Shown in pieces: positions 1 to 64,000 of a DNA stretch of 64,000 bases. This stretch comes from Mesobacillus sp. AQ2. GTDB lineage: Bacteria; Bacillota; Bacilli; Bacillales; Cytobacillaceae. The notes under the pieces are model-generated. The model ran no database searches. It had not been told where the DNA came from and saw only the letters and a list, made by a program, of their open reading frames with translations. A program made the translations under genes and the position numbers. Positions within the stretch are counted from its first letter, which is position 1, and the number at the start of each line of letters is the position of its first letter. The stretch covers positions 1,989,001 through 2,053,000 of the forward strand of contig NZ_CP126080.1 of NCBI RefSeq assembly GCF_030122805.1, written 5' to 3'.

Positions 1-407
1 TCGAAATTGGCAAAGGCAAGAAGCTGACTGAAGGCGAGGACGTGACGGTTATTTCCTGGGGCGCGATGGTTCCTGTAGCCATGAAGGCTGTAGAAGAGAT
101 GAAGGATAAGGGAGTGCAATGCGAGCTCCTCGACCTCAGGACACTATATCCAATTGATAAAGACCTTGTCATCGAATCGGTCCAGAAAACGGGACGCACC
201 GTCATTGTCCATGAAGCACATGAAACAGGCGGCACGGGAAGTGATTTGATCTCATTGATCAATGATGAAGCATTTCTTTATCAAAAAGCGCCGGCTGAAA
301 GAGTAACAGGCTTTGATACGCCAGTTCCATACTTTGGATTCGAAAACCACTATCTGCCGACCCCGAAAAGAGTCGCAGCAGCAATCGAGAAAGTGATGAA
401 GTTTTAG
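1..407 (+). CDS. Alpha-ketoacid dehydrogenase E1 component, beta subunit (3' end only)
   Basis: The window opens inside this gene; the frame is open from base 3 to the TAG at 405-407. The visible 134 residues are the transketolase C-terminal domain of an E1 beta subunit, with the usual strand-helix pattern (VTVISWGAMV, then CELLDLRTLYPID and VIVHEAHETGGTGSD). E1 beta pairs with E1 alpha to decarboxylate a 2-oxo acid with thiamine diphosphate and passes the acyl group to E2. The E2 gene starts 12 bases after the stop, so the two form an operon. Substrate (branched-chain 2-oxo acid, pyruvate or acetoin) cannot be decided from this fragment; the branched-chain type is the likely one. Confidence 0.9.
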   Translation, partial: EIGKGKKLTEGEDVTVISWGAMVPVAMKAVEEMKDKGVQCELLDLRTLYPIDKDLVIESVQKTGRTVIVHEAHETGGTGSDLISLINDEAFLYQKAPAERVTGFDTPVPYFGFENHYLPTPKRVAAAIEKVMKF

Positions 408-418
408 GAGGCTTGCCG

Positions 419-1846
419 ATGGTTGAAGTGAAACTCCACGACATTGGAGAAGGGATGACCGAAGCGGACATTAATTGTTACCTGGTGAAGCCTGGCGACT
501 TAGTCAAGGCCGATGATCCGTTGGTGGAAGTCCAGACCGACAAGATGACCGCTGAGATTCCGGCACCCTGTTCCGGTGTTGTAAAAGAATTATTATTGAA
601 ACAAGGACAAACGGTAAAAGTAGGGACGTCACTGTTGATTATTGAAGACCAATCCGGATTGGGAGCAAATGTTGGGCTGCAAAAAGTCAGGGAAGCTGGG
701 GATGAGGAAACAAAGCCTGCAGAAGCAGTAGAAGTTCTTGGCAGACCTGCAGAGCCTGCTGTACCCGTTGGTGTCAGTGTTCGTCTTGGAAGGATTCTTG
801 CTTCTCCATATACAAGGAAAATCGCCCGGGAAAATGGTGTGAATATTATGGAGGTCATAGGTACTGGACCGGCTGGGCGGATCACAGACCAGGATGTATT
901 AGCTTTTGCCAGTTTACGAGACAGCAAGCCTGTGAATGGTTCGGAAGCTGGTTCCGAACTGCAGGTTGCGAAGGTTTCACAATCTGGTTCCGAACAGGTG
1001 GCTCCGAGTGTTTCAGAAGCAGGTTCCGAAAGACGGGCTGTGAAGTTTTCGGAAGGTAGTTCTGAAGAAACCGGCAGAGGCCATTCTGAACACCTGGCTG
1101 TGACTGAAAGAGCATATACCGAAGATGTACAGAATGATACTGCGGAAACTTCCGGAGATATCCTGCCCTTCCGGGGACGCAGAAAGCAGATTGCCAAAAA
1201 GATGGTTCAGTCTCTGTATACCATTCCGCATTGCACCCATTTCGAGGAAGTGGATGTCAGTGAACTGATTGCATTAAGGGAAGAGATCAAGGCATCAGGA
1301 AATTCCATCTCAGCGACTGCCTTCTTTATAAAAGCCCTTTCGATCGGGCTGAAAGAATTTCCGGTGTTCAATGCAAAGCTGGATGAAGAAAATGAAAGCA
1401 TCCAGCTGCTTCGTGAACATCATATCGGGATTGCCGTGGACACTCCAGAAGGACTGATTGTCCCGGTCATCAGGAATGTCGAGAAGAAGAACCTGAAACA
1501 AATTCATGAAGAGATGAAGCAGCTGACAAAGCTTGCCCTGAATGACAAGCTCAAGGTCAAAGATATCTCAGACGGTACATTCACGGTGAGCAATGTTGGA
1601 CCTCTCGGCGGCAGCATCGGCGCAACCCCAATCATCCAGCACCCGCAGACAGCGCTTGTTTCTTTCCATAAAACAAAGAAACGTCCCGTCGTGACGGAAC
1701 AAGATGAAATTGCGATCCGATCGATCATGAATCTGTCGATGGCTTTTGACCACCGGGTAGCCGATGGTGCAACAGCAGTAGCATTTACAAACCGCTTCGC
1801 CCAGTTAATCGAGAATCCGAAGATGATGCTTCTTGAATTGAAGTAA
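419..1846 (+). CDS. Dihydrolipoamide acyltransferase (E2) of an alpha-ketoacid dehydrogenase complex
   Basis: E2 core protein of 475 aa that carries the lipoyl arm and transfers the acyl group to CoA. Domains in order: lipoyl domain (about 1-75, lipoylated Lys in QTDKMTAE), peripheral subunit-binding domain (about 125-165, ASPYTRKIARENG and GTGPAGRI), and the catalytic acyltransferase domain (about 245-475) with the active-site AFDHRVADGA. ATG 419 is preferred over TTG 413 because AGGAGG at 406-411 sits 7 bases upstream. The linker between binding and catalytic domains (about 165-240) is rich in Ser, Glu and Gly with repeated GSE/SEAGSE units instead of the common Ala-Pro linker. Probably the branched-chain complex; substrate not proven. 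Confidence 0.93.
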   Translation: MVEVKLHDIGEGMTEADINCYLVKPGDLVKADDPLVEVQTDKMTAEIPAPCSGVVKELLLKQGQTVKVGTSLLIIEDQSGLGANVGLQKVREAGDEETKPAEAVEVLGRPAEPAVPVGVSVRLGRILASPYTRKIARENGVNIMEVIGTGPAGRITDQDVLAFASLRDSKPVNGSEAGSELQVAKVSQSGSEQVAPSVSEAGSERRAVKFSEGSSEETGRGHSEHLAVTERAYTEDVQNDTAETSGDILPFRGRRKQIAKKMVQSLYTIPHCTHFEEVDVSELIALREEIKASGNSISATAFFIKALSIGLKEFPVFNAKLDEENESIQLLREHHIGIAVDTPEGLIVPVIRNVEKKNLKQIHEEMKQLTKLALNDKLKVKDISDGTFTVSNVGPLGGSIGATPIIQHPQTALVSFHKTKKRPVVTEQDEIAIRSIMNLSMAFDHRVADGATAVAFTNRFAQLIENPKMMLLELK

Positions 1847-1898
1847 TCCAATCAGAATTCTTCACCACATAAAAGCATTATAGCTTTACATCGTGCTC

Positions 1899-1926
1899 TT
1901 GAGAGAGCAGATAGAATTACTATAAA
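1899..1926 (+). promoter_or_regulatory. Putative SigA promoter for the homogentisate cluster
   Basis: TTGAGA at 1899-1904 and TATAAA at 1921-1926 are separated by 16 bases, about 40 bases upstream of the hpd start. A small hairpin (TGCTCT/AGAGCA) overlaps the -35 region. It suggests hpd and its followers are transcribed apart from the E1/E2 genes. Inferred from sequence match only. Confidence 0.55.
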
Positions 1927-1969
1927 ATTATTTTAAATATTTTAAATATTTTTAACAGGAGGTTTTATG

Positions 1970-3085
1970 ATGCAAGAGAAGGTAATGGTATCTGGCCAGA
2001 CAACAGAAGATTTTTTTCCGGTACAGGATGTAGATTATTTGGAACTCTATGTAGGCAATGCCAAGCAGGCCTCACATTTTTTCCAGACAGCTTTTGGCTT
2101 TAAAGTAGTCGCTTATTCAGGACTTGAAACAGGTAACCGGGAAACGACGTCCTATGTGCTGCAACAGCGCAAAATCCGTCTTGTGGTAACTGGAACTTAT
2201 AATGACTCATCCCGTGTAGCACAGTTTGTGAAAACGCACGGAGATGGCGTGAAGGATATCGCACTGGCAGTGGATGATGTCGAGAAGGCCTACGAGGGAG
2301 CGGTCAGCCGCGGAGCAATCGAAATCCAGCCGCCGCATGAGGTCTCGGATGAAAATGGTGTCTTGAAAAAGGCGGTCATCGGTACATACGGTGATACCAT
2401 CCATACACTGGTTGAGCGGAAGAATTATAAAGGTCTTTTCATGCCAGGATTTGTTGAGCATACAACAACAGTTCCGGTCAATGAAGCAGGTTTCATCGGC
2501 ATCGACCATGTTGTCGGCAATGTTGAGAGAATGGAAGAATGGGTGAATTATTACGCGAACGTCATGGGCTTCAAGGAAATGAAGCACTTCACAGATAAGG
2601 ACATTGTGACTGAGTATTCAGCGCTAATGTCCAAGGTTATGCATAATGGAGGCCGGATTAAATTCCCGATTAATGAGCCGGCTGAAGGAAAGCGCAAATC
2701 ACAGATCCAGGAATACCTTGAATTTTACAATGGTCCTGGCGTCCAGCACCTTGCGATTTTAACAGAAGACATTGTCAGCACGGTATCACAATTGCGTGAA
2801 AACGGCGTTGAGTTCCTAAACACTCCTGATTCTTACTATGAAATGCTGTCAGAGCGTGTTGGTGAAATTGACGAAGAAATCGAGAAGCTGAAAGAGCTTA
2901 GTATTTTAGTAGACCGTGATGATGAGGGCTATCTGCTGCAAATCTTCACAAAGCCAATCGTCGACCGCCCAACTCTTTTCATCGAAATCATCCAGCGTAA
3001 AGGCGCGAGAGGGTTTGGAGAAGGCAACTTCAAGGCACTATTCGAATCGATTGAACGTGAACAGGAACGACGCGGCAACCTATAA
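1970..3085 (+). CDS. hpd: 4-hydroxyphenylpyruvate dioxygenase
   Basis: Converts 4-hydroxyphenylpyruvate to homogentisate with O2 and Fe(II), the second step of tyrosine catabolism. The 371 aa protein has two vicinal-oxygen-chelate halves. The iron ligands are visible in the C-terminal half: His in GIDHVVGNV, His in GVQHLAIL and Glu in TLFIEIIQRKG. The tail GARGFGEGNFKALFESIE is the family's typical C-terminal helix. AGGAGG at 1957-1962 sits 7 bases before ATG 1970; the adjacent ATG 1967 is possible but only 4 bases away. It heads the cluster with an aminotransferase, FAA hydrolase and homogentisate dioxygenase, which supports the specific assignment. Confidence 0.96.
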   Translation: MQEKVMVSGQTTEDFFPVQDVDYLELYVGNAKQASHFFQTAFGFKVVAYSGLETGNRETTSYVLQQRKIRLVVTGTYNDSSRVAQFVKTHGDGVKDIALAVDDVEKAYEGAVSRGAIEIQPPHEVSDENGVLKKAVIGTYGDTIHTLVERKNYKGLFMPGFVEHTTTVPVNEAGFIGIDHVVGNVERMEEWVNYYANVMGFKEMKHFTDKDIVTEYSALMSKVMHNGGRIKFPINEPAEGKRKSQIQEYLEFYNGPGVQHLAILTEDIVSTVSQLRENGVEFLNTPDSYYEMLSERVGEIDEEIEKLKELSILVDRDDEGYLLQIFTKPIVDRPTLFIEIIQRKGARGFGEGNFKALFESIEREQERRGNL

Positions 3086-3095
3086 AGACCGGGAT

Positions 3096-3126
3096 AAAAG
3101 GGGGCGGATTGCTCCCTTTTGTCATA
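3096..3126 (+). terminator. Intra-operon hairpin, possible attenuator
   Basis: AAAAGGGGGC (3096-3105) pairs with GCTCCCTTTT (3111-3120) around a 5-base loop, with one G-T pair, and is followed by a short interrupted T run. It lies between hpd and the aminotransferase gene, so it could cause partial termination and leave hpd more highly expressed than the downstream genes. Confidence 0.5.
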
Positions 3127-3155
3127 AACGGCGAATTGAAAAATGGGGGATGAAC

Positions 3156-4247
3156 ATGAAGGTAAATGCTAGAGCAGAACTTGAAGGGATCACACCATAT
3201 GCCCTCGGCCAGACAATTGAGGAAATCAAAGAACAATACAAGCTTACAACAGTAAGGAAACTATCTGATAACGAAAATGTTTATGGGACTTCACCAAAGG
3301 TGCGAGAAGCGATCCTGCAGGCATCTGGGAATCTGGCATTTTATCCAGACGGAATGACTTCAGGCATCACCGAAAAGCTGTCAGCACATTATGGATTGGA
3401 ACCGGAGCACTTTCTGGTTTCTAATGGATCAGAGGAAATCATCCGGCTGCTGACACGAGCCTATATCGATAAAAATGATGAAGCGGTTATGGCAGAAGTA
3501 ACGTTTCCACGCTATAAAACGAATGTCCTTATAGAAGGCGGAAAAGCGGTCACTGTTCCGATGATTGAAGGACGGCATGACCTGAATGCAATGCTTGAAG
3601 CCATCACTGAAAAAACGAAGCTGGTATTTGTCTGCAATCCAAACAATCCGACAGGTACGATTGTTGCGAAACAGGAGCTGCTTTCTTTTATCGGCAATGT
3701 GCCATCAAAAGTACTGGTCGTAATGGATGAAGCATACTTTGAATACACCGATTCCGAGGACTTTCTGGATTCGATGCCTCTGCTTGATCAATATGAAAAT
3801 CTCGCCATCTTAAGGACCTTTTCGAAAATCTATGGTCTTGCTAGCCTGAGGATAGGCTATGGAATCATGCATCCGGAAATCGCAAAAGAGCTTCATAAAG
3901 TCAGGGATGTATTCAATGTGAACCAGCTGGCGCAGGCTGCGGCCATGGCAGCAATTGGGGATCAGGACTTCGTAAAGGATTGCGCAGCAAAAAATAGTGC
4001 AGAACGGGAATTCCTCCGTAAAAAGTTCAGGGAGTTGGAGATTCAGAGTTTCCCTTCACAATCCAATTTCCTTTTTGCTTACACGAACACTCCCGTCATC
4101 CAGACACTGACAGAGAACGGTGTCCTTGTCCGCCAGATGAAGCTTCCTGGCTATAAGGAAGCGTTCAGGATCACACTTGGCACCCGTGAGGATCATGAAT
4201 TCATCCTGCACGTCGTCAGCCAGCATTTTCACGAAAGGGCGGTGTAG
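3156..4247 (+). CDS. HisC-like class I/II aminotransferase, probably aromatic
   Basis: PLP-dependent aminotransferase of 363 aa, of the histidinol-phosphate aminotransferase family. The internal aldimine Lys is in RTFSKIYGLASLRIGYG, the PLP-contacting motifs VFVCNPNNPTGT and VVMDEAYFEY precede it, and the substrate-phosphate-side Arg lies in FRITLGTREDHEF. Its place between hpd and the FAA hydrolase suggests it removes the amino group of tyrosine or phenylalanine to give the hydroxyphenylpyruvate used by Hpd, rather than making histidine; that is inference from context. ATG 3156 is chosen because GGGGGA at 3145-3150 sits 5 bases upstream; ATG 3150 overlaps that site. It is separated from the next gene by 3 bases. 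Confidence 0.88.
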   Translation: MKVNARAELEGITPYALGQTIEEIKEQYKLTTVRKLSDNENVYGTSPKVREAILQASGNLAFYPDGMTSGITEKLSAHYGLEPEHFLVSNGSEEIIRLLTRAYIDKNDEAVMAEVTFPRYKTNVLIEGGKAVTVPMIEGRHDLNAMLEAITEKTKLVFVCNPNNPTGTIVAKQELLSFIGNVPSKVLVVMDEAYFEYTDSEDFLDSMPLLDQYENLAILRTFSKIYGLASLRIGYGIMHPEIAKELHKVRDVFNVNQLAQAAAMAAIGDQDFVKDCAAKNSAEREFLRKKFRELEIQSFPSQSNFLFAYTNTPVIQTLTENGVLVRQMKLPGYKEAFRITLGTREDHEFILHVVSQHFHERAV

Positions 4248-4250
4248 GAG

Positions 4251-4862
4251 TTGGAAATCAAAACAGACAGTCTCGAATGGAAAGACGCATATAAACTTTT
4301 GCAGGGTTCGGTGCTGCCTCGCCCAATCGCATTCGTCTCAAGCCAGGATGAAAACGGAACTACCAATCTGGCGCCTTTCAGTTTTTTCACCGTCATCAGC
4401 GCCAATCCGATGATGGTCTGCTTTTCTCCGATGAGGCGAGGGACGGATGGAGCGAAGAAGGATACATTGAACAATATTGAAGCAACGAAACAGTTTGTCA
4501 TCAATATTGTCAGTAAGGATTTCATCCAACAAATGAATGATTGCGCAACTGAATTCCCATCTGATGTTGATGAGTTTGAGGCCTCTGGTCTGACAAAGAC
4601 AGAAAGTGCCGTTGTTAAACCCCCGAGGGTCCGGGAGTCCAGGGTACACCTTGAGTGTGAACTTGATCAGGTCCTCCATTTCGGGCAGGACGAAGCTGGT
4701 GCCGGCAGCCTTGTAATTGGAAAAGTCGTTCATGTACATGTCGACGATGATTTATATGAAAATGGCAGGATCAATTCAGAAAAGCTGAACCCGGTCGGCA
4801 GGCTGGCTGGCGCAACGTACACGCTGCCGCTTGCCAGGACCTTTGAGCTGCAAAGGAAATAG
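4251..4862 (+). CDS. Flavin reductase-like domain protein (FMN-binding split barrel)
   Basis: 203 aa protein of the flavin reductase-like family, which binds FMN and in some members reduces it with NAD(P)H. The family core is visible near the N-terminus: KLLQGSVLPRPIAFVSS, then NLAPFSFFTVIS and MMVCFSP, with the GLTK and RVHLECEL segments later. Start is TTG 4251, three bases after the stop of the aminotransferase; AAAGGGCGG about 8 bases upstream is the likely ribosome site. Homologues are often found beside homogentisate-pathway genes, but its job there is not established; it could supply reduced flavin or act on an aromatic ester. Confidence 0.85.
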   Translation: MEIKTDSLEWKDAYKLLQGSVLPRPIAFVSSQDENGTTNLAPFSFFTVISANPMMVCFSPMRRGTDGAKKDTLNNIEATKQFVINIVSKDFIQQMNDCATEFPSDVDEFEASGLTKTESAVVKPPRVRESRVHLECELDQVLHFGQDEAGAGSLVIGKVVHVHVDDDLYENGRINSEKLNPVGRLAGATYTLPLARTFELQRK

Positions 4863-4870
4863 GTGATGAC

Positions 4871-5794
4871 ATGAAATTCATAACGTTTTTGAAAAAAGAT
4901 GGTTCCATCCGTGCCGGCTGGATTAATTCACGCAATGAAGCCGTGGATATGCATGAAGCAACCAATGGGCATTTGCCGGAAAATATGCTGTCATTCCTTG
5001 ATAATCATGAAGAACATTTGGAATATATCAAACAGGATCAAGCACTATTGGACAGCGAAACGGGAACATATCTGCTGAAAGAAGTCAGGTTGAAAGCGCC
5101 GCTGCATAACCCGAAGAGCGTCCGTGATTTCTACGCCTTTGAACAGCATGTAAAAACTGCCCGGGAGAACCGAGGACTTGAGATGATTCCGGAATGGTAT
5201 GAGATCCCCGTTTTTTATTTTACCAACCATCTCGCAATCAAGGATCCTGAAGAAGAAATCAGGCGGCCGCGCACATGCGAGTGGCTGGATTACGAGCTTG
5301 AAATCGCCTGTGTCATCGGAAAAGAAGGCCGCAACATAAAAGCCGAAGATGCCGAACAGCATATTTTTGGTTTTATGGTCATGAATGACTGGAGTGCGCG
5401 AGACCTTCAGAGGAAGGAAATGAAGGTCGGACTTGGTCCGGCAAAAGGAAAGGATTTTGCCACATCCTTCGGTCCATATCTAGTTACAAAGGATGAGCTG
5501 GAATCACGTAAAGCCGGCAAAGGATATGACCTGCAAATGAAAGCAAGAGTGAATGGCAGAGAGCTCTCTTCTGGCAATATGAAGGATCTTTATTATTCCT
5601 TTGGAGAGATGATTGAACGTGCTTCGGCGGGGACGACGCTGTACCCGGGTGAAGTGATTGGCTCAGGCACTGTCGGAACAGGCTGCATACTCGAGCTTGG
5701 CAGTGACGTGCACCGCTGGCTGGAGCCTGGCGATGAAGTCGAACTTGAGATTGAGGGACTGGGTGCCCTTAAAAATAAAATTATTGAAGACTAG
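4871..5794 (+). CDS. Fumarylacetoacetate (FAA) hydrolase family protein
   Basis: Expected to split fumarylacetoacetate to fumarate and acetoacetate, the last step of the homogentisate route, or a related beta-diketone. The 307 aa protein has an N-terminal cap region and the FAA hydrolase fold from about residue 75. Metal-binding acidic residues occur in CEWLDYELEIACVIGKE and in MNDWSARDLQ, followed by GPAKGKDFATSFGP. It starts 8 bases after the flavin reductase gene and precedes hmgA, so all are probably co-transcribed. No maleylacetoacetate isomerase gene is seen next to it; that step may be encoded elsewhere or be glutathione-independent. Confidence 0.92.
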   Translation: MKFITFLKKDGSIRAGWINSRNEAVDMHEATNGHLPENMLSFLDNHEEHLEYIKQDQALLDSETGTYLLKEVRLKAPLHNPKSVRDFYAFEQHVKTARENRGLEMIPEWYEIPVFYFTNHLAIKDPEEEIRRPRTCEWLDYELEIACVIGKEGRNIKAEDAEQHIFGFMVMNDWSARDLQRKEMKVGLGPAKGKDFATSFGPYLVTKDELESRKAGKGYDLQMKARVNGRELSSGNMKDLYYSFGEMIERASAGTTLYPGEVIGSGTVGTGCILELGSDVHRWLEPGDEVELEIEGLGALKNKIIED

Positions 5795-5809
5795 AAAGAA
5801 GGTGGATTC

Positions 5810-6967
5810 ATGTACTACCGTCAGATGGGAGAAATCCCGAAGAAACGCCATACCATTTTTAAAAAAGAGGATGGTTCGCTATTCCGTGAGCAGGTAATGG
5901 GAACAAAGGGCTTTTCCGGTACTCAGTCGATCCTTTATCACCACCATATGCCGACTGAAGTAGTAAAAAGCGAATTGATCGGCAGTTATTTGCCTGAATA
6001 TGAGGAGCAGGGATCGCTGAATCACAGGCATTTTCTGACTGATCAGATTACGGCAAAAGGTGACGCCCTCAGCGGAAGAGAATATATACTTGGCAATGAC
6101 GATCTGCTCATTGGTTTTGCCAGTATTGATGAACCAATGAAACAATTTTACCGAAATGGCGATGGAGATGAAATGTTCTTTTTCCACCATGGATCAGGTA
6201 AGATTGAAACGATGTTTGGGACTTTGAATTATCAGCCGGGAGATTATGTAGTGATTCCGATTGGCACGATTTACAGGGTGGTGCCTGACGGTTTAGAAAT
6301 GACGAAAGCGCTTATTGTGGAATCGTTCAGCCAGATTACGACACCGCGCCGATATCGCAACGAATATGGCCAGCTGCTTGAACACAGCCCATTCTGCGAG
6401 CGTGATATCCGCGGACCAGAGACATTGGAAACGGTCTCTGAAAAAGGGGAACACGAGGTTATTACAAAGACGCGCGGGCATCTTCACCGCCATGTGCTGA
6501 ACCATCATCCGCTTGATGTCGTCGGCTGGGATGGATATCTGTATCCGTGGGCCTTCAATATCGAGGACTTCGAGCCGATCACTGGCCGTATCCACCAGCC
6601 GCCTCCGGTCCATCAGACATTCGAAGGACATAACTATGTAGTTTGTTCGTTTGTGCCGAGGCTTTACGATTACCATCCTGAAGCGATTCCGGCACCTTAC
6701 TACCATAGCAACGTCAACAGTGATGAACTGTTGTACTATGTAGAAGGAAACTTCATGAGCCGGAAAGGCATCAAGGAAGGTTCGATCACTTTGCACCCAA
6801 GCGGAATCCCGCATGGTCCGCATCCGGGTAAGACTGAAGCAAGCATCGGCAAGAAAGAGACACTTGAGCTTGCCGTCATGATTGATACCTTCCGCCCGCT
6901 GAAGACCGTTAAAAAAGCTAAAGATATTGAAGATGATCAGTATATGTATACATGGATTGAGAAATAG
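5810..6967 (+). CDS. hmgA: Homogentisate 1,2-dioxygenase
   Basis: Opens the ring of homogentisate to maleylacetoacetate using Fe(II) and O2. The 385 aa protein begins YYRQMGEIPKKRHT, as bacterial members do. The iron-site segment is near the C-terminus: PYYHSNVNSDELLYYVEGNF followed by LHPSGIPHGPHPG, which supplies the His, Glu and His ligands. ATG 5810 has AAGGTGG just upstream and lies 15 bases after the FAA hydrolase stop. It ends the cluster and is followed by a hairpin. Together with hpd and the hydrolase it gives a near-complete tyrosine degradation route. Confidence 0.95.
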   Translation: MYYRQMGEIPKKRHTIFKKEDGSLFREQVMGTKGFSGTQSILYHHHMPTEVVKSELIGSYLPEYEEQGSLNHRHFLTDQITAKGDALSGREYILGNDDLLIGFASIDEPMKQFYRNGDGDEMFFFHHGSGKIETMFGTLNYQPGDYVVIPIGTIYRVVPDGLEMTKALIVESFSQITTPRRYRNEYGQLLEHSPFCERDIRGPETLETVSEKGEHEVITKTRGHLHRHVLNHHPLDVVGWDGYLYPWAFNIEDFEPITGRIHQPPPVHQTFEGHNYVVCSFVPRLYDYHPEAIPAPYYHSNVNSDELLYYVEGNFMSRKGIKEGSITLHPSGIPHGPHPGKTEASIGKKETLELAVMIDTFRPLKTVKKAKDIEDDQYMYTWIEK

Positions 6968-6968
6968 G

Positions 6969-7009
6969 AAAAAAGGCTAATTCGCTGGCAGGTGGATTGG
7001 CCTTTTTAT
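6969..7009 (+). terminator. Terminator-like hairpin after hmgA
   Basis: AAAAAGGC (6970-6977) pairs with GCCTTTTT (7000-7007) around a 22-base loop, directly after the hmgA stop. The stem is short and the loop long, so the match is moderate. Confidence 0.5.
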
Positions 7010-7021
7010 ATGATTATAAAT

Positions 7022-7048
7022 TTGGAAAAAATGCGCGCTTTTTTCCAA
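7022..7048. repeat. Perfect 10-bp inverted repeat with GC-rich centre
   Basis: TTGGAAAAAA (7022-7031) and TTTTTTCCAA (7039-7048) are exact inverted copies around TGCGCGC. It is followed by three related decamers, CGCCAATAAA or CGCCAAAAAA, at about 7051, 7071 and 7092. It could be an operator for the RNase J gene, a bidirectional terminator, or a single relic of the kind of hairpin repeat seen elsewhere in this window. Confidence 0.6.
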
Positions 7049-7239
7049 GTCGCCAATAAATTTAATTTATCGCCAAAAAAAATTGTGAACTCCGCCAATA
7101 AAATGAGTTTTTCGCTTATAAGCATATTCACCCCATGGAAAAGGGTATAGAAAAGATAGGCTTTTCCTCTTCAAGACGAAATAATCGGAAAAACAATGGG
7201 CAATACTATCAAAATCGATTACGTTTAGGAGGATATAAT

Positions 7240-8898
7240 GTGACTTTATCTATCTTTGCCCTGGGCGGCATCAATGAAATCGGCAAAAATATGTATGTTG
7301 TCCAGTATGAGGACGATATTTTTGTGATTGATTGCGGAGGCAAGTTTCCTGATGAGAGTTTGCTCGGAATAGATTTGATCATCCCTGAAATGACCTTTCT
7401 GGAGGAAAATCGGGAAAAAATCCGCGGGTTGATTGTGACTCATGGACATGAGGATCATATTGGCGGTGTTCCTTATTTTTTCAAAAAGCTTAAGACGCCT
7501 GTATATGCGACAGATTTCACGCTTGGATTAATCGAGTTGAAACTGAGTGAGCACAAGCTATTAAGAGGTACGGAACTGAAGAAAATCAATTCAGATTCAG
7601 AACTGGATTTCGGCAAGGTCAAGGTTTCCTTTTTCAAAGTGAGCCACAGCATACCGGATTGCCTCGGGATTGTTTTCCAAACTCCTGAAGGGAATGTCGT
7701 CCATACAGGAGACTTCAAATTCGACCTTACCCCTGCGAATGATGAACAATCGGAAATCCATAAAATGGCGAGGATCGGGACAGATGGTGTTTTGGCCTTG
7801 CTTTCTGAGAGCACAAATGCAGAACGGACAGGATTGACACCATCTGAACGGATGGTTGCCGGCCATTTGGAAGAGGCGTTCATGAAGGTGGAAGGCAAAA
7901 TTTTTGTTTCTACTTTCGCCTCGAATGTGAACAGGGTACAGCAGGTTGTCGAAGCAGCAATCAAAACAGACAGGAAGCTTGTCTTGCTTGGCAGGAGCAT
8001 GGTGAATGTTGTGGATGTTGCGATAGAACGAGGATACTTGAATGTCCCGGAAGGAATGCTGATACAGCCGCAAGCTGTCGACCAGTTGGACCCGGGCAAG
8101 GTGGCCATTCTTTGTACAGGCAGCCAGGGGGAACCGATGGCGGCACTATCCCGGCTCTCCACAGGAAATTACCGTGATGTCAACATATACCCAGGAGATA
8201 CGGTCATCATGGCGGCATCCCCGATTCCAGGGAATGAAAAAGATGTATCGAAGATCATCGACAATTTATTCAGGCTCGGTGCGAAAGTCATTTACGGCTC
8301 AGGCAGTACAACGGGCATGCATGTTTCAGGGCATGGCTATCAGGAAGACCTCAAGCTGATGCTTACATTGATGAAACCGAAATATTTTATCCCGATTCAT
8401 GGAGAATACCGGATGCTTCACCATCACCGTTTATTGGCAGAATCGGTGGGAGTGGAACAAGGGCATACGTTCATTATCAAAAATGGGGATATCGTTGACA
8501 TTGAAAATGGTGAAGCACGCCAGACGCGGAATATTCCGGCTGGTGATACCTATGTGGATGGTGTCAGTGTCGGGGATGTTGGCGAAATCGTGCTCAGGGA
8601 CCGCAAGCAGCTTTCCGAGGATGGCATGCTGGTGATTGTCCTGACTTTGAGCAAGGCCGAACGGAAAATAATCTCGGGGCCTGATACCATTTCGCGAGGC
8701 TTTGTGTTTGTGAAAAACTCGGAGGACCTGATGCGTGATGTGAATAATCTCGTTACGAAGACTGTAACTGAACTGCAGGAGGATAATGTTCACCGCTGGA
8801 ATGTCATCAAGCAGGGAATCAAAAAGGCGGTTGGCCAGCATATTTTCCAGCAGACAAGAAGGAAGCCGATGATCCTGCCGATTATCATTGAAATCTAA
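7240..8898 (+). CDS. RNase J family ribonuclease (paralog of RNase J1/J2)
   Basis: Metallo-beta-lactamase/beta-CASP ribonuclease of 552 aa. The zinc motif THGHEDHIGG, the HSIPDCLGI and VHTGDFKFD segments, the beta-CASP region with FASNVNRVQQV and ILCTGSQGEPMAAL, and the C-terminal RRKPMILPIIIEI are all in place. Start is GTG 7240: AGGAGG at 7227-7232 fits it, whereas ATG 7238 is followed at once by TGA. Its sequence differs from both B. subtilis J1 and J2 as remembered: it keeps the full HxHxDH motif that J2 lacks but has DCGGKFPDESLLGID and ALLSESTNAER. It may be a third RNase J, in which case J1 and J2 should be elsewhere in the genome. Confidence 0.9.
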   Translation: MTLSIFALGGINEIGKNMYVVQYEDDIFVIDCGGKFPDESLLGIDLIIPEMTFLEENREKIRGLIVTHGHEDHIGGVPYFFKKLKTPVYATDFTLGLIELKLSEHKLLRGTELKKINSDSELDFGKVKVSFFKVSHSIPDCLGIVFQTPEGNVVHTGDFKFDLTPANDEQSEIHKMARIGTDGVLALLSESTNAERTGLTPSERMVAGHLEEAFMKVEGKIFVSTFASNVNRVQQVVEAAIKTDRKLVLLGRSMVNVVDVAIERGYLNVPEGMLIQPQAVDQLDPGKVAILCTGSQGEPMAALSRLSTGNYRDVNIYPGDTVIMAASPIPGNEKDVSKIIDNLFRLGAKVIYGSGSTTGMHVSGHGYQEDLKLMLTLMKPKYFIPIHGEYRMLHHHRLLAESVGVEQGHTFIIKNGDIVDIENGEARQTRNIPAGDTYVDGVSVGDVGEIVLRDRKQLSEDGMLVIVLTLSKAERKIISGPDTISRGFVFVKNSEDLMRDVNNLVTKTVTELQEDNVHRWNVIKQGIKKAVGQHIFQQTRRKPMILPIIIEI

Positions 8899-8929
8899 CC
8901 AGGTACTGATCAAGTATCTGGTTTTTTGG
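8897..8929 (+). terminator. Rho-independent terminator after the RNase J gene
   Basis: AACCAGGTAC (8897-8906) and GTATCTGGTT (8914-8923) form a 10-bp stem with one G-T pair and a 7-base loop, followed by a T run. It overlaps the RNase J stop codon and abuts the next promoter. Confidence 0.85.
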
Positions 8930-8957
8930 TTGACATAACACTATATGGTGTTATAAA
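8930..8957 (+). promoter_or_regulatory. SigA promoter of the SRPBCC-ArsR-VOC operon
   Basis: A perfect TTGACA (8930-8935) and TATAAA (8952-8957) lie 16 bases apart, 49 bases upstream of the first start codon. The -10 box is embedded in an operator-like dyad. Confidence 0.8.
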
Positions 8958-8987
8958 TTAGAAAGTGACACAAAAAGGTGTTATAAA
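8935..8987. promoter_or_regulatory. Tandem operator-like dyads, probable ArsR autoregulatory sites
   Basis: ATAACAC (8935-8941) and GTGTTAT (8948-8954) form a perfect dyad across the promoter spacer and -10. A second, weaker dyad, GTGACAC with GTGTTAT, follows. The core GGTGTTATAAA occurs at 8947-8957 and again at 8977-8987, exactly 30 bp apart, which puts both sites on one face of the helix. The ArsR-type regulator two genes downstream is the obvious candidate to bind here; that is inference. Confidence 0.65.
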
Positions 8988-9005
8988 AACATTGGAGGTC
9001 AAACC

Positions 9006-9419
9006 ATGACTATACAACCTGAAATACGCAAAACAATCTTATTGAATGCACCAATTGAAAAAGTGTGGAAAGCAGTTGCCACTTCGGAAGGAATAGCCGC
9101 ATGGTGGATGCCGAATACGTTCGAAGCAGAACTTGGCAGGGAGTTCATTCTGCACGCTGGGCCTTTTGGTGATTCGCCATGCAAGGTGACAGAATTGGAT
9201 CCGCCAAATCGACTTGGTTTTGACTGGGGAAAGGATTGGCATCTTGTATTTGAGTTAAGCGATCTTGATGGCAAGACTGAATTTACATTAATACACTCCG
9301 GCTGGGATCCTGAAAAGGTTACTGAATTCGGCCAGCCACACACAATTGTCCAGGGTATCATGGATAATGGCTGGGATAAGATCGTCAAAGAAGCACTTCC
9401 TTCCTATATCGAGGGTTAA
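9006..9419 (+). CDS. SRPBCC family protein (AHSA1-like)
   Basis: 137 aa START/Bet v1-fold protein of the Aha1 C-terminal-like group. The typical N-terminal pattern IEKVWKAVATSEGIAAWW is present, followed by PNTFEAELGREF and the C-terminal QGIMDNGWDKIV helix. The fold forms a hydrophobic ligand cavity; the ligand is unknown. ATG 9006 has GGAGG 7 bases upstream. Such genes commonly sit next to an ArsR regulator, as here: the ArsR start codon follows the stop by one base, so the two are translationally coupled. Confidence 0.88.
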   Translation: MTIQPEIRKTILLNAPIEKVWKAVATSEGIAAWWMPNTFEAELGREFILHAGPFGDSPCKVTELDPPNRLGFDWGKDWHLVFELSDLDGKTEFTLIHSGWDPEKVTEFGQPHTIVQGIMDNGWDKIVKEALPSYIEG

Positions 9420-9420
9420 C

Positions 9421-9744
9421 ATGCCAGCTTCTCAAGCGAGACATGATGTGTTCCAGGCTGTCGCGGATCCGACTCGCCGAAAAATTTTAAAGCTTCTTGC
9501 CGATAAGGAGATGCCGATCGCCTCCATAACTGAAAGATTCCCGATAACCAGGACTGCCGTCAATAAGCATTTATTTGTGTTATCAGAAGCGGGGCTCGTC
9601 ACCAGCAGGAAAATTGGACGGGAAACACGTTACCTATTGCAGCCGGAACCGCTCCGTGAATTACAGGAATGGCTATCCTTTTTCGAAATCTATTGGGATA
9701 ACAAATTATCGGCACTGAAAAACTTTGTGGAATCTGATGAATAA
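9421..9744 (+). CDS. ArsR/SmtB family winged-helix transcriptional regulator
   Basis: 107 aa repressor-type protein. The family's opening motif VFQAVADPTRRKILKLL is followed by a winged helix-turn-helix (PITRTAVNKHLFVLSEAGL and VTSRKIGRETRYLL). No cysteine metal site is visible in the recognition helix, so it is probably not a metal sensor and responds to another signal, perhaps through its SRPBCC partner. ATG 9421 is chosen with GAGGG 5 bases upstream; upstream in-frame sequence overlaps the SRPBCC gene. It likely represses its own operon through the dyads at 8935-8987. Confidence 0.9.
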   Translation: MPASQARHDVFQAVADPTRRKILKLLADKEMPIASITERFPITRTAVNKHLFVLSEAGLVTSRKIGRETRYLLQPEPLRELQEWLSFFEIYWDNKLSALKNFVESDE

Positions 9745-9758
9745 TAGGAGGCAATCAC

Positions 9759-10154
9759 ATGGAAAAAGCAACCCCGTTTTTGATGTTCGAAGGTAATGCA
9801 GAGGAAGCAATGAAGTATTATACTTCGCTTATCGAAGATTCCAAAATCACCTCCATATCAAGGTATGGATCAGATGGGCCAGGACAGGAAGGGAGCGTCA
9901 TTCTGGCGACCTTTACCTTAAAAGGGCAGGAATTCATGTGCATCGACAGCAATATACATCATGAATTCACGTTTACTCCATCTTTTTCAATCTACCTTAC
10001 CTGCAGTTCTGAAGATGAAATTGACCATTTGTATGAAAAACTGTCTAAAGCAGGTTCAGTATTAATGCCCTTAGGGGATTATTCCTTCAGTAAAAAATTC
10101 GCCTGGACAGTTGACAGGTTTGGCGTCTCCTGGCAATTGAATCTGCCTAATTAA
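9759..10154 (+). CDS. VOC family protein (PhnB/YjdN-like)
   Basis: 131 aa vicinal-oxygen-chelate fold protein of the PhnB/3-demethylubiquinone-like group. It begins with the family's PFLMFEGNAEEAMKYYTSL pattern and ends DRFGVSWQLNLP. The fold often binds a metal or an organic ligand; no enzyme activity can be assigned. It is the third gene of the ArsR operon, 14 bases after the regulator, with GGAGG before ATG 9759. A second protein of this family lies at 36277-36699. Confidence 0.87.
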   Translation: MEKATPFLMFEGNAEEAMKYYTSLIEDSKITSISRYGSDGPGQEGSVILATFTLKGQEFMCIDSNIHHEFTFTPSFSIYLTCSSEDEIDHLYEKLSKAGSVLMPLGDYSFSKKFAWTVDRFGVSWQLNLPN

Positions 10155-10162
10155 TCCTTGTG

Positions 10163-10189
10163 AGCATGGAGAATCCTCCATGCTTTTTA
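10163..10189 (+). terminator. Rho-independent terminator of the ArsR operon
   Basis: AGCATGGAG (10163-10171) and CTCCATGCT (10176-10184) make a perfect 9-bp stem with a 4-base loop, followed by a T run. Confidence 0.92.
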
Positions 10190-10268
10190 CATTCCTGCTT
10201 AACAAATGCTGTGATAAAGTCTACACTAATAATTATTGATAAACGCATCTGCCAGGAGGGAAGCAGGC

Positions 10269-13200
10269 ATGGAAATCAAACTGAATCAAAAACTCATCAA
10301 AGATTTATGTGGAACTGTTTCCTTTAAACGCGGGGATGCGTTTTACCGTGCGGATAAAGTGAAGTTTACTGATTATAGTGCCAATCGTGCAGAAGCAATT
10401 GTATCAGGTGCAGATGACTTCCAGGTCACTGTCATGAATACCGGGGATGGACGTTTCCAGACTGAGTGCACATGCCCGAAGCTTGCATCTGTCACACAAG
10501 AGTGCCAGCATGTGGCATCTGTCCTGATTGCGATTCTCGATCAACAGAAGCGGGGAAGTACTACCAGGATAATTCCAACGAAAAACGAACTTGCTGATGG
10601 AATGCTGGCCATTTTCACTGAAGAGCCCAGGAGGAAAAGCGGCCATCAGCTGCATTTTGAAACGAGGAAAATCTTGAATACTCAGTTTGTAATCAAGCCA
10701 CTGGCAGGCAGCAACCAGGAGAATTTGTTAGGTGTCTCCATCAGCCTGGGGCCAGTCAAAGTCGATGATCTGGCAAGCTTTTTATTGAGTATAGCGAAAC
10801 GCGAGCCAGCAGCGATTTCTCCTCTGTTCCAATACGATCCACAGCTCCATTGCTTTCAAAATGAAACGGATTCTGTCATTATGCTGCTGACTCAAATTGT
10901 CCAGGATGCGGATTTGGCTATTAATAAAGGAGACGATGCTTCGATAGTGATCATACCGCCATCATTTTGGCAGCAAATACTGCAGCTGCTTAGGAAGGTG
11001 CCAGATGCAAAACTGGAAAGTGGCGGCGAGATTACAGAATTCACTGTTAGCAACGAAAAGCTTCCGCTGGAATTCAATTTTGAAAAAAATACAGCGAATG
11101 ACTATTCCTTGAAAATTGTCGGCATCCATGCTTTGACTGTTTTCGATAAATATAACGTGGTTTTGTCCAACAGCCAATTAGTGGAACTAAGCCCGGAGGA
11201 TTTCAGCCGATTGTTTGAACTGAAAAATATGCTGGCGAAATCAAAGACAGACAGCATTCCAATTTTACAGGATCAAATGGGATTCTTCGTGGAAAAAGTC
11301 GTTCCCGGCCTGCGCCGTATTGGCGAGGTGCAAATCGATGGCGATATGGCGAAGCAATTCCTGACAGACCCCTTGGCGGCGAAGCTTTACCTTGACAGGG
11401 TCAATAACCGATTGCTGGCAGGACTGGAGTTCCAATATGGCAATATTGTATTCAACCCGCTCGAGGACAGGGAACCCCGGGTGAATTCGCTGTTGATCCG
11501 TGATGTTGAAAAAGAAGATGTGATCATTGATATACTGGACGAAAGTTCTTTCGCCAAAACGGATGGCGGTTATTTTTTGCATAATGAAGAACTCGAATAT
11601 GAATTCCTGTATCATGTGCTGCCGAAACTCCAGAAATTTGTTCAGGTCTATGCAACGACTGCGGTCAGGAACAGGATATTCAGGGAGCCGGCCAGACCGC
11701 AAATCCGTGTGAAGGTAAAAAAAGAACGGACAAACTGGCTTGAGTTCAAGTTTGAAATGGATGGAATAGCCGAAAAGCAAATTCGGGAAATCCTTGAAGC
11801 ACTGGAAGAGAAGCAGAAATACTTCCGTTTGCGCAATGGGATGCTAATGTCGCTTGAAACACGAGAATGGGAAGAAATCCAGCGTTTCTTAAAAGCAGGG
11901 CCGATCCAGGCAGAGGACCTGGAAAAAGGGTTGAACATGCCGATCATACGGGGAATGCAGATGCTGGATTCATTCGATGATCAATCTGTCATTCTTGCAG
12001 AAGAATCCTTCAGGAAATTTTTGGAGGAAATCACCCTTCCGTCAGAAGCTAAATACGTGATTCCTGAAAAACTAGAGCCAGTTTTGCGCGAATACCAAAA
12101 GCAGGGCTACCAGTGGCTTAAGACAATCGCAAGTTATGGCTTTGGAGGCATCCTAGCTGATGACATGGGGCTGGGGAAAACGCTTCAAAGCATCACTTAT
12201 ATAGCTTCAGAACTCCCAGATGCAAGGGATAGGAACCAGCCAATTCTGATTGTTTGTCCTTCATCACTGGTCTATAACTGGCTGAGTGAATTTTTGAAAT
12301 TCACACCAGAAATAGATGCTGTAATCATTGACGGAAATAAAAACGAACGGGCCAGACTATTAACAGCTGTTTCGGAAATGGATGTCGTCATCACTTCTTA
12401 CATGCTGTTAAGGCAAGACATCCACTTATATGAAAAAATAAAATTCCATACTGTCTTTTTCGATGAAGCACAAGCCTTCAAGAATCCGTTGACGCAAACG
12501 GCAAAGGCGGTTATGAATATCCAGGCAGAGCACCGATTTGCCTTGACTGGAACGCCGATTGAAAACTCAACAGAAGAACTGTGGTCCATTTTCAGGGTAG
12601 TATTCCCGGAGCTGTTCCAGGGATTAAAGGAATACAGCCATCTGACAAGCAAAACAATCGCACGAAGAATCCGGCCATTCTTGCTGCGGAGAGTAAAAGA
12701 GGAGGTACTTGGAGAGCTGCCTGAAAAAATAGAATCCATTGATAGAGTGGAATTGCTTCCTGAACAAAAGAAGCTTTATGCAGCATATTTGGCCAAGCTT
12801 CGTCATCAAACCTTAAAGCAGCTTGATAAGAACACAATCAGAAAAAATCGGATTAAAATCCTCGCCGGACTTACCAGACTCAGGCAAATTTGCTGCCACC
12901 CGGGCCTGTTTGTCGATGGATACAAGGGAAGTTCTGCAAAGTTTGAACAATTGAAGAAAATAATCGAGGAATCCAGATATGCTGGCAGGAGGGTATTGAT
13001 CTTCTCACAGTTCACTAAAATGCTTGGCATGATTGCGAGGGAGTTAGCATATCAGGGCATTCCCTACTTTTACCTGGATGGACAGACGCCATCCGAAGAC
13101 CGGGTACAAACTTGCGAAAAGTTCAATGCCGGAGAGCGGGATTTTTTCCTGATTTCATTGAAAGCAGGAGGGACGGGCTTGAATCTGACTGGAGCCGATA

Positions 13201-13439
13201 CAGTCATCCTTTATGATTTATGGTGGAATCCAGCGGTTGAAGAGCAGGCTGCTGACCGGGCACACCGTATGGGCCAGAAAAATAAAGTTCAGGTCATTAA
13301 ATTAATCTCAAAAGGAACGATTGAAGAGAAAATGAATGAGCTGCAGGAGAAAAAGCGAAATATGATCGAAGAAATCATTGAAGAAAAATCCTCAGTGACG
13401 CTGACAGAGGATGATATCCGCGAAATCCTTATGATATGA
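10269..13439 (+). CDS. SNF2-family helicase with N-terminal SWIM zinc finger
   Basis: ATP-dependent DNA translocase of 1056 aa. An N-terminal SWIM zinc finger is visible (CTCPKL...ECQHVASVL, about 70-95), then a bacterial SNF2-associated middle region, then the SF2 motor: Walker A DDMGLGKTLQSI (about 630), box II FDEAQAFKN, motif III ALTGTPIENS, and motifs V/VI SLKAGGTGLNLTGAD and DRAHRMGQ. Family members remodel protein-DNA complexes or RNA polymerase; the target here is unknown. ATG 10269 has AGGAGGG 8 bases upstream; a TTG 33 bases earlier lacks such a site. It appears to be a single-gene unit. Confidence 0.93.
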   Translation: MEIKLNQKLIKDLCGTVSFKRGDAFYRADKVKFTDYSANRAEAIVSGADDFQVTVMNTGDGRFQTECTCPKLASVTQECQHVASVLIAILDQQKRGSTTRIIPTKNELADGMLAIFTEEPRRKSGHQLHFETRKILNTQFVIKPLAGSNQENLLGVSISLGPVKVDDLASFLLSIAKREPAAISPLFQYDPQLHCFQNETDSVIMLLTQIVQDADLAINKGDDASIVIIPPSFWQQILQLLRKVPDAKLESGGEITEFTVSNEKLPLEFNFEKNTANDYSLKIVGIHALTVFDKYNVVLSNSQLVELSPEDFSRLFELKNMLAKSKTDSIPILQDQMGFFVEKVVPGLRRIGEVQIDGDMAKQFLTDPLAAKLYLDRVNNRLLAGLEFQYGNIVFNPLEDREPRVNSLLIRDVEKEDVIIDILDESSFAKTDGGYFLHNEELEYEFLYHVLPKLQKFVQVYATTAVRNRIFREPARPQIRVKVKKERTNWLEFKFEMDGIAEKQIREILEALEEKQKYFRLRNGMLMSLETREWEEIQRFLKAGPIQAEDLEKGLNMPIIRGMQMLDSFDDQSVILAEESFRKFLEEITLPSEAKYVIPEKLEPVLREYQKQGYQWLKTIASYGFGGILADDMGLGKTLQSITYIASELPDARDRNQPILIVCPSSLVYNWLSEFLKFTPEIDAVIIDGNKNERARLLTAVSEMDVVITSYMLLRQDIHLYEKIKFHTVFFDEAQAFKNPLTQTAKAVMNIQAEHRFALTGTPIENSTEELWSIFRVVFPELFQGLKEYSHLTSKTIARRIRPFLLRRVKEEVLGELPEKIESIDRVELLPEQKKLYAAYLAKLRHQTLKQLDKNTIRKNRIKILAGLTRLRQICCHPGLFVDGYKGSSAKFEQLKKIIEESRYAGRRVLIFSQFTKMLGMIARELAYQGIPYFYLDGQTPSEDRVQTCEKFNAGERDFFLISLKAGGTGLNLTGADTVILYDLWWNPAVEEQAADRAHRMGQKNKVQVIKLISKGTIEEKMNELQEKKRNMIEEIIEEKSSVTLTEDDIREILMI

Positions 13440-13535
13440 CTTCTTAGAGAGTTATAGCTTTAACAAAGTTCTAGTTAGGCCGATAATAATCTGTGAGCCA
13501 AGCTTTTGCATGATATAGATAGAGGAGAGATTATA

Positions 13536-14870
13536 TTGGCCAATAAAGGATTGAACGTAGGCAAGCAAGCACCGGATTTTACGCTGCAGGGGACAAATAA
13601 TACAAAATATAGTTTATCTGATTTTTCCGGCCAGCCGGTCATTCTTGTCTTTTTAAGAGGCACATGGTGACCGAACTGCCGGAATCAGCTGGTCCAGCTG
13701 AATGAACATTATGATTTCCTAAAAGAAAAAGGGCTTCAAGTATTGGGTATTGCAGGCCAGAATTTAAAAGGAATCCAATCGTATGTAGACAAAGAAGGAA
13801 TAAAAATTCCGATTTTGTCTGATGAATCCAGGCAAGTCATTAAGAGATATGAAGTATTTGTCCCTATTAAATGGGATAGTTTCAGGATTGCAATTCCAAG
13901 CACCTATATTTTGGATGAAGATCATGTCATCCGTTACAGCTATATCGGGGATTCGCAATTCGATCGCCCGGCGCTCGAAGAGATTTTCAGCAAAGTGGAT
14001 GAATTCCGTCTTCCTGGCGAAGCCGGGGAGGAACCGGAGGGTACCGGGAACGCTGCTGTTTTTGTTGGAGCAATGAGGGAGACCTTCCAGGATATTGTAT
14101 TATCTACCCATACAATTCAAACCAGTGTCAAACACAATCTATCGTCCATTCATGAACTGGAAAATCAGCTAACTCAGAATAAAGAGGCGTTATCACAATT
14201 CTTTTCTGTATTTGAGCAAATGGAATCACAGATCAATCGATACAGTGAGGCAATTGATAAGGTAGTTGATGGCTCTGTTGCTGTCATAGAGGATAATAGA
14301 CAGGCCTCTGACCATATGAAACAAACATCTGAATTGCTGAAGGAATTAGTGGGTTTGACACAAACGATTGGAAGCATCAGCTCGACTATTTCTTCAATTT
14401 CTGCCCAAACAAAAATCCTTGCCTTGAATGCTTCCATTGAAGCGGCAAGAGCGGGGGAGCATGGGAAAGGTTTTTCAGTGGTGGCAAAAGAAGTTGGCAA
14501 ACTGGCAGCTGCTTCTTCAGATGCGTCACAAAACATTTCCACACAACTGGAAGAAATCGAAAATAAAATCAGTTCAAGTTTCTCTTCATTTAATGATTTT
14601 GACGGGCTGATGCAGCAAATTGACGCAAAGGTAAAATCACAAAACAAAGAGTTGGAAACGATCTCGTCTGGCATACTGTCCATTAAGGACGAGAGTACCT
14701 CCCTGGCGGACCGTCTGCGAAACATCACTGACCGTGAAGAAGCCCAACAGCGGAAAATTGGCTCAGTTAAACAACAGGAATTGAATATCTCCTCAGAGAT
14801 CGATGGCATCAACAGCGATATTGAGGAAAATAATAAGCTTCTGCTTGAGTTAGATCAGAGAGTGCATTAA
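13536..14870 (+). CDS. Peroxiredoxin-like domain fused to a chemoreceptor signalling domain, with in-frame TGA at the redox Cys (candidate selenoprotein)
   Basis: Read through one TGA, the frame from TTG 13536 (AGAGGAGAG 6 bases upstream) gives 444 aa. Residues 1-165 are AhpC/TSA-peroxiredoxin-like: [15 protein letters not shown], then [10 protein letters not shown], the TGA (13668-13670, residue 45), [10 protein letters not shown], and a normal C-terminal half. In relatives the motif reads W-C-P-x-C, so TGA stands for the first Cys while Cys48 is kept. Residues about 190-444 are a methyl-accepting chemotaxis signalling domain with the hairpin tip [15 protein letters not shown]; there is no membrane segment, so the receptor would be cytosolic. 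No other lesion is seen in 1335 bases. Either TGA encodes selenocysteine (see the hairpin at 13685-13701) and this is a redox-sensing receptor, or the gene is nonsense-interrupted. Without read-through only 44 residues are made, plus perhaps a re-initiated C-terminal part. Confidence 0.65.
13668..13701 (+). other. Candidate bacterial SECIS: TGA followed by a GGUC-loop hairpin
   Basis: Twenty bases after the TGA, GGTC begins the apex of a hairpin: bases 13685-13691 pair with 13695-13701 (7 bp including a closing G-C; 6 bp if the loop is GGTCC). Known E. coli formate dehydrogenase SECIS elements have a short hairpin right after UGA, with a GGUC apical loop at a similar distance (about 18 bases). 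The sequence also encodes NQLVQLN, so chance similarity is possible. No tested folding or SelB data. Confidence 0.4.
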
Positions 14871-14882
14871 TCATAAAAAGCT

Positions 14883-14914
14883 AGCCCCTTTGTCAAAAAC
14901 AAAGGGGCTTTTAG
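14883..14914. terminator. Bidirectional terminator between the fusion gene and the RsbR-like gene
   Basis: AGCCCCTTTGT (14883-14893) and ACAAAGGGGCT (14899-14909) form a perfect 11-bp stem with a CAAAA loop followed by TTT. It sits between two convergent stop codons and could serve both. Confidence 0.85.
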
Positions 14915-14919
14915 TGTCT

Positions 14920-15753
14920 TTATTTTGGTTCGCTATCTAGATAAGACCTAAGAGTCTGCTGTAATGTTCCCCTGGTATCTGCTTTTTGATCCAGGTTGAT
15001 TCCAGTATGGATCATTTTCCTTACAAGCTCAGGGCGCATCCCGGTTATGACAGCCTTAGAGCCCATCATGGCAACACCATTCAAGACTTTTTGGAAATGG
15101 TCGATGACGTTCATTTCCATATCCGCAATTCCGGATAGGTCCATGATCAAGGTCTGGACTTTTAGCCTGGATATATCCATCAGGACCTTTTCTTCAATAA
15201 TCTGCATTCTGTAATCATCAATCATCCCGATTAGCGGAAGTACGGCAACAGTAGCGCTGACAGGGATAATAGGAACGGAGAGATGTTCAACCAATTTTCG
15301 CTGTGAATTGAGCAGTTCATCCTTGTACTTTGTATAAGTTAAGAAGAAGGTATTCAAGAATTGGTCTACCTGGTCATTGATCTTTTTCTCCAGCTGGAAA
15401 AAATCCTCGCGATCGGTATCATTATTATGCAATTGGTCATACTGGTTCAGAAATTGCCATAACGTCCGGCGGATGGCCTGAATCCATTCTAGTTTGAAGG
15501 CAACAGTCAAAGAATGTTCTGCCCAGGCGATCCCTTCTTGTTCAGCAAAAGCGATCAGTTCATCTTCTTGCTCCTCAACTATGTAGACAATCAACTTTTC
15601 AGCGTTCTTTAACAGGTCAATATTTCCCTTTTGAAGGATTTCGTGAATTTTAGTAGCAACATTCACTGCTTCTGATAATAATTGTTTTTCAAACTGGTCT
15701 CTATTTGTTTTAATGAAATCGGTTATATCTTTTTCGTTAAAAGTTGATTCCAT
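14920..15753 (-). CDS. RsbR-family stressosome-like protein (STAS domain)
   Basis: 277 aa protein with an RsbR-type N-terminal sensor region (about 1-150, all-helical) and a C-terminal STAS domain (about 160-277: VPIIPVSATVAVLPLIGMID, LIMDLSGIADMEMN, VITGMRPELVRKMIHTGI). RsbR proteins build stressosomes that control the general stress sigma factor SigB. The position equivalent to the first phosphorylated Thr of RsbRA (DLTGVPVVDT in B. subtilis, as remembered) is Met here, in DMEMN; a Thr remains in VITGMRPE. ATG 15753 follows GAGGAG by about 10 bases; a GTG four codons earlier overlaps that site. It converges on the peroxiredoxin-receptor gene. Confidence 0.87.
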   Translation of the reverse strand: MESTFNEKDITDFIKTNRDQFEKQLLSEAVNVATKIHEILQKGNIDLLKNAEKLIVYIVEEQEDELIAFAEQEGIAWAEHSLTVAFKLEWIQAIRRTLWQFLNQYDQLHNNDTDREDFFQLEKKINDQVDQFLNTFFLTYTKYKDELLNSQRKLVEHLSVPIIPVSATVAVLPLIGMIDDYRMQIIEEKVLMDISRLKVQTLIMDLSGIADMEMNVIDHFQKVLNGVAMMGSKAVITGMRPELVRKMIHTGINLDQKADTRGTLQQTLRSYLDSEPK

Positions 15754-15945
15754 TTCTTTGTACACTCCTCAATATATACTTTACTGTAATTAACAACACA
15801 GATATAGGGAAAACTACTCCTTTTTAAAACTGTATCAAAATGGGGTGGCGAATTCAAATAATTAAAAGCTTGTTCTCTATAATTAAAGGATAAATCAAAT
15901 TATAAAAGAAGTATAATAAATAGTATTTTTTAGAGGGGGAAATCA

Positions 15946-16074
15946 ATGGGCTGGTTGGTTATTGTCATTATTGGATATTAGCCGATAATTTACCGAATCC
16001 ATCGACGGCTAGATTTTTTGGAAAAAGAAGTTGAACGGTTGAGTAAAGACAACGAGAGCCGGAGAAGTGAATAG
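15946..16074 (+). pseudogene. Small membrane/coiled-coil protein gene interrupted by TAG
   Basis: After a GAGGGGG ribosome site, ATG 15946 starts MGWLVIVIIGY, then TAG at 15979-15981, then PIIYRIHRRLDFLEKEVER and SKDNESRRSE to TAG 16072-16074. The composite (41 codons read plus the stop codon) looks like the common Bacillus small protein of one N-terminal membrane helix and a short charged coiled coil. The remainder of 15766-16151 shows no other gene. Family identity is unknown; a sequencing error at the TAG cannot be excluded. Confidence 0.55.
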
Positions 16075-16151
16075 CGATTGGTTGCATCCAGATAACTTTG
16101 TTAATCATAAAGTTATTATGTAAAGTGGTTTCGAAAGGGAGAAATTAGCAG

Positions 16152-17024
16152 ATGAAACAGGAAAAAGAAATATTGAGCCTGCTGGTTGATTGGGCACAGC
16201 GAAATGATCATATACGCACAGTTCTTATGACAAGTTCCCGAGCCAACCCGCACGCTTTCACAGACTTATTTACCGACTATGATTTCGAAATCTTTGTGGA
16301 TGATTTAGATGGTTTTATGAGTGACGATGGCTGGCTCGATCAATTTGGTACGCTCATCAAGAAAGTGGTTTTGCAGGACGGGAACTGGCGTACGCGTCTA
16401 GTCCTTTACGAGGATGGCACAAAAATCGATTTTCAGATATCAACCAATGATTTCATAAAGAGCCTCACAAAGCTTAAAGAGCTGCCGGCAAAATATGATA
16501 ATGGCTATAAAGTCCTATTGGACAAGGATGATTACACTAAAAGAATGCCCGCTCCTTCCTATAAGGCTTTTATCACAAAGAGGCCCTCGGAAGAAATCTA
16601 TGCTGAGATCATCCACAGTTTTTGGGGAGATACGGCATACGTAGCCAACAGTCTCTGGCGTGATGAACTGTATTTTGCAAAATTCATGCTCGACAATGTG
16701 ATCCGATTCGATTACCTTCAGCCAGCAATTGAATGGTATCTTGGGGTCAAATATGATTGGTCAATAAATCCCAACAAGTTCGGGCGCTGGTTCAAACGTT
16801 ACCTGGATCCCGATACATGGTCAGAATTGGAGGGGACTTATGCAGGAGCCGGGATTGAAGAAAACTGGGCAGCCCTTTTCAGGACTGCAGACCTGTTCAG
16901 CCGTCTGGCCCAGGAAGTCGGGGAGAGTTTGGGGTATCAGTATCCAAGGGAGAATGAGCAGAAAATGAGGGAGTACTTGTTGAAAGTCAGGAAACTGCCA
17001 GCAGAAGCGGATAGTTTCGAATAA
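16152..17024 (+). CDS. ANT(6)-like aminoglycoside 6-adenylyltransferase family protein
   Basis: 290 aa nucleotidyltransferase of the AadE/AadK type, which in known members transfers AMP to streptomycin. The nucleotidyltransferase signature is visible as LMTSSRANPHAFTDLFTD followed by YDFEIFVDD (the two catalytic Asp), then LVLYEDGTKIDFQIS with the third Asp. The C-terminal helical half (SFWGDTAYVANSLWRDELY, WYLGVKYDWS) is typical of the family. ATG 16152 is preceded by AAAGGGAG. Whether it confers resistance is unknown; many Bacillus chromosomal copies are weak. A hairpin terminator follows. Confidence 0.9.
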   Translation: MKQEKEILSLLVDWAQRNDHIRTVLMTSSRANPHAFTDLFTDYDFEIFVDDLDGFMSDDGWLDQFGTLIKKVVLQDGNWRTRLVLYEDGTKIDFQISTNDFIKSLTKLKELPAKYDNGYKVLLDKDDYTKRMPAPSYKAFITKRPSEEIYAEIIHSFWGDTAYVANSLWRDELYFAKFMLDNVIRFDYLQPAIEWYLGVKYDWSINPNKFGRWFKRYLDPDTWSELEGTYAGAGIEENWAALFRTADLFSRLAQEVGESLGYQYPRENEQKMREYLLKVRKLPAEADSFE

Positions 17025-17032
17025 TGAAGTGT

Positions 17033-17065
17033 AAAGGCTGCCATGAAGATTCATGACAGCCTTTC
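17033..17065 (+). terminator. Terminator after the ANT(6)-like gene
   Basis: AAAGGCTGCCATGA (17033-17046) pairs with TCATGACAGCCTTT (17051-17064) with one C/A mismatch and a 4-base loop; a short T run follows. Confidence 0.8.
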
Positions 17066-17240
17066 TATTATTCTTAAATGTTCGTTAGTATGATTTGATT
17101 ATTGCGAAAAAAGTCCTTGATAAAAAACTCCCCCAAAAAGGTTGAGAATTTTTCAACTAATGGTAAAATTAGCTAAAATATCAACGTGATTATCATCGGA
17201 TAAGTTTTATATTTTTATAGATACAAAGGAGTATTTTAGG

Positions 17241-17696
17241 ATGTTAACTTTAAAGCCAATAACAAAGGACAACTGGGAGGAGGCAATCGAGTTAAAAGTT
17301 AAAGAAGAGCAAAAGCTTTTTATGGCTTCAAACCTGTATTCAATTGCTGAAGTCCAGTTCCTTGACCAGTTCTAAGCTTACGGGATTTATGATGGTGATC
17401 AGATGGTGGGCTTTGCGATGTATGGCATTGACCCGGATGACAATAACTATTGGATTTATCGGCTGATGATCGATGAGGCACATCAGGGAAAAGGGCTTGG
17501 AACGGAAGCTGTAAAATTGATCGTTGACGAGATCAAAAAGAAAAACACTGCTGGAATTCCGCTCATAATGATCGGCTACAACCAGGAAAACGCAGGTGCA
17601 AAAGCAACCTACATGAAAGCGGGCTTTGTTGAGACAAAAGTCGCTCCTTGGGGAGAGCAGCTGGCAGCATATAGACCGAAGAAAGATGTTCAATGA
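17241..17696 (+). pseudogene. GNAT acetyltransferase (SpeG/YkkB-like) interrupted by TAA
   Basis: ATG 17241 opens MLTLKPITKDNWEEAIEL, a typical GNAT start, and the frame continues to VQFLDQF where TAA (17373-17375) occurs, then AYGIYDGDQMVGFAMYGID, the acetyl-CoA motif HQGKGLGTEAVKLIV and the rest of a 150-residue domain. The TAA probably replaces AAA (Lys) by a single change, since relatives have a charged residue before AYGIYD. Only the C-terminal two thirds (from 17403) stays open. Either a recent nonsense mutation or a base-call error. Confidence 0.8.
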
Positions 17697-17842
17697 AAGT
17701 CAAAAGTGAGAGAGACTAATGCAAAAGTTACATCACCGAGGTGACGGATATAAATGAGAGAAACGAAGTCAAAAGTGTCCATTAACTGGACTATGACGGA
17801 CAAAAGTGAGAGAAATGAAGTTAAAAGTGTCCGTAATAATCA
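17691..17842. repeat. 52-bp tandem repeat, family A, three units
   Basis: Three imperfect units with period 52: GACGGA starts at 17743 and 17795. The best unit reads GGACAAAAGTGAGAGAAATG, then AAGTTAAAAGTGTCC; GGACA and TGTCC form an inverted repeat about 25 bases apart. The same family occurs at 61285-61452. No reading frame is sensible across it. Confidence 0.85.
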
Positions 17843-17879
17843 ATAAGACCTTAAATTGAAACAAATGGGGAGTGGTTTT

Positions 17880-18794
17880 TTGAATCTGGAAGAGTTAGTG
17901 ATTGCTTTAAATAGGGAGTTCGATGTGGAGTCATTTGGCAAGGACCCAGGCTTTAGCAGGTTCATCCCGGCTGCATATGAATCTACGGGATTTAAGTGGC
18001 AGGAAGTTTTTGAAAAGAGATATACTGAGCTTTTTAACGGGCTAATGATTAAAGGGACGCCTGAAGTGAGCAAGGTATTCCTGGCTGTGTTTCCAACCGA
18101 TGAGGTACTTGAATATTTTATCCGTACCAGCACAGAAGGAGACCTGCTTTTCATGCACCACTCTCTCCTGATGGAGTGTGGTGATCCTAATGGGGAATGG
18201 GGACGCGGGTTTGTACCAATAAAAGAAGAATTCTTAAACAGAATAATAGATAAAAAGCTATCCGTTTATACAGTTCATGAACCATTGGATTTTCACCGAG
18301 AATTGGGGACTAGTGTAGCGATTCAGCAATCCCTTGGCGGGAGGAAAATCGATGGGTTTTTACCAGGGAATAATGGGGAGGACCTGGTGTTTATTTGTGA
18401 AATAAACGAAATCGGTACCGATGATCTTGTTACTAAACTAGAGAAAATTTTCGAAATCCCATATGTTGATCTAGAAGGCAAGAAACATGACCGGATTACA
18501 AAAGTAGCGATTGTTGCGGGCTGCGGTGACAAGGTTGACTGGATGAAGGAGGCCGAAAAGAGAGGAGTTCAGGCATATATCACAGGTGAAATCCATTGCC
18601 ATATTGATAATGATTATGGGAAAAGGAAATATCAGCAGATGATGGATTATGTCAGCGAATCCAACATGTCGTTGATCGGCGTTTCTCATGCGGCTTCTGA
18701 ATACTTGGTAAAGAAAACATTGATTAGGGACTGGTTTCACGAAAAACACAAAATGGAGACTATCCTGGTTCCTCAGGGAAAATGGTGGCTTTAA
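17880..18794 (+). CDS. Nif3-like dinuclear metal centre hexameric protein
   Basis: 304 aa protein of the Nif3/YqfO-type family, toroidal hexamers with a two-metal site of unknown function. The metal-site motifs are visible: LLFMHHSLLME (His-His), YTVHEPLDFH and near the C-terminus IGVSHAASEYL with His, followed by conserved Glu in the same helix region. The central insertion with GEIHCHIDNDYG is also family-like. TTG 17880 is chosen because GGGGAG at 17867-17872 lies 7 bases upstream and the next residues, NLEELVIAL, match the usual start of the domain. It lies just behind a family A repeat array. Confidence 0.85.
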   Translation: MNLEELVIALNREFDVESFGKDPGFSRFIPAAYESTGFKWQEVFEKRYTELFNGLMIKGTPEVSKVFLAVFPTDEVLEYFIRTSTEGDLLFMHHSLLMECGDPNGEWGRGFVPIKEEFLNRIIDKKLSVYTVHEPLDFHRELGTSVAIQQSLGGRKIDGFLPGNNGEDLVFICEINEIGTDDLVTKLEKIFEIPYVDLEGKKHDRITKVAIVAGCGDKVDWMKEAEKRGVQAYITGEIHCHIDNDYGKRKYQQMMDYVSESNMSLIGVSHAASEYLVKKTLIRDWFHEKHKMETILVPQGKWWL

Positions 18795-18812
18795 AAAGGA
18801 GCAGAAAATAAG

Positions 18813-19085
18813 ATGAAATACTGGCTTGCGTCAATCGTTTTAATTGTTGTTTCTGTATTGTTTTTAAAACAAGGGATGGACTTATGGAAGCTAGGGACTG
18901 ATGTTGATGGAGATGGAATGGGTATTCATTTCTTGGGGTTTTTGAAATCAATGACAGCGTTCCAGAAACTAGTATTCCTTCTTATGCCTCAGGCTTTTTT
19001 ATAGCAGCTGGGTTATCTATTGGGCTGATGTTGGTTATATTCGGTAGAAAATATGTGCGTGTTAAAACTAGGGGGGATTTGCTAA
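18813..19085 (+). pseudogene. Small two-helix membrane protein gene with frameshift(s)
   Basis: From ATG 18813 (AAAGGAG upstream) the first frame gives MKYWLASIVLIVVSVLFLKQ and continues as GMDLWKLGTDVDGDGM. From about 18915 the sensible frame changes to NGYSFLGVFEIND, PSYASGFFIAAGLSIGLMLV and FGRKYVRVK. A second one-base shift in the G6 run before 19076 would restore the TAA at 19083-19085, which overlaps the next start as TAATG. So one or two indels separate the pieces. An intact homologue would have about 90 residues, two membrane helices and a periplasmic-type loop. Homopolymer sequencing error is a real alternative. Confidence 0.55.
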
Positions 19086-19606
19086 TGGAAGAAAAAGTTC
19101 ATCTGATTAAGCCAACAGAAGATTTGGAAAGTGAGTATCTTGAGTTTTATCATGAGTGGAAAGACAGCGGAGAAGATATGATTCCCTGGGTAATTGCAAG
19201 GGACCCAGCGGATTTTCCTAGCATGGTCCAATTCTTGCTGGATAATGAAAAAGGAGTCAACATTCCGAAAGGCTGGGTTAAAGACTCTACATACTGGCTT
19301 GTAAACGATAACAAAAAAGTATTGGGTGTAGTCAACATCAGGCATGGCCTCACTGAGAAACTATTCAACATTGGCGGCCATATAGGCTATGGGATTCGAC
19401 CTAGTGAAAGGCGTCAAGGGTACGCGACAAAAATCCTTGCCTATTCACTGGAAAAAACGAAGGAATTAGGAATCGAGAAAGTCCTTGTCGTTTGTGATGC
19501 TGTCAATATTGGATCCGCAAGAACCATAATCAATAATGGCGGAGTAGAGGATGTCAGCTTTACTGAGGAAGATGGCAATGTGGTAAGAAGGTTTTGGATA
19601 GAATAA
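19085..19606 (+). CDS. GNAT family N-acetyltransferase
   Basis: 173 aa acetyltransferase of the GNAT fold, probably acting on a small amine or an N-terminal amino group. The acetyl-CoA binding segment is GYGIRPSERRQGYATKIL, preceded by VLGVVNIRHGL and followed by VLVVCDAVNIGSARTI, where the Asn recalls ribosomal-protein or aminoglycoside acetyltransferases. ATG 19085 has a G-rich site (AGGGGGG) 8 bases upstream and overlaps the stop of the preceding broken gene. Substrate is not predictable. Confidence 0.85.
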   Translation: MEEKVHLIKPTEDLESEYLEFYHEWKDSGEDMIPWVIARDPADFPSMVQFLLDNEKGVNIPKGWVKDSTYWLVNDNKKVLGVVNIRHGLTEKLFNIGGHIGYGIRPSERRQGYATKILAYSLEKTKELGIEKVLVVCDAVNIGSARTIINNGGVEDVSFTEEDGNVVRRFWIE

Positions 19607-19673
19607 AAGTATTGAAATTTTAAAGTTGAGAAGCATTGCTAATTGGCAATAAGTCTTAAAGGATAGTGATTAC

Positions 19674-20267
19674 ATGCAAGAAAATGCATTTGAAATAGAA
19701 GTAAATGCTCCTTATGCCTTAAACTATATGGTTTTTCTCCAGAATATCTATTTGAATCAGAATAGGTATCAGGAGGATCGGCAGGTTTTTCCTTATGTTG
19801 ATTCGAGCAAATGGGGATTACTGGGGAATGTTCAATTTGTTGATGCCTTTAAGGAAGTATGGGAAACTTTGCTTCAAAAAAACTTAAATAAGAGGTTCGA
19901 CCATAATGGCATTCTAACTGATGAGAAGGCTCTGTTTCAAAGGTTATTTCAAGGTACGGCTGCGGGAGTGTTTGGGTTTGAGGAAAGCTCAAAGGCTTTC
20001 CTGGTATGGTGGATAAGTTTTGCTGGCAAAATAGCGGTTGAACGTGTCTTTGAGGGGGATGCCATGACCAAGTTATACAAGGAACTGGCAGGCTTAGTAA
20101 AAACAACTCGTGAAAATAACCGGTTAAATATCGCTTTGTTGTATGACAGCCTGGTTTTGTGTGGTTCTTTTCAGCAATCCTGGTACCTAACTTTGCCAAT
20201 TGAAGATGTATTTTTAATAAATCGCAGACCGGAATTACTTGAACTTATGCGAAATTCGTGTAACTAG
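19674..20267 (+). CDS. Hypothetical protein
   Basis: 197 aa protein that I do not recognise. It is soluble, with no signal peptide or membrane helix, aromatic-rich (VWWISFAGKIAVERVF, SFQQSWYLTLPIEDVF) and mostly helical by eye. ATG 19674 follows AAGGATAG, a modest ribosome site. Its stop overlaps by four bases the end of the convergent PAP2 phosphatase gene. Codon use resembles the neighbours, and the frame is clean over its whole length, so it is a probable real gene. Confidence 0.65.
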   Translation: MQENAFEIEVNAPYALNYMVFLQNIYLNQNRYQEDRQVFPYVDSSKWGLLGNVQFVDAFKEVWETLLQKNLNKRFDHNGILTDEKALFQRLFQGTAAGVFGFEESSKAFLVWWISFAGKIAVERVFEGDAMTKLYKELAGLVKTTRENNRLNIALLYDSLVLCGSFQQSWYLTLPIEDVFLINRRPELLELMRNSCN

Positions 20268-20788
20268 CTGGGCTCAGGTTTGTTTCCGGATTTACCGAAT
20301 GAAAAGATTCTCGTCACAACGCTTATCATTGTTCCAAGAAAGGCACTTCCAACAATATCAGATGGGTAATGGTGTCCGACCCAGATTCTAGAAAAACCTG
20401 TAAGTGCCGACATCCACATCATGATTGTCCCCAGGGTCCGGTGGAACATCAGGATAGTGGTAGATGCTGCGAAAGCGAGCATTGTATGCTTGCTTGGAAA
20501 GGAAGAATCCATTTTTGAAGGAATAAGAATTCCAACGCGCCGGTTCATGAATGGGCGCGGTTTAAAGTAAAATAAGTGGATGAAGAACTGGGCAGCCAAG
20601 CTGACGGCCACTGAAAGGCTCGTTTCAATTGCGATTTTTTTGTTGAACCTGTTCTTGAACAGCATCACTACAATGATGAAAAGATAAACATAACGTATAC
20701 GATTTGAAATAAGGATCATTAATTTATCCGCTGTTGAATAACGGCCGGATAGTCTGTTGATCAGCTGGAAAAGTTTAAGGTCCATCAT
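20264..20788 (-). CDS. PAP2 family phosphatase, undecaprenyl-diphosphatase-like
   Basis: 174 aa integral membrane phosphatase resembling BcrC/YbjG enzymes, which release phosphate from undecaprenyl diphosphate to recycle the cell-wall lipid carrier. The three PAP2 motifs are present: KPRPFMNRR, then SSFPSKHTMLAFA (PSxH) and SRIWVGHHYPSDIVG (SRx5HxxxD). About five membrane helices are visible. ATG 20788 has GAGGAG 4 bases upstream; ATG 20785 next to it is equally possible. BcrC-type enzymes give bacitracin tolerance; that is only inferred here. Confidence 0.88.
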   Translation of the reverse strand: MMDLKLFQLINRLSGRYSTADKLMILISNRIRYVYLFIIVVMLFKNRFNKKIAIETSLSVAVSLAAQFFIHLFYFKPRPFMNRRVGILIPSKMDSSFPSKHTMLAFAASTTILMFHRTLGTIMMWMSALTGFSRIWVGHHYPSDIVGSAFLGTMISVVTRIFSFGKSGNKPEPS

Positions 20789-20862
20789 GTTTCTCCTCAA
20801 TGTTTTAATTTTACTTTTCCCTTGCTGATGCCAAAAATGTATGGAAAAAGGAGACTATATAA

Positions 20863-21324
20863 ATGCAAGCAAAGGTAGTCAAAAAAGAAGCATTTAAAGC
20901 AGTGGGAGTTAAATGGATTGGAACTTTTGAACAGGCAGCCAGAGGGGAAATTAAGACTTTTCATCACGAATTCCTTGAAAGAAAGAATCAGATTAAAAAT
21001 GCTATCGAGCCTGAAAACATTTTGGGGCTATCTTATCACAACACAGAACATGGCTTTACATATTATCTTGCCCTTGAAGTGAAAGATACTCAGTCTATAC
21101 CTGAAGAAATGGAGTTCATTACGGTTCCGGCGTATACATTTGCCAGCTTAGAATATAAAGGATCAGCAGTGCATGAAGCATATACAAGTTTGTATACTTG
21201 GGTCAAAGAAAAAGGTTATACCTTAATACAAAATGATTTGGAGCATCTGGAAGAGTATCCAGGAAGCTTTGATCCTTTAAAAGATGCACCTGAACTGAAG
21301 ATTCATATTCCAATTATGATTTAG
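20863..21324 (+). CDS. GyrI-like / AraC effector-binding domain protein
   Basis: 153 aa stand-alone GyrI-like small-molecule-binding domain (the C-terminal effector domain of AraC/BmrR-type regulators). The pattern KAVGVKWIGTFEQAA, the two-fold SHS2 architecture and FITVPAYTFASLEYKGSA are typical; the conserved acidic residue near LKIHIPI closes the fold. Stand-alone members bind or hydrolyse hydrophobic compounds, or inhibit gyrase in the case of SbmC. No DNA-binding part is present. AAGGAG lies before ATG 20863. Confidence 0.82.
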   Translation: MQAKVVKKEAFKAVGVKWIGTFEQAARGEIKTFHHEFLERKNQIKNAIEPENILGLSYHNTEHGFTYYLALEVKDTQSIPEEMEFITVPAYTFASLEYKGSAVHEAYTSLYTWVKEKGYTLIQNDLEHLEEYPGSFDPLKDAPELKIHIPIMI

Positions 21325-21462
21325 CATGGCATTTAAAAGGGATTTTTGAGGAATATTTGGGGATAAATGGAGTGGCTTAAAATTTCCCAAGTTCATTTTT
21401 ATCAAAAAAAAACAAGCACTCAGGAAGCTGCTTGACCAGTGGCGTTAGCAAACTTCTTTCTC

Positions 21463-21792
21463 TCAGGCTGAGGTATTGGTTTTTTCATTGCCAATATCCT
21501 CCCCGCCATTATTACCGCTGCTTATTCGGAATAATTCCAGTCCTCTTAGTAAGGCATCCCCCCCGAAACCAGCCATTATGGACATTAAAAATACCCGGAG
21601 CATTGAGTCAGCCTCGGATGAGACTACCAACAGTGCTGCTGCTAAGGAACCTGTAAGGATTTCTTCAAGAAAACCGAGGTAGATAAATTTCTTTGTTTTT
21701 CTTGGCATGATGATTTTGCCGCGTTTTCTTACATGTGCCGTCAGTCCAACAAATCCACCAATGACCATTGCGAAAATCATGTTTTCTAACAA
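21463..21792 (-). CDS. DUF4257 family membrane protein
   Basis: 109 aa protein with three hydrophobic stretches (FAMVIGGFVGLTAHV, FLEEILTGSLAAALLVVS, VFLMSIMAGFGGDALL), the pattern of the DUF4257 family found in Bacillus and its phages. Function is unknown. The start is taken as TTG 21792 because AGGAGA lies 8 bases upstream; GTG 21801 directly abuts that site. The tail after LRGLELFRISS is polar and low in complexity. Confidence 0.7.
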   Translation of the reverse strand: MLENMIFAMVIGGFVGLTAHVRKRGKIIMPRKTKKFIYLGFLEEILTGSLAAALLVVSSEADSMLRVFLMSIMAGFGGDALLRGLELFRISSGNNGGEDIGNEKTNTSA

Positions 21793-22061
21793 ATTGATCA
21801 CTCTCCTAAAGTCCAGATTTTTGTTGGTCGACCTTAGGTAATTCTGGATGTATTACTATTATACAAGTATTAATGGTGGAAAAGCATGCGTAAATTTATC
21901 GAATTTTCAGTATATTTATATGGTAAATAATATGTGTAACTTTTTGGAAGATAATGTTTTATTGTCCATTTTGGAAAAGTTACAGGCCTAAAGTCATAAA
22001 GAACGCATTTGATACGGGCGTCTGAAGCATTAAGAATGATTTGTTAAAGAGGAGGACAAAA

Positions 22062-22508
22062 ATGTTTATATTGAATGTGGAAGGTGCGATCCAGAGAGAG
22101 GGAAAATGGCTCATTATTGAGAGGAGTACAAAGGAAGAACACGCTGGAGGGCAATTATCACTTGTTGGCGGCAAAGTAGAAAATGAAGGATTTTCTAAAG
22201 ACTTGCTTGAGCGGACCTTGAAAAGGGAGCTATTTGAGGAAGTCGGAATCGAAATTAATTGCAATTTGAAATATCTGCGAAGCAGCTCGTTTGTACTGCC
22301 TGACGGGAGAGAAGTACTCGACCTGGTGTTCCATTGTGTCATTGAAACAGGAGAACCGTTTGCAAAAAGTCCGGATGAGGTGGAGGCGGTATATTGGATG
22401 TCTGCAGAAGAAATTTATGCAAATTCAAAAGCACCAATCTGGTTAAAGGAAAGCATAGAGGAAGCCGAGCGTTATGTTCAATCTTCGACAATGAAGGCCA
22501 CCAATTAA
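22062..22508 (+). CDS. NUDIX hydrolase
   Basis: 148 aa NUDIX-fold pyrophosphohydrolase. The Nudix box starts GGKVENEGFSKD and runs to LKRELFEEVGIEI, with the REL-EE-G residues that bind Mg2+. AGAGGAGG precedes ATG 22062 by 7 bases. Substrate could be an oxidised nucleotide, ADP-ribose or CoA; nothing in the sequence decides it. One of four NUDIX genes in the window. Confidence 0.9.
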   Translation: MFILNVEGAIQREGKWLIIERSTKEEHAGGQLSLVGGKVENEGFSKDLLERTLKRELFEEVGIEINCNLKYLRSSSFVLPDGREVLDLVFHCVIETGEPFAKSPDEVEAVYWMSAEEIYANSKAPIWLKESIEEAERYVQSSTMKATN

Positions 22509-22525
22509 GGTGGTTGTTTTTTTGC
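22496..22525 (+). terminator. Terminator overlapping the NUDIX stop
   Basis: CCACC (22498-22502) and GGTGG (22509-22513) form a short hairpin across the stop codon, followed after TTG by a long T run. Confidence 0.6.
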
Positions 22526-22599
22526 CTAAAAAAGGAAATGTAAGGTCGGATATCGAATATGTTAAGGAATTTCTTCAGTGAATTGAGAGGTAGGCAAAT

Positions 22600-23238
22600 T
22601 TGAATATCTTAGAAAAGTTAGTCAGTGAATTCATGTCGATGAGTAATCATAAGCATAGATTGATCATTGGCATTGACGGGCTCAGCCGGTCAGGGAAAAC
22701 GACCATTGTAAAGAAGTTGGCTGCATTGCTCGAAGAATACGAAATGAAAAGCCAGATCATCCATTTGGATGACCATATTGTCGATCGGACGAAAAGATAT
22801 GGAACCGGTGAAGCGGAGTGGAAGGAGTATTATTACTTGCAGTGGGAAGTTGAGAAACTGGAGGAAATATTATTTGAAAAACTCCAACAAGAAAATGAAC
22901 TGGTGCTTCCATTCTATGATGAGCAACTGGATCAGCAAGTATATAAAAAGCTGGACTTAACAGGCAAGAAGGTTGTTTTGGTCGAAGGGATATTCCTGCA
23001 GCGGGAAGAATGGAAAGCGTATCTGGACTATGCCATTTTTATCGATTGCCCACGTGAAATAAGATTTCGGAGGGAAAATGCCCGAACTCGGAAGAATATC
23101 GAAAAGTTCGAGAATAGATATTGGAAAGCGGAGGATTATTATCTGGAAAAGCTCAATCCGAGGGTGAAAGCCGATAAAGTCCTAACATGTCATCAATTGG
23201 TGGACGCTCCATTTTGTATAGAAGGTGATAGTGAATGA
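22600..23238 (+). CDS. P-loop kinase, uridine kinase-like
   Basis: 212 aa P-loop protein of the uridine kinase/phosphoribulokinase type. Walker A is GIDGLSRSGKTTIVKKL (about 25-41), the Walker B-like acidic segment is IIHLDDHIVDR, and a lid-like Arg-rich segment FRRENARTRKN follows VVLVEGIFLQR. It probably phosphorylates a nucleoside or another small hydroxyl compound. TTG 22600 is taken as start with GAGAGG 9 bases upstream. The stop overlaps the next start by four bases. Confidence 0.82.
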   Translation: MNILEKLVSEFMSMSNHKHRLIIGIDGLSRSGKTTIVKKLAALLEEYEMKSQIIHLDDHIVDRTKRYGTGEAEWKEYYYLQWEVEKLEEILFEKLQQENELVLPFYDEQLDQQVYKKLDLTGKKVVLVEGIFLQREEWKAYLDYAIFIDCPREIRFRRENARTRKNIEKFENRYWKAEDYYLEKLNPRVKADKVLTCHQLVDAPFCIEGDSE

Positions 23239-23840
23239 ATTGGAAAAAAATATTTAGCATTGGCGGAGGTTCAAACCAAGACAGTAATATAGCTGACCTG
23301 GGGATTCCTGATGAGGTGCTTTCCATCATAAGTAAATTCACCACTGGCAAGTTGAAGCCGTTCTATAAAACAGATCTGTATACAGATAAGAGGGGAGAAA
23401 TCATAGGAGTCTGTATGGAGGTAAAACAGGATCAAGCGGAAAATCTTGTTTTAAAAATGAGAAAGGAAATGGAGGTATTAGGATTCCTCCCTTTTATATG
23501 TGATACCGAACATAATAAGGTGTGTATCAGCCAAGTTTCAGACCAGTTTGACATCATTAAAATTCAGCAAACCAATGGAGATAACTATGATATTAGCAAC
23601 GAAATGGTTGTTTCCAAACTGAAGGAGTGGCATCTCAGGTATCCATTCACCATCATAGGGGCGGATTTTGACTGGGTGGAAGCCACGTTCCAGGTAATTC
23701 CTGATGGTAAAAATTTGAGGTCTTTCGCCACCGAAATGTATAAATTCTGTCCAGACATCGTTGAGCAAGGGTCAGGTTCAATCAATGGATTAATGGAAGA
23801 ATTGAAAGAGTCGAAGAAATTATTCTTATGGTGGGACTGA
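23235..23840 (+). CDS. DUF4253 domain-containing protein
   Basis: 201 aa protein. The C-terminal half matches the DUF4253 pattern: FTIIGADFDWVEATFQVIP, KFCPDIVEQGSG and the terminal LFLWWD. Function unknown; the domain is widespread in Bacillus and actinomycetes, often in clusters with immunity-like or salvage genes. Here it overlaps the uridine-kinase-like gene by ATGA, so translation is coupled. There is no signal peptide. Confidence 0.85.
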   Translation: MNWKKIFSIGGGSNQDSNIADLGIPDEVLSIISKFTTGKLKPFYKTDLYTDKRGEIIGVCMEVKQDQAENLVLKMRKEMEVLGFLPFICDTEHNKVCISQVSDQFDIIKIQQTNGDNYDISNEMVVSKLKEWHLRYPFTIIGADFDWVEATFQVIPDGKNLRSFATEMYKFCPDIVEQGSGSINGLMEELKESKKLFLWWD

Positions 23841-23861
23841 TCATCATTCGGGGGGATCGAT

Positions 23862-24881
23862 ATGGATTCAAAGATTTTCGAGAAGTTTAAACATTTTGCT
23901 GTTCATGAATGCTGGGGATCAAGTCCATTATATGAATGTCTTTCTTTAAAAATAGCTGAGGATCGGGAAATGCTTGAACTTGCAAGTAAAGTGAGGATTG
24001 GCCAGCCGGTGCCAAATTTGCTTTTGGGGGCAGTACATTATTTGCTGATGCAAGGGTATGAGCATCCACTTGCTGAATTTTACCCAAGCCTGACTGACAA
24101 TCCACGGGAGAGTGATGAAGCTTTTGCTGCTTTCGTGGATTTTTGCCGGGAATATAGAGAAGAGATCACTGAGATAATTGAAAGCAAAATCGTTCAGACA
24201 AATGAGGTAAGGCGCTGTTCTTATCTATACCCGGTTTTCAGCCATATTTACCGAATGGTCCAAAAACCATTGGCCTTGATTGAAATCGGGACTAGTGCGG
24301 GCTTGCAGCTTTTCCTGGATCAATATAGCTATTCATATGGTACAGGCCAAATATATGGGAAAACTGATTCGCCTGTTCACTTAACATCAAAGATCGAAGG
24401 ACAAAATAATCTATTTAGTGAAATGGACATCCCTAAGGTGAAGACGAGGATTGGAATCGACCTGCATATTAATGATGTGAAGAATATGGAGGATTATCTT
24501 TGGCTTAATGCTCTCATTTGGCCGGAACATCATGAAAGGCGGGAACTGTTTGAAAAAGCAGCGAACTTTGTGGCTAACCAGTCTTTGAGATTAATAGAAG
24601 GGGATGGAGCAGAAATGCTCAGCTCCCTTGCTGGTGAAATCCCTGATGAGCAGGTAATCTGCGTTTTTCATACCCATGTTGCCAACCAAATGCCCGGCAC
24701 AACCAAGAAAAAGCTTTTGGACCAAGTAAAAGAGATTGGTGAAAGAAGGGACATCTTTCATATTTACAATAATATCTACGACTCAAGGCTCCACCTGGAT
24801 TACTATCTGGATGGAAAAGAAAGCCTGAACACAATCGGGGAAACCGAGGGTCATGGCCGCTGGTTCAGCTTGAATCTTTAG
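23862..24881 (+). CDS. DUF2332 family protein
   Basis: 339 aa protein of the DUF2332 family, which looks like a distant SAM-methyltransferase-like fold: ALIEIGTSAGLQLFLDQYSY resembles a glycine-rich nucleotide loop, and the conserved WPEHHERRELFEKA and VFHTHVANQMP segments are family hallmarks. No activity is established. GGGGGG-rich sequence lies before ATG 23862, 21 bases behind the DUF4253 gene, so the two may share a transcript. Confidence 0.82.
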   Translation: MDSKIFEKFKHFAVHECWGSSPLYECLSLKIAEDREMLELASKVRIGQPVPNLLLGAVHYLLMQGYEHPLAEFYPSLTDNPRESDEAFAAFVDFCREYREEITEIIESKIVQTNEVRRCSYLYPVFSHIYRMVQKPLALIEIGTSAGLQLFLDQYSYSYGTGQIYGKTDSPVHLTSKIEGQNNLFSEMDIPKVKTRIGIDLHINDVKNMEDYLWLNALIWPEHHERRELFEKAANFVANQSLRLIEGDGAEMLSSLAGEIPDEQVICVFHTHVANQMPGTTKKKLLDQVKEIGERRDIFHIYNNIYDSRLHLDYYLDGKESLNTIGETEGHGRWFSLNL

Positions 24882-24944
24882 CTTCAAATTTACCAGATAG
24901 GGTGTCATTAATGGAGAAGGGTCCTTTTTTATTGAGTATTTTTT

Positions 24945-25048
24945 ATGGGTGGAATTATGTTTTTTTCATTATACCTACTTATTTTCATTAGAACAGTGAA
25001 AGGACTGGAAGAAGAAATTATCTAAAGGATGAGGAAGAGCTCGAATAA
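24945..25048 (+). pseudogene. Possible broken small membrane ORF
   Basis: ATG 24945 or 24957 starts a hydrophobic helix MFFSLYLLIFIRTVKG and then LEEEII before TAA. A shift of one base there would continue LKDEEELE to TAA 25046-25048, giving a plausible small helix-plus-acidic-tail protein. Evidence is only composition and the charge pattern. Confidence 0.25.
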
Positions 25049-25119
25049 TCAGATTTTTTTGAAACCTTCCTTCCCTTTTACCCGTATATTATTTATATTG
25101 GTAAAAGGAGGAAATAGTT

Positions 25120-25719
25120 ATGGCTAAATTATCCCTCAAATCCGAGAATACCTCGAATATAATTCTTGTTTCGGCGATCATTCTGATCATCAGCAGTTTA
25201 TTCATGCCTCTCGTTTTCGTTTATTTTATACAGGATTATCTGTACCTGACTAAAGATAAATGGTTTTATGCGACACCGCCCTCAGCTTACATTCTGTTCA
25301 TGATCGGCATGCTTTGGCTTGCTGTTACCCTGCTCATATATTTGTTTGTTCAATGGAAATTTGAACGGAAAGGGATCAAGTGGCTCATTATTGTTCTCAT
25401 GTTCGGAAGCGTACCATTCTTTATGTTTGGTATTTCGAATTATTACTATCTTAATGACGAGGGATTGCATTTTAATGAGGCAAAAAGTTTCAATGATATA
25501 CATTCGTATGGCTGGAAGGATATTAAGCAAGCTGAGGAGATATTCGTCAAAACCAAAGGAGTAACTGTATCCGATCATTATATGTTTACCACCAACGATG
25601 GGAAAGTGATTGAATTGCCAAATAACAGCAAGGTATCTTATAACAAGCATAGAATTATGGAAAAGCTGCAAGAATTTAATATTCCGTTGACTAATAATAT
25701 GGGAGATTTATATGAATGA
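25120..25719 (+). CDS. Membrane protein of unknown function
   Basis: 199 aa protein with three membrane helices (about 15-40, 52-78 and 88-106) and a soluble C-terminal domain of about 90 residues (SYGWKDIKQAEEIFVKTKG, KVIELPNNSKVSYNKHRI). The tail looks like a small beta-rich domain similar in shape to bacterial PH or DUF5673-like modules, but I do not recognise the family. AAAGGAGG precedes ATG 25120. Its end overlaps the DUF402 gene by 8 bases, so the two are probably co-translated. Confidence 0.7.
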   Translation: MAKLSLKSENTSNIILVSAIILIISSLFMPLVFVYFIQDYLYLTKDKWFYATPPSAYILFMIGMLWLAVTLLIYLFVQWKFERKGIKWLIIVLMFGSVPFFMFGISNYYYLNDEGLHFNEAKSFNDIHSYGWKDIKQAEEIFVKTKGVTVSDHYMFTTNDGKVIELPNNSKVSYNKHRIMEKLQEFNIPLTNNMGDLYE

Positions 25720-26263
25720 GACTTTGCTAAAAAGAAGGTACGGTGACCGCGCCGATTGGATAAGGGTTAGCCAGAAGGAGTTCAAACAGGGATTTTTTGA
25801 AGAGGATGGCTTCCGAGGGTATGTAACTTCATTGAAAGTAAATAAAGTCACTGAACCATTATTTTTTCAATACGAAGATAAAAAGGTTTGTATAGTAAAC
25901 GATGGATTTACCTGGCTGCAGCATTTTCCAGAAGGAAAACGCCATTCCGTCACAACCATGTTCAATTCCCAAGGGGAGGTTGTTCAGTGGTATATCGACA
26001 TTTGCCTTAGAAATGGGGTTGAAAACAACCGTCCCTATTGGGATGACTTGTTTCTGGATATTATCATAATGCCAACCGGAGAAATCTACTATAAAGATCA
26101 TGATGAACTAGAGGAAGCACTTTTAACAGGAGTGATTAATGAGGAATTATATAACATCGCAATAACCGAGGCCAAGCAAATTAAGAAACTGATTGAATCA
26201 AATGAATTTGAATTGTTTCAACTGACCAAGAACCATAAAGAGTATTTCGACCGGAAGGATTGA
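25712..26263 (+). CDS. DUF402 family protein (NtdP-like)
   Basis: 183 aa protein of the DUF402 fold, whose best known member is a nucleoside di/triphosphate phosphatase of Gram-positives. The family pattern is visible in HSVTTMFNSQGEVVQWYIDI, PYWDDLFLDIIIMPTGEI and YYKDHDELEEAL, which includes the acidic metal-binding residues. This copy is probably not the housekeeping ntdP, which sits in another context. It overlaps the preceding membrane gene, so the two may work together. Confidence 0.82.
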   Translation: MNETLLKRRYGDRADWIRVSQKEFKQGFFEEDGFRGYVTSLKVNKVTEPLFFQYEDKKVCIVNDGFTWLQHFPEGKRHSVTTMFNSQGEVVQWYIDICLRNGVENNRPYWDDLFLDIIIMPTGEIYYKDHDELEEALLTGVINEELYNIAITEAKQIKKLIESNEFELFQLTKNHKEYFDRKD

Positions 26264-26303
26264 GATTTACTCAAGAAAAATATAAAGGACGATAATCTCC
26301 ATT

Positions 26304-26642
26304 ATGTTCGTAAAAACATATAGTTACAGCATTAAGCCAGAAAGGGAAAAGGACTACCTTGAGATTCAAGTTAAAGCAGAGCAAATTTATTCGCGTTTCA
26401 CAAATAAACAAACTCTTTACTTACAAAGCAAGGCAGACAGTTCAAAGTGGATTGAGATGCATATCTATCAGGACGAAAAAAGCTATACTGACAGTATTCA
26501 TGCCGTTGATCAACAGCCTGGAATCAATGATTTTTACAAACGGTTCCTTGAAGTCATTACCTCAGTGGAAGAGTTAAAAGAAGATGATTATAACATCATA
26601 AATCTCAATGTTAAATCATCAAGTTTTGATTTAGGGGGTTAA
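26304..26642 (+). CDS. Small protein, possible ABM-like dimeric alpha/beta barrel
   Basis: 112 aa soluble protein. YSYSIKPEREKDYLEIQVKA, LYLQSKADSSKWIEMHIYQD and SYTDSIHAVDQQPGINDFYK fit the antibiotic biosynthesis monooxygenase-like ferredoxin fold (strand-helix-strand with a conserved E-I-Y strand). The family assignment rests on this pattern only. The ribosome site (AAAGGACG) is distant and weak. Confidence 0.6.
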   Translation: MFVKTYSYSIKPEREKDYLEIQVKAEQIYSRFTNKQTLYLQSKADSSKWIEMHIYQDEKSYTDSIHAVDQQPGINDFYKRFLEVITSVEELKEDDYNIINLNVKSSSFDLGG

Positions 26643-26693
26643 TTAAACAGCATTAAGTAATGATGTATTATCATAATAAAGGAGTGATATATA

Positions 26694-27537
26694 ATGTGCG
26701 GGATTAGAAACTAAGCATTTTGAAAGGGATATGAATTTATCGAGAGACCGTCATGAAGTTTTACTAAAAGCAGTTGCAGACTTTACTGGCGATGAAAAAG
26801 TAAGGGCAATTTATCTTGGCGGGTCATTGGCAAAAGGAAATTATGATAACTATTCAGATATAGATTTACATATTATTGTTGAGGATATCAGTCTGGAAGA
26901 TTTTATTCGCAATAAAAGGCAGCGCTCTTTGAATTGGGGAAATGTTTTATTTTTTGAAGACAGTCACCCGGATTCACCAGTTGTGGTCGCACATTTTGAT
27001 TCCTTTGTTAAAGCGGACACTTGGTATAAAACTAAAGGACAAGTGAAGCCTTCAATTTGGCTGAAAGGCTTGGAGGTTTTGTATGATCCTGGTGATATAT
27101 TAACAGATATTTTCGAAGAATCTTCAAGGATTGAAATTGTGTTAGATTCAGAAGCTGTTGAGTTTTGGAAAGGTAAGATATTGGCTTTTTACCATGAAAC
27201 ATACCGCGCTGTAATGCGAAAAGATTGGTACTATGCATTGGCAAACCTGGACCGGGTAAGATGGTTGATTGCTGGCGGCTGGTATATGGAAGCCGGCAAT
27301 CATCTGGATTCTTCATATGGTGTTTGGTCTAAGGTTGAAGGAGAAAGAAGTTTATTGAATGAGCGGCAATTATCCTTGCTGGCCAAATGGCATTGTAAAA
27401 GAGAAAAGGAACAAATTTTGGGGGCATTAACATTAATGTTTCCAGAAGTAATGAGATTATATAGAGTTCTACATAAAAAGGCAGGACTGGAAACGGATGA
27501 AGAAGAGTTCAGGAGAATCATTGAAATGGTGTTATGA
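26694..27537 (+). pseudogene. Nucleotidyltransferase-domain protein, apparent one-base frameshift after the start codon
   Basis: The body from ATG 26731 encodes a 268 aa nucleotidyltransferase: IYLGGSLAKGNYDNYSDIDL is the classic GS-x10-DxD motif of the minimal/aminoglycoside group, with VVVAHFDS further on. The good ribosome site AAAGGAGTG, however, serves ATG 26694, which after five more codons hits TAA. Removing one G from GGG at 26699-26701 would join that ATG to the main frame (MCGLETKHFERDMNL). So either one base was inserted by mutation or error, or translation starts at 26731, where only a weak GAAAGG lies upstream. If expressed from 26731 the enzyme core is whole. Confidence 0.6.
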
Positions 27538-27644
27538 TACTGGCTTCACTATTTTGAATGATATTCCAATTATAAGTGCTAAGAATCATGGATGCTAATC
27601 CAACATTGTAGTATCTATTAGAATAGTGCAATCGAGGGGATTAA

Positions 27645-28061
27645 ATGAAAAAGCTTGCTATTTTAACAATGATCCTAATAATATTCATGACTGGCTGCAG
27701 TTCAGATTTCCAACCGCAATTGACCAGGGTTGATGTGCAAAAACTAACAAAGGATGGCAATAAAGACGGTGAGGAGAGAATAATTGCTTCTAAAGATGAG
27801 CTCCAAACTCTAGAGCAAGCGTTCCAAAAAATCAAATGGTCCCCAAAGACGAAGCCGGAAATGACAAGGAAAGAAGATGTACTGGCGGTTTTCTTCATCC
27901 AGGAAGAGAAAAATATGCCGGAAAGCTTGTATGAATACCGAGTATGGTTTGAGGGAGAAACTGCCACCATTATCAGCAGAATGGAAAACGAAGGGTATGG
28001 AAGGTTAACAGATAAAACTGAAGTTCATGACCTGGAATCAGCATTGCTGCCAGGTGAATAG
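27645..28061 (+). CDS. Lipoprotein of unknown function
   Basis: 138 aa secreted lipoprotein. The signal peptide MKKLAILTMILIIFMTGC ends in a lipobox (F-M-T-G-C), so Cys18 is acylated and the protein is anchored outside the membrane. The mature part has no family that I recognise; it contains two short beta-rich stretches (VLAVFFIQEEK and YEYRVWFEGETATI). GAGGGG lies before ATG 27645. A shared hairpin separates it from the convergent GNAT gene. Confidence 0.8.
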   Translation: MKKLAILTMILIIFMTGCSSDFQPQLTRVDVQKLTKDGNKDGEERIIASKDELQTLEQAFQKIKWSPKTKPEMTRKEDVLAVFFIQEEKNMPESLYEYRVWFEGETATIISRMENEGYGRLTDKTEVHDLESALLPGE

Positions 28062-28087
28062 GTCATTGCTTTTAGGGTCACAAAAAG

Positions 28088-28114
28088 AAAAAGTGCCAAT
28101 ACGAGCACTTTTTT
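28088..28114. terminator. Bidirectional terminator
   Basis: AAAAAGTGC (28088-28096) and GCACTTTTT (28105-28113) flank an 8-base loop, with A and T runs outside, between the convergent lipoprotein and GNAT genes. Confidence 0.85.
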
Positions 28115-28650
28115 CAGCTTACTGCACTAAAAGCTGGGGGATATTCTATTTTTCCTTCTAAACCATTCAATGAGCCCTGCTCAAGCTCGATTGCCATGAA
28201 CACTTCATTTGGTACTGGAAAGGGAGCGTTGACACCGAAATTCTTCGAGGGCTGAAACCCGAATTTAGGGTAAAAATTCGGATGGCCAAGTACAAATACA
28301 TGTTGATATCCTAAAGACTTGCATTTATTTAAACCTTCCTTGACGAGTGCTGAACCGATTCCGCTATTTTGATATCCGGGCTTCACAGCCATTGGAGCGA
28401 GAGCGATTGTTGGGATCACTCCTTTTTTTGCAAGAAGACTGATGATGCTGAAAAGAATATGTCCGATGATTTCTCCGTTCTCGTCAACAGCTACCATGCT
28501 TAAGTCAGGAATGAAATTTTCGGAATCCCTGATTAGTTCAACCAAACGTGCTTCATTTTCACCATTTACAAAAGCCGCTTGATTTAAAACCCTGATACCA
28601 TGAATATCTTTAATAACTTCAGAACGAATAAAATAATCATCGCTCTTCAT
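28114..28650 (-). CDS. GNAT family N-acetyltransferase (YhbS-like)
   Basis: 178 aa acetyltransferase. The YhbS-type pattern is clear: NQAAFVNGENEARLVELIRD, VGHILFS-like strand (IIGHILFSIIS), LAPMAVKPGYQNSGIGSAL as the acetyl-CoA loop, and VFVLGHPNFYPKFGFQPS. ATG 28650 is chosen because GGAGGGAG lies about 10 bases upstream; the gene then overlaps the end of the upstream gene by 14 bases. Substrate unknown. Confidence 0.88.
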   Translation of the reverse strand: MKSDDYFIRSEVIKDIHGIRVLNQAAFVNGENEARLVELIRDSENFIPDLSMVAVDENGEIIGHILFSIISLLAKKGVIPTIALAPMAVKPGYQNSGIGSALVKEGLNKCKSLGYQHVFVLGHPNFYPKFGFQPSKNFGVNAPFPVPNEVFMAIELEQGSLNGLEGKIEYPPAFSAVS

Positions 28651-29170
28651 ATTTCTTAAACTCCCTCCATACCAAATTAGAAGTTTTGGAGTCAGAATCA
28701 GAAAATTCCCGGTAATAACGCTTTTCATTTTCACCCGAAATTGAGTCGATATCATTTAACAACATAACTAGAAACTCCCTATCTTTGTTGATTTGCTCTT
28801 CAATTTGTGTGTAATCTCTGCCATTTCTAATATTGAACGCTAAGTGCTTATAATGGTCTGCAAGTTGATCCCAGACTTCTCCTAAATTTGAAATCTTTCC
28901 ATTCATCATATAATATTGTCGGCTTAGAATAGAGAGTTCCCCTAGATGACTGGCAAACGTGAATTCGCCATCCTCTTCTTTCAAGATCTTTATCCATAGG
29001 GTCGGATCAGCATCGTTCTCCAGTAGAAATATAGAGTCTCTTACTGTCCGCTGGAATTCAGATCCTGCCTGAATTTCTAGGTCAGTGATTTTTTTATACT
29101 GATAAAGATTGAGTAAAATCAATGCAGCAAGAATGAATTTGGTCAGGTTTATAAAATATTTAGTTTTCAT
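28637..29170 (-). CDS. Hypothetical protein with N-terminal membrane anchor
   Basis: 177 aa protein starting with a membrane helix (FINLTKFILAALILLNLYQY) and followed by an extracytoplasmic, mainly helical domain (RTVRDSIFLLENDADPTLW, EVWDQLADHYKHLAFNIRNG). I do not recognise the family. ATG 29170 has AAAGGAG about 9 bases upstream; sequence farther upstream is not convincingly coding. It overlaps the GNAT gene behind it, so the pair is one transcription unit. Confidence 0.7.
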   Translation of the reverse strand: MKTKYFINLTKFILAALILLNLYQYKKITDLEIQAGSEFQRTVRDSIFLLENDADPTLWIKILKEEDGEFTFASHLGELSILSRQYYMMNGKISNLGEVWDQLADHYKHLAFNIRNGRDYTQIEEQINKDREFLVMLLNDIDSISGENEKRYYREFSDSDSKTSNLVWREFKKYEER

Positions 29171-29328
29171 ATGACCACTCCTTTGTATAAAGTTGAGATA
29201 ATAATAACAGAAAATTCCAAAAGGGCAATCAGAATTTTTACCAGAATGAATTCTTTCACTTCCAGCACTTTTTTCTGTTATGATTAAAACTGGCTTTTTG
29301 CCAGAATCAATTTTCAAGGAGAACCTGA

Positions 29329-31251
29329 ATGACAAAAAATCTTCCATTTACCATCACTAAAAATGATACATTCTTTGATTTATTAGGGGATTACATTGGT
29401 GATGTTTTTTATGATATTTTGCCTGAAAAGGGCTATGAGTTGCGCGACGAACAGATTTATATGGCTTTCCAGGTGGAACAGGCCTTTAAGAACAAAGGGA
29501 TTGTGTTTGCGGAAGCTGGTGTAGGAACAGGCAAGACATTCGTTTACTTGATTTACGCGATCCTCTACGCTCGTTATATGGGGAAGCCTGCAATTGTATC
29601 CTGCTCAGATGAAACACTGATCGAACAGCTTGTAAAAGAGGGCGGAGACATCGAAAAACTCGAGCAGGCATTGGGACTTAAAGTGGACGTCCGGCTGGCA
29701 AAAGCGAGAGAGCAATATGTATGTATCAAGAAGCTTGATGAGCTTTCGAACACCTCTGACGACATGGAAATTCTTGATGTCCATGACCAACTGCCAGATT
29801 TTATTTTTGATGAAGGCATTTCCATGAATTCATTCAGCCGGTACGGTGACCGAAAGGAATATCCTTGGGTCACCAATGAAAAATGGTCTCAGATGGCGTG
29901 GGATCCACTTCAGCAATGCTCGACATGCAGCTGGCGCCATCGCTGCGGGCAAACATTGAATCGTGATTACTACCGGCATGCCGGAGACTTGATTATTTGT
30001 TCTCATGATTTTTACATGGAGCATGTGTGGACAAAAGAATCACGGAAAAGAGAGGGCCAGATGCCTTTGCTGCCTGAAGCGAGCACCGTCATATTTGATG
30101 AAGGTCATCTGCTTGAATTCGCAGCGCAAAAAGGGCTGACATACAGATTTAATTCGCAAACTCTGACGACTGTGTTAACAGGCTATATGCATCAGGATGT
30201 CAGGGAGGAATCTCTCTATTTAATCGAGGACATCATAGAGCTGCATGACTCATGGTTCGACCTGCTGGTTGAGAACTCTACTGCTGTTGAGGGTTCGAAT
30301 CGAAAAGAAGTTGCGAAGCATCCTGCAATCAGGAAGACAGCTGAAACTTTGGAAAAGAAGGTCAGCGAATTAATGGACCAGCTGGTATTTGACGCAGAAA
30401 TGTTCCTGATTGATGAATACCACTTAAAAATCATGGAAGAATATCTCGAGTTTTTTGCATATGGTCTATCGATCTTCCTGAAGAACGATGAAGGGATTTT
30501 CTGGCTTGAAGAGAATGAAGTTCAGTCTTCACTCGTCATCATGCCTCGTCTGGTAGAGGACATTCTGAAAAAAGAAGTTTTTGCACAAAATATCCCGTTT
30601 GTTTTTTCTTCAGCAACTTTATCCCAGGTAGGGGACTTCAACTATATAGCGAAGAGTCTCGGAATTGAAAAATATACTTCCTTCACGGTTGCATCACCGT
30701 TTGATTATCAAGAGCAAATGGAAATTAAAGTGCATGTTCAGGATGCTGAAAATCAAAAATGGGAGAAAATAGGTACGGATCTGCGTACTGCAAGCGGGAG
30801 CTCACTGGTTTTGTTTTCTTCCATGCAGGAAATGGAAAGGTTCAGAGTATGGTCCGATCAACAGGAGTGGGATTTTGACATCCTGTTTGAAGGCGACCGT
30901 GAGATTAGTGAAACCGTAAAAGACTTCCAGAATGTCAAAAGCACTGTACTTTGCTCATACAGTTTATGGGAAGGTCTTGATGTCCCCGGTGAATCATTGA
31001 CCCAGGTCATCATTGCTTCATTGCCATTCCCGCCTCATGACCCGGTCTTCCAGGCAAAAAGGAAGCATGCGGCCAACCCTTCTGCAGAAGTAGACGTTCC
31101 ATACATGCTGCTTCGGTTAAGACAGGGAATAGGCAGGTTGATCAGGAGCAGCCAGGACGAAGGTGCCGTCCATTTATGGCTTACTGGTAAGCAAAAAGCA
31201 GAATTTATGGAAGAAATAACAGCAGTGCTTCCTGTTAGTGGCATTCATTAG
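29329..31251 (+). CDS. DinG/XPD-family ATP-dependent DNA helicase (YpvA-like)
   Basis: 640 aa superfamily 2 helicase with an iron-sulfur domain, resembling B. subtilis YpvA. Walker A FAEAGVGTGKTFVYL (about 60-75), an Fe-S cysteine set (YVCIKKL and CSTCSWRHRCG, about 130-210), the DEGH box in VIFDEGHLLEF, and the C-terminal motor motifs FVFSSATLSQVG, CSYSLWEGLDVPGE and LRLRQGIGRLIRSS are in order. Relatives unwind forked DNA or R-loops during repair. ATG 29329 has AAGGAG upstream. No LexA box is seen before it. Confidence 0.92.
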   Translation: MTKNLPFTITKNDTFFDLLGDYIGDVFYDILPEKGYELRDEQIYMAFQVEQAFKNKGIVFAEAGVGTGKTFVYLIYAILYARYMGKPAIVSCSDETLIEQLVKEGGDIEKLEQALGLKVDVRLAKAREQYVCIKKLDELSNTSDDMEILDVHDQLPDFIFDEGISMNSFSRYGDRKEYPWVTNEKWSQMAWDPLQQCSTCSWRHRCGQTLNRDYYRHAGDLIICSHDFYMEHVWTKESRKREGQMPLLPEASTVIFDEGHLLEFAAQKGLTYRFNSQTLTTVLTGYMHQDVREESLYLIEDIIELHDSWFDLLVENSTAVEGSNRKEVAKHPAIRKTAETLEKKVSELMDQLVFDAEMFLIDEYHLKIMEEYLEFFAYGLSIFLKNDEGIFWLEENEVQSSLVIMPRLVEDILKKEVFAQNIPFVFSSATLSQVGDFNYIAKSLGIEKYTSFTVASPFDYQEQMEIKVHVQDAENQKWEKIGTDLRTASGSSLVLFSSMQEMERFRVWSDQQEWDFDILFEGDREISETVKDFQNVKSTVLCSYSLWEGLDVPGESLTQVIIASLPFPPHDPVFQAKRKHAANPSAEVDVPYMLLRLRQGIGRLIRSSQDEGAVHLWLTGKQKAEFMEEITAVLPVSGIH

Positions 31252-31259
31252 TATAGGGG

Positions 31260-31297
31260 AAATCCCGAAAGGTCCAAGCCTTTCGGGATTTTTTTGC
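31260..31297 (+). terminator. Terminator after the helicase gene
   Basis: AAATCCCGAAAGG (31260-31272) and CCTTTCGGGATTT (31279-31291) form a perfect 13-bp stem with a 6-base loop and a long T run. Confidence 0.93.
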
Positions 31298-31302
31298 GGA
31301 AA

Positions 31303-31533
31303 TTAGTCTCTGCATCCGCACTTTCTATCATCGCGGTCACGATCATTCTCATCCTGAGCACCAGCAACCAAGTCATTGATAATGCAACGACGGTCAGCAC
31401 GGCAAAGATCTTCAAAATCAATTGTCGCCCTTACCTGTTTGTTGTTGCGGTTAGAGTAAAAAACTCCTGCTGAATCGTTATTATTAGATTGGATCCCATT
31501 CGAGCTTAAACTTCTTCCATAGCTAAAATACAC
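31303..31533 (-). CDS. Hypothetical small acidic Cys-containing protein
   Basis: 76 aa reading frame from GTG 31533. The first half is Asn/Ser rich (SNGIQSNNNDSAGVFYSN) and the second half has RATIDFEDLCRADRRCIIND and a charged CGCRD tail. Composition recalls Bacillus spore-coat proteins, but no family is recognised and the ribosome site is weak, so it may be a fragment or not expressed. It sits between two strong terminators. Confidence 0.4.
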   Translation of the reverse strand: MYFSYGRSLSSNGIQSNNNDSAGVFYSNRNNKQVRATIDFEDLCRADRRCIINDLVAGAQDENDRDRDDRKCGCRD

Positions 31534-31640
31534 GATATCTTATTCGGAAAGGGACAAGTTGTCAGGGCTTGTACCTACTTTGGAAAGGAATATGCTTTTT
31601 TCATAGAACCTTTAAAAAAATAAAAGTTTGATAGAACGAA

Positions 31641-31669
31641 AAAAAGCAAGCGGAGTCCGCTTGCTTTTT
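31641..31669 (-). terminator. lexA terminator
   Basis: A 14-bp perfect inverted repeat (31641-31654 with 31656-31669) ending in A and T runs overlaps the lexA stop codon; read on the minus strand it ends in a T run. Confidence 0.9.
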
Positions 31670-32291
31670 AGTGCATATGACGGTATACACCAATGACTTT
31701 ACCAAGAATCGATACATTCCGAAGGATAATCGGTTCCATTGATGAATTTTCCGGCTGGAGCCTGAAATAGTCCTTCTCCTTGAAGAAACGTTTAACAGTT
31801 GCTTCGTCATCCTCAGTCATTGCTACTACAATGTCTCCGTTATTGGCTGTCTTTTGCTGCTTGACGATTACATAATCTCCATCCAGGATACCAGCCTCTA
31901 TCATACTGTCACCCATGATTTCGAGCATGAAAACCTGCTCATCATGAGGAACAAGGCGGTCTGGAAGCGGGAAGTATTCTTCAACATTCTCAATAGCCGT
32001 AATTGGCATACCGGCTGTTACTTTACCGACAACAGGCACGTTGACAACATTATATTTAGGGATACGGTTTTCCTCTTCGATTTCCAGTATTTCAATTGCA
32101 CGCGGTTTTGTTGGATCGCGTCTGATCAGCCCTTTGCTTTCGAGCCTTGCAAGGTGGCCGTGTACCGTGGAACTTGATGCCAGTCCAACTGCTTCGCCGA
32201 TTTCACGTACGGATGGCGGATATCCTTTTTTCTTGACTTCACCTTTTATGAATTCAAAAATATCTTGTTGCCGCTTTGATAACTTTGTCAT
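31668..32291 (-). CDS. lexA: LexA repressor
   Basis: SOS repressor of 207 aa. N-terminal winged helix ([49 protein letters not shown]); Ala-Gly self-cleavage site in VTAGMPITA; catalytic Ser in GDSMIEAGI and Lys in DEATVKRFF. RecA-stimulated self-cleavage releases it from operators such as those at 32349-32429. ATG 32291 follows GAGGTG. It is divergent from yneA-yneB-ynzC, the order seen in B. subtilis, and shares the regulatory region with it. Confidence 0.97.
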
Positions 32292-32322
32292 ATTCACGCA
32301 CCTCGTATTTTTTCTTGTCCTA

Positions 32323-32351
32323 ATTATACCATGTCTATTTGATAGATACAA
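32323..32351 (-). promoter_or_regulatory. lexA promoter
   Basis: On the minus strand TGGTATAAT forms an extended -10 (TATAAT at 32323-32328). The expected -35 region (32346-32351) is a poor match and overlaps the first LexA box, which fits autoregulation. Confidence 0.55.
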
Positions 32352-32362
32352 ACATAAGTTCG
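32349..32362. promoter_or_regulatory. LexA box 1
   Basis: CAAACATAAGTTCG differs at one arm base from the Bacillus SOS box CGAAC-N4-GTTCG. It overlaps the lexA -35 region. Confidence 0.75.
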
Positions 32363-32371
32363 AATTTTGAG

Positions 32372-32401
32372 TTGACACAAAACAAATGTTCGTATTATAA
32401 T
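32372..32401 (+). promoter_or_regulatory. yneA promoter
   Basis: TTGACA (32372-32377) and TATAAT (32396-32401), both consensus, are 18 bases apart. LexA box 2 lies in the spacer and box 3 just downstream. Confidence 0.85.
32379..32392. promoter_or_regulatory. LexA box 2 (weak)
   Basis: AAAACAAATGTTCG keeps the right half GTTCG and matches the left half only in AAC. It falls between the yneA -35 and -10. Confidence 0.45.
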
Positions 32402-32415
32402 AAAAATCAAATAGG

Positions 32416-32429
32416 CGAACATATATTCG
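32416..32429. promoter_or_regulatory. LexA box 3
   Basis: CGAACATATATTCG matches CGAAC-N4-GTTCG in all but one base, and lies just downstream of the yneA -10 at the expected transcription start. Confidence 0.85.
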
Positions 32430-32445
32430 TTAGGGAGTGTCGATT

Positions 32446-33433
<988 letters not shown>

Positions 33434-33510
33434 GGCTCCTTTCTTGTAAAACTAGAAAAAATTTAGTAAGATGTCATTTGACGTAATTTTTTACACAAAG
33501 GAGCTTTACA

Positions 33511-33744
33511 ATGCTATCAAGTGATAAAATTGCTAGAATCAATGAACTGGCAAGGAAAGCAAAAACATCAACGCTGACAGAAGAGGAAGCAAAGGAACAG
33601 ACAAAGCTTCGAGCCGAGTATCTCCAGTCATTCCGTTCTTCTATGCTGAATACACTAAAGGGAGTTACCATTGTTGATCCAGAAGGCAATGATGTTACAC
33701 CTGAAAAACTAAAAGAAGAAAAATTGAAGAATAAACTTCATTAA
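33511..33744 (+). CDS. ynzC: YnzC, DUF896 family protein
   Basis: 77 aa helical protein of the DUF896 family. [20 protein letters not shown] and [18 protein letters not shown] form the conserved two-helix hairpin; the C-terminal part is charged. Third gene of the SOS operon in B. subtilis; function unknown. AAAGGAG lies before ATG 33511. A strong terminator follows, so the operon ends here and tkt has its own promoter. Confidence 0.94.
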
Positions 33745-33755
33745 TATATTCAATT

Positions 33756-33791
33756 TGGAATACATGAGAGAATGTATTCCATTTTTATTTT
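33756..33791 (+). terminator. Terminator of the yneA-yneB-ynzC operon
   Basis: TGGAATACAT (33756-33765) and ATGTATTCCA (33772-33781) form a perfect 10-bp stem with a GAGAGA loop and a T-rich tail. From here to about 33990 I see no further feature. Confidence 0.92.
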
Positions 33792-33994
33792 GGAAGCATG
33801 ACAGATGAAAAAACTGAATGTTATATTCGACTACTGAAGTGAAAAATCAGCAATGGAACAATTTTAAAGGCCTCTTAGCTTCTATGTCAAAATCTATATT
33901 CCGTCTTCATCTGAAGCGTTTGCTTACATAAGTACAGCGAGTATGTGTCAAAATAAATAACAATACGGCGTTTTCTGTCTCCTTCAGGCATAAT

Positions 33995-34024
33995 TTGTTG
34001 TATAATAATTTCTCTCGCTATAAT
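33995..34024 (+). promoter_or_regulatory. Probable tkt promoter
   Basis: TTGTTG (33995-34000) and TATAAT (34019-34024) are 18 bases apart, 40 bases before the tkt start. Another TATAAT at 34001-34006 has no good -35. Confidence 0.45.
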
Positions 34025-34064
34025 ATTAATGATGTAGCCAGTACCTATAGAAAGGATGTATTAA

Positions 34065-36074
34065 ATGTTTAAAGAAATTGATATGCTTTCAATTGATTCC
34101 ATTCGTACTTTATCAATTGATGCGATTGAAAAAGCAAATTCCGGCCATCCAGGCATGCCGATGGGGGCAGCACCGATGGCTTACACATTATGGACTCGTT
34201 ATATGAATATCAACCCTAAGAATCCAGAATGGTTCAACCGCGATCGGTTTGTCTTGTCTGCCGGACACGGATCTATGCTGCTATACAGCTTACTGCACCT
34301 TGCAGGTTATGATCTATCAATGGAAGATATTAAGCAATTCCGTCAGTGGGGAAGCAAGACACCAGGACATCCTGAGTTTGGACACACTGCCGGTGTAGAC
34401 GCAACAACCGGACCGCTTGGCCAGGGAATTGCCATGGCGGTTGGTATGGCGATGGCTGAACGTCACCTGGCTGCTGTTTATAATAAGGATAACTACAATA
34501 TCGTTGATCACTATACATATAGTATCTGCGGTGATGGCGATCTTATGGAAGGCGTTTCTGCTGAGGCAGCTTCACTTGCAGCTCACCTTAAATTGGGTAA
34601 AATGATTGTTCTATATGATTCAAACGATATCTCACTGGATGGCGATCTTAATAAGTCATTCTCTGAAAGTGTTGAGGGCCGTTTTAAAGCATACGGATGG
34701 CAATATATCCGCGTTGAAGATGGCAATAATCTCGATGAAATCGCAAAGGCGATCGAGGAAGCAAAAACAGATGCAGATCGTCCGACCATGATAGAAGTTA
34801 AGACCATCATCGGATATGGTTCACCTAACCTCTCTGGTAAATCAGATGTTCACGGTGCCCCACTTGGCGCCGATGAATTGAAACTTACAAAGGAAGCTTA
34901 CAAATGGACATTTGAAGAAGACTTCCATGTACCAAGTGAAGTTTATGATCACTTCAAACAGCAAATCGCTGATAAAGGTGAACAAACAGAACAAGCTTGG
35001 AATGAACAATTCTCTCAATATAAGAGGGAGTATCCAGAACTGGGTGCCCAGCTTGAAAAAGCTATAAAGGGTGAGTTAGTAGATGGATGGGATAAGGACA
35101 TTCCAGTATACGAAGAAGGCAAGAGCCTTGCGAGCCGTGCATCTTCTGGTGAAGCACTTAACGGCATTGCGAAAAACCTTCCTTACTTGATTGGCGGATC
35201 AGCTGACCTTGCTGGTTCAAACAAAACAATGATCAAGGGAACAGGCGATTTCTTCCCAGGTTCATTCGAAGGCCGCAATATCTGGTTCGGGGTGCGTGAA
35301 TTCGCCATGGGAGCAGCTATGAACGGTATGGCACTTCACGGAGGCCTTAAGGTGTTTGGCGGAACATTCTTCGTATTCTCTGATTACCTGAAACCAGCAA
35401 TCAGACTTGCTGCGTTAATGGGATTGCCTGTAACCTTTGTGTTCACACATGACAGCATCGCGGTTGGGGAAGATGGTCCAACCCACGAACCTGTAGAACA
35501 GCTTGCCGGACTTCGCGCAATGCCAAACCTGTCAGTGATTCGTCCTGCGGATGGCAACGAAACAGCAGCTGCATGGAAGCTGGCAGTTGAATCAACTAAG
35601 AATCCTACAGCTCTGGTGCTGACTCGCCAAAACCTGCCGACAATCAAGAATACGGACAAGAATGCGTACGAAGGCGTTTCAAAAGGTGCTTATGTCATCT
35701 CTCCAGCTGGAAAAGAAACAGCAGATGCATTGATCCTTGCAGCAGGTTCAGAAGTAGGACTTGCAGTTAAGGCACAAGAGGCTTTAGCTTCTGAAGGCAT
35801 CGACATTGCGGTTGTCAGCATGCCTGCATGGGATCGCTTCGAGCAGCAATCAAAGGAATACAAAGAAAGTGTCATTCCAAAGTCTGTCAAGAAGCGTCTA
35901 GGAATCGAAATGGGCTCTTCACTTGGCTGGCACCGTTATGTTGGTGACGAGGGAGAAGTACTTGCGATCGATACATTTGGTGCATCAGCGCCTGGTGAAA
36001 AGATCATGGAAGAGTATGGATTCTCTGTCAACAATGTTGTCGCTCGCGTAAAAGCATTGATCGAGCAAGACTAA
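34065..36074 (+). CDS. tkt: Transketolase
   Basis: Thiamine-diphosphate enzyme of 669 aa for two-carbon transfer in the non-oxidative pentose phosphate pathway. The N-terminus [19 protein letters not shown], the ThDP motif [17 protein letters not shown] with NDIS, the pyrimidine domain [18 protein letters not shown] and [20 protein letters not shown], and the C-terminal domain are all complete. AGAAAGGATG lies before ATG 34065. Same position after ynzC as in B. subtilis; codon use here is more biased than in neighbouring accessory genes, as expected for a highly expressed gene. Confidence 0.97.
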
Positions 36075-36086
36075 AATTAACTTTAT

Positions 36087-36123
36087 AAAAGAGCACGTAA
36101 CCATTAATGGTTGCGTGCTTTTG
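36087..36123 (+). terminator. tkt terminator
   Basis: A long imperfect stem: GAGCACGTAACCATT (36091-36105) pairs with AATGGTTGCGTGCTT (36106-36120), flanked by A and T runs. Confidence 0.88.
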
Positions 36124-36276
36124 TGATTAAAAGAACCTCCGCTTTTTTTTAGACTATTTTAGCAAAACTATATTCCTTGGGGAAATAACCTTCTTTTATA
36201 TAGAATTTGAAAAAAGAGACAGTAAATGTTAAAATGTTAACGAACTGATGTTCTGAAAAATGGAAGGAGTGCTGTT

Positions 36277-36699
36277 ATGGTAACAGGAATTGTCCCCTAC
36301 ATAGTAACAAACGGGAATGGCCAGGAAGCAGTGAAATTTTATCAGGAAGCATTGGGAGCAGAAGTGATCAGTCTGCAAACATTCGGTGATATGCCTGCAA
36401 ACCCTGATCATCCTCTTCCTGAAGAAGCGAAGAACCGGGTGTTGAATGCCCAGTTGAAAATTGGCGGTGCTGGCCTCATGCTATCAGATACATTCCCTGG
36501 CCACCCATACCAGCTTGGTTCCCAGGTAACAATCGCGCTTCTGGTGGATGATGCTGCTGAAGCAAAAGAAATCTTTAATAAATTGCAGGTGGATGGAAAG
36601 GTAACAATGCCCCTTCAGGAAACCTTCTGGAGTCCCGCTTACGGCCAGGTGACCGATAAGTTTGGCATCGAGTGGCAAGTATCAACAGAAAGTAAATAA
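36277..36699 (+). CDS. VOC family protein (PhnB/YjdN-like)
   Basis: 140 aa vicinal-oxygen-chelate protein. The PhnB-type pattern runs GIVPYIVTNGNGQEAVKFYQ, LQTFGDMP, LMLSDTFPGHPYQLGSQV and ends FWSPAYGQVTDKFGIEWQ. Ligand or activity unknown; the group includes proteins linked to oxidative or antibiotic stress. GAAGGAGTG precedes ATG 36277. It is one of several genes placed between tkt and sirA, which are closer together in B. subtilis. Confidence 0.9.
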   Translation: MVTGIVPYIVTNGNGQEAVKFYQEALGAEVISLQTFGDMPANPDHPLPEEAKNRVLNAQLKIGGAGLMLSDTFPGHPYQLGSQVTIALLVDDAAEAKEIFNKLQVDGKVTMPLQETFWSPAYGQVTDKFGIEWQVSTESK

Positions 36700-36736
36700 T
36701 CCCCGGCTGGACTGCATATGCAGTCTGGCTTATTTT
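36700..36736 (+). terminator. Terminator-like hairpin after the VOC gene
   Basis: GACTGCA and TGCAGTC (36709-36724, self-complementary core with surrounding partial pairs CTGG/CTGG) are followed by TTATTTTATTT. Confidence 0.55.
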
Positions 36737-36819
36737 ATTTACATAAAGAGATTGAATGGTTACGCAAAGTGGAATCACTATATATATCAACTTTGGTAAA
36801 TTAGGAGGGGGAATTGTTT

Positions 36820-37566
36820 ATGTCGAGTGGGTTTAAAGGAAAGACTGTAATTATAACGGGCGGTGCTAATGGAATCGGCAAAGGGATTGCAAGAGCATTT
36901 GCGCAAGAACATGCAAATGTATGTATCGCAGACATAGATGAATCCAGGGGAAAAGAATTAATATCCGATCTTAAAGAAATCGGCGGAAAAGCAAGATTTT
37001 ATCAAACAGATGTCAGAAAAGAAAAGGACATTGTCAATCTTGTGGACAGTGTGTTGAGTGACTTCGGGCAGATAGATGTATTGATAAATAATGCCGGAGT
37101 GTCGCGGTTCAAGCCGTTGTTCGAGCTTACTACTGAAGAATGGGAGGATGTTGTATTTACCAATCTCAGGAGTGTGTTTATCGGCTCACGTGAAGCGGCC
37201 AGAAGGATGAATGAAGGTGCACGAATCATAAATATCGCATCAACGAGGGCAACTATGTCTGAACCAAATTCAGAAGCATATGCTTCCTCTAAAGGCGGAA
37301 TCGTTGCCTTGACACATGCACTTGCCGCTTCGCTTCAAGAGAAAGGGATTACAGTCAACTCAATAAGCCCCGGGTGGATCCAGACAGTAGATTATGAAGA
37401 TTTGCGTGAGAAGGACCATCTTCAGCATTGGTCCAATCGTGTCGGGAAACCGGAAGATATTGCAAGAGCGTGCTTATATTTGGCTGACAAGGATAATGAT
37501 TTTATAAATGGGCAGGACCTCGTCATTGATGGAGGAATGACTCGTAAAATGATTTATGAAGAATAA
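36820..37566 (+). CDS. Short-chain dehydrogenase/reductase (SDR)
   Basis: 248 aa classical SDR using NAD(P)H. The Rossmann motif TGGANGIGKGIARAF, the NNAG motif in VLINNAGVSRF, catalytic Ser in INIASTRATMSE, the YxxxK in EAYASSKGGIVALTHAL, and the C-terminal INGQDLVIDGGMTRKM are all present. An acidic residue follows the second strand (IADIDESRG), which favours NAD. Substrate unknown. ATG 36820 has AGGAGGGGG 8 bases upstream; an in-frame TTG two codons earlier is less likely. Confidence 0.93.
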   Translation: MSSGFKGKTVIITGGANGIGKGIARAFAQEHANVCIADIDESRGKELISDLKEIGGKARFYQTDVRKEKDIVNLVDSVLSDFGQIDVLINNAGVSRFKPLFELTTEEWEDVVFTNLRSVFIGSREAARRMNEGARIINIASTRATMSEPNSEAYASSKGGIVALTHALAASLQEKGITVNSISPGWIQTVDYEDLREKDHLQHWSNRVGKPEDIARACLYLADKDNDFINGQDLVIDGGMTRKMIYEE

Positions 37567-37661
37567 GGATTCAGGGAGCTGCTAAAAATGATGGCTGCTC
37601 CCTTTTAACTTCAGATGATTTCTAATAAAATAGAAATAGAAAATCATTTGGGAGAGAACGA

Positions 37662-38357
37662 ATGAAGTACACCAAAAAGAAACCTAAAAAGAAAAATCAA
37701 GTCCAAAGGAACTTCAATCTGGCAATTTTATTGTTTCTTGCCTTTATAGGTTTCTTCCTATTTGATAGGTTCCTTGATTTAGATATTTATAACCTAAAGA
37801 AGATGAATGTCGGGGTGACCAGTTCTATTGGTGAGGTTGCTAAATATACTCCGTTGATTGCGGAGGAATTGCAAAAGGTCGGCCTCGAGGAACATACTGT
37901 TACTGTTGCCGCACTAATGATGCAGGAAAGCAAAGGAAAGGGTGGTGATCCCATGCAAGCTTCTGAATCCATGGGATTAGCGCCAAATTCGATCAAGGAT
38001 CCCCAACAAAGCATACAGCAGGGTGTTAAGTATTTTCACCGGGTTATGGATTATGGCAAAAAGATGCAAGTCGATTTTCCAACGGTTATCCAGGCATATA
38101 ATATGGGAATCGGCTACATCGATTTTGTTGCTCAAAATGGCAACAAGCACAGCGAGGAACTCGCAAAGAAGTTTTCGATGATCCAGGTTGAGAAAAATCC
38201 GCAAACCTATAATTGTGGAGGGGACAAGAATAATTTCCGCTATCCATATTGCTATGGAGATTTCACCTATAGCACAAAAGTTGCCAGGCATATGGAAACC
38301 ATTTCGGTCAACAGTCCTGGGAGTTTAAATGAAGATTCAACTAAACGAGCATTTTAA
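37662..38357 (+). CDS. Lysozyme-like peptidoglycan hydrolase, membrane anchored
   Basis: 231 aa protein with a basic N-terminus, one membrane helix (FNLAILLFLAFIGFFLFDRF) and an extracytoplasmic lysozyme/lytic-transglycosylase-type domain. The catalytic Glu lies in ALMMQESKGKGGDPMQASES, followed by the GLAPNSIKDPQQSIQQGV and VIQAYNMGIGYIDFV motifs of the family found in CwlT-like muramidases. It likely cuts glycan strands during wall growth. GGGAGAG precedes ATG 37662. Confidence 0.88.
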   Translation: MKYTKKKPKKKNQVQRNFNLAILLFLAFIGFFLFDRFLDLDIYNLKKMNVGVTSSIGEVAKYTPLIAEELQKVGLEEHTVTVAALMMQESKGKGGDPMQASESMGLAPNSIKDPQQSIQQGVKYFHRVMDYGKKMQVDFPTVIQAYNMGIGYIDFVAQNGNKHSEELAKKFSMIQVEKNPQTYNCGGDKNNFRYPYCYGDFTYSTKVARHMETISVNSPGSLNEDSTKRAF

Positions 38358-38371
38358 TTTTTCTGGTTGAG

Positions 38372-38406
38372 TGTTCCAATTGACTGTTCCAATTGACTGT
38401 TCCAAT
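38372..38406. repeat. 13-bp tandem repeat, 2.7 copies
   Basis: TGTTCCAATTGAC occurs at 38372-38384 and 38385-38397, and the first nine bases again at 38398-38406. It lies just behind the lysozyme-like gene. Between 38407 and 38642 I see no gene or clear regulatory site. Confidence 0.85.
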
Positions 38407-38642
38407 ATTGAAAAGACCGGAATGTTTGCTTTTCGTTCATACGAATGAAAGTAGAGAAACTCCCTTTGTGACAGCTTTCATCTCCGGTTATCATATGACT
38501 ATCAACAGGTACATGAACTTCCAATGTTTATTCGCATAACTTAATCACCTTTGTAAGATTATTGCAAATAGCAAAAGTACCAGATGGATTTGAAACTAGA
38601 TTTAGATTTATATTCAGATTTATCGAGACACATTTAAAACTT

Positions 38643-38672
38643 AACACCCATCTAATGGGTGTTTTTTTTTGC
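38643..38672 (+). terminator. Hairpin terminator in the long gap before the 49-residue gene
   Basis: AACACCCAT (38643-38651) and ATGGGTGTT (38655-38663) form a perfect 9-bp stem followed by nine T. It is nearly 300 bases after the lysozyme-like stop, so it may end an untranslated tail or a small RNA. Confidence 0.8.
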
Positions 38673-38760
38673 TAGATGGAGAAAATTTGCGGGAAAAAGA
38701 AACAAAAAGGTAAATATATTAGTAATAAATACCCATAATATGATACAGGAGGTGTATCGT

Positions 38761-38910
38761 ATGTTTGAGTATGGGAAAGATATTCCGTTGGAGGGTGCTT
38801 TAGTGGATCAGGCTGCCCAGCAGGAAAAGGCAGTAGAACAGCAAATTAGCGAAGGAACCATTTACAGCTTTGACCACCGTAAGGACATTCCATTGGACGG
38901 AGTTAAATAA
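38761..38910 (+). CDS. Small protein with an internal KDIPL repeat
   Basis: 49 aa protein from ATG 38761, with AGGAGGTG upstream. It has two related ends, EYGKDIPLEGALVD and DHRKDIPLDGVK, separated by a Gln/Glu-rich helix (QAAQQEKAVEQQISEG). No family is recognised. The strong ribosome site, own terminator and internal duplication argue that it is a real gene. The peptide motif KDIPLxG suggests a repeated binding module; that is inference. Confidence 0.7.
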   Translation: MFEYGKDIPLEGALVDQAAQQEKAVEQQISEGTIYSFDHRKDIPLDGVK

Positions 38911-38916
38911 TTCAGT

Positions 38917-38946
38917 AAAAAAAGCCTGAAAACAGGCTTTTTTGTT
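38917..38946. terminator. Bidirectional terminator
   Basis: AAAAAAGCCTG and CAGGCTTTTTT flank a short A-rich loop between the convergent small-protein and azoreductase genes. Confidence 0.88.
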
Positions 38947-38949
38947 TGT

Positions 38950-39585
38950 CTAAAATTGTTTTGCCAGTTCGTTTGCACGCTGGATGGCTTGTTGCTTGAT
39001 TTCCTCTGCTTTCTCAGGCATAGCTGCCATTCCTTCAATCGCAAGTGTTTCTGCATCTTCTATACCCATGAATGCCAGGACGGTACGCAGGTAACGGTCA
39101 CCAAACTCCATTTCTTTAGCCGGGCCCTCAGAATAGACTCCGCCGCGCGCCTGGATATGGAGAGCTTTCTTTCCGCCAAGCAAGCCCACCGGTCCCTCTG
39201 CTGTATATTTAAAAGTTTTTCCGGCAATCGCAATATTATCAATGTAAGCCTTCATTTTCGGAGGGAAGCTGAAGTTCCAGAACGGAGTTACAAAGATATA
39301 TTTGTCTCCTGCAACGAATTGGTCAGTAAGGGTATTGATTGCACTAACTTTTTGCTTCTCATCGTCACTGAGCTGTTCGAAAGCAGAACCTTTCTGTAAC
39401 TTGCCCCAGCCGCTGAAAACATCTGTATCGATAAACGGAACGTCCATTTTATAAAGATCGAGTCTAACGACTTCATCTGCAGGATTGTTCTCGCGGTAAG
39501 CCTTGATGAATTCCTCACCAACCGTTAAACTGAATGATTCTTCAACGGCTTTCGGATTAGCAGTAATATAAAGTACAGTAGCCAT
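38950..39585 (-). CDS. azoR: FMN-dependent NADH-azoreductase
   Basis: 211 aa flavodoxin-fold enzyme that reduces azo dyes and quinones with NADH. The FMN-phosphate segment near the N-terminus ([17 protein letters not shown]), [18 protein letters not shown] and the [20 protein letters not shown] loop are typical of AzoR. AAAGGATG lies before ATG 39585. In Bacillus such enzymes are often induced by electrophiles or quinones. The repeat array of family B lies directly upstream, between this gene and sirA. Confidence 0.94.
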
Positions 39586-39663
39586 GTATAGTCATCCTTT
39601 CTATTTCAAAGTAACATTGATATATTCCCCTAAATAGGACCCACTATTCCTCTTTTTCGATAA

Positions 39664-40085
39664 AAGATACCCTTAAGCAAGGGTACTTGCGCCAATAAGG
39701 GTACCATTCAAGGCAAGAGATACCCTTAAGCTAGGGTACTTGCGCCAATAAGGGTACCATTCAAGGCAAGAGATACCCTTATGCAAGAGTTCTCGTGCCA
39801 ATAAGGGTACCATTCAAGGCAAGAGATACCCTTATGCAAGGGTTCTTGTGCCAATAGGGTACCATTCAAGGCAAGAGATATCCTTATGCAAGAGTTCTTG
39901 CGCCAATAAGGGTACCATTCAAGGCAAGAGATACCCTTATGGAAGGGTTCTCGTTCCTATAAGGGTACCATTTAAGGCAAGAGGTACCCTTATGGAAGGG
40001 TTCTTGCGCCAATAAGGGTACCATTTAAGTCGAAAAACACCCTTATGCAAGGGTTCTCGCTCCAAAAAAAGGTATCATTCACTCC
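39664..40085. repeat. 53-bp tandem repeat, family B, eight units
   Basis: The anchor GTACCATT (GTATCATT in the last unit) starts at 39701, 39754, 39807, 39859, 39912, 39965, 40018 and 40072, so spacings are 53, 53, 52, 53, 53, 53, 54. Each unit has TACCCTTA ... CAAGGGT ... TAAGGGTA, nested inverted repeats able to form hairpins, followed by CATTCAAGGCAAGAGA. It fills the intergenic space between the divergent azoR and sirA genes. Confidence 0.95.
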
Positions 40086-40159
40086 AAAATTGGCATTGCT
40101 GTGAAAGTGGTGACAATAGAAGAGAAAAAATTTATAATAAAATGTAAGAAAGTTTTGAA

Positions 40160-40225
40160 TTCGACAAGATTAGTGGATATTTTCGGCATATTTAGACAAA
40201 CGCAGACCGATGGTTTTTCTATAAT
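40160..40225 (+). promoter_or_regulatory. Putative Spo0A-controlled sirA promoter
   Basis: TATAAT at 40220-40225 is the -10. Two near-matches to the 0A box in its reverse form TTCGACAAA lie upstream: TTCGACAAG (40160-40168) and TTAGACAAA (40192-40200), each with one mismatch. The second overlaps the expected -35 position (40197-40202), the layout of Spo0A-activated SigA promoters. B. subtilis sirA is controlled by Spo0A. Confidence 0.6.
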
Positions 40226-40260
40226 AAAGACAAAAGCTTGTCTGCAGAGGAGGGGATCAG

Positions 40261-40701
40261 GTGAGATCCTACCAGCTATATCTAATAGAAGATGAATTTG
40301 CCTCCCATTATTTCGGAAGAGAACGGATGTTTTATCAATTATTTCTAGAATATAGTCAAGCAAAAGGTTATTTGAAATCCATCATATCAAAACAAGTAGA
40401 CTTCGTGACCAGGTCCATTCCTGCCCTTCGAATCCATCAGCTTCTGCATCAGCAGCTTTCCAAAACACAAGGGTTTTATGTCGAGAACGGAACATATGTA
40501 TATGAAAACAAAACAAACAATAGTTTAGCCATACTTAGGGTCCATGAAAGGTGGCTCGAGTTGGATTCCGATGGTCAAGTCGATACTGAAACAGTCTTCT
40601 TTGAAATCCTCCGCAAATGTGAATCATCATTCCTTGCGATCGACCTTGAATCAAACAAATATGGATGGCTGAAGCCGATCAAAGAGCGGAAATACGTGTG
40701 A
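40261..40701 (+). CDS. sirA: Sporulation inhibitor of replication SirA
   Basis: 146 aa protein that binds DnaA domain I and blocks chromosome re-initiation as cells enter sporulation. The N-terminus SYQLYLIEDEFASHYFGRE and the C-terminus FLAIDLESNKYGWLKPIKER closely follow B. subtilis SirA (EEFANHYFGRE and YGWLNPVKER, as remembered). GTG 40261 has AGAGGAGGGG upstream. The promoter has two 0A-box-like sites. It is followed by yneF as in B. subtilis. Confidence 0.94.
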   Translation: MRSYQLYLIEDEFASHYFGRERMFYQLFLEYSQAKGYLKSIISKQVDFVTRSIPALRIHQLLHQQLSKTQGFYVENGTYVYENKTNNSLAILRVHERWLELDSDGQVDTETVFFEILRKCESSFLAIDLESNKYGWLKPIKERKYV

Positions 40702-40858
40702 TATTTTCACCTGTACATTTTAGAGGTAGCTTTTTTATAGAAAATGACGAAAAAGTTCATTAAAGAGTGTTTTTGATAGAGAAAAAAATACACAGATATT
40801 GTATAATAGCTGTTGGTTTAGTACACTGTATGTTAGACAACATGAAGGAGGAAGTTTT

Positions 40859-41074
40859 ATGTGGACAATAATTCTAGTTGGTATACTGGCATTAGTTGTC
40901 GGTGTAGCGCTAGGATTTTTCATTGCTCGTAAATACATGGAGAGCTACTTAAAGAAAAATCCGCCAATCAACGAACAAATGCTTAAAATGATGATGATGC
41001 AAATGGGTATGAAACCATCCCAGAAGAAAATCAATCAAATGATGTCAGCAATGAACAAGCAGACAGGAAAATAA
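40859..41074 (+). CDS. yneF: YneF, UPF0154 membrane protein
   Basis: 71 aa protein with an N-terminal membrane helix ([20 protein letters not shown]) and a Met/Lys-rich cytoplasmic tail ([20 protein letters not shown]), typical of UPF0154. Function unknown; conserved in Firmicutes and located after sirA in Bacillus. AAGGAGG precedes ATG 40859. Confidence 0.95.
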
Positions 41075-41085
41075 TAAAGAAGGAC

Positions 41086-41118
41086 AAGCACTCATCATAT
41101 GGATGGGTGCTTTTCTTA
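41086..41118 (+). terminator. yneF terminator
   Basis: AAGCACTCATC (41086-41096) and GATGGGTGCTT (41102-41112), one G-T pair, 5-base loop, T run after. Confidence 0.88.
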
Positions 41119-41126
41119 TTAGTGGA

Positions 41127-41400
41127 GTTTTATTGGACATTTTGAAGTGGGTAAGGAGCTGAAATGTCTAAGAAACCGAATTTAATGGACATTTTGAAGT
41201 GGTTAAGAAGCTGAAATGTCTAAGAAACCGAATTTAATGGACATTTTGGAGTAGCTTAGGAACTGAAATGTCTAAGAAACTGGATTTAATGGACATTTCG
41301 GAGTGGATTAGGAGTGGAAATGTCTAAGAAACCGGATTTAATGGACAATTTGAAGTGGCACAGAAGGTGAAATGTCTAAGAAACTCTCTTAATGGCCTTT
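41127..41400. repeat. 52-bp tandem repeat, family C, five units plus a remnant
   Basis: GGAC of the unit start TTAATGGACATTTT occurs at 41135, 41187, 41239, 41291 and 41343, exactly 52 bp apart; a degenerate sixth (GGCC) is at 41394. Each unit carries GGACATTT and, 27 bases on, AAATGTC, which form an inverted repeat, then TAAGAAACCGAA. It lies between the convergent yneF and small minus-strand gene. Confidence 0.95.
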
Positions 41401-41446
41401 TAAAAGGATAGAGGGGATCTTGAATTGGCTGATTCAACTAATCAAT

Positions 41447-41476
41447 AAAAATAACGCCAAAATCGGCGTTATTTTT
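41447..41476 (-). terminator. Terminator of the small minus-strand gene
   Basis: AAAAATAACGCC (41447-41458) and GGCGTTATTTTT (41465-41476) form a perfect 12-bp stem with a 6-base loop, overlapping the stop codon of the minus-strand gene. Confidence 0.9.
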
Positions 41477-41621
41477 GTTTGTCTCCGGCCTTCTTTTTTG
41501 CTCCTTGCTGAAAAATCGAGTCAAAAAACTCATCTGCCGTTTCTAATGTTCCGCCATGTAATTGTCCGTCTGTGCCTCGCTTGTTTTTATCAGCATTAAT
41601 AGGATTATGGATTCTGACCAT
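41469..41621 (-). CDS. Small hypothetical protein
   Basis: 50 aa protein from ATG 41621, with AAAGGAGGTG upstream on the minus strand. The sequence starts MVRIHNPINADKNKRGTDGQ and has an acidic helix ETADEFFDSIFQQGAKK. It is hydrophilic with no membrane helix or cysteine. No family recognised; the strong ribosome site and a dedicated terminator make it a likely gene. Confidence 0.72.
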   Translation of the reverse strand: MVRIHNPINADKNKRGTDGQLHGGTLETADEFFDSIFQQGAKKKAGDKQK

Positions 41622-41760
41622 ATATAAAGCACCTCCTTTAATTAGATTTTGTCATTGCAGATGAATTTAACCGGCAAAAGTAAATGTGAAACTATGGCAG
41701 GACATCTTGTGGCTGATAAAGAATATAGTTCCCTGACAAACATAAAAAAGGGGAAAAAGT

Positions 41761-42216
41761 ATGTATCAGTATTTTAACGGATTGGTGATCCGCGAAGGTA
41801 CAAATGGGGTTCCTGCAGGTCAGGTAGAGAAGTTATTCCAAGACGCTGGATGGTCAAGGAATACTCCTGAATGGCAAAAGGAGAAGTTTACATTGATATT
41901 TAGAAATTCTACCTGGGCTTTCACGGTATGGGACCATAATGAAATGGTTGGTATGGTCAGAGTCATTTCAGATCAAATTATGGCTGCAAATATTATGGAT
42001 CTGGCTGTACTATCGGAGTACAGAGGAAAGGGTATCGGAAAGAAGCTAGTGCAGTTATGTCTTCAAAAATTGCCTCACGGAGACTGGTTTGCCCATACTT
42101 CAGCGAACAACTTCACTTTTTATGAAAAATGCGGTTTCGAGGTGAAGGATCTTAGTCAGAACGGGACTTGCGCCTATTATGGATATATTCAGGCGAGAAA
42201 AGACGGGCATAGATAG
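41761..42216 (+). CDS. GNAT family N-acetyltransferase
   Basis: 151 aa acetyltransferase. The acetyl-CoA loop is SEYRGKGIGKKLVQLCL, preceded by the strand MDLAVL, and NFTFYEKCGFEVKDL is the usual motif B ending. The opening PAGQVEKLFQDAGWSRNTPE is typical of the small YpeA/PhnO-like set with a Trp. Substrate unknown. GGGG-rich site before ATG 41761. It precedes the DUF2750 gene by 15 bases. Confidence 0.88.
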   Translation: MYQYFNGLVIREGTNGVPAGQVEKLFQDAGWSRNTPEWQKEKFTLIFRNSTWAFTVWDHNEMVGMVRVISDQIMAANIMDLAVLSEYRGKGIGKKLVQLCLQKLPHGDWFAHTSANNFTFYEKCGFEVKDLSQNGTCAYYGYIQARKDGHR

Positions 42217-42231
42217 GAGAAACGAACGGTT

Positions 42232-42606
42232 ATGAACCAAAAAGAATTTGAGGCTGTAATACGGCAGCCTGCTAAGATTAGATACGAGTACTTTATCAAA
42301 AAAGCCGCAGATTATGAAGAGGTTTGGGGCCTATACCATGATGGATGGGCAACCGCTAAGGATGAGATGGAAAGGTTATTGCTGCCATTATTCCCTAATG
42401 AAAAATTCGCTGAAGCCTTTGTAAAGGACGAATGGGAAGCTTGCACCCCAAAAAGGATTGAGCTGGAGGATTTGCTTGAAAAATGGATACCAGGGATGAA
42501 GGCTGATGGAATCAAGCCCTCGAATTTTCCTGCGGACATAGACTCTGCAGTGGTGGATGTCGACGTCTTACAACAGTCTTTGTTGGCTGAGCTTGAAAAT
42601 TATTGA
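42232..42606 (+). CDS. DUF2750 family protein
   Basis: 124 aa soluble protein matching the DUF2750 pattern: PAKIRYEYFIKKAADYEEVW, LYHDGWATAKD, then LLPLFPNEKFAEAF and KRIELEDLLEKWIPGM. Function unknown; small proteins of this family are often found with acetyltransferases or as immunity-like genes. AGGAG precedes ATG 42232 by about 11 bases. Confidence 0.85.
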   Translation: MNQKEFEAVIRQPAKIRYEYFIKKAADYEEVWGLYHDGWATAKDEMERLLLPLFPNEKFAEAFVKDEWEACTPKRIELEDLLEKWIPGMKADGIKPSNFPADIDSAVVDVDVLQQSLLAELENY

Positions 42607-42680
42607 TTCATTTGCACTCCGAAATATACCCTTTGTGGTATAATTGATTTATCTATGAAGAGAAAGAGAGAGCTGAAAAA

Positions 42681-43976
42681 ATGTCAAAACAATATGATGA
42701 AGCAGCGGCGGCGGAGAGTCAGCCGGAGTGGCTGCAAGCTTACGTGGAATCTCCCGAAAAGCAGAAAGCTTTATATAAGAGGACATTAATCATCGTTGTC
42801 CTTTCACAGATTTTTGGGGGTGCAGGTCTCGCTGCTGGAATCACGGTAGGAGCGTTGCTGGCAAAGGATATGCTTGGCACTGATACTGTGGCCGGGCTTC
42901 CGACCGCTCTTTTTACCTTAGGATCGGCTGGGGCAGCCCTCGTAGTCGGAAGGCTTTCCCAGCGGTATGGACGGCGCGCCGGCCTGGCTTCCGGATTTTT
43001 GACGGGTGGAATCGGTGCAATTGGAGTCATTATTGCTGCTGTTACCAATAATATATATCTGCTGTTTGCAGCTCTGTTGGTTTATGGTGCAGGTAGTGCG
43101 ACCAATTTGCAGGCTCGTTATGCAGGTACCGATTTAGCCAGTGCTAAACAGCGTGCGACAGCTGTCAGTATTGCAATGGTCTCAACAACGTTTGGTGCTG
43201 TGGCCGGTCCGAACCTTGTAGATGTTATGGGGAACTTCGCACTATCGGTAGGAGTTCCGGCTTTATCCGGACCTTTTATTTTGGCTGCTGCAGCTTATAT
43301 TGTTGCAGGTCTGATCCTGTTATTTTTCCTTCGTCCTGACCCGTTTGTCGTTGCAAGGGAAATAGCGTTGGCAGAACGGAATGCAAGAGTCGCCAGACGG
43401 GAGTTTATCGAGGAAGAAGAAGCAACGGATAAACGGGGTATTGCCGTGGCTGCTCTGATCATGGTGTTGACCCAAATGGTGATGGTTGCGATCATGACCA
43501 TGACACCAGTTCATATGGGGAGTCATGGCCATGGTTTGAGTGCAGTGGGGATGGTCATCGGTTTCCATATTGGAGCCATGTATCTTCCATCTTTACTGAC
43601 AGGTGTGCTTGTGGATAAAATCGGACGCGCGGCAATGGCGGTTGCTTCAGGAGTTACATTGCTCGCTTCAGGCGTTATGGCTGCAGTTGCCCCGGGTGAG
43701 TCCATGCTCTGGATTACTTTGGCTCTCATCTTACTTGGGCTGGGCTGGAACTTCGGTTTGATCAGCGGTACAGCATTGCTAGTCGATGCAACAAATCCAA
43801 CAAACCGGGCAAAAATGCAAGGAACGATTGATGTTATGGTCGCGTTGTCAGGAGCGTCTGGCGGGATGCTATCGGGCATGGTCGTGGCTAATTCGAGCTT
43901 TGCGTTCTTATCTCTGGCAGGCGGGGTACTATCGCTTGTGTTGATACCATTTGTGATTTGGTCGAATAAAAAATGA
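42681..43976 (+). CDS. MFS transporter
   Basis: 431 aa major facilitator of about 12 membrane helices. The loop between helices 2 and 3 carries GRLSQRYGRRAGLASG, the MFS signature, and the second-half equivalent is GVLVDKIGRAAMAVASG. A long central cytoplasmic loop is acidic and basic (REIALAERNARVARREFIEE), and a His-rich PVHMGSHGHGLS segment follows helix 7. Probably a drug or metabolite exporter; substrate not predictable. A terminator follows at once. Confidence 0.9.
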   Translation: MSKQYDEAAAAESQPEWLQAYVESPEKQKALYKRTLIIVVLSQIFGGAGLAAGITVGALLAKDMLGTDTVAGLPTALFTLGSAGAALVVGRLSQRYGRRAGLASGFLTGGIGAIGVIIAAVTNNIYLLFAALLVYGAGSATNLQARYAGTDLASAKQRATAVSIAMVSTTFGAVAGPNLVDVMGNFALSVGVPALSGPFILAAAAYIVAGLILLFFLRPDPFVVAREIALAERNARVARREFIEEEEATDKRGIAVAALIMVLTQMVMVAIMTMTPVHMGSHGHGLSAVGMVIGFHIGAMYLPSLLTGVLVDKIGRAAMAVASGVTLLASGVMAAVAPGESMLWITLALILLGLGWNFGLISGTALLVDATNPTNRAKMQGTIDVMVALSGASGGMLSGMVVANSSFAFLSLAGGVLSLVLIPFVIWSNKK

Positions 43977-44004
43977 GGAGTCTGGATTTCCAGGCTCTTT
44001 TTTC
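43976..44004 (+). terminator. Terminator of the MFS gene
   Basis: GAGTCTGG (43978-43985) and CCAGGCTC (43990-43997), one G-T pair, then a T run. Confidence 0.87.
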
Positions 44005-44073
44005 AGCTTTTTAAAGGACTTAATGAGATGAATGTTGAACATAACTGGTAAAAATTCTTGAAAGTTTGATTTG

Positions 44074-44715
44074 ATGAAAAAATTAGTACTGCTGAGTGAG
44101 GTCAGTAATAATAATCCAGCTCTGGTGAGCAGAATCGGGGAATTAATGTCTCAAAGTCCTTTTAAGCTTGCCTATGTCCCGTCGGGAACCGATAAGGAAA
44201 GAATGTATTTTGAAAAAGGGAAGCGGGAGCTGGAGAAGCTGGGTGTTTCGGACTTCTTATATTTCGATGTCGATCAGGAGTTCGATGAAAGTAAGCTGGA
44301 GGAATTCAAAGGTTGTGACGGGATTTTTTTGTCTGGCGGAAATACATTCTCCTTTTTGAAAAACCTTCAGGAACGGAATATGCTTAAACTGATAAGTAAG
44401 ATGGCACTCGAGGGTAAGCTGTTAATCGGTGTCAGTGCAGGAAGCATGATCATGTCACATTCCATTAAAATAGCGGCATTTCTGGATGAAAATGAAGTGG
44501 AGTTAGATTGTCTGAATGGTTTGGGACTGGTAGGATTTGAATTCATGCCACATGGGGGCCGGCTGGAAGCTCGTCACGAAAAGCTATTGGATTATTCCGC
44601 CCTCAATGATGAAGGAATATACCTTTGTAACGATGGTGATGGTATCGTCATCGATAACGACAAAATAGAATTTTATGGAGAATTGCAGGAGATTCGGAAC
44701 TGTCAGTTTTTATAA
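44074..44715 (+). CDS. Peptidase E-like protein (family S51)
   Basis: 213 aa class I glutamine-amidotransferase-like peptidase of family S51, which cleaves Asp-X dipeptides in known members. The nucleophile elbow is LLIGVSAGSMIMS with Ser in GVSAGSM, preceded by DGIFLSGGNTFSFL, and a conserved FMPHGGRLEARHE. ATG 44074 is taken as start; the upstream ribosome site (GAAAG) is weak, and a TTG one codon earlier is possible. Role in peptide use or a stress response is unknown. Confidence 0.85.
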   Translation: MKKLVLLSEVSNNNPALVSRIGELMSQSPFKLAYVPSGTDKERMYFEKGKRELEKLGVSDFLYFDVDQEFDESKLEEFKGCDGIFLSGGNTFSFLKNLQERNMLKLISKMALEGKLLIGVSAGSMIMSHSIKIAAFLDENEVELDCLNGLGLVGFEFMPHGGRLEARHEKLLDYSALNDEGIYLCNDGDGIVIDNDKIEFYGELQEIRNCQFL

Positions 44716-44718
44716 GCT

Positions 44719-44750
44719 AAAAAGGCATTGTAACTGCACAATGCCTTTTG
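44719..44750. terminator. Bidirectional terminator
   Basis: AAAAGGCATTGT and ACAATGCCTTTT (12 bp) flank AACTGC between the convergent peptidase and response-regulator genes. Confidence 0.9.
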
Positions 44751-44751
44751 T

Positions 44752-45105
44752 TTATACTAAATCCTTTATTTTTGACACTACATCCTTTGGGCTGAAGGGC
44801 TTTAAAATATAATCGCTGGCCCCTAATTCTTCCCCTCGTTTAAGGTCATTTGCTTCCCCTTTAGCAGAAAGCATGATCACGGGCGTGGCTTTGGTTTTTC
44901 TGATTTCTTCCAAGACTGTGAAACCATCTTTTCCAGGCATTAAAATGTCAAGAATGATGATATCAAAGGACCCTTGGATTGCTTTCTCCAGTGCTGTTAC
45001 ACCATTGTTTGCAACCTCAACCTCAAAAGACTCCCTCTCTAGGTACATCTTTAGCAGTTGGCAAATCCTCTGCTCATCCTCTGCAACCAATACTCTCTTC
45101 CCCAT
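44752..45105 (-). CDS. Single-domain response regulator
   Basis: 117 aa CheY-like receiver with no output domain. The phosphorylation site is Asp in DIIILDILMPGKDGF, the acidic pocket is VLVAEDEQRI, Thr/Ser is at VIMLSAKG and Lys at YILKPFSP. It would act in a phosphorelay or by binding a partner. No histidine kinase gene is next to it. ATG 45105 has GGGGG 5 bases upstream. It is divergent from the yrrT operon. Confidence 0.93.
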   Translation of the reverse strand: MGKRVLVAEDEQRICQLLKMYLERESFEVEVANNGVTALEKAIQGSFDIIILDILMPGKDGFTVLEEIRKTKATPVIMLSAKGEANDLKRGEELGASDYILKPFSPKDVVSKIKDLV

Positions 45106-45231
45106 ATTTTCCCCCTGAAAGTTCTTAATATGAATTAAGTATACACTATTGCCGGGTTGTTTTCTTGTTTGCTGAGCGTAAAATGACGAGAAAAAATTGA
45201 TTTCAAATTTTTTCTGTGCTAGTATGTGTCT

Positions 45232-45272
45232 TATAATATTTTAATTCATACTATACTGATAGGAATTATAAT
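45232..45272 (+). promoter_or_regulatory. Promoter and candidate CymR operator of the yrrT-luxS-mcc operon
   Basis: TATAAT at 45232-45237 is a good -10 with a poor -35. Just downstream, TACTATACTGATAGGAATT (45249-45267) resembles, from memory, the motif bound by the cysteine-responsive repressor CymR, which controls the equivalent operon in B. subtilis. The placement after the -10 fits repression. The motif match is inference. Confidence 0.45.
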
Positions 45273-45294
45273 AATTAAAAGCGGGTGAGGTAAA

Positions 45295-45942
45295 ATGGGG
45301 AGAGAATTTATCCCGTTGTTCGATGATTGGGCTGAATTTTATGACGAAACCGTATCAGGACATGATGCTGAGTATAAAGAAGTATTCGAAGATTATGATA
45401 GAATATTACATGCAGTAGCATCTAAGTCAACAGGGACAGTACTGGAGTTTGGAGTCGGAACAGGTAACCTGACAGAAAAGCTGATTTCTCTGGGAAGAGT
45501 GGTCTACGGTGTAGAACCTTCCAAAGTGATGAGGGAGAAAACGAAAGCAAGATTTTTGGATATGGACTTGTATGATGGAGATTTTATTCATTTCCCTGAA
45601 TTACCCCAAAAAGTTGATTCCATCGTCAGCACCTATGCTTTTCATCATTTAACAGATGAAGAAAAGGATTCCGCAATCAAATTATATAGTGGATTGTTAG
45701 AGGCTGAAGGAAAGATTGTATTTGCTGATACCGCCTTTTTGGATGAAAAGGATCGCGAGGAAAGGCATCGCATCGTAAAAGAGCAGGGTTTCAATAATCT
45801 CCTTGAAGACCTTCAGCGTGAGTACTATACAACTCTTGAAGTACTGAAACATCTTTTTCAAAAAAACGGTTTTGAGGTTCGTTTTGAAAAGATGAATCCC
45901 TATGTTTGGCTGATGGAGGCTGTTAAGGTAAACAAAAATTAA
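45295..45942 (+). CDS. yrrT: SAM-dependent methyltransferase YrrT
   Basis: 215 aa class I methyltransferase. SAM motif I is VLEFGVGTGNLTEKL, followed by VYGVEPS, and the family-specific SIVSTYAFHHLTDEEKD. The N-terminus GREFIPLFDDWAEFYDETV closely follows B. subtilis YrrT. It heads an operon for recycling the SAM product S-adenosylhomocysteine. Substrate is unknown. GGTGAGG precedes ATG 45295. A related methyltransferase lies at 60570. Confidence 0.92.
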   Translation: MGREFIPLFDDWAEFYDETVSGHDAEYKEVFEDYDRILHAVASKSTGTVLEFGVGTGNLTEKLISLGRVVYGVEPSKVMREKTKARFLDMDLYDGDFIHFPELPQKVDSIVSTYAFHHLTDEEKDSAIKLYSGLLEAEGKIVFADTAFLDEKDREERHRIVKEQGFNNLLEDLQREYYTTLEVLKHLFQKNGFEVRFEKMNPYVWLMEAVKVNKN

Positions 45943-45966
45943 AGACAGTATTGGAGAGTTGCAGCA

Positions 45967-46671
45967 ATGAGAATTGGAATTATCGGTGCAATGGATGAAG
46001 AAGTGGATTTGCTTCGCAGTAAAATGGAAGACATCGAAGAGATTAATCTTGCCGGAAGTGAATTTTACAATGGCAAGATTGATAACCAGGAAGTTGTACT
46101 GCTAAAGTCGGGAATTGGGAAAGTAAATGCGGCAATGGGAACAGCCTTGTTGATTGAAAAGTTCCATCCTGATGTCATCATCAACACAGGGTCGGCCGGC
46201 GGTTTCCATAAGGAGCTGAATGTCGGTGATGTCGTCATCTCAACTGAGGTAAGACACCATGACGTAGATGTGACAATCTTTGGGTATGAATATGGCCAGG
46301 TACCAAGGATGCCGGCTTATTTTTCACCGGATGACAACCTGGTAAGTGTCGCTGAAAAGAGCGCTGAAAAAATCAATGACATTCAGGTTGTGAAGGGCTT
46401 GATTGCATCTGGTGATTCATTTATGAACGATCCTGAAAGGGTTGAGTTCATCAGAAGCAAGATGCCTGAGTTGTATGCTGCGGAAATGGAGGCAGCAGCA
46501 ATCGCTCAGGTTGCCCATCAATTTCAAGTGCCATTTGTCATCATCAGGTCTTTATCAGACATTGCAGGGAAAGACTCGAATGTCTCATTCGATCAATTCC
46601 TTGAAACGGCCGCTAAAAATTCCGCAGAACTAATCTTACTAATGTTAGAGGAGTTGAAGAATAATGGTTAA
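45967..46671 (+). CDS. mtnN: 5'-methylthioadenosine/S-adenosylhomocysteine nucleosidase
   Basis: 234 aa nucleosidase that removes adenine from S-adenosylhomocysteine and methylthioadenosine, giving S-ribosylhomocysteine for Lux[20 protein letters not shown] is the family start, with [19 protein letters not shown], the substrate Glu in [15 protein letters not shown] and the catalytic Asp in [16 protein letters not shown] precedes ATG 45967. Its end overlaps luxS by 8 bases, which suggests coupled translation. Confidence 0.96.
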
Positions 46672-47131
46672 GAAAATGAATGTGGAAAGTTTTAATCTTG
46701 ATCACACAAAAGTTGCTGCCCCATATGTCAGGCTAGCTGGGACAACTCAGGGTGCGAATGGGGATGTCATTCATAAGTATGACATCCGCTTCTGCCAGCC
46801 GAACAAGGAACATATGGAAATGCCAGGTCTTCACTCGCTGGAACATTTAATGGCTGAAAATATCCGCAACCATCATGATACAGTTGTAGACATCAGTCCT
46901 ATGGGTTGCCAGACTGGATTCTACCTTTCTGTGATCAATCATGATGATTACGACAATATCCTCAATGTACTGGAAAAAACACTGAATGATGTACTTGAGG
47001 CAGATGAGGTGCCAGCATGCAACGAAATCCAGTGCGGCTGGGCTGCAAGCCACAGCTTAGAGGGTGCTAAAGAAATTGCTGCGAAAATGCTGGAAAAGAA
47101 AGATGAATGGCGCCAGGTTTTTGCTGAATAG
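46664..47131 (+). CDS. luxS: S-ribosylhomocysteine lyase LuxS (AI-2 synthase)
   Basis: 155 aa iron enzyme that splits S-ribosylhomocysteine to homocysteine and DPD, the precursor of AI-2. Metal ligands are visible in [13 protein letters not shown] (HxxxH-like His pair) and the distal Cys in [12 protein letters not shown]; catalytic Cys in [11 protein letters not shown] and the [19 protein letters not shown] segment are conserved. The frame from ATG 46664 adds MVKK before MNVESF; ATG 46676 is an alternative that matches family length better. In B. subtilis luxS is a lone gene; here it sits between mtnN and mccA. Confidence 0.95.
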
Positions 47132-47146
47132 GGAGTGTTAAATACA

Positions 47147-48070
47147 ATGACGGTTTACCGCAGTATCCATGAATTGGTTGGGCATACACCTATGATCGAA
47201 CTTACCCAGTTCCATCTGCCTGCCGAAGTACGTCTTTTTGCAAAGCTGGAATATCTGAACCCGGGCGGCAGTATTAAAGACCGCCTGGGAATCGATTTAC
47301 TCGACGAGGCATTCCGTACCGGGAAATTGGCATCCGGTGGCACATTGATTGAGCCGACTGCAGGAAATACCGGGATTGGGCTCGCATTAGCGGCGATCAA
47401 CAAAGGCATTAATGTAATCTTTGTCGTCCCGGAAAAATTCAGCCTTGAAAAGCAGGCAATCATGAAGGCACTCGGTGCGAAAATCATCCATACGCCGACT
47501 TCGGAGGGAATGGAGGGAGCCATCCGAAAAGCAGACCAATTGCTTTCAGAAATCCCAAATTCCTATTCGCCGTCACAATTCTCCAATCCAGCCAACCCGG
47601 AAACCTACTATAAAACGTTAGGACCGGAAATTTGGGATGACTTGGAAGGGGAGATTGATATTTTCGTAGCTGGTGCTGGCACGGGAGGTACTTTCATGGG
47701 TACTGCAAGGTTTTTAAAAGAGAAGGACCCAAGAGTAAAGACGGTCATTGTTGAACCAGAAGGCTCGATTCTAAACGGGGGCGCAGCTGGCTCCCATAAA
47801 ACAGAAGGCATAGGGATGGAATTTCTTCCGTCTTATATGGACACTTCTTATTTTGATGAGATTCATACTGTCTCAGATCAGGATGCATTTGATCGTGTGA
47901 AAGAACTTGCGGCTAATGAAGGAATACTTGCTGCGAGTTCATCTGGCGCAGCTCTTCATGCAGCATTACTGGAAGCACTGAAAGCCCCTCCAGGCACAAA
48001 AATCGTAACGATCTTTCCTGATGGAAGTGAGCGTTATTTGAGCAAAAAAATATACGAGGGGGGAATATAA
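47147..48070 (+). CDS. mccA: O-acetylserine-dependent cystathionine beta-synthase MccA
   Basis: 307 aa PLP enzyme of the cysteine synthase fold which makes cystathionine from homocysteine and O-acetylserine in the reverse transsulfuration route. PLP Lys is in NPGGSIKDRLGIDLL, the Asn/Thr loop in PTAGNTGIGLALAA, the phosphate-binding loop in AGAGTGGTFMGTA, and a C-terminal Ser in AASSSGAALHAAL. There is no CBS domain, as in MccA (YrhA) of Bacillus. ATG 47147 has GGGAGTG 9 bases upstream. A plain cysteine synthase is the alternative; the operon favours MccA. Confidence 0.92.
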   Translation: MTVYRSIHELVGHTPMIELTQFHLPAEVRLFAKLEYLNPGGSIKDRLGIDLLDEAFRTGKLASGGTLIEPTAGNTGIGLALAAINKGINVIFVVPEKFSLEKQAIMKALGAKIIHTPTSEGMEGAIRKADQLLSEIPNSYSPSQFSNPANPETYYKTLGPEIWDDLEGEIDIFVAGAGTGGTFMGTARFLKEKDPRVKTVIVEPEGSILNGGAAGSHKTEGIGMEFLPSYMDTSYFDEIHTVSDQDAFDRVKELAANEGILAASSSGAALHAALLEALKAPPGTKIVTIFPDGSERYLSKKIYEGGI

Positions 48071-49204
<1,134 letters not shown>

Positions 49205-49244
49205 AAGGAAAACTAGTCTGTTAGAATCTGAAAAAGGTAATTAA

Positions 49245-49800
49245 TTAGCTTGATTGGTGCCCTTGCAATCCAGTATAAGGAAGAAGAGGTCGCCAATGAA
49301 GTCGATTGGATACCTGAAACTCCAGTATTAGGGAAATGATGTGACCAATAGAGCTTATTGGTGCCCTAAAAATCCAGTATTTGGATAACGCTGTAATCAA
49401 AAGAGCTTATTGGGAACTTGAAAAACCAGTATTTGGATAAAAGTGTAACCAATAGAGCATATTGGGACCCTGAAAATCCAGTATTTGGATAATGATGTAA
49501 TCAATAGAGCTTATTGAGACCCTTGCAATCCATTATTTGGATAATGATGTAATCAATAGAGCTTATTGGGGCTCTGAATATCCATATTCAGGAAAATGGT
49601 GTAACCAATAGAGCTTACTGGGACCCTAAAAATCCAGTATTTGGATACTGATGTAACCAATAGAGCTTATTGGGACCCTGAAAATCCAGTATTTGGAAAA
49701 CGGTGTAACCAATAGAGCTTAATGGTCCCCAATAACTCTAGTATTAGGAAAAAGAAGTCACCAATAAAGCCGATTACGCCCGAAAAGTCCAATGTAGGGA
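49245..49800. repeat. 52-bp tandem repeat, family D, eleven units
   Basis: The anchor ATTGG (or a one-base variant) starts at 49253, 49305, 49357, 49409, 49461, 49513, 49565, 49617, 49669, 49721 and 49773: eleven units, every spacing exactly 52 bp. The central consensus is CCAATAGAGCTTATTGGGAC then CCTGAAAATCCAGTATTTGG and ATAATGATGTAA. CCAATA and TATTGG form an inverted repeat. Outer units are more diverged than inner ones. It fills the gap between mccB and the convergent pbuX. Confidence 0.97.
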
Positions 49801-49829
49801 AAATCATGTCACCTATATTTTTCACAATG

Positions 49830-49862
49830 AAAAGAGGCGCCAACAAGCGGGCACCTCTTTTC
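49830..49862 (-). terminator. Terminator of xpt-pbuX
   Basis: AAAAGAGGCGCC (49830-49841) pairs with GGCACCTCTTTT (49850-49861) with one mismatch-type pair and an 8-base loop; on the minus strand it ends in a T run. Confidence 0.85.
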
Positions 49863-49877
49863 TACATTTCTATAAAC

Positions 49878-51802
<1,925 letters not shown>

Positions 51803-51816
51803 TTATCCGAGCCGAT

Positions 51817-51880
51817 AAAAAAAGCCCAAAGTCCATGCATTCACGTCATAACTGAGTGAAGCAATGGTCTTTGGGCTTTT
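51817..51880 (-). terminator. Riboswitch-controlled terminator of xpt-pbuX
   Basis: A long imperfect stem: AAAGCCCAAAG and CCATGCATTCAC pair with GTGAAGCAATGG and CTTTGGGCTTT, followed on the minus strand by a T run and then the xpt ribosome site. It would form when guanine binds the aptamer. Confidence 0.88.
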
Positions 51881-51928
51881 GAAAGCAACTTAAGACAAAA
51901 AGAGGTCAGAAATCCGCCTCTGCATTGC

Positions 51929-52001
51929 TCACTCATAGTCAGATCATTTACGGTAATCCGGTAGAAACTTGCAGGCCATATCCCCGCGATTATATGAGTG
52001 A
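51929..52001 (-). ncRNA. Guanine-sensing purine riboswitch aptamer
   Basis: Read on the minus strand: P1 CACTCATA/TATGAGTG, then the J1/2 and P2 TATAATCGCGGGGATATGGC, the loop segments GCAAGTTTCTACC and CCGTAAATG, and the J3/1 core GACTATG. These match the purine aptamer of B. subtilis xpt almost base for base. The C in GACTATG is at the specificity position, which predicts guanine/hypoxanthine rather than adenine. Binding would favour the downstream terminator and shut off xpt-pbuX. Confidence 0.96.
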
Positions 52002-52019
52002 ATAAATTAATTTATAGTC

Positions 52020-52047
52020 ATTATAACATCCTTTTTGTAATCTTCAA
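52020..52047 (-). promoter_or_regulatory. xpt promoter
   Basis: On the minus strand TTGAAG (52042-52047) and TATAAT (52020-52025) are 16 bases apart, about 20 bases upstream of the aptamer. Confidence 0.75.
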
Positions 52048-52205
52048 CTATTAAAACCGTATTTTCTTAATCGAATAAATAGATAATGTTCGCTTTTTAG
52101 GATAAGAATACCAAAAAGCTGATTTTCACAAAAGAAAAAATCTTCCCCATTTTACAAATATTTGTTAAACTATTTAAGCATTTGAGGCGTATGGGGGATA
52201 TACAT

Positions 52206-53954
52206 ATGAGCGTATTCAAGGATTTGTTGTGGTACTTTAAGTCAGAGAAAAAAGCTTATCTAACAGGGATTTTCCTTTTGCTGTTCGTAGCGATGCTCCA
52301 GCTGGTGCCTCCGCGGGTAATCGGGATTATCGTAGATGAAATTACGAATGGGACTCTTACGGCTGGAAAGCTGGGTAAATGGATTGTCGTGCTGGCTGGT
52401 TCCGGTCTGGCGATGTATTCGCTCCGTTATTACTGGAGGATCATGATTTTCGGTTCTGCGGTAAAACTGTCCCGATTGTTGAGAAACCGTTTGTATGCGC
52501 ATTTCACCAGCATGTCGCAATCCTTTTACCAAAAAAGAAGGACAGGGGACTTGATGGCACATGCAACAAACGACTTGTCGGCAATCCAGCAGACAGCAGG
52601 TGCCGGGGTTCTAACCTTCGTGGACTCGGTTTCGACAGGCGGGTTTGTCATTATTGCCATGGCAGCGACCATCAGCTGGAAGCTTACCTTGATCGCTTTG
52701 ATTCCAATGCCGTTCATGGCCATGCTGACAAGCTGGTACGGAACTATGCTTCATAAAAGATTCCATAAGGCACAGGAAGCTTTTTCGGATTTGAATGACA
52801 AGACCCAGGAAAGCATTACTGGCATAAAAGTAATTAAAACGTTTGGCCAGGAAAGTGAAGATATCGAGGATTTTAGAAAGCAGTCAGAGGATGTCGTGAA
52901 CAAGAACATCTCCGTTGCAAAAGTAGACGCTCTATTTGACCCAACGATCTCCATCATAGTCGGGATTTCCTTTTTCCTGTCCATTGCGTTTGGATCAAGA
53001 TATGTCCTAAATGGAGAGTTGACGATCGGGCAGCTGGTTTCCTTCACATCCTATCTCGGATTGTTGGTTTGGCCGATGCTGGCATTCGGCTGGTTTTTTA
53101 ATATTGTCGAGCGTGGTAGGGCGTCGTATGACCGTGTCTCTGCATTGCTTGATGAACAGATTGATATTCAGGACAAAGCCGAGGCACTGGACATAGTACC
53201 AGAGGGAGATATTCAATATAATATTGAAACATTTGTTTATCCAGGTGACACGGACCCGATTTTGAAAAAGGTCAAATTTGGGCTTGGAAAAGGACAGACT
53301 CTCGGAATTGTTGGAAAAACGGGAGCAGGCAAAACTACCCTACTGAAGCTGCTGATCAGGGAATTCGATCTTTTGGATGAAAGCATCTCCATTGGCGGCA
53401 GGAACATCGAGGATTATAAGATTGACAGGCTGAGGCAGGCAATCGGTTATGTCCCGCAGGATCACTTCCTTTTTTCAGCTACAGTCGAAGAAAACATCGC
53501 TTTTGCGAATCCATTTGCCGAGAAGGATGTCATCCATAATTCGGCCAGAGTGGCGAACATCCATGAGGACATTCTTGAATTTACTGATGGCTACCAGACA
53601 GTTGTCGGGGAGCGAGGCGTTTCTCTGTCAGGAGGCCAGAAGCAAAGGATCTCCATAGCGCGTGCTCTTGTCATGAATCCTGAAATCCTGGTACTCGATG
53701 ATTCACTGTCAGCTGTCGATGCTAAGACCGAGGAACAGATTCTCTCAGCACTAAAAGAAAATCGGAAAGATAAAACCACGATTATCACTGCTCATCGTTT
53801 AAGTGCGATCCATCATGCGGACTTGATCATCGTCCTTGAAGATGGCCGAATAGCTGAACGTGGTACGCATGACCAGTTAATGGAGGAAGATGGCTGGTAC
53901 AAGGACATGTATTTGAGACAGCAGCTTGAAGAACTTGTTGAGCAGGGAGGGTGA
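52206..53954 (+). CDS. ABC exporter half-transporter (BmrC/YheI-like)
   Basis: 582 aa half-transporter with six membrane helices (about 1-310) and an ATPase domain. Walker A is VGKTGAGKTTLLKLL, Q-loop GYVPQDHFLFSAT, signature VSLSGGQKQRISIARAL, Walker B EILVLDDSLSAVDAKTE and switch His in ITAHRLSAIHHAD. The catalytic Glu after Walker B is Asp here, as in BmrC, so one ATP site of the heterodimer is degenerate. GGGGGAT lies before ATG 52206. It is followed directly by its partner. Role inferred: multidrug or lipid export. Confidence 0.92.
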   Translation: MSVFKDLLWYFKSEKKAYLTGIFLLLFVAMLQLVPPRVIGIIVDEITNGTLTAGKLGKWIVVLAGSGLAMYSLRYYWRIMIFGSAVKLSRLLRNRLYAHFTSMSQSFYQKRRTGDLMAHATNDLSAIQQTAGAGVLTFVDSVSTGGFVIIAMAATISWKLTLIALIPMPFMAMLTSWYGTMLHKRFHKAQEAFSDLNDKTQESITGIKVIKTFGQESEDIEDFRKQSEDVVNKNISVAKVDALFDPTISIIVGISFFLSIAFGSRYVLNGELTIGQLVSFTSYLGLLVWPMLAFGWFFNIVERGRASYDRVSALLDEQIDIQDKAEALDIVPEGDIQYNIETFVYPGDTDPILKKVKFGLGKGQTLGIVGKTGAGKTTLLKLLIREFDLLDESISIGGRNIEDYKIDRLRQAIGYVPQDHFLFSATVEENIAFANPFAEKDVIHNSARVANIHEDILEFTDGYQTVVGERGVSLSGGQKQRISIARALVMNPEILVLDDSLSAVDAKTEEQILSALKENRKDKTTIITAHRLSAIHHADLIIVLEDGRIAERGTHDQLMEEDGWYKDMYLRQQLEELVEQGG

Positions 53955-53956
53955 CC

Positions 53957-55750
53957 ATGGACAAAACGCCTGTATTAAACGCAAAAGAACAGCGATCGGT
54001 GCTGTTCAGGCTTCTTGCTTATGCTAAGCCGCATATAAAAATGATTTCTGTCGCATTTGGATTCCTGCTGCTCGCGACGATTGGGGATGTACTTGGACCG
54101 ATTTTAGTGAAGATTTTTATCGATGATTACTTGAGGGAAGGGTATTTGCCGTTCCAACCTTTATTACTGCTTGGTTCAGCGTATATCGGCATCCAGGTAC
54201 TCAATGTGCTTGTTTCCTATTTTCAGCTTTTAAAATTCCAGGAAATCGCGCTTAAAATCATTCAGCAGATGAGGGTTGATGTCTTTACGAAGGTTCAGCA
54301 GTTGGGGTTGAAGTATTTTGATAAAACTCCTGCAGGATCGCTTGTTTCCAGGGTCACGAATGATACTGAGGCGATCAAGGATATGTTTGTCAGTGTCATA
54401 GCTACCTTTATCCAGAGCGGGATTTTGTTGTTCGGAATTTTTGTTGCGATGTTCATCCTGAACGTTAAACTGGCCTTGTTTACGATGCTTATTCTACCGT
54501 TCATTGTGTTCATTATGAGCTTATACAGGAAGTTGAGCTCGAAGTTTTACCAGGATATGCGTGAACGGCTCAGCCAATTGAATGCCAAGCTTAGCGAATC
54601 ACTCCAGGGGATGTCCATCATCCAGATGTTTCGCCAGGAAGAAAGGCTGAAAAGGGAGTTTGGTGATATCAATGACAAGCATTTCGATGCGGGGATGAGA
54701 AACATCAAGGCGGATGGACTGCTATTGCGACCGGCGGTTGACCTGGTGTATATTCTTGCGTTGATCATCGTGCTCAGCTTTTTCGGGATCACTTCCTTTG
54801 ACAGCCCGATTGAAATTGGAGTGCTTTACGCATTTATCAATTATCTGGATCGTTTTTTCGAACCGGTGAACAACATGATGATGCGGCTTTCCATGTATCA
54901 GCAGGCAATTGTTGCTGCTTCACGTGTGTTCAAGCTGCTGGATGAAGATGAGCTGGCTCCGGCACAGTATGGAACGGAAAAGGACAAAATTAATGATGGC
55001 AAAATTGAATTTAAGGATGTCAGCTTTTCTTATGATGGCAAGCGGGATGTATTAAAAAATATAAGTTTTGCCGTAAAACCTGGTGAGACCATTGCATTTG
55101 TCGGCCATACCGGCAGCGGAAAAAGTTCGATCATCAATCTGCTGATGCGTTTCTATGAATTTGAACGCGGTGAGATTTTGATCGATGGTCATTCCATCAA
55201 GAATTACCCGGTGAATGAGCTGCGGAATAAAATGGGACTTGTGCTGCAGGATCCATTCTTGTTCTACGGCACAATCGGGGATAACATCAGATTGCATAAT
55301 CGGGATTTGAGTGATGAGGATATCAAGCAGGCGGCTGAATTCGTCCAGGCTGACACTTTTATCAACAAGCTTGAAAATGGCTATACACACAAGGTGACGG
55401 AGAGGGGATCGACTTTTTCCAGCGGACAAAGGCAGCTGATCGCATTCGCGAGGACAATCGCCGCGAATCCAAAAGTCCTTATTCTCGATGAAGCGACGGC
55501 AAACATAGATACCGAAACGGAAGAAGCCATCCAAACGGCACTTGCAAAAATGCGAAAAGGCAGAACAACAATTGCCATCGCACACAGGCTTTCAACGATC
55601 CAGGATGCAGACCAGATCATTGTCCTTCATCATGGGGAAATCGTAGAGCGAGGGACACATCTGGAATTGATATCCCAACAGGGACTTTATCATAAGATGT
55701 ATCTGCTTCAGAATGGTTCAGTTGAACGGTTAGAGGATGTTGTGGGATAA
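53957..55750 (+). CDS. ABC exporter half-transporter (BmrD/YheH-like)
   Basis: 597 aa partner of the preceding protein, with six membrane helices and an ATPase domain. Walker A VGHTGSGKSSIINLL, Walker B KVLILDEATANIDTETE with the catalytic Glu, and switch His in IAIAHRLSTIQDAD are normal, while the signature reads FSSGQRQLIAFAR in place of LSGGQ. With the Asp-type partner this gives the classic asymmetric heterodimer. It is shorter than B. subtilis BmrD, lacking most of that protein's long first extracellular loop. ATG 53957 has GGGAGG 6 bases upstream, 3 bases after the first gene. Confidence 0.92.
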   Translation: MDKTPVLNAKEQRSVLFRLLAYAKPHIKMISVAFGFLLLATIGDVLGPILVKIFIDDYLREGYLPFQPLLLLGSAYIGIQVLNVLVSYFQLLKFQEIALKIIQQMRVDVFTKVQQLGLKYFDKTPAGSLVSRVTNDTEAIKDMFVSVIATFIQSGILLFGIFVAMFILNVKLALFTMLILPFIVFIMSLYRKLSSKFYQDMRERLSQLNAKLSESLQGMSIIQMFRQEERLKREFGDINDKHFDAGMRNIKADGLLLRPAVDLVYILALIIVLSFFGITSFDSPIEIGVLYAFINYLDRFFEPVNNMMMRLSMYQQAIVAASRVFKLLDEDELAPAQYGTEKDKINDGKIEFKDVSFSYDGKRDVLKNISFAVKPGETIAFVGHTGSGKSSIINLLMRFYEFERGEILIDGHSIKNYPVNELRNKMGLVLQDPFLFYGTIGDNIRLHNRDLSDEDIKQAAEFVQADTFINKLENGYTHKVTERGSTFSSGQRQLIAFARTIAANPKVLILDEATANIDTETEEAIQTALAKMRKGRTTIAIAHRLSTIQDADQIIVLHHGEIVERGTHLELISQQGLYHKMYLLQNGSVERLEDVVG

Positions 55751-55758
55751 TAAAAAAT

Positions 55759-55797
55759 AAAACAGCTACAACGCTTGCTGCGTTTAGCTGTTTTTTA
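55759..55797. terminator. Bidirectional terminator
   Basis: AAAACAGCT (55759-55767) and AGCTGTTTT (55786-55794), with inner AACGC/GCGTT pairs, lie between the ABC transporter and the convergent spo0E-like gene. Confidence 0.82.
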
Positions 55798-55965
55798 ATG
55801 AGCTGCAATTTTTTTAATATAGACGCGATTATATTCGTTCAACAATTCATCGAGTTCCTGGCTGTAATGAATGGCAATAGTGGAACTCAAGCCGTTCTTC
55901 AATGCAATTTCAATCAGCTCTTCTCGCTTCTTTTCTATAAGGGTGATCAGTTGCTCTTTAGACAA
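55795..55965 (-). CDS. Spo0E-like aspartyl-phosphate phosphatase
   Basis: 56 aa two-helix protein of the Spo0E family, which removes phosphate from Spo0A and delays sporulation. The signature SQELDELLNEYN follows the first helix SKEQLITLIEKKREELIEIA. TTG 55965 is chosen because GAGAGG lies 8 bases upstream; extension to an ATG farther up would add an unlikely hydrophobic segment. Most members in Bacillus are 50-85 residues, so the length is normal. Confidence 0.88.
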   Translation of the reverse strand: MSKEQLITLIEKKREELIEIALKNGLSSTIAIHYSQELDELLNEYNRVYIKKIAAH

Positions 55966-56252
55966 TGTGAAAATCCTCTCTGTTATGTGTTTCAACAGTA
56001 TATTATGTAAAATCGTTATAAATATAGAAATTATTACAAGTGCTATATTAGTATATAGCATATACTGGCAAATTTCAAAAGAAACATTTGTAAAATATTT
56101 TCCTGTAAAAATAAGACACTAAAGTTAATTACCCAGTTTTTTTAAAGTTAAACATCATTTTTATAGAATTAATAAATTGTTCACAGTTGAACTATGATAA
56201 TAGTGAAAATAATTTGTTAGAATGGGACTATCGAATATGGACTGGAGATGGA

Positions 56253-56963
56253 ATGATGTCAGATGTTAATATTTTTATCGCTATGGGCGCCGGCTTCCTA
56301 AGCTTTATTTCTCCATGCTGTTTACCGCTCTACCCCGCTTTCTTATCCTATATTACAGGTATGTCGGTAGGGGAATTGAAAAGTGAAAACGCAATGCTGC
56401 AAAAAAGGAGTTTGCTCCACACCTTGTTTTTCCTGCTTGGCTTCTCGGTCATTTTCATTGCAATCGGCTTCGGGACCTCTTTTGTAGGGCAATTTTTCAT
56501 CCAGTACCAGGACCTTATACGTCAGCTTGGGGCAATTTTCATTGTGGCCTTCGGATTGATGGTGATTGGATTCTTTAAACCTGAGTTCTTGATGAAAGAT
56601 CGTAAATTTGAGTTTAAGAACCGGCCATCTGGTTATTTTGGATCATCTTTGATTGGAATGGCATTTGCTGCTGGCTGGACACCATGTACTGGCCCCATTC
56701 TTGCATCTGTCATCCTGCTTGCAAGCTCCAACCCAGGCTCAGGCATGCTTTATATGATCGCTTACACTCTCGGATTCGCGATTCCATTCTTCATTCTTTC
56801 TTTCTTTATCGGAAGAATGCAGTGGATCCGCAAGCATAATATAAAAATAGTGAAAATCGGCGGTTATATCATGATTCTGGTGGGAGTCATGCTATTCTTT
56901 GACTGGATGACAAAATTGATTTCAGTTCTTTCCATGTTATTTGGCGATTTCACAGGATTTTAA
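56253..56963 (+). CDS. ccdA: Cytochrome c biogenesis protein CcdA
   Basis: 236 aa membrane protein with six helices which passes electrons from cytosolic thioredoxin to extracytoplasmic thiol proteins for cytochrome c and spore cortex maturation. The two conserved Cys-Pro sites are [19 protein letters not shown] and [12 protein letters not shown]; the first has an extra Cys (PCCLP). ATG 56253 (or 56256) follows GGAG. Gene order ccdA-yneI-ccdC equals B. subtilis. Confidence 0.95.
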
Positions 56964-57106
56964 AGATGAGATAATCCTCCGTTTTTGTATATGAGAATTT
57001 TGTCGGTGTCTTTACATTGAAAATAATGACTATTTATAGTTATATAGTAATTAAGGGGAATTTTTACAGATAAAATATACTTGTTGTGATTGTCGGGGAG
57101 GATATA

Positions 57107-57466
57107 ATGGCCAGAATTTTGATAGTTGACGACGCAAAATTTATGAGGATCACCTTAACCAATATTCTGAGGAAAGCAAATCACGAAATAGTAGGAGAAG
57201 CTGAAAACGGACGTGAGGCAGTCATTCTATATCGCGAGCTTAAGCCCGATCTAGTGACAATGGATATAACAATGCCTGAAATGAGCGGCCTGGATGCAGT
57301 AAAAGAAATCAAAAAGGATTTCAAGGATGCAAAAATCATCATGTGCTCAGCGATGGGCCAGCAGAAGATGGTGGTGGATGCAATCGAAGCGGGAGCTAAG
57401 GATTTTATTGTCAAGCCGTTTGATGATTCCCAAGTAGTCGACTCAGTATCAAGAGTTCTAAGATAA
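57107..57466 (+). CDS. yneI: CheY-like response regulator YneI
   Basis: 119 aa single receiver domain. Asp site in DLVTMDITMPEMSGLDAV, acidic pair in ILIVDDAKFMR, Ser in IIMCSAMGQQ and Lys in DFIVKPFDD. It resembles CheY and the YneI protein located between ccdA and ccdC in Bacillus. Its kinase and output are unknown. ATG 57107 has GGGGAGG upstream. A hairpin terminator follows, so it may be expressed apart from ccdC. Confidence 0.93.
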   Translation: MARILIVDDAKFMRITLTNILRKANHEIVGEAENGREAVILYRELKPDLVTMDITMPEMSGLDAVKEIKKDFKDAKIIMCSAMGQQKMVVDAIEAGAKDFIVKPFDDSQVVDSVSRVLR

Positions 57467-57468
57467 AT

Positions 57469-57505
57469 AATAGCCATTTAAGTGTATCTTAAATGGCTAT
57501 TTTTC
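57469..57505 (+). terminator. yneI terminator
   Basis: AATAGCCATTTAAG (57469-57482) and CTTAAATGGCTATT (57488-57501) form a perfect 14-bp stem with a 5-base loop and a T run. Confidence 0.93.
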
Positions 57506-57548
57506 ATTATAATAATAGGGTAATCTAAAAATAAGGGATGAAATATAG

Positions 57549-58016
57549 ATGAATTATGTTCTGGCATCTACAGTTGGCGCAGTTGGAATGGCAATCTTCG
57601 TGACAGTCATGAGGATGAAGGCAGCAAAAAAACCAGCATCAGCCAAGAAAATCATTTTGCCGCCAATTTTCATGAGTACCGGTGCCCTCATGTTTATCTT
57701 CCCGATGTTCCGGGTGCATTTTTTACAGATTCTTGAGGCACTTACAGTAGGAATGTTATTCTCGATCCTGCTGATTAAAACTTCGCAATTTGAAGTGCGC
57801 GGCCGGGAAATTTTTCTTAAAAGGTCCAAGGCTTTTGTTTTCATATTAATCGGTCTATTGATAGTCCGCGTAATAGCCAAGCTCGTTCTCAGCAGTACCA
57901 TAGATGTTGGCGAACTGAGCGGCATGTTCTGGATCCTGGCATTCGGAATGATTGTACCATGGCGGATTGCTATGTATATGCAGTACAAAAAGCTGCATAA
58001 TGAATTGCATGGATGA
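57549..58016 (+). CDS. ccdC: Cytochrome c biogenesis-associated protein CcdC
   Basis: 155 aa membrane protein with about four helices (GAVGMAIFVTVMRMK, FMSTGALMFIFPMF, ALTVGMLFSILLIKTS, FVFILIGLLIVRVIAKLV). Orthologue of B. subtilis YneJ/CcdC, encoded with ccdA but not essential for cytochrome c synthesis. The conserved SQFEVRG and FLKRSKAF segments lie in the cytosolic loop. ATG 57549 has GGATG-type weak site upstream. Confidence 0.93.
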   Translation: MNYVLASTVGAVGMAIFVTVMRMKAAKKPASAKKIILPPIFMSTGALMFIFPMFRVHFLQILEALTVGMLFSILLIKTSQFEVRGREIFLKRSKAFVFILIGLLIVRVIAKLVLSSTIDVGELSGMFWILAFGMIVPWRIAMYMQYKKLHNELHG

Positions 58017-58033
58017 CCGGCAATAATTTATTG

Positions 58034-58068
58034 AAATCCACTCGCATGTTGCGAGGGGATTTTTTTAT
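58034..58068 (+). terminator. ccdC terminator
   Basis: AAATCCACTCGC and GCGAGGGGATTT pair with one mismatch around ATGTT, followed by seven T. Confidence 0.87.
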
Positions 58069-58081
58069 TTGTTACTGTGTT

Positions 58082-58815
58082 AGAAAACCCCTGGCTATGC
58101 CGGGGGTTCCAGAGAGCTTATAGCGTGGTAGTAATAAAAAAACCTCACTTCATGGTAGGATAAAGTTGGTTTCCCGACCACTTCATCTCACCGTAGAAGG
58201 AGGTATGCCCTATGAAGGACATGAACAGTTTAGCACATACAACATGGAATTGTAAGTATCACATAGTATTTGCCCCAAAATACAGAAGACAAATCATTTA
58301 TGGAAAATATAAAAAGAGTATAGGCCAAATTATCAGAGATTTATGTGAACGAAAAGGTGTTGTGATCCATGAAGCTAATGCCTGTCCGGACCACATTCAT
58401 ATGTTAGTTAGTATCCCGCCGAAATTGAGTGTGTCTCAATTCATGGGTTACTTGAAAGGAAAGAGCAGCCTCATGATTTTCGATCGACATGCCAATTTAA
58501 AATACCGGTATGGAAACCGGAAATTTTGGTGCCGAGGCTTCTATGTTGATACAGTAGGCAGAAACAAAAAGCAAATACAAGAATACATTCGAAATCAGCT
58601 CGTGGAAGACTATCAAGCTGACCAGTTAACATTGTTCGAAGAGTTTGATCCTTTCACAGGACAAAAAAATAAGAATAAATAAAGAAATTCTTTAGAATTG
58701 GTGAGTGAATGTGGTGCAGAAGGGAAACCCTTTCAGCGGGCCTTTAAGGCCAAGGCCGGTAAGAGAGGCTTTCAGCCGCAGAGCAAACCACCAGTTCACA
58801 CTGGTGGTTTTGATT
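58082..58815 (+). mobile_element. IS200-type insertion sequence (IS200/IS605 family)
   Basis: About 730 bp: a left-end hairpin (58086-58095 with 58099-58108), the Y1 transposase gene alone without tnpB, and a right-end hairpin (AAACCACCAGT 58785-58795 with ACTGGTGGTTT 58800-58810) followed by TGATTT. These are the sub-terminal hairpins recognised by the transposase as single strands; there are no terminal inverted repeats or target duplications in this family. Exact ends are approximate. Confidence 0.88.
58212..58682 (+). CDS. tnpA: IS200 transposase TnpA (Y1, HUH)
   Basis: 156 aa single-strand DNA transposase. The HUH metal motif is in NACPDHIHMLVSIPP, and the catalytic Tyr is in the FYVDTVGRNKKQIQEYI segment. 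The N-terminus WNCKYHIVFAPKYRR and the middle MGYLKGKSSLMIFD are family hallmarks. It appears intact. AGGAGG lies upstream of ATG 58212 but may be sequestered by the hairpin around 58140-58195, as in other IS200 copies. Confidence 0.95.
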   Translation: MKDMNSLAHTTWNCKYHIVFAPKYRRQIIYGKYKKSIGQIIRDLCERKGVVIHEANACPDHIHMLVSIPPKLSVSQFMGYLKGKSSLMIFDRHANLKYRYGNRKFWCRGFYVDTVGRNKKQIQEYIRNQLVEDYQADQLTLFEEFDPFTGQKNKNK

Positions 58816-58930
58816 TGCATATATTCATGAAAAAGTGGACAGCGGCGAACTTTTTTATAATAAATGGATATTAAACTAAATTATGGAATGTTATGATAGT
58901 CGTAAGTATACATTGGGAGAGATTTTTTTA

Positions 58931-59479
58931 GTGAAAAACTAAAAGTCTTAGGCAGTTTTTATCGACCGGGAAGGTACTCTGGGTGGAAGTGATTTCGTCA
59001 CTTTTCCGGGAGAATTTACATTGTTTCCGGGTGTTGAAGAATCTATTAAGCAATTGAAAAAGCGCGGGATCTTAGTCTGTTCGTTCACGAACCAGCCGGG
59101 AGTGGCTGACGAAGAAGCTTCTGCTGAAAGCTTTGACAGTGAATTGAAGGCATTTGGTTTTGATAGGGTTTACCTTTGTCCTCATCGTCATGGTGAAGGC
59201 TGCGAATGCAGGAAACCTGGTATTGGTATGTTGAAAAGGGCAGCGGAAGAAAACGGGCTGGATTTAAGAAATTGTGTCGTCATCGGTGATCGATGGACAG
59301 ATCTACTCGCTTCTGATGAAGCAGGTTGCATGAAAATCCTGGTGAAAACTGGCAGCGGCAACCAGGCTTTCGAAAATTACCGTAACAAGGAGTACAAAGG
59401 ACGCTGGGCTGAGGTGCAGCCTGACTATATTGCAGAGGATCTAAACGATGCGATCAACTGGCTTACTGTGGAGGAGTGA
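58931..59479 (+). pseudogene. HAD-family phosphatase (GmhB/HisB-N type), 5' end broken
   Basis: The body from about 58952 reads AVFIDREGTLGG, FTLFPGVEESIKQLKKRG, CSFTNQPGVADEEASAESF, CPHRHGEGCECRKPGIGML and VVIGDRWTDLLASDEAG, a D,D-heptose-bisphosphate phosphatase-like HAD protein including its Cys/His zinc loop. Upstream, the likely GTG start 58931 is followed by TAA (58940) and TAG (58949) in frame, and the catalytic DxD is Asp-x-Glu. The gene is therefore probably dead or restarted internally at TTG 59021 without its nucleophile. It lies 116 bases behind the IS200 copy. Confidence 0.75.
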
Positions 59480-59483
59480 GGAA

Positions 59484-59624
59484 ATGACAATCATCATTAC
59501 CATCATGTTATTTGCATTTATGTTTGATTTTACGAAGCTGAGACAACAAAATGAGAAAATGATCGAGCAGAATGATAAGATAATCTCTTTGCTTGAAGAG
59601 CAAGTGAATAGAGGCAAGGAGTGA
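59484..59624 (+). CDS. Small membrane/coiled-coil protein
   Basis: 46 aa protein: a hydrophobic N-terminal helix (MTIIITIMLFAFMFDF) and a polar coiled coil (KLRQQNEKMIEQNDKIISLL). ATG 59484 has GAGGAGTGAGG just upstream. The same design as the broken small gene at 15946. Its stop overlaps the GTG start of the following metalloprotease, so the two are probably translated together. No family function known. Confidence 0.65.
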   Translation: MTIIITIMLFAFMFDFTKLRQQNEKMIEQNDKIISLLEEQVNRGKE

Positions 59625-60550
59625 AGGGAGCTAAAAGATGGTTATGGCTGATCATCCCTGCAATCATCTTTGGTTTTTATTTAAGCAGATGGGTCGGAAT
59701 GGCGAAATCCTTTCAAGATGAATTTAATGAGCGAACAGGTGAAAATTCAAGCTTTTACGTGATTGCCAAATCATTTGTCAACCAGAACTTTGACAGTGAA
59801 TTGGAAAAAGAGTATAAAGCTGCAGGTATGAACAAGCAGTATAAACATGTTTCCATTTACTATCAGGAAGAGAACAAAGAACTGATTCCCTTGACAATCG
59901 AAACGCTGAAATTGGCTGAAGAGAAATCAGGGGAACTTTTTGACAGATATGAAAACGTTCCTATCGATATGATTTTTATGAAAAAAGAAGATATTGTACA
60001 GATTTCTAAAATTGATGATGTCTCAGGTTATTATTCTCAGTTTGAGAAGGTCCTTGTTGTAAATGCTGACACAGAATATGTTGAAGGGATTTTACAGGGG
60101 CATGAAACACCACTGTATTTTTTTCAAAAATCGATTTTGCACGAGTATGCACATTACGCCACTTTCATTAAAATAACTGAAGCGGAAACCTATGGTGGAC
60201 TTTTTCCGACCTGGTTCCTGGAAGGGATAGCTGAGTATGTTGCAAACGACAAAACAGAAGTTGACATCGGTTTAATTCCATACGAAACACAGCCCCTTGA
60301 GGAAATCAGCTGGGACGATGATTTTCATGAAGTTCGTCATGCTGGCATCTCAGAACCCTATTTGCAAAGTTATTATACTGTGAATTACCTGATCCAAGAA
60401 TATGGGATAAATGTGGTGAATGAATTGATGTATAAAACAAAAGAAACAGAGGATTTCTATGTTGCGCTGGAACAGTTGACAGGGAAGCCGGTAGCTGTAT
60501 TCGAAAAGGATGTATTTGACTATTATCAAAGATTGGATAGCGTCAGATGA
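59621..60550 (+). CDS. Membrane-anchored gluzincin metalloprotease-like protein
   Basis: 309 aa protein with one N-terminal membrane helix (WLWLIIPAIIFGFYLSRWVG) and an extracytoplasmic domain with the zinc motif SILHEYAHYATF (HExxH, about 183-187) and the third ligand Glu in FLEGIAEYVANDKTE (about 213). This is the gluzincin arrangement of the peptidase MA-like clan. It probably cleaves an exported protein or peptide. GTG 59621 is the only start at the domain's beginning; AGGCAAGG lies just upstream. Confidence 0.8.
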   Translation: MKGAKRWLWLIIPAIIFGFYLSRWVGMAKSFQDEFNERTGENSSFYVIAKSFVNQNFDSELEKEYKAAGMNKQYKHVSIYYQEENKELIPLTIETLKLAEEKSGELFDRYENVPIDMIFMKKEDIVQISKIDDVSGYYSQFEKVLVVNADTEYVEGILQGHETPLYFFQKSILHEYAHYATFIKITEAETYGGLFPTWFLEGIAEYVANDKTEVDIGLIPYETQPLEEISWDDDFHEVRHAGISEPYLQSYYTVNYLIQEYGINVVNELMYKTKETEDFYVALEQLTGKPVAVFEKDVFDYYQRLDSVR

Positions 60551-60569
60551 GAACAGAGGAGGAAAGTCC

Positions 60570-61199
60570 ATGTTAAGCAAACAGGGCTTTGATTTATGGG
60601 CGAATGGCTATGATAAGACCGTGCAGGTAAGCGAGGAAAGTGGAGTCTACCCATTCGCCGGGTATAGGGCTATTTTAAATGCCATTTTTAAAAAAGTGAT
60701 GGGGAAAGAAAATGCGAGGGTTTTAGATATCGGTTTTGGTACAGGAGTTTTGACATCCAAGCTGTATGACCATGGACATCAGATCGATGGAATAGATTTT
60801 TCATCACGGATGATTGCACTCGCTCAACCCAAGATGCCGAAGGCCAACTTGATCGAATGGGATATTACAAACGGACTGCCTGAAGATATTAAGGCAAAGA
60901 AGTATGATTACATTGTCAGTACATATGCATTGCATCATTTAACCGACGAGGAAAAAAGACAGTTTATTAGAATATTATTGCCAATGCTTGAGGAGAAAGG
61001 AAAAATCTTGATTGGGGACATCGCTTTTGATACTAGACAAGAGCTAGAAACCTGCAGACATGACAGTATTGATTTCTGGGACGAAGATGAATTTTACTTT
61101 GTTTTTGATGAATTGCAATCTATGTTGAAAGAGGAATGCAAGTTGGAATTTCAGGCGATGTCCCACTGTGGCGGTGTCATTATAATTACTAGAACATAA
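60570..61199 (+). CDS. SAM-dependent class I methyltransferase
   Basis: 209 aa methyltransferase. Motif I is VLDIGFGTGVLTSKLYD, then IDGIDFSSRM, and the family segment YIVSTYALHHLTDEEKR, which resembles that of YrrT at 45295. The C-terminal MSHCGGVIIITR is the last strand. Substrate unknown. AGAGGAGG lies before ATG 60570, 19 bases after the metalloprotease stop. It could be a YrrT paralog or an independent small-molecule methyltransferase. Confidence 0.9.
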   Translation: MLSKQGFDLWANGYDKTVQVSEESGVYPFAGYRAILNAIFKKVMGKENARVLDIGFGTGVLTSKLYDHGHQIDGIDFSSRMIALAQPKMPKANLIEWDITNGLPEDIKAKKYDYIVSTYALHHLTDEEKRQFIRILLPMLEEKGKILIGDIAFDTRQELETCRHDSIDFWDEDEFYFVFDELQSMLKEECKLEFQAMSHCGGVIIITRT

Positions 61200-61207
61200 T
61201 AAAATGT

Positions 61208-61242
61208 ACTTAGCACTGCCCGATTGGGTAGTGCTATTTACC
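61208..61242 (+). terminator. Terminator-like hairpin
   Basis: AGCACTGCCC and GGGTAGTGCT pair with one G-T around GATT after the methyltransferase gene; the T tail is weak (ATTTACC). Confidence 0.6.
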
Positions 61243-61284
61243 GTGAGAGGGCAAGAACATGAGGAGTTTTCTTTATAGCGTTGA

Positions 61285-61452
61285 AGATGGACAAAAGGAG
61301 TGAGAATCAGAGGAAAAGTGTCCGTCACTGCCATGATGACGGACAGAAAGGGTGAGAACCAGAGGAAAAGTGTCCAACATAGCCTTTATGACTGACAAAA
61401 AGAGCGAGAACAAGAGGAAAAGTTTCTCTTATAGCAGAGATTAACGGACACA
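61285..61452. repeat. 52-bp tandem repeat, family A, second locus
   Basis: GGACA or TGACA starts at 61289, 61341, 61393 and 61446, so the spacings are 52, 52 and 53. Each full unit runs GGACAAAAGGAGTGAGAATC, AGAGGAAAAG, TGTCC; GGACA and TGTCC are inverted. The units are recognisably the same as at 17691-17842, 43 kb away. The rest of the 61200-61564 gap shows no gene. Confidence 0.93.
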
Positions 61453-61564
61453 ATTTAGAATTACTAGCAGTTAATTTCTATATTAAATATGGGAAAAAGA
61501 AGGAAATGCTAAGCCGCTGTCGAATCTTGTTTAACTAGTTAATTTTTACCTATTGGAGGTTGTC

Positions 61565-62014
61565 ATGGGATATATCGAGGATTTGCGGAAGGTGATTGGC
61601 CACCAGCCGCTTATTTTAGTGGGAACAGCAGTGGCAGTGATCAACGAAAATGGAGAGTTTTTATTGCAGAAACGTCACGACGGACAGTGGGGTGTTCCAG
61701 GAGGTTTTCTTGAATTAGGGGAGTCGACAGAGGATGCAGGCAGACGTGAAGTGTTCGAAGAAACTGGGCTCGAAATAGGGAGACTAGAACTGGTTGGAGT
61801 TTTCTCGGGTAAGGAGCACTATGTAAAGCTGCCAAACGGGGATGAGTTTTATTCGGTAACAGTTGCGTATATGACTAGGGATATTAAAGGTGGAGAATTG
61901 AAAGCAGATGGAGTGGAAACGGAAGAGACCCGCTTTTTTCATGTGAATGATTTGCCAGAGAAGCTGAATCCGATGATTAAGAATCTTATGAAGCAATTTA
62001 CATTAGCAGTCTAG
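61565..62014 (+). CDS. NUDIX hydrolase
   Basis: 149 aa NUDIX enzyme. The Nudix box is GGFLELGESTEDAGRREV followed by FEETGLEIG, complete with the Mg2+-binding Glu residues. The N-terminal GYIEDLRKVIGHQPLILVGT is typical of a Bacillus ADP-ribose/nucleotide pyrophosphatase-like group. GGAGG lies before ATG 61565. The next gene starts 4 bases after its stop, giving a three- or four-gene unit. Confidence 0.92.
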   Translation: MGYIEDLRKVIGHQPLILVGTAVAVINENGEFLLQKRHDGQWGVPGGFLELGESTEDAGRREVFEETGLEIGRLELVGVFSGKEHYVKLPNGDEFYSVTVAYMTRDIKGGELKADGVETEETRFFHVNDLPEKLNPMIKNLMKQFTLAV

Positions 62015-62018
62015 GGTC

Positions 62019-62540
62019 ATGCAGCAAAAAGTAAAAAGAAAATTAGTCAGTTTATATACTGGTGAACTCTTTGCGGTTTTTACCTTTGCAATCATTTGGA
62101 GCATATATATCCAGCTTTTTGAATGGTCGATTCCATACTTAGGAGCATTCTCTTCCATTTATGCCTTTGGATTGCTGGAGTTTATCTTGATGCAGGGAAT
62201 TTATTACTGGTATTTGAAGCTGCAACAGTTGAAACAGGGCAATTTGTCCAGGCTGCCGGCTAAAAAGCTTAAGTTATTTTCCTTATTTAAAAAGATGAAT
62301 GCATTTTTCATATTTATAGGTTTGTTTATATTGGCCTATTTGATGATTCGCAATCAGTTGGAGCGGTATTGGTTTCTTTTTCTATATCTGTTTGCTGCCA
62401 TTGAATATATTAATTACTATTGCATCCGCCTTTCCTATCAGACGTTAGAGGAACTGAAGGAATTGAAGCGGCAAAAAGGGTTTCGCAGATCCAGTCTGGC
62501 AAGAGAATTGGACAGCTTTTACAAGGGGGAGGAACAGTGA
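62019..62540 (+). CDS. Membrane protein of unknown function
   Basis: 173 aa protein with four hydrophobic helices (about 15-35, 40-62, 88-106 and 114-133) and a charged C-terminal tail (ELKELKRQKGFRRSSLAREL). No family is recognised. The gene is packed between two NUDIX genes: it starts 4 bases after the first and its TGA overlaps the ATG of the second. The tight spacing suggests a shared role or simply co-expression. Confidence 0.7.
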   Translation: MQQKVKRKLVSLYTGELFAVFTFAIIWSIYIQLFEWSIPYLGAFSSIYAFGLLEFILMQGIYYWYLKLQQLKQGNLSRLPAKKLKLFSLFKKMNAFFIFIGLFILAYLMIRNQLERYWFLFLYLFAAIEYINYYCIRLSYQTLEELKELKRQKGFRRSSLARELDSFYKGEEQ

Positions 62541-63028
62541 TGGACGCTACATTTTACATGGAAAAGACGGTTTTTAATTATCGTGTCGCAGCTGTGATGA
62601 TAGTTAACAACCATATACTCATACATAGGCAGGCAGACGATGAACACTGGGCATTGCCAGGTGGCAGGGTCACGGTAATGGAAGATTCACAAACCAGTAT
62701 TGTAAGAGAAGTAAAGGAAGAATTGGGAATAGACGTCAAAGTGGATCGGCTGTTATGGTTTACCGAAAACTTCTTTGACTACAAACATAGAGATTTTCAT
62801 GAAATTGGCTTGTATTATCATGTATCACCATTGGAAGGCAGCTTCGATTTTCAAGCAGATGCGTTCTTTGGGGAAGAAGGAGAACGATTAGTTTACCAAT
62901 GGGTGCCAATCAGCCAACTTGCAAAGATAAAGCTGTACCCCGAGTTTATCAGAACCTCTCTTCATGCAGTGCCTGAAACTCCTCAGCATTTGATTGTAAA
63001 GCAGTATAGTATCAGGGCTGGAAAGTGA
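62540..63028 (+). CDS. NUDIX hydrolase
   Basis: 162 aa NUDIX enzyme. The Nudix box is GGRVTVMEDSQTSIVREV followed by KEELGIDVKV. The opening FNYRVAAVMIVNNHILIHR and the FFDYKHRDFHEIGLYYHV segment resemble the subgroup active on nucleotide sugars or NDP-linked compounds. ATG 62540 overlaps the preceding stop (TGATG), with GGGGGAGG upstream. It is distinct from the other NUDIX proteins here and not a recent duplicate. Confidence 0.9.
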   Translation: MDATFYMEKTVFNYRVAAVMIVNNHILIHRQADDEHWALPGGRVTVMEDSQTSIVREVKEELGIDVKVDRLLWFTENFFDYKHRDFHEIGLYYHVSPLEGSFDFQADAFFGEEGERLVYQWVPISQLAKIKLYPEFIRTSLHAVPETPQHLIVKQYSIRAGK

Positions 63029-63068
63029 ACGCGGTCCGGGGTTGTTGAAAAGGAATGGAGGTGGCAAA

Positions 63069-63428
63069 ATGGAATTCTATAATTTTAAAAAGGACATTGG
63101 AGCGGCCATCACAAAATTTGATTCGGACTTTGTGATGTCAAGGATTGTAAGGACAGTGAACGCAACCCATATTGGGTTTATGTATCTAGATGAGAATGGG
63201 ATCATCGGTTTTCATCAGGCAACCATGCCGCAGCTATTGCTGGTGGTAAGCGGCTCCGGCATTGTTCGCGGAGAATCGGAAGAATACTTTAAAGTAGAGC
63301 CTGGCACTGCAGTATTCTGGCAAAAAGGCGAGTGGCATGAAACAAAGACAGACAAGGGTTTAACTGCAGTGGTCATAGAAAGCGAAGAGTTGAATCCGGC
63401 CTCTTATATGGCAAAGGTGGAAAGCTGA
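63069..63428 (+). CDS. Cupin-domain protein
   Basis: 119 aa single-cupin protein. Cupin motif 1 region is MYLDENGIIGFHQATMPQLL with one His, and motif 2 is VEPGTAVFWQKGEWHETKT with the second His; the metal site is partly present. Activity unknown; such small cupins bind metabolites or act as isomerases or dioxygenases. GGAGGTGG lies before ATG 63069, 40 bases after the NUDIX stop, so it may be the last gene of that unit. Confidence 0.82.
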   Translation: MEFYNFKKDIGAAITKFDSDFVMSRIVRTVNATHIGFMYLDENGIIGFHQATMPQLLLVVSGSGIVRGESEEYFKVEPGTAVFWQKGEWHETKTDKGLTAVVIESEELNPASYMAKVES

Positions 63429-63500
63429 TTTCTGGCATGAATGTAGAGAGAAGTTTTTACGGGAAAATGGACTGTGTCTTTTTATCTATTATAAAAATAG

Positions 63501-63548
63501 GCGGTAGGAAGGTTAGAAATAATTCAAACCTTCCAGCCGTTTTATATT
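63501..63548. terminator. Terminator after the cupin gene
   Basis: CGG-GGAAGGTT (63502-63514) pairs with AACCTTCC-CCG (63527-63539), with two-base interruptions, followed by TTTTAT. It may also serve the convergent NUDIX remnant. Confidence 0.7.
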
Positions 63549-63575
63549 AGAACAAATATGTGAGGGCGGATGGAT

Positions 63576-63965
63576 TTAAACTACTATTTTCAAAGCTTCT
63601 AAAACTTTTGAAACATGCAGGTCATCTTTCATGGATTCCAGTGAGTGCCACCGTACTTCACTTAATGTTTGGCTCTCGCCATACTCTGGGTCACATCCGA
63701 GCATAGGTTCTTGATCGTTCAGCTGGCGGACAAGGAAACACCGCTCTTCACCACCGCTGTATTGACCGGTGAAAAGATAATCCACTACCTCTACATCCAA
63801 ATTCACTTCTTCTTTCACTTCTCGAACGACCGCATCTTCAAACGTTTCACCGGCCTCTAAACCACCGCCTGGAAGTGTCTAGAACTCTCCATCAGAGTAG
63901 ACATGCTTGGTCATAAGGATTTTAGTTTCTTTAATGATAGCAGCGAAAGCTATTGGTCTAGTCAA
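63576..63965 (-). pseudogene. NUDIX hydrolase interrupted by TAG
   Basis: On the minus strand TTG 63965, with AAAGAGGTG upstream, opens TRPIAFAAIIKETKILMTK and VYSDGEF; then TAG at 63879-63881 interrupts, and the frame goes on TLPGGGLEAGETFEDAVV, REVKEEVNLDVEV and RCFLVRQLNDQEPML to a normal end. The TAG lies directly before the Nudix box; a Trp (TGG) or similar codon is likely ancestral. The rest (129 codons) is undamaged, so the lesion is recent or a base-call error. Confidence 0.8.
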
Positions 63966-64000
63966 TAGGTAGCACCTCTTTAGATTATTTTTACATAATT

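Follow-up and report, generated by a model that had tools for sequence, protein, structure and literature searches.

The window analyzed here is a stretch of 64,000 nucleotides from the genome of Mesobacillus sp. AQ2 (contig NZ_CP126080.1, positions 1,989,001 to 2,053,000 of the forward strand). At 13536..14870 (+), it carries a gene coding for a candidate selenoprotein, here called Prx-MCP, which starts with TTG at 13536 and is preceded, 8 nt upstream of this start, by a Shine-Dalgarno-like AGAGGAG (13521..13527, +), a motif that also precedes the TTG start in loci L025, L026, L029, and L031. The translation comprises 444 codons plus the final TAA, and its sole internal stop is a TGA at codon 45 (13668..13670, +), in the context FLRGTW*PNCRNQL. 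An earlier note, made from the sequence alone, had described one frame interrupted only by this TGA, and this is borne out, the 445 codons given there including the final stop. Downstream of the gene we noticed by eye an inverted repeat (14883..14909; agcccctttg...caaaggggct) followed by Ts, which is a possible terminator common to Prx-MCP and the convergent gene. Concerning the surroundings, an SNF2-type helicase gene adjoins in 13 loci of the genus, and a convergent STAS-type gene in 12 (candidate labels of our own naming).

Prx-MCP is one of seven places in the window where long frames are joined over one TGA without a longer overlapping frame. Among these, 23235-23837 plus 23841-24878 resemble two adjacent genes (DUF4253 and DUF2332), and 22026-22505 carries a NUDIX domain. 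The window contains a single Rfam match above gathering score, a purine riboswitch at 51916-52017 (-).

When the TGA is read as C, Pfam places two domains above gathering score on the protein: AhpC-TSA at residues 8-134 (13557..13937, +; E 1e-32) and MCPsignal (PF00015) at residues 257-396 (E 3.7e-27, 95.7 bits), in agreement with the fusion of a peroxiredoxin-like and an MCP domain that the earlier note had claimed. The N-terminal domain is Prx-like with a ResA/BCP-like thioredoxin fold, as indicated by Pfam, PDB sequence search, structure model, and fold search. As in the UxxC selenoproteins of the Prx-like family, PF00578 is combined here with the motif U45-P-N-C48. The partner of Sec45 is Cys48, coded by TGC at 13677..13679 (+), and these two are the only Cys/Sec residues in the whole protein. 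The reading of the earlier note can be refined in one point, as the site is of the ResA/BCP-like UxxC type and not of the classical TxxC/TxxU type. As far as the accessible part of the source goes, classical Prx selenoproteins have a TXXU active site (PMC1088965). A classical peroxiredoxin was rejected, since Thr43 lies two and not three residues before U45, and residue 42 is Gly. Among the NCBIfam matches listed for five of these proteins, no family lies above cut-off; the best 25 of 35 matches of the window protein include ResA (72.8 bits against a cut-off of 170) and a SelL-related family (61.6 against 120).

The MCP cytoplasmic domain (14046..14864, +) forms a long hairpin of two antiparallel helices (171-305 and 311-443) according to Pfam, PDB matches, and the model, and it has the signalling domain of MCPs with the hairpin tip around a stretch of 11 residues. 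The most hydrophobic 19-residue stretch of the protein has a mean hydropathy of 0.98, which we take to be below the level of a membrane helix. A sensor of the CZB type was considered and rejected, as the Pfam list contains no CZB zinc domain at E 0.1.

The earlier note had proposed to look in homologues for either Cys or TGA at position 45. This is what we found in 32/32 aligned loci, where the codon is TGA in 25, TGT in six, and TGC in one (this count excludes the decayed L061 and the distant relatives L076, L077, L105, and L106). A search of the protein database recovered 38 proteins, namely 11 full-length Cys fusions from Fictibacillus, Brevibacillus, Paenibacillus, Tumebacillus, and others (41-44% identity), 26 shorter models, and one other. 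All 11 full-length fusions have Cys45, and Cys48 too. Similarly, positions 45 and 48 are occupied by Cys or Sec in 15/15 aligned rows, Cys48 being invariant across them. One exception is a stand-alone database relative, P0062, which has Trp at the site (RGTFWPNCR), possibly a UGA translated as Trp by the gene caller. Low-level UGA readthrough occurs in Bacillus and, together with P0062, would fit a UGA decoded as Trp or another residue via near-cognate suppression. However, the fusion homologues and the seven non-TGA loci have Cys at the site and not Trp, and the genome encodes a full Sec machinery (see below), which makes such decoding extremely improbable.

Ten fusion genes were used for a codon comparison, eight from the genus (leaving out the identical G006) plus those of Bacillus sp. 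cl95 and G609. The TGA is kept in all ten, with a third-position agreement with the window gene of 42-51% in the genus and 27-29% outside. Omega ranges from 0.03 to 0.25 before the TGA and from 0.04 to 0.16 after it, in the computable cases only, many dS values being saturated; for the 44 codons that precede the TGA it is 0.03-0.10 within the genus. Prx-MCP therefore shows two marks of a selenoprotein, an in-frame UGA flanked on either side by sequence under coding constraint and a Sec/Cys pair with its homologues.

These data also bear on the possibility that the TGA is a stop in a broken gene from which just a shorter MCP is made from an internal start, as in the database annotation. It is true that 26 of the 38 database proteins are shorter forms of 319-384 aa whose start lies past the site; those of Mesobacillus jeotgali and M. 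thioparans, for example, have 319 aa. However, they begin at many different places, the codons ahead of the TGA are conserved in the genus, the TGA itself is kept throughout the codon comparison, and the Cys homologues read on through the site. Moreover, real decay has a different appearance, with many stops, as in L060/L095. We consider a broken gene very unlikely. A sequencing or assembly error deserves even less credit, the identical TGA being present in two assemblies of the species (G000 and G006) and a TGA across four genera. As a side observation, the fusion models P0007, P0012, P0014-P0035, P0037, and P0038, with varied starts past the site, have lost the active site.

The earlier note had also suggested a search for the sel genes. 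In the genome of the window (G000; one contig, 4.80 Mb) we found all of them. The tRNA-Sec scores 56.1 bits against a cut-off of 47, a level that 5/14 control genomes also exceed, and ARAGORN calls the same G000 tRNA a tRNA-SeC with anticodon tca. The genes selA (567.6 bits), selB (361.7 bits), and selD (397.3 bits) are all above cut-off. Furthermore, selD has its own TGA in KAG-U-GCK, one Fdh-alpha gene (fdhA; L109, G000:C1:2864274-2866295, -) has a TGA in CNRT-U-HAPSVAGL, and a SelW-like gene with FCMM-U-NYAP (CxxU) lies between selA and selD, divergent from the latter (L018:1111-1347, -). We take these three to be classical Sec sites. Three more Fdh-alpha matches above cut-off have no internal stop. 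The tRNA-Sec and the selA, selB, and selD genes, along with the UGA codons of selD, fdhA, and the SelW-like gene, indicate that a Sec system is present and has other clients.

Concerning its distribution, selA is above cut-off in 21/21 genomes of the genus, its frame being broken or partial in G001, G009, and G020. In G020, selA (C1:1845480-1846866) is split into two overlapping frames, though the UGA fusion of that genome is intact; the split may reflect an error, a frameshift, or decay. In a survey of 48 genomes, selA is above cut-off in 15/15 of those with TGA forms, 1/7 with near Cys forms, 9/12 with distant Cys relatives, and 11/14 without a match. The gene being common in the group, this survey says only that no TGA form was seen without selA. 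The Tumebacillus-like G307 has selA, yet carries Cys at the site. Overall, the interpretation of the TGA as a Sec codon made in the earlier note gains from the presence of the sel genes, from TGA or Cys at position 45, and from the conservation of the TGA across genera, and we regard the proposed insertion of Sec at UGA codon 45 as strongly supported by these comparisons of sequences.

According to the accessible part of the source, bacterial SECIS elements (bSECIS) have a loop of 3-9 nt with a G within its first two positions, a stem of 4-16 bp, a distance of 16-37 nt from the UGA, and a minimum free energy of at most -7.5 kcal/mol (PMC13188914). Folding, comparison, and these published rules point to a bSECIS-like hairpin at 13685..13701 (+), with a 7 bp stem and a loop GUC of 3 nt (13692-13694), 21 nt past the UGA and with an energy of -12.0 kcal/mol, within all the limits. 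Taken alone, it is a weak hairpin, with z scores of -0.97 (65 nt) and -1.63 (48 nt, where 15/200 shuffles fold equally well).

We compared the hairpin in 24 of the 25 TGA genes, omitting G145, because its hairpin lies elsewhere, and keeping the decayed G667. Five outer pairs are kept in 24/24 genes, and the loop begins with G in all 24, the next base being G or U in 23. Three of six pairs are invariant. Two of the five outer pairs change on both sides, in five cells (eight when all six pairs are counted), the compensatory changes in the outer pairs being G-C to A-U in three and C-G to U-A in two. By comparison, only one of seven Cys genes has the five pairs (G289, loop CUG), and it has no G at loop positions 1-2. 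None of 500 shuffles matches the observed pairing, the cells with two-sided changes, or the covariation score; 48/500 match the number of two-sided pairs, and 286/500 the number of further pair types. Sliding the register by -1 gives a covariation score of 0.211 versus 0.194, yet just 25% of the cells pair.

In folds of 48 nt, the hairpin is within the minimum-energy structure in 17/24 TGA genes, and two of the 24 miss the energy limit of -7.5, G009 (-7.3) and G609 (-5.8). A free scan preferred another hairpin in 5/24 TGA genes (G609, G244, G690, G758, and G712) and found 4 bp hairpins in 4/7 Cys genes. Finally, much of the hairpin is dictated by the encoded protein: in each of five genes, 24-28% of random synonymous recodings still have the loop G and all five pairs. 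A single gene therefore proves little, and it is the series of diverged genes that carries the case for the hairpin.

The full fusion with one TGA is present in 9/21 genomes of the genus (G000, G003, G004, G006, G007, G008, G013, G016, and G020). Besides the two assemblies of the species, a TGA form occurs in nine further genus genomes. Seven of them have the full fusion, whereas G009 (L032/L057) and G011 (L033/L059) have only the Prx domain with its UGA and lack the MCP behind it. A C-terminal scrap, ENNKLL, is left in G009, which suggests an internal deletion. G017 and G019 have only remnants of the fusion, and none was found among the matches listed for the remaining eight genomes at the search thresholds used. 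The Prx-MCP gene is dispensable, given the eight genomes of the genus without a match, the two with the Prx part alone, and the two with remnants.

Beyond the genus, we identified TGA fusions in three further genera (G163, which is Bacillus sp. cl95, G609, and G372) and Cys fusions in G289 and G307. With the Prx domain as query, genome searches gave 16/193 at the level of the family, 12/398 at that of the class, and 39/397 at that of the order. Stand-alone UGA Prx genes with the motif RGT[WF]-U-PNC were found in G244, G435, G595, G597, G611, G630, G639, G690, G712, and G758. Such loci (L088, L089, L096-L101, L103, and L104) belong to six other genera and represent a Sec branch of the domain without MCP. 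In G145, L075 codes for a divergent Prx-like protein with RGFV-UGA-PFC and has its own 8 bp hairpin past the UGA. The locus of G667 is decayed, and the weaker matches at order level, from G823 onward, are Cys paralogues (L105 and L106 were read). A scan of genome contigs with A2 returned ten loci, of which L060 and L061 are decayed and L062 is distant.

We inferred a tree of 48 Prx domains with the site set to Cys, leaving out G145 and the decayed G667 and using stand-alone Cys relatives as outgroups, which came from a Prx-profile protein search (234 proteins, 120 of them among the matches listed). The Sec/Cys label changes four times on this tree, and three of the changes are forced by strongly supported branches, with long branches flagged. 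The Mesobacillus-type Sec clade (12 rows) and the Fictibacillus-type Cys fusions are sister groups (95/87), and G372, which has Sec, falls with the Cys fusions of the Tumebacillus type (94/84). These groupings indicate at least two exchanges between Sec and Cys in the fusion family.

A structure model built from 15 sequences (pLDDT 74.8, pTM 0.37, i.e. moderate) arranges strands and helices in a thioredoxin-like order, places U45 directly before helix 46-57, and has a helical hairpin 171-305/311-443; residues 109-118 and 158-173 are under 50 pLDDT. At this moderate quality, the coupling of the sensor to the MCP is not readable from the model. By both sequence and fold, the best PDB matches of the sensor domain are BCP (3hjp) and ResA (2h1b), and the matches of the MCP part include an aerotaxis receptor (31cj) and, among MCP structures, 3ja6 and 2ch7. 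In 8/8 genomes tested, H-kinase_dim (PF02895) of a CheA gene is above cut-off.

The resemblance of the sensor domain to ResA and BCP would also suit a Sec-dependent redox enzyme, either a thiol oxidoreductase or a peroxidase, in which the MCP helices serve for oligomerising or array docking and the job is detoxification and not sensing. The same holds for UGA Prx-only relatives without MCP, that is G011 and G009 within the fusion clade and the ten stand-alone genes of six genera. However, purifying selection acts on the MCP part (omega, where four comparisons yield a value, is 0.04-0.06), and the tip of this part is conserved, which a mere scaffold would hardly need, and we therefore regard such an enzyme as rather improbable. 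We favor, with a probability of roughly 0.8, a soluble cytosolic chemoreceptor with a ResA/BCP-like fold, whose U45-C48 pair would sense the redox state and signal via CheA. Both the stimulus and the signalling to CheA are what we infer for this receptor.

In the mechanism that we propose, the SelB/tRNA-Sec system would insert Sec at UGA codon 45, aided by the hairpin inside the reading frame, to yield a receptor of 444 residues with an N-terminal Prx-like/ResA-like sensor and a C-terminal MCP helical hairpin. An oxidant or an oxidised partner thiol would convert Sec45 and Cys48 into a selenylsulfide, and the resulting change in the sensor may reach the MCP hairpin by way of the linker (about residues 158-173) and so alter the activity of CheA. 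The Cys forms of Brevibacillus, Paenibacillus, Tumebacillus, and Fictibacillus would play the same role via a disulfide. When selenium is lacking, translation would stop at codon 45, so that the receptor would presumably depend on selenium supply too.

A more tentative idea, of clearly lower probability, is that both the synthesis and the chemistry of this chemoreceptor are selenium-dependent, that its selenol may answer oxidants or selenium compounds, and that behavior might thereby be tied to selenium status. M. selenatarsenatis is a metalloid-reducing bacillus, and the oxidants and selenium compounds in question would be those relevant to such bacilli. If so, the exchange of Cys and Sec would amount to a one-atom swap that tunes the redox set-point or the speed of the sensor. 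A single receptor with a Sec and a Cys form in nature would make the question of why selenium is used testable by a behavioral read-out. There is also an annotation gap, as many database gene models start past the site and lose the active site of the sensor.

According to the accessible part of PMC9312934, the majority of known prokaryotic selenoproteins are presumed to have a role in redox reactions. A table in the part of PMC13188914 that is available lists a TonB-dependent receptor and a putative regulatory protein (FmdB) among selenoproteins, so Sec outside enzymes has been proposed earlier. We found no description of Sec in the sensor of a chemoreceptor in the literature searched, mostly without subscription journals. 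The words "chemotaxis" and "chemoreceptor" have 0 occurrences in the accessible text of PMC13188914, PMC12013277, PMC1794560, and PMC9312934, as does "chemotaxis" in that of PMC1088965 and "methyl-accepting" and "sensor" in that of PMC13188914, and PMC13370339 makes no mention of selenocysteine or selenium. UxxC Prx-like selenoproteins, MCPs, and thiol-based cytosolic chemoreceptors are all known; what appears to be new, as far as these searches go, is Sec in a chemoreceptor sensor, which, if true, would extend the use of Sec to behavior and signalling.

Among known systems, the Prx-like thiol:disulfide oxidoreductase selenoproteins, a family listed in the accessible parts of PMC13188914, PMC9312934, and PMC1088965, share with the window protein the Pfam family (PF00578), the UxxC motif, and Cys homologues, but are listed there as oxidoreductase/Prx-like, whereas the window domain is fused to an MCP. 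ResA (2h1b) and BCP (3hjp) are similar to the sensor domain, but are recorded as stand-alone redox proteins with Cys. Bacilli also have soluble chemoreceptors of the HemAT type, in which a cytosolic haem sensor of oxygen is fused to an MCP. The layout of cytosolic sensor plus MCP is thus alike, with haem in HemAT and a selenol/thiol pair in the window protein. TlpD, a soluble chemoreceptor that senses oxidant through a cysteine, is likewise a cytosolic redox chemoreceptor of the CZB type, with a 3His/1Cys zinc site (PMC6715182, in the part available), whereas the window protein has Sec-x-x-Cys in a thioredoxin fold and no CZB domain. The architecture of the window protein is shared by the Cys redoxin/MCP fusions known by their database names (P0001-P0006, P0008-P0011, and P0013), of 441-448 aa and with conserved C45 and C48, which have Cys where the window protein would have Sec.
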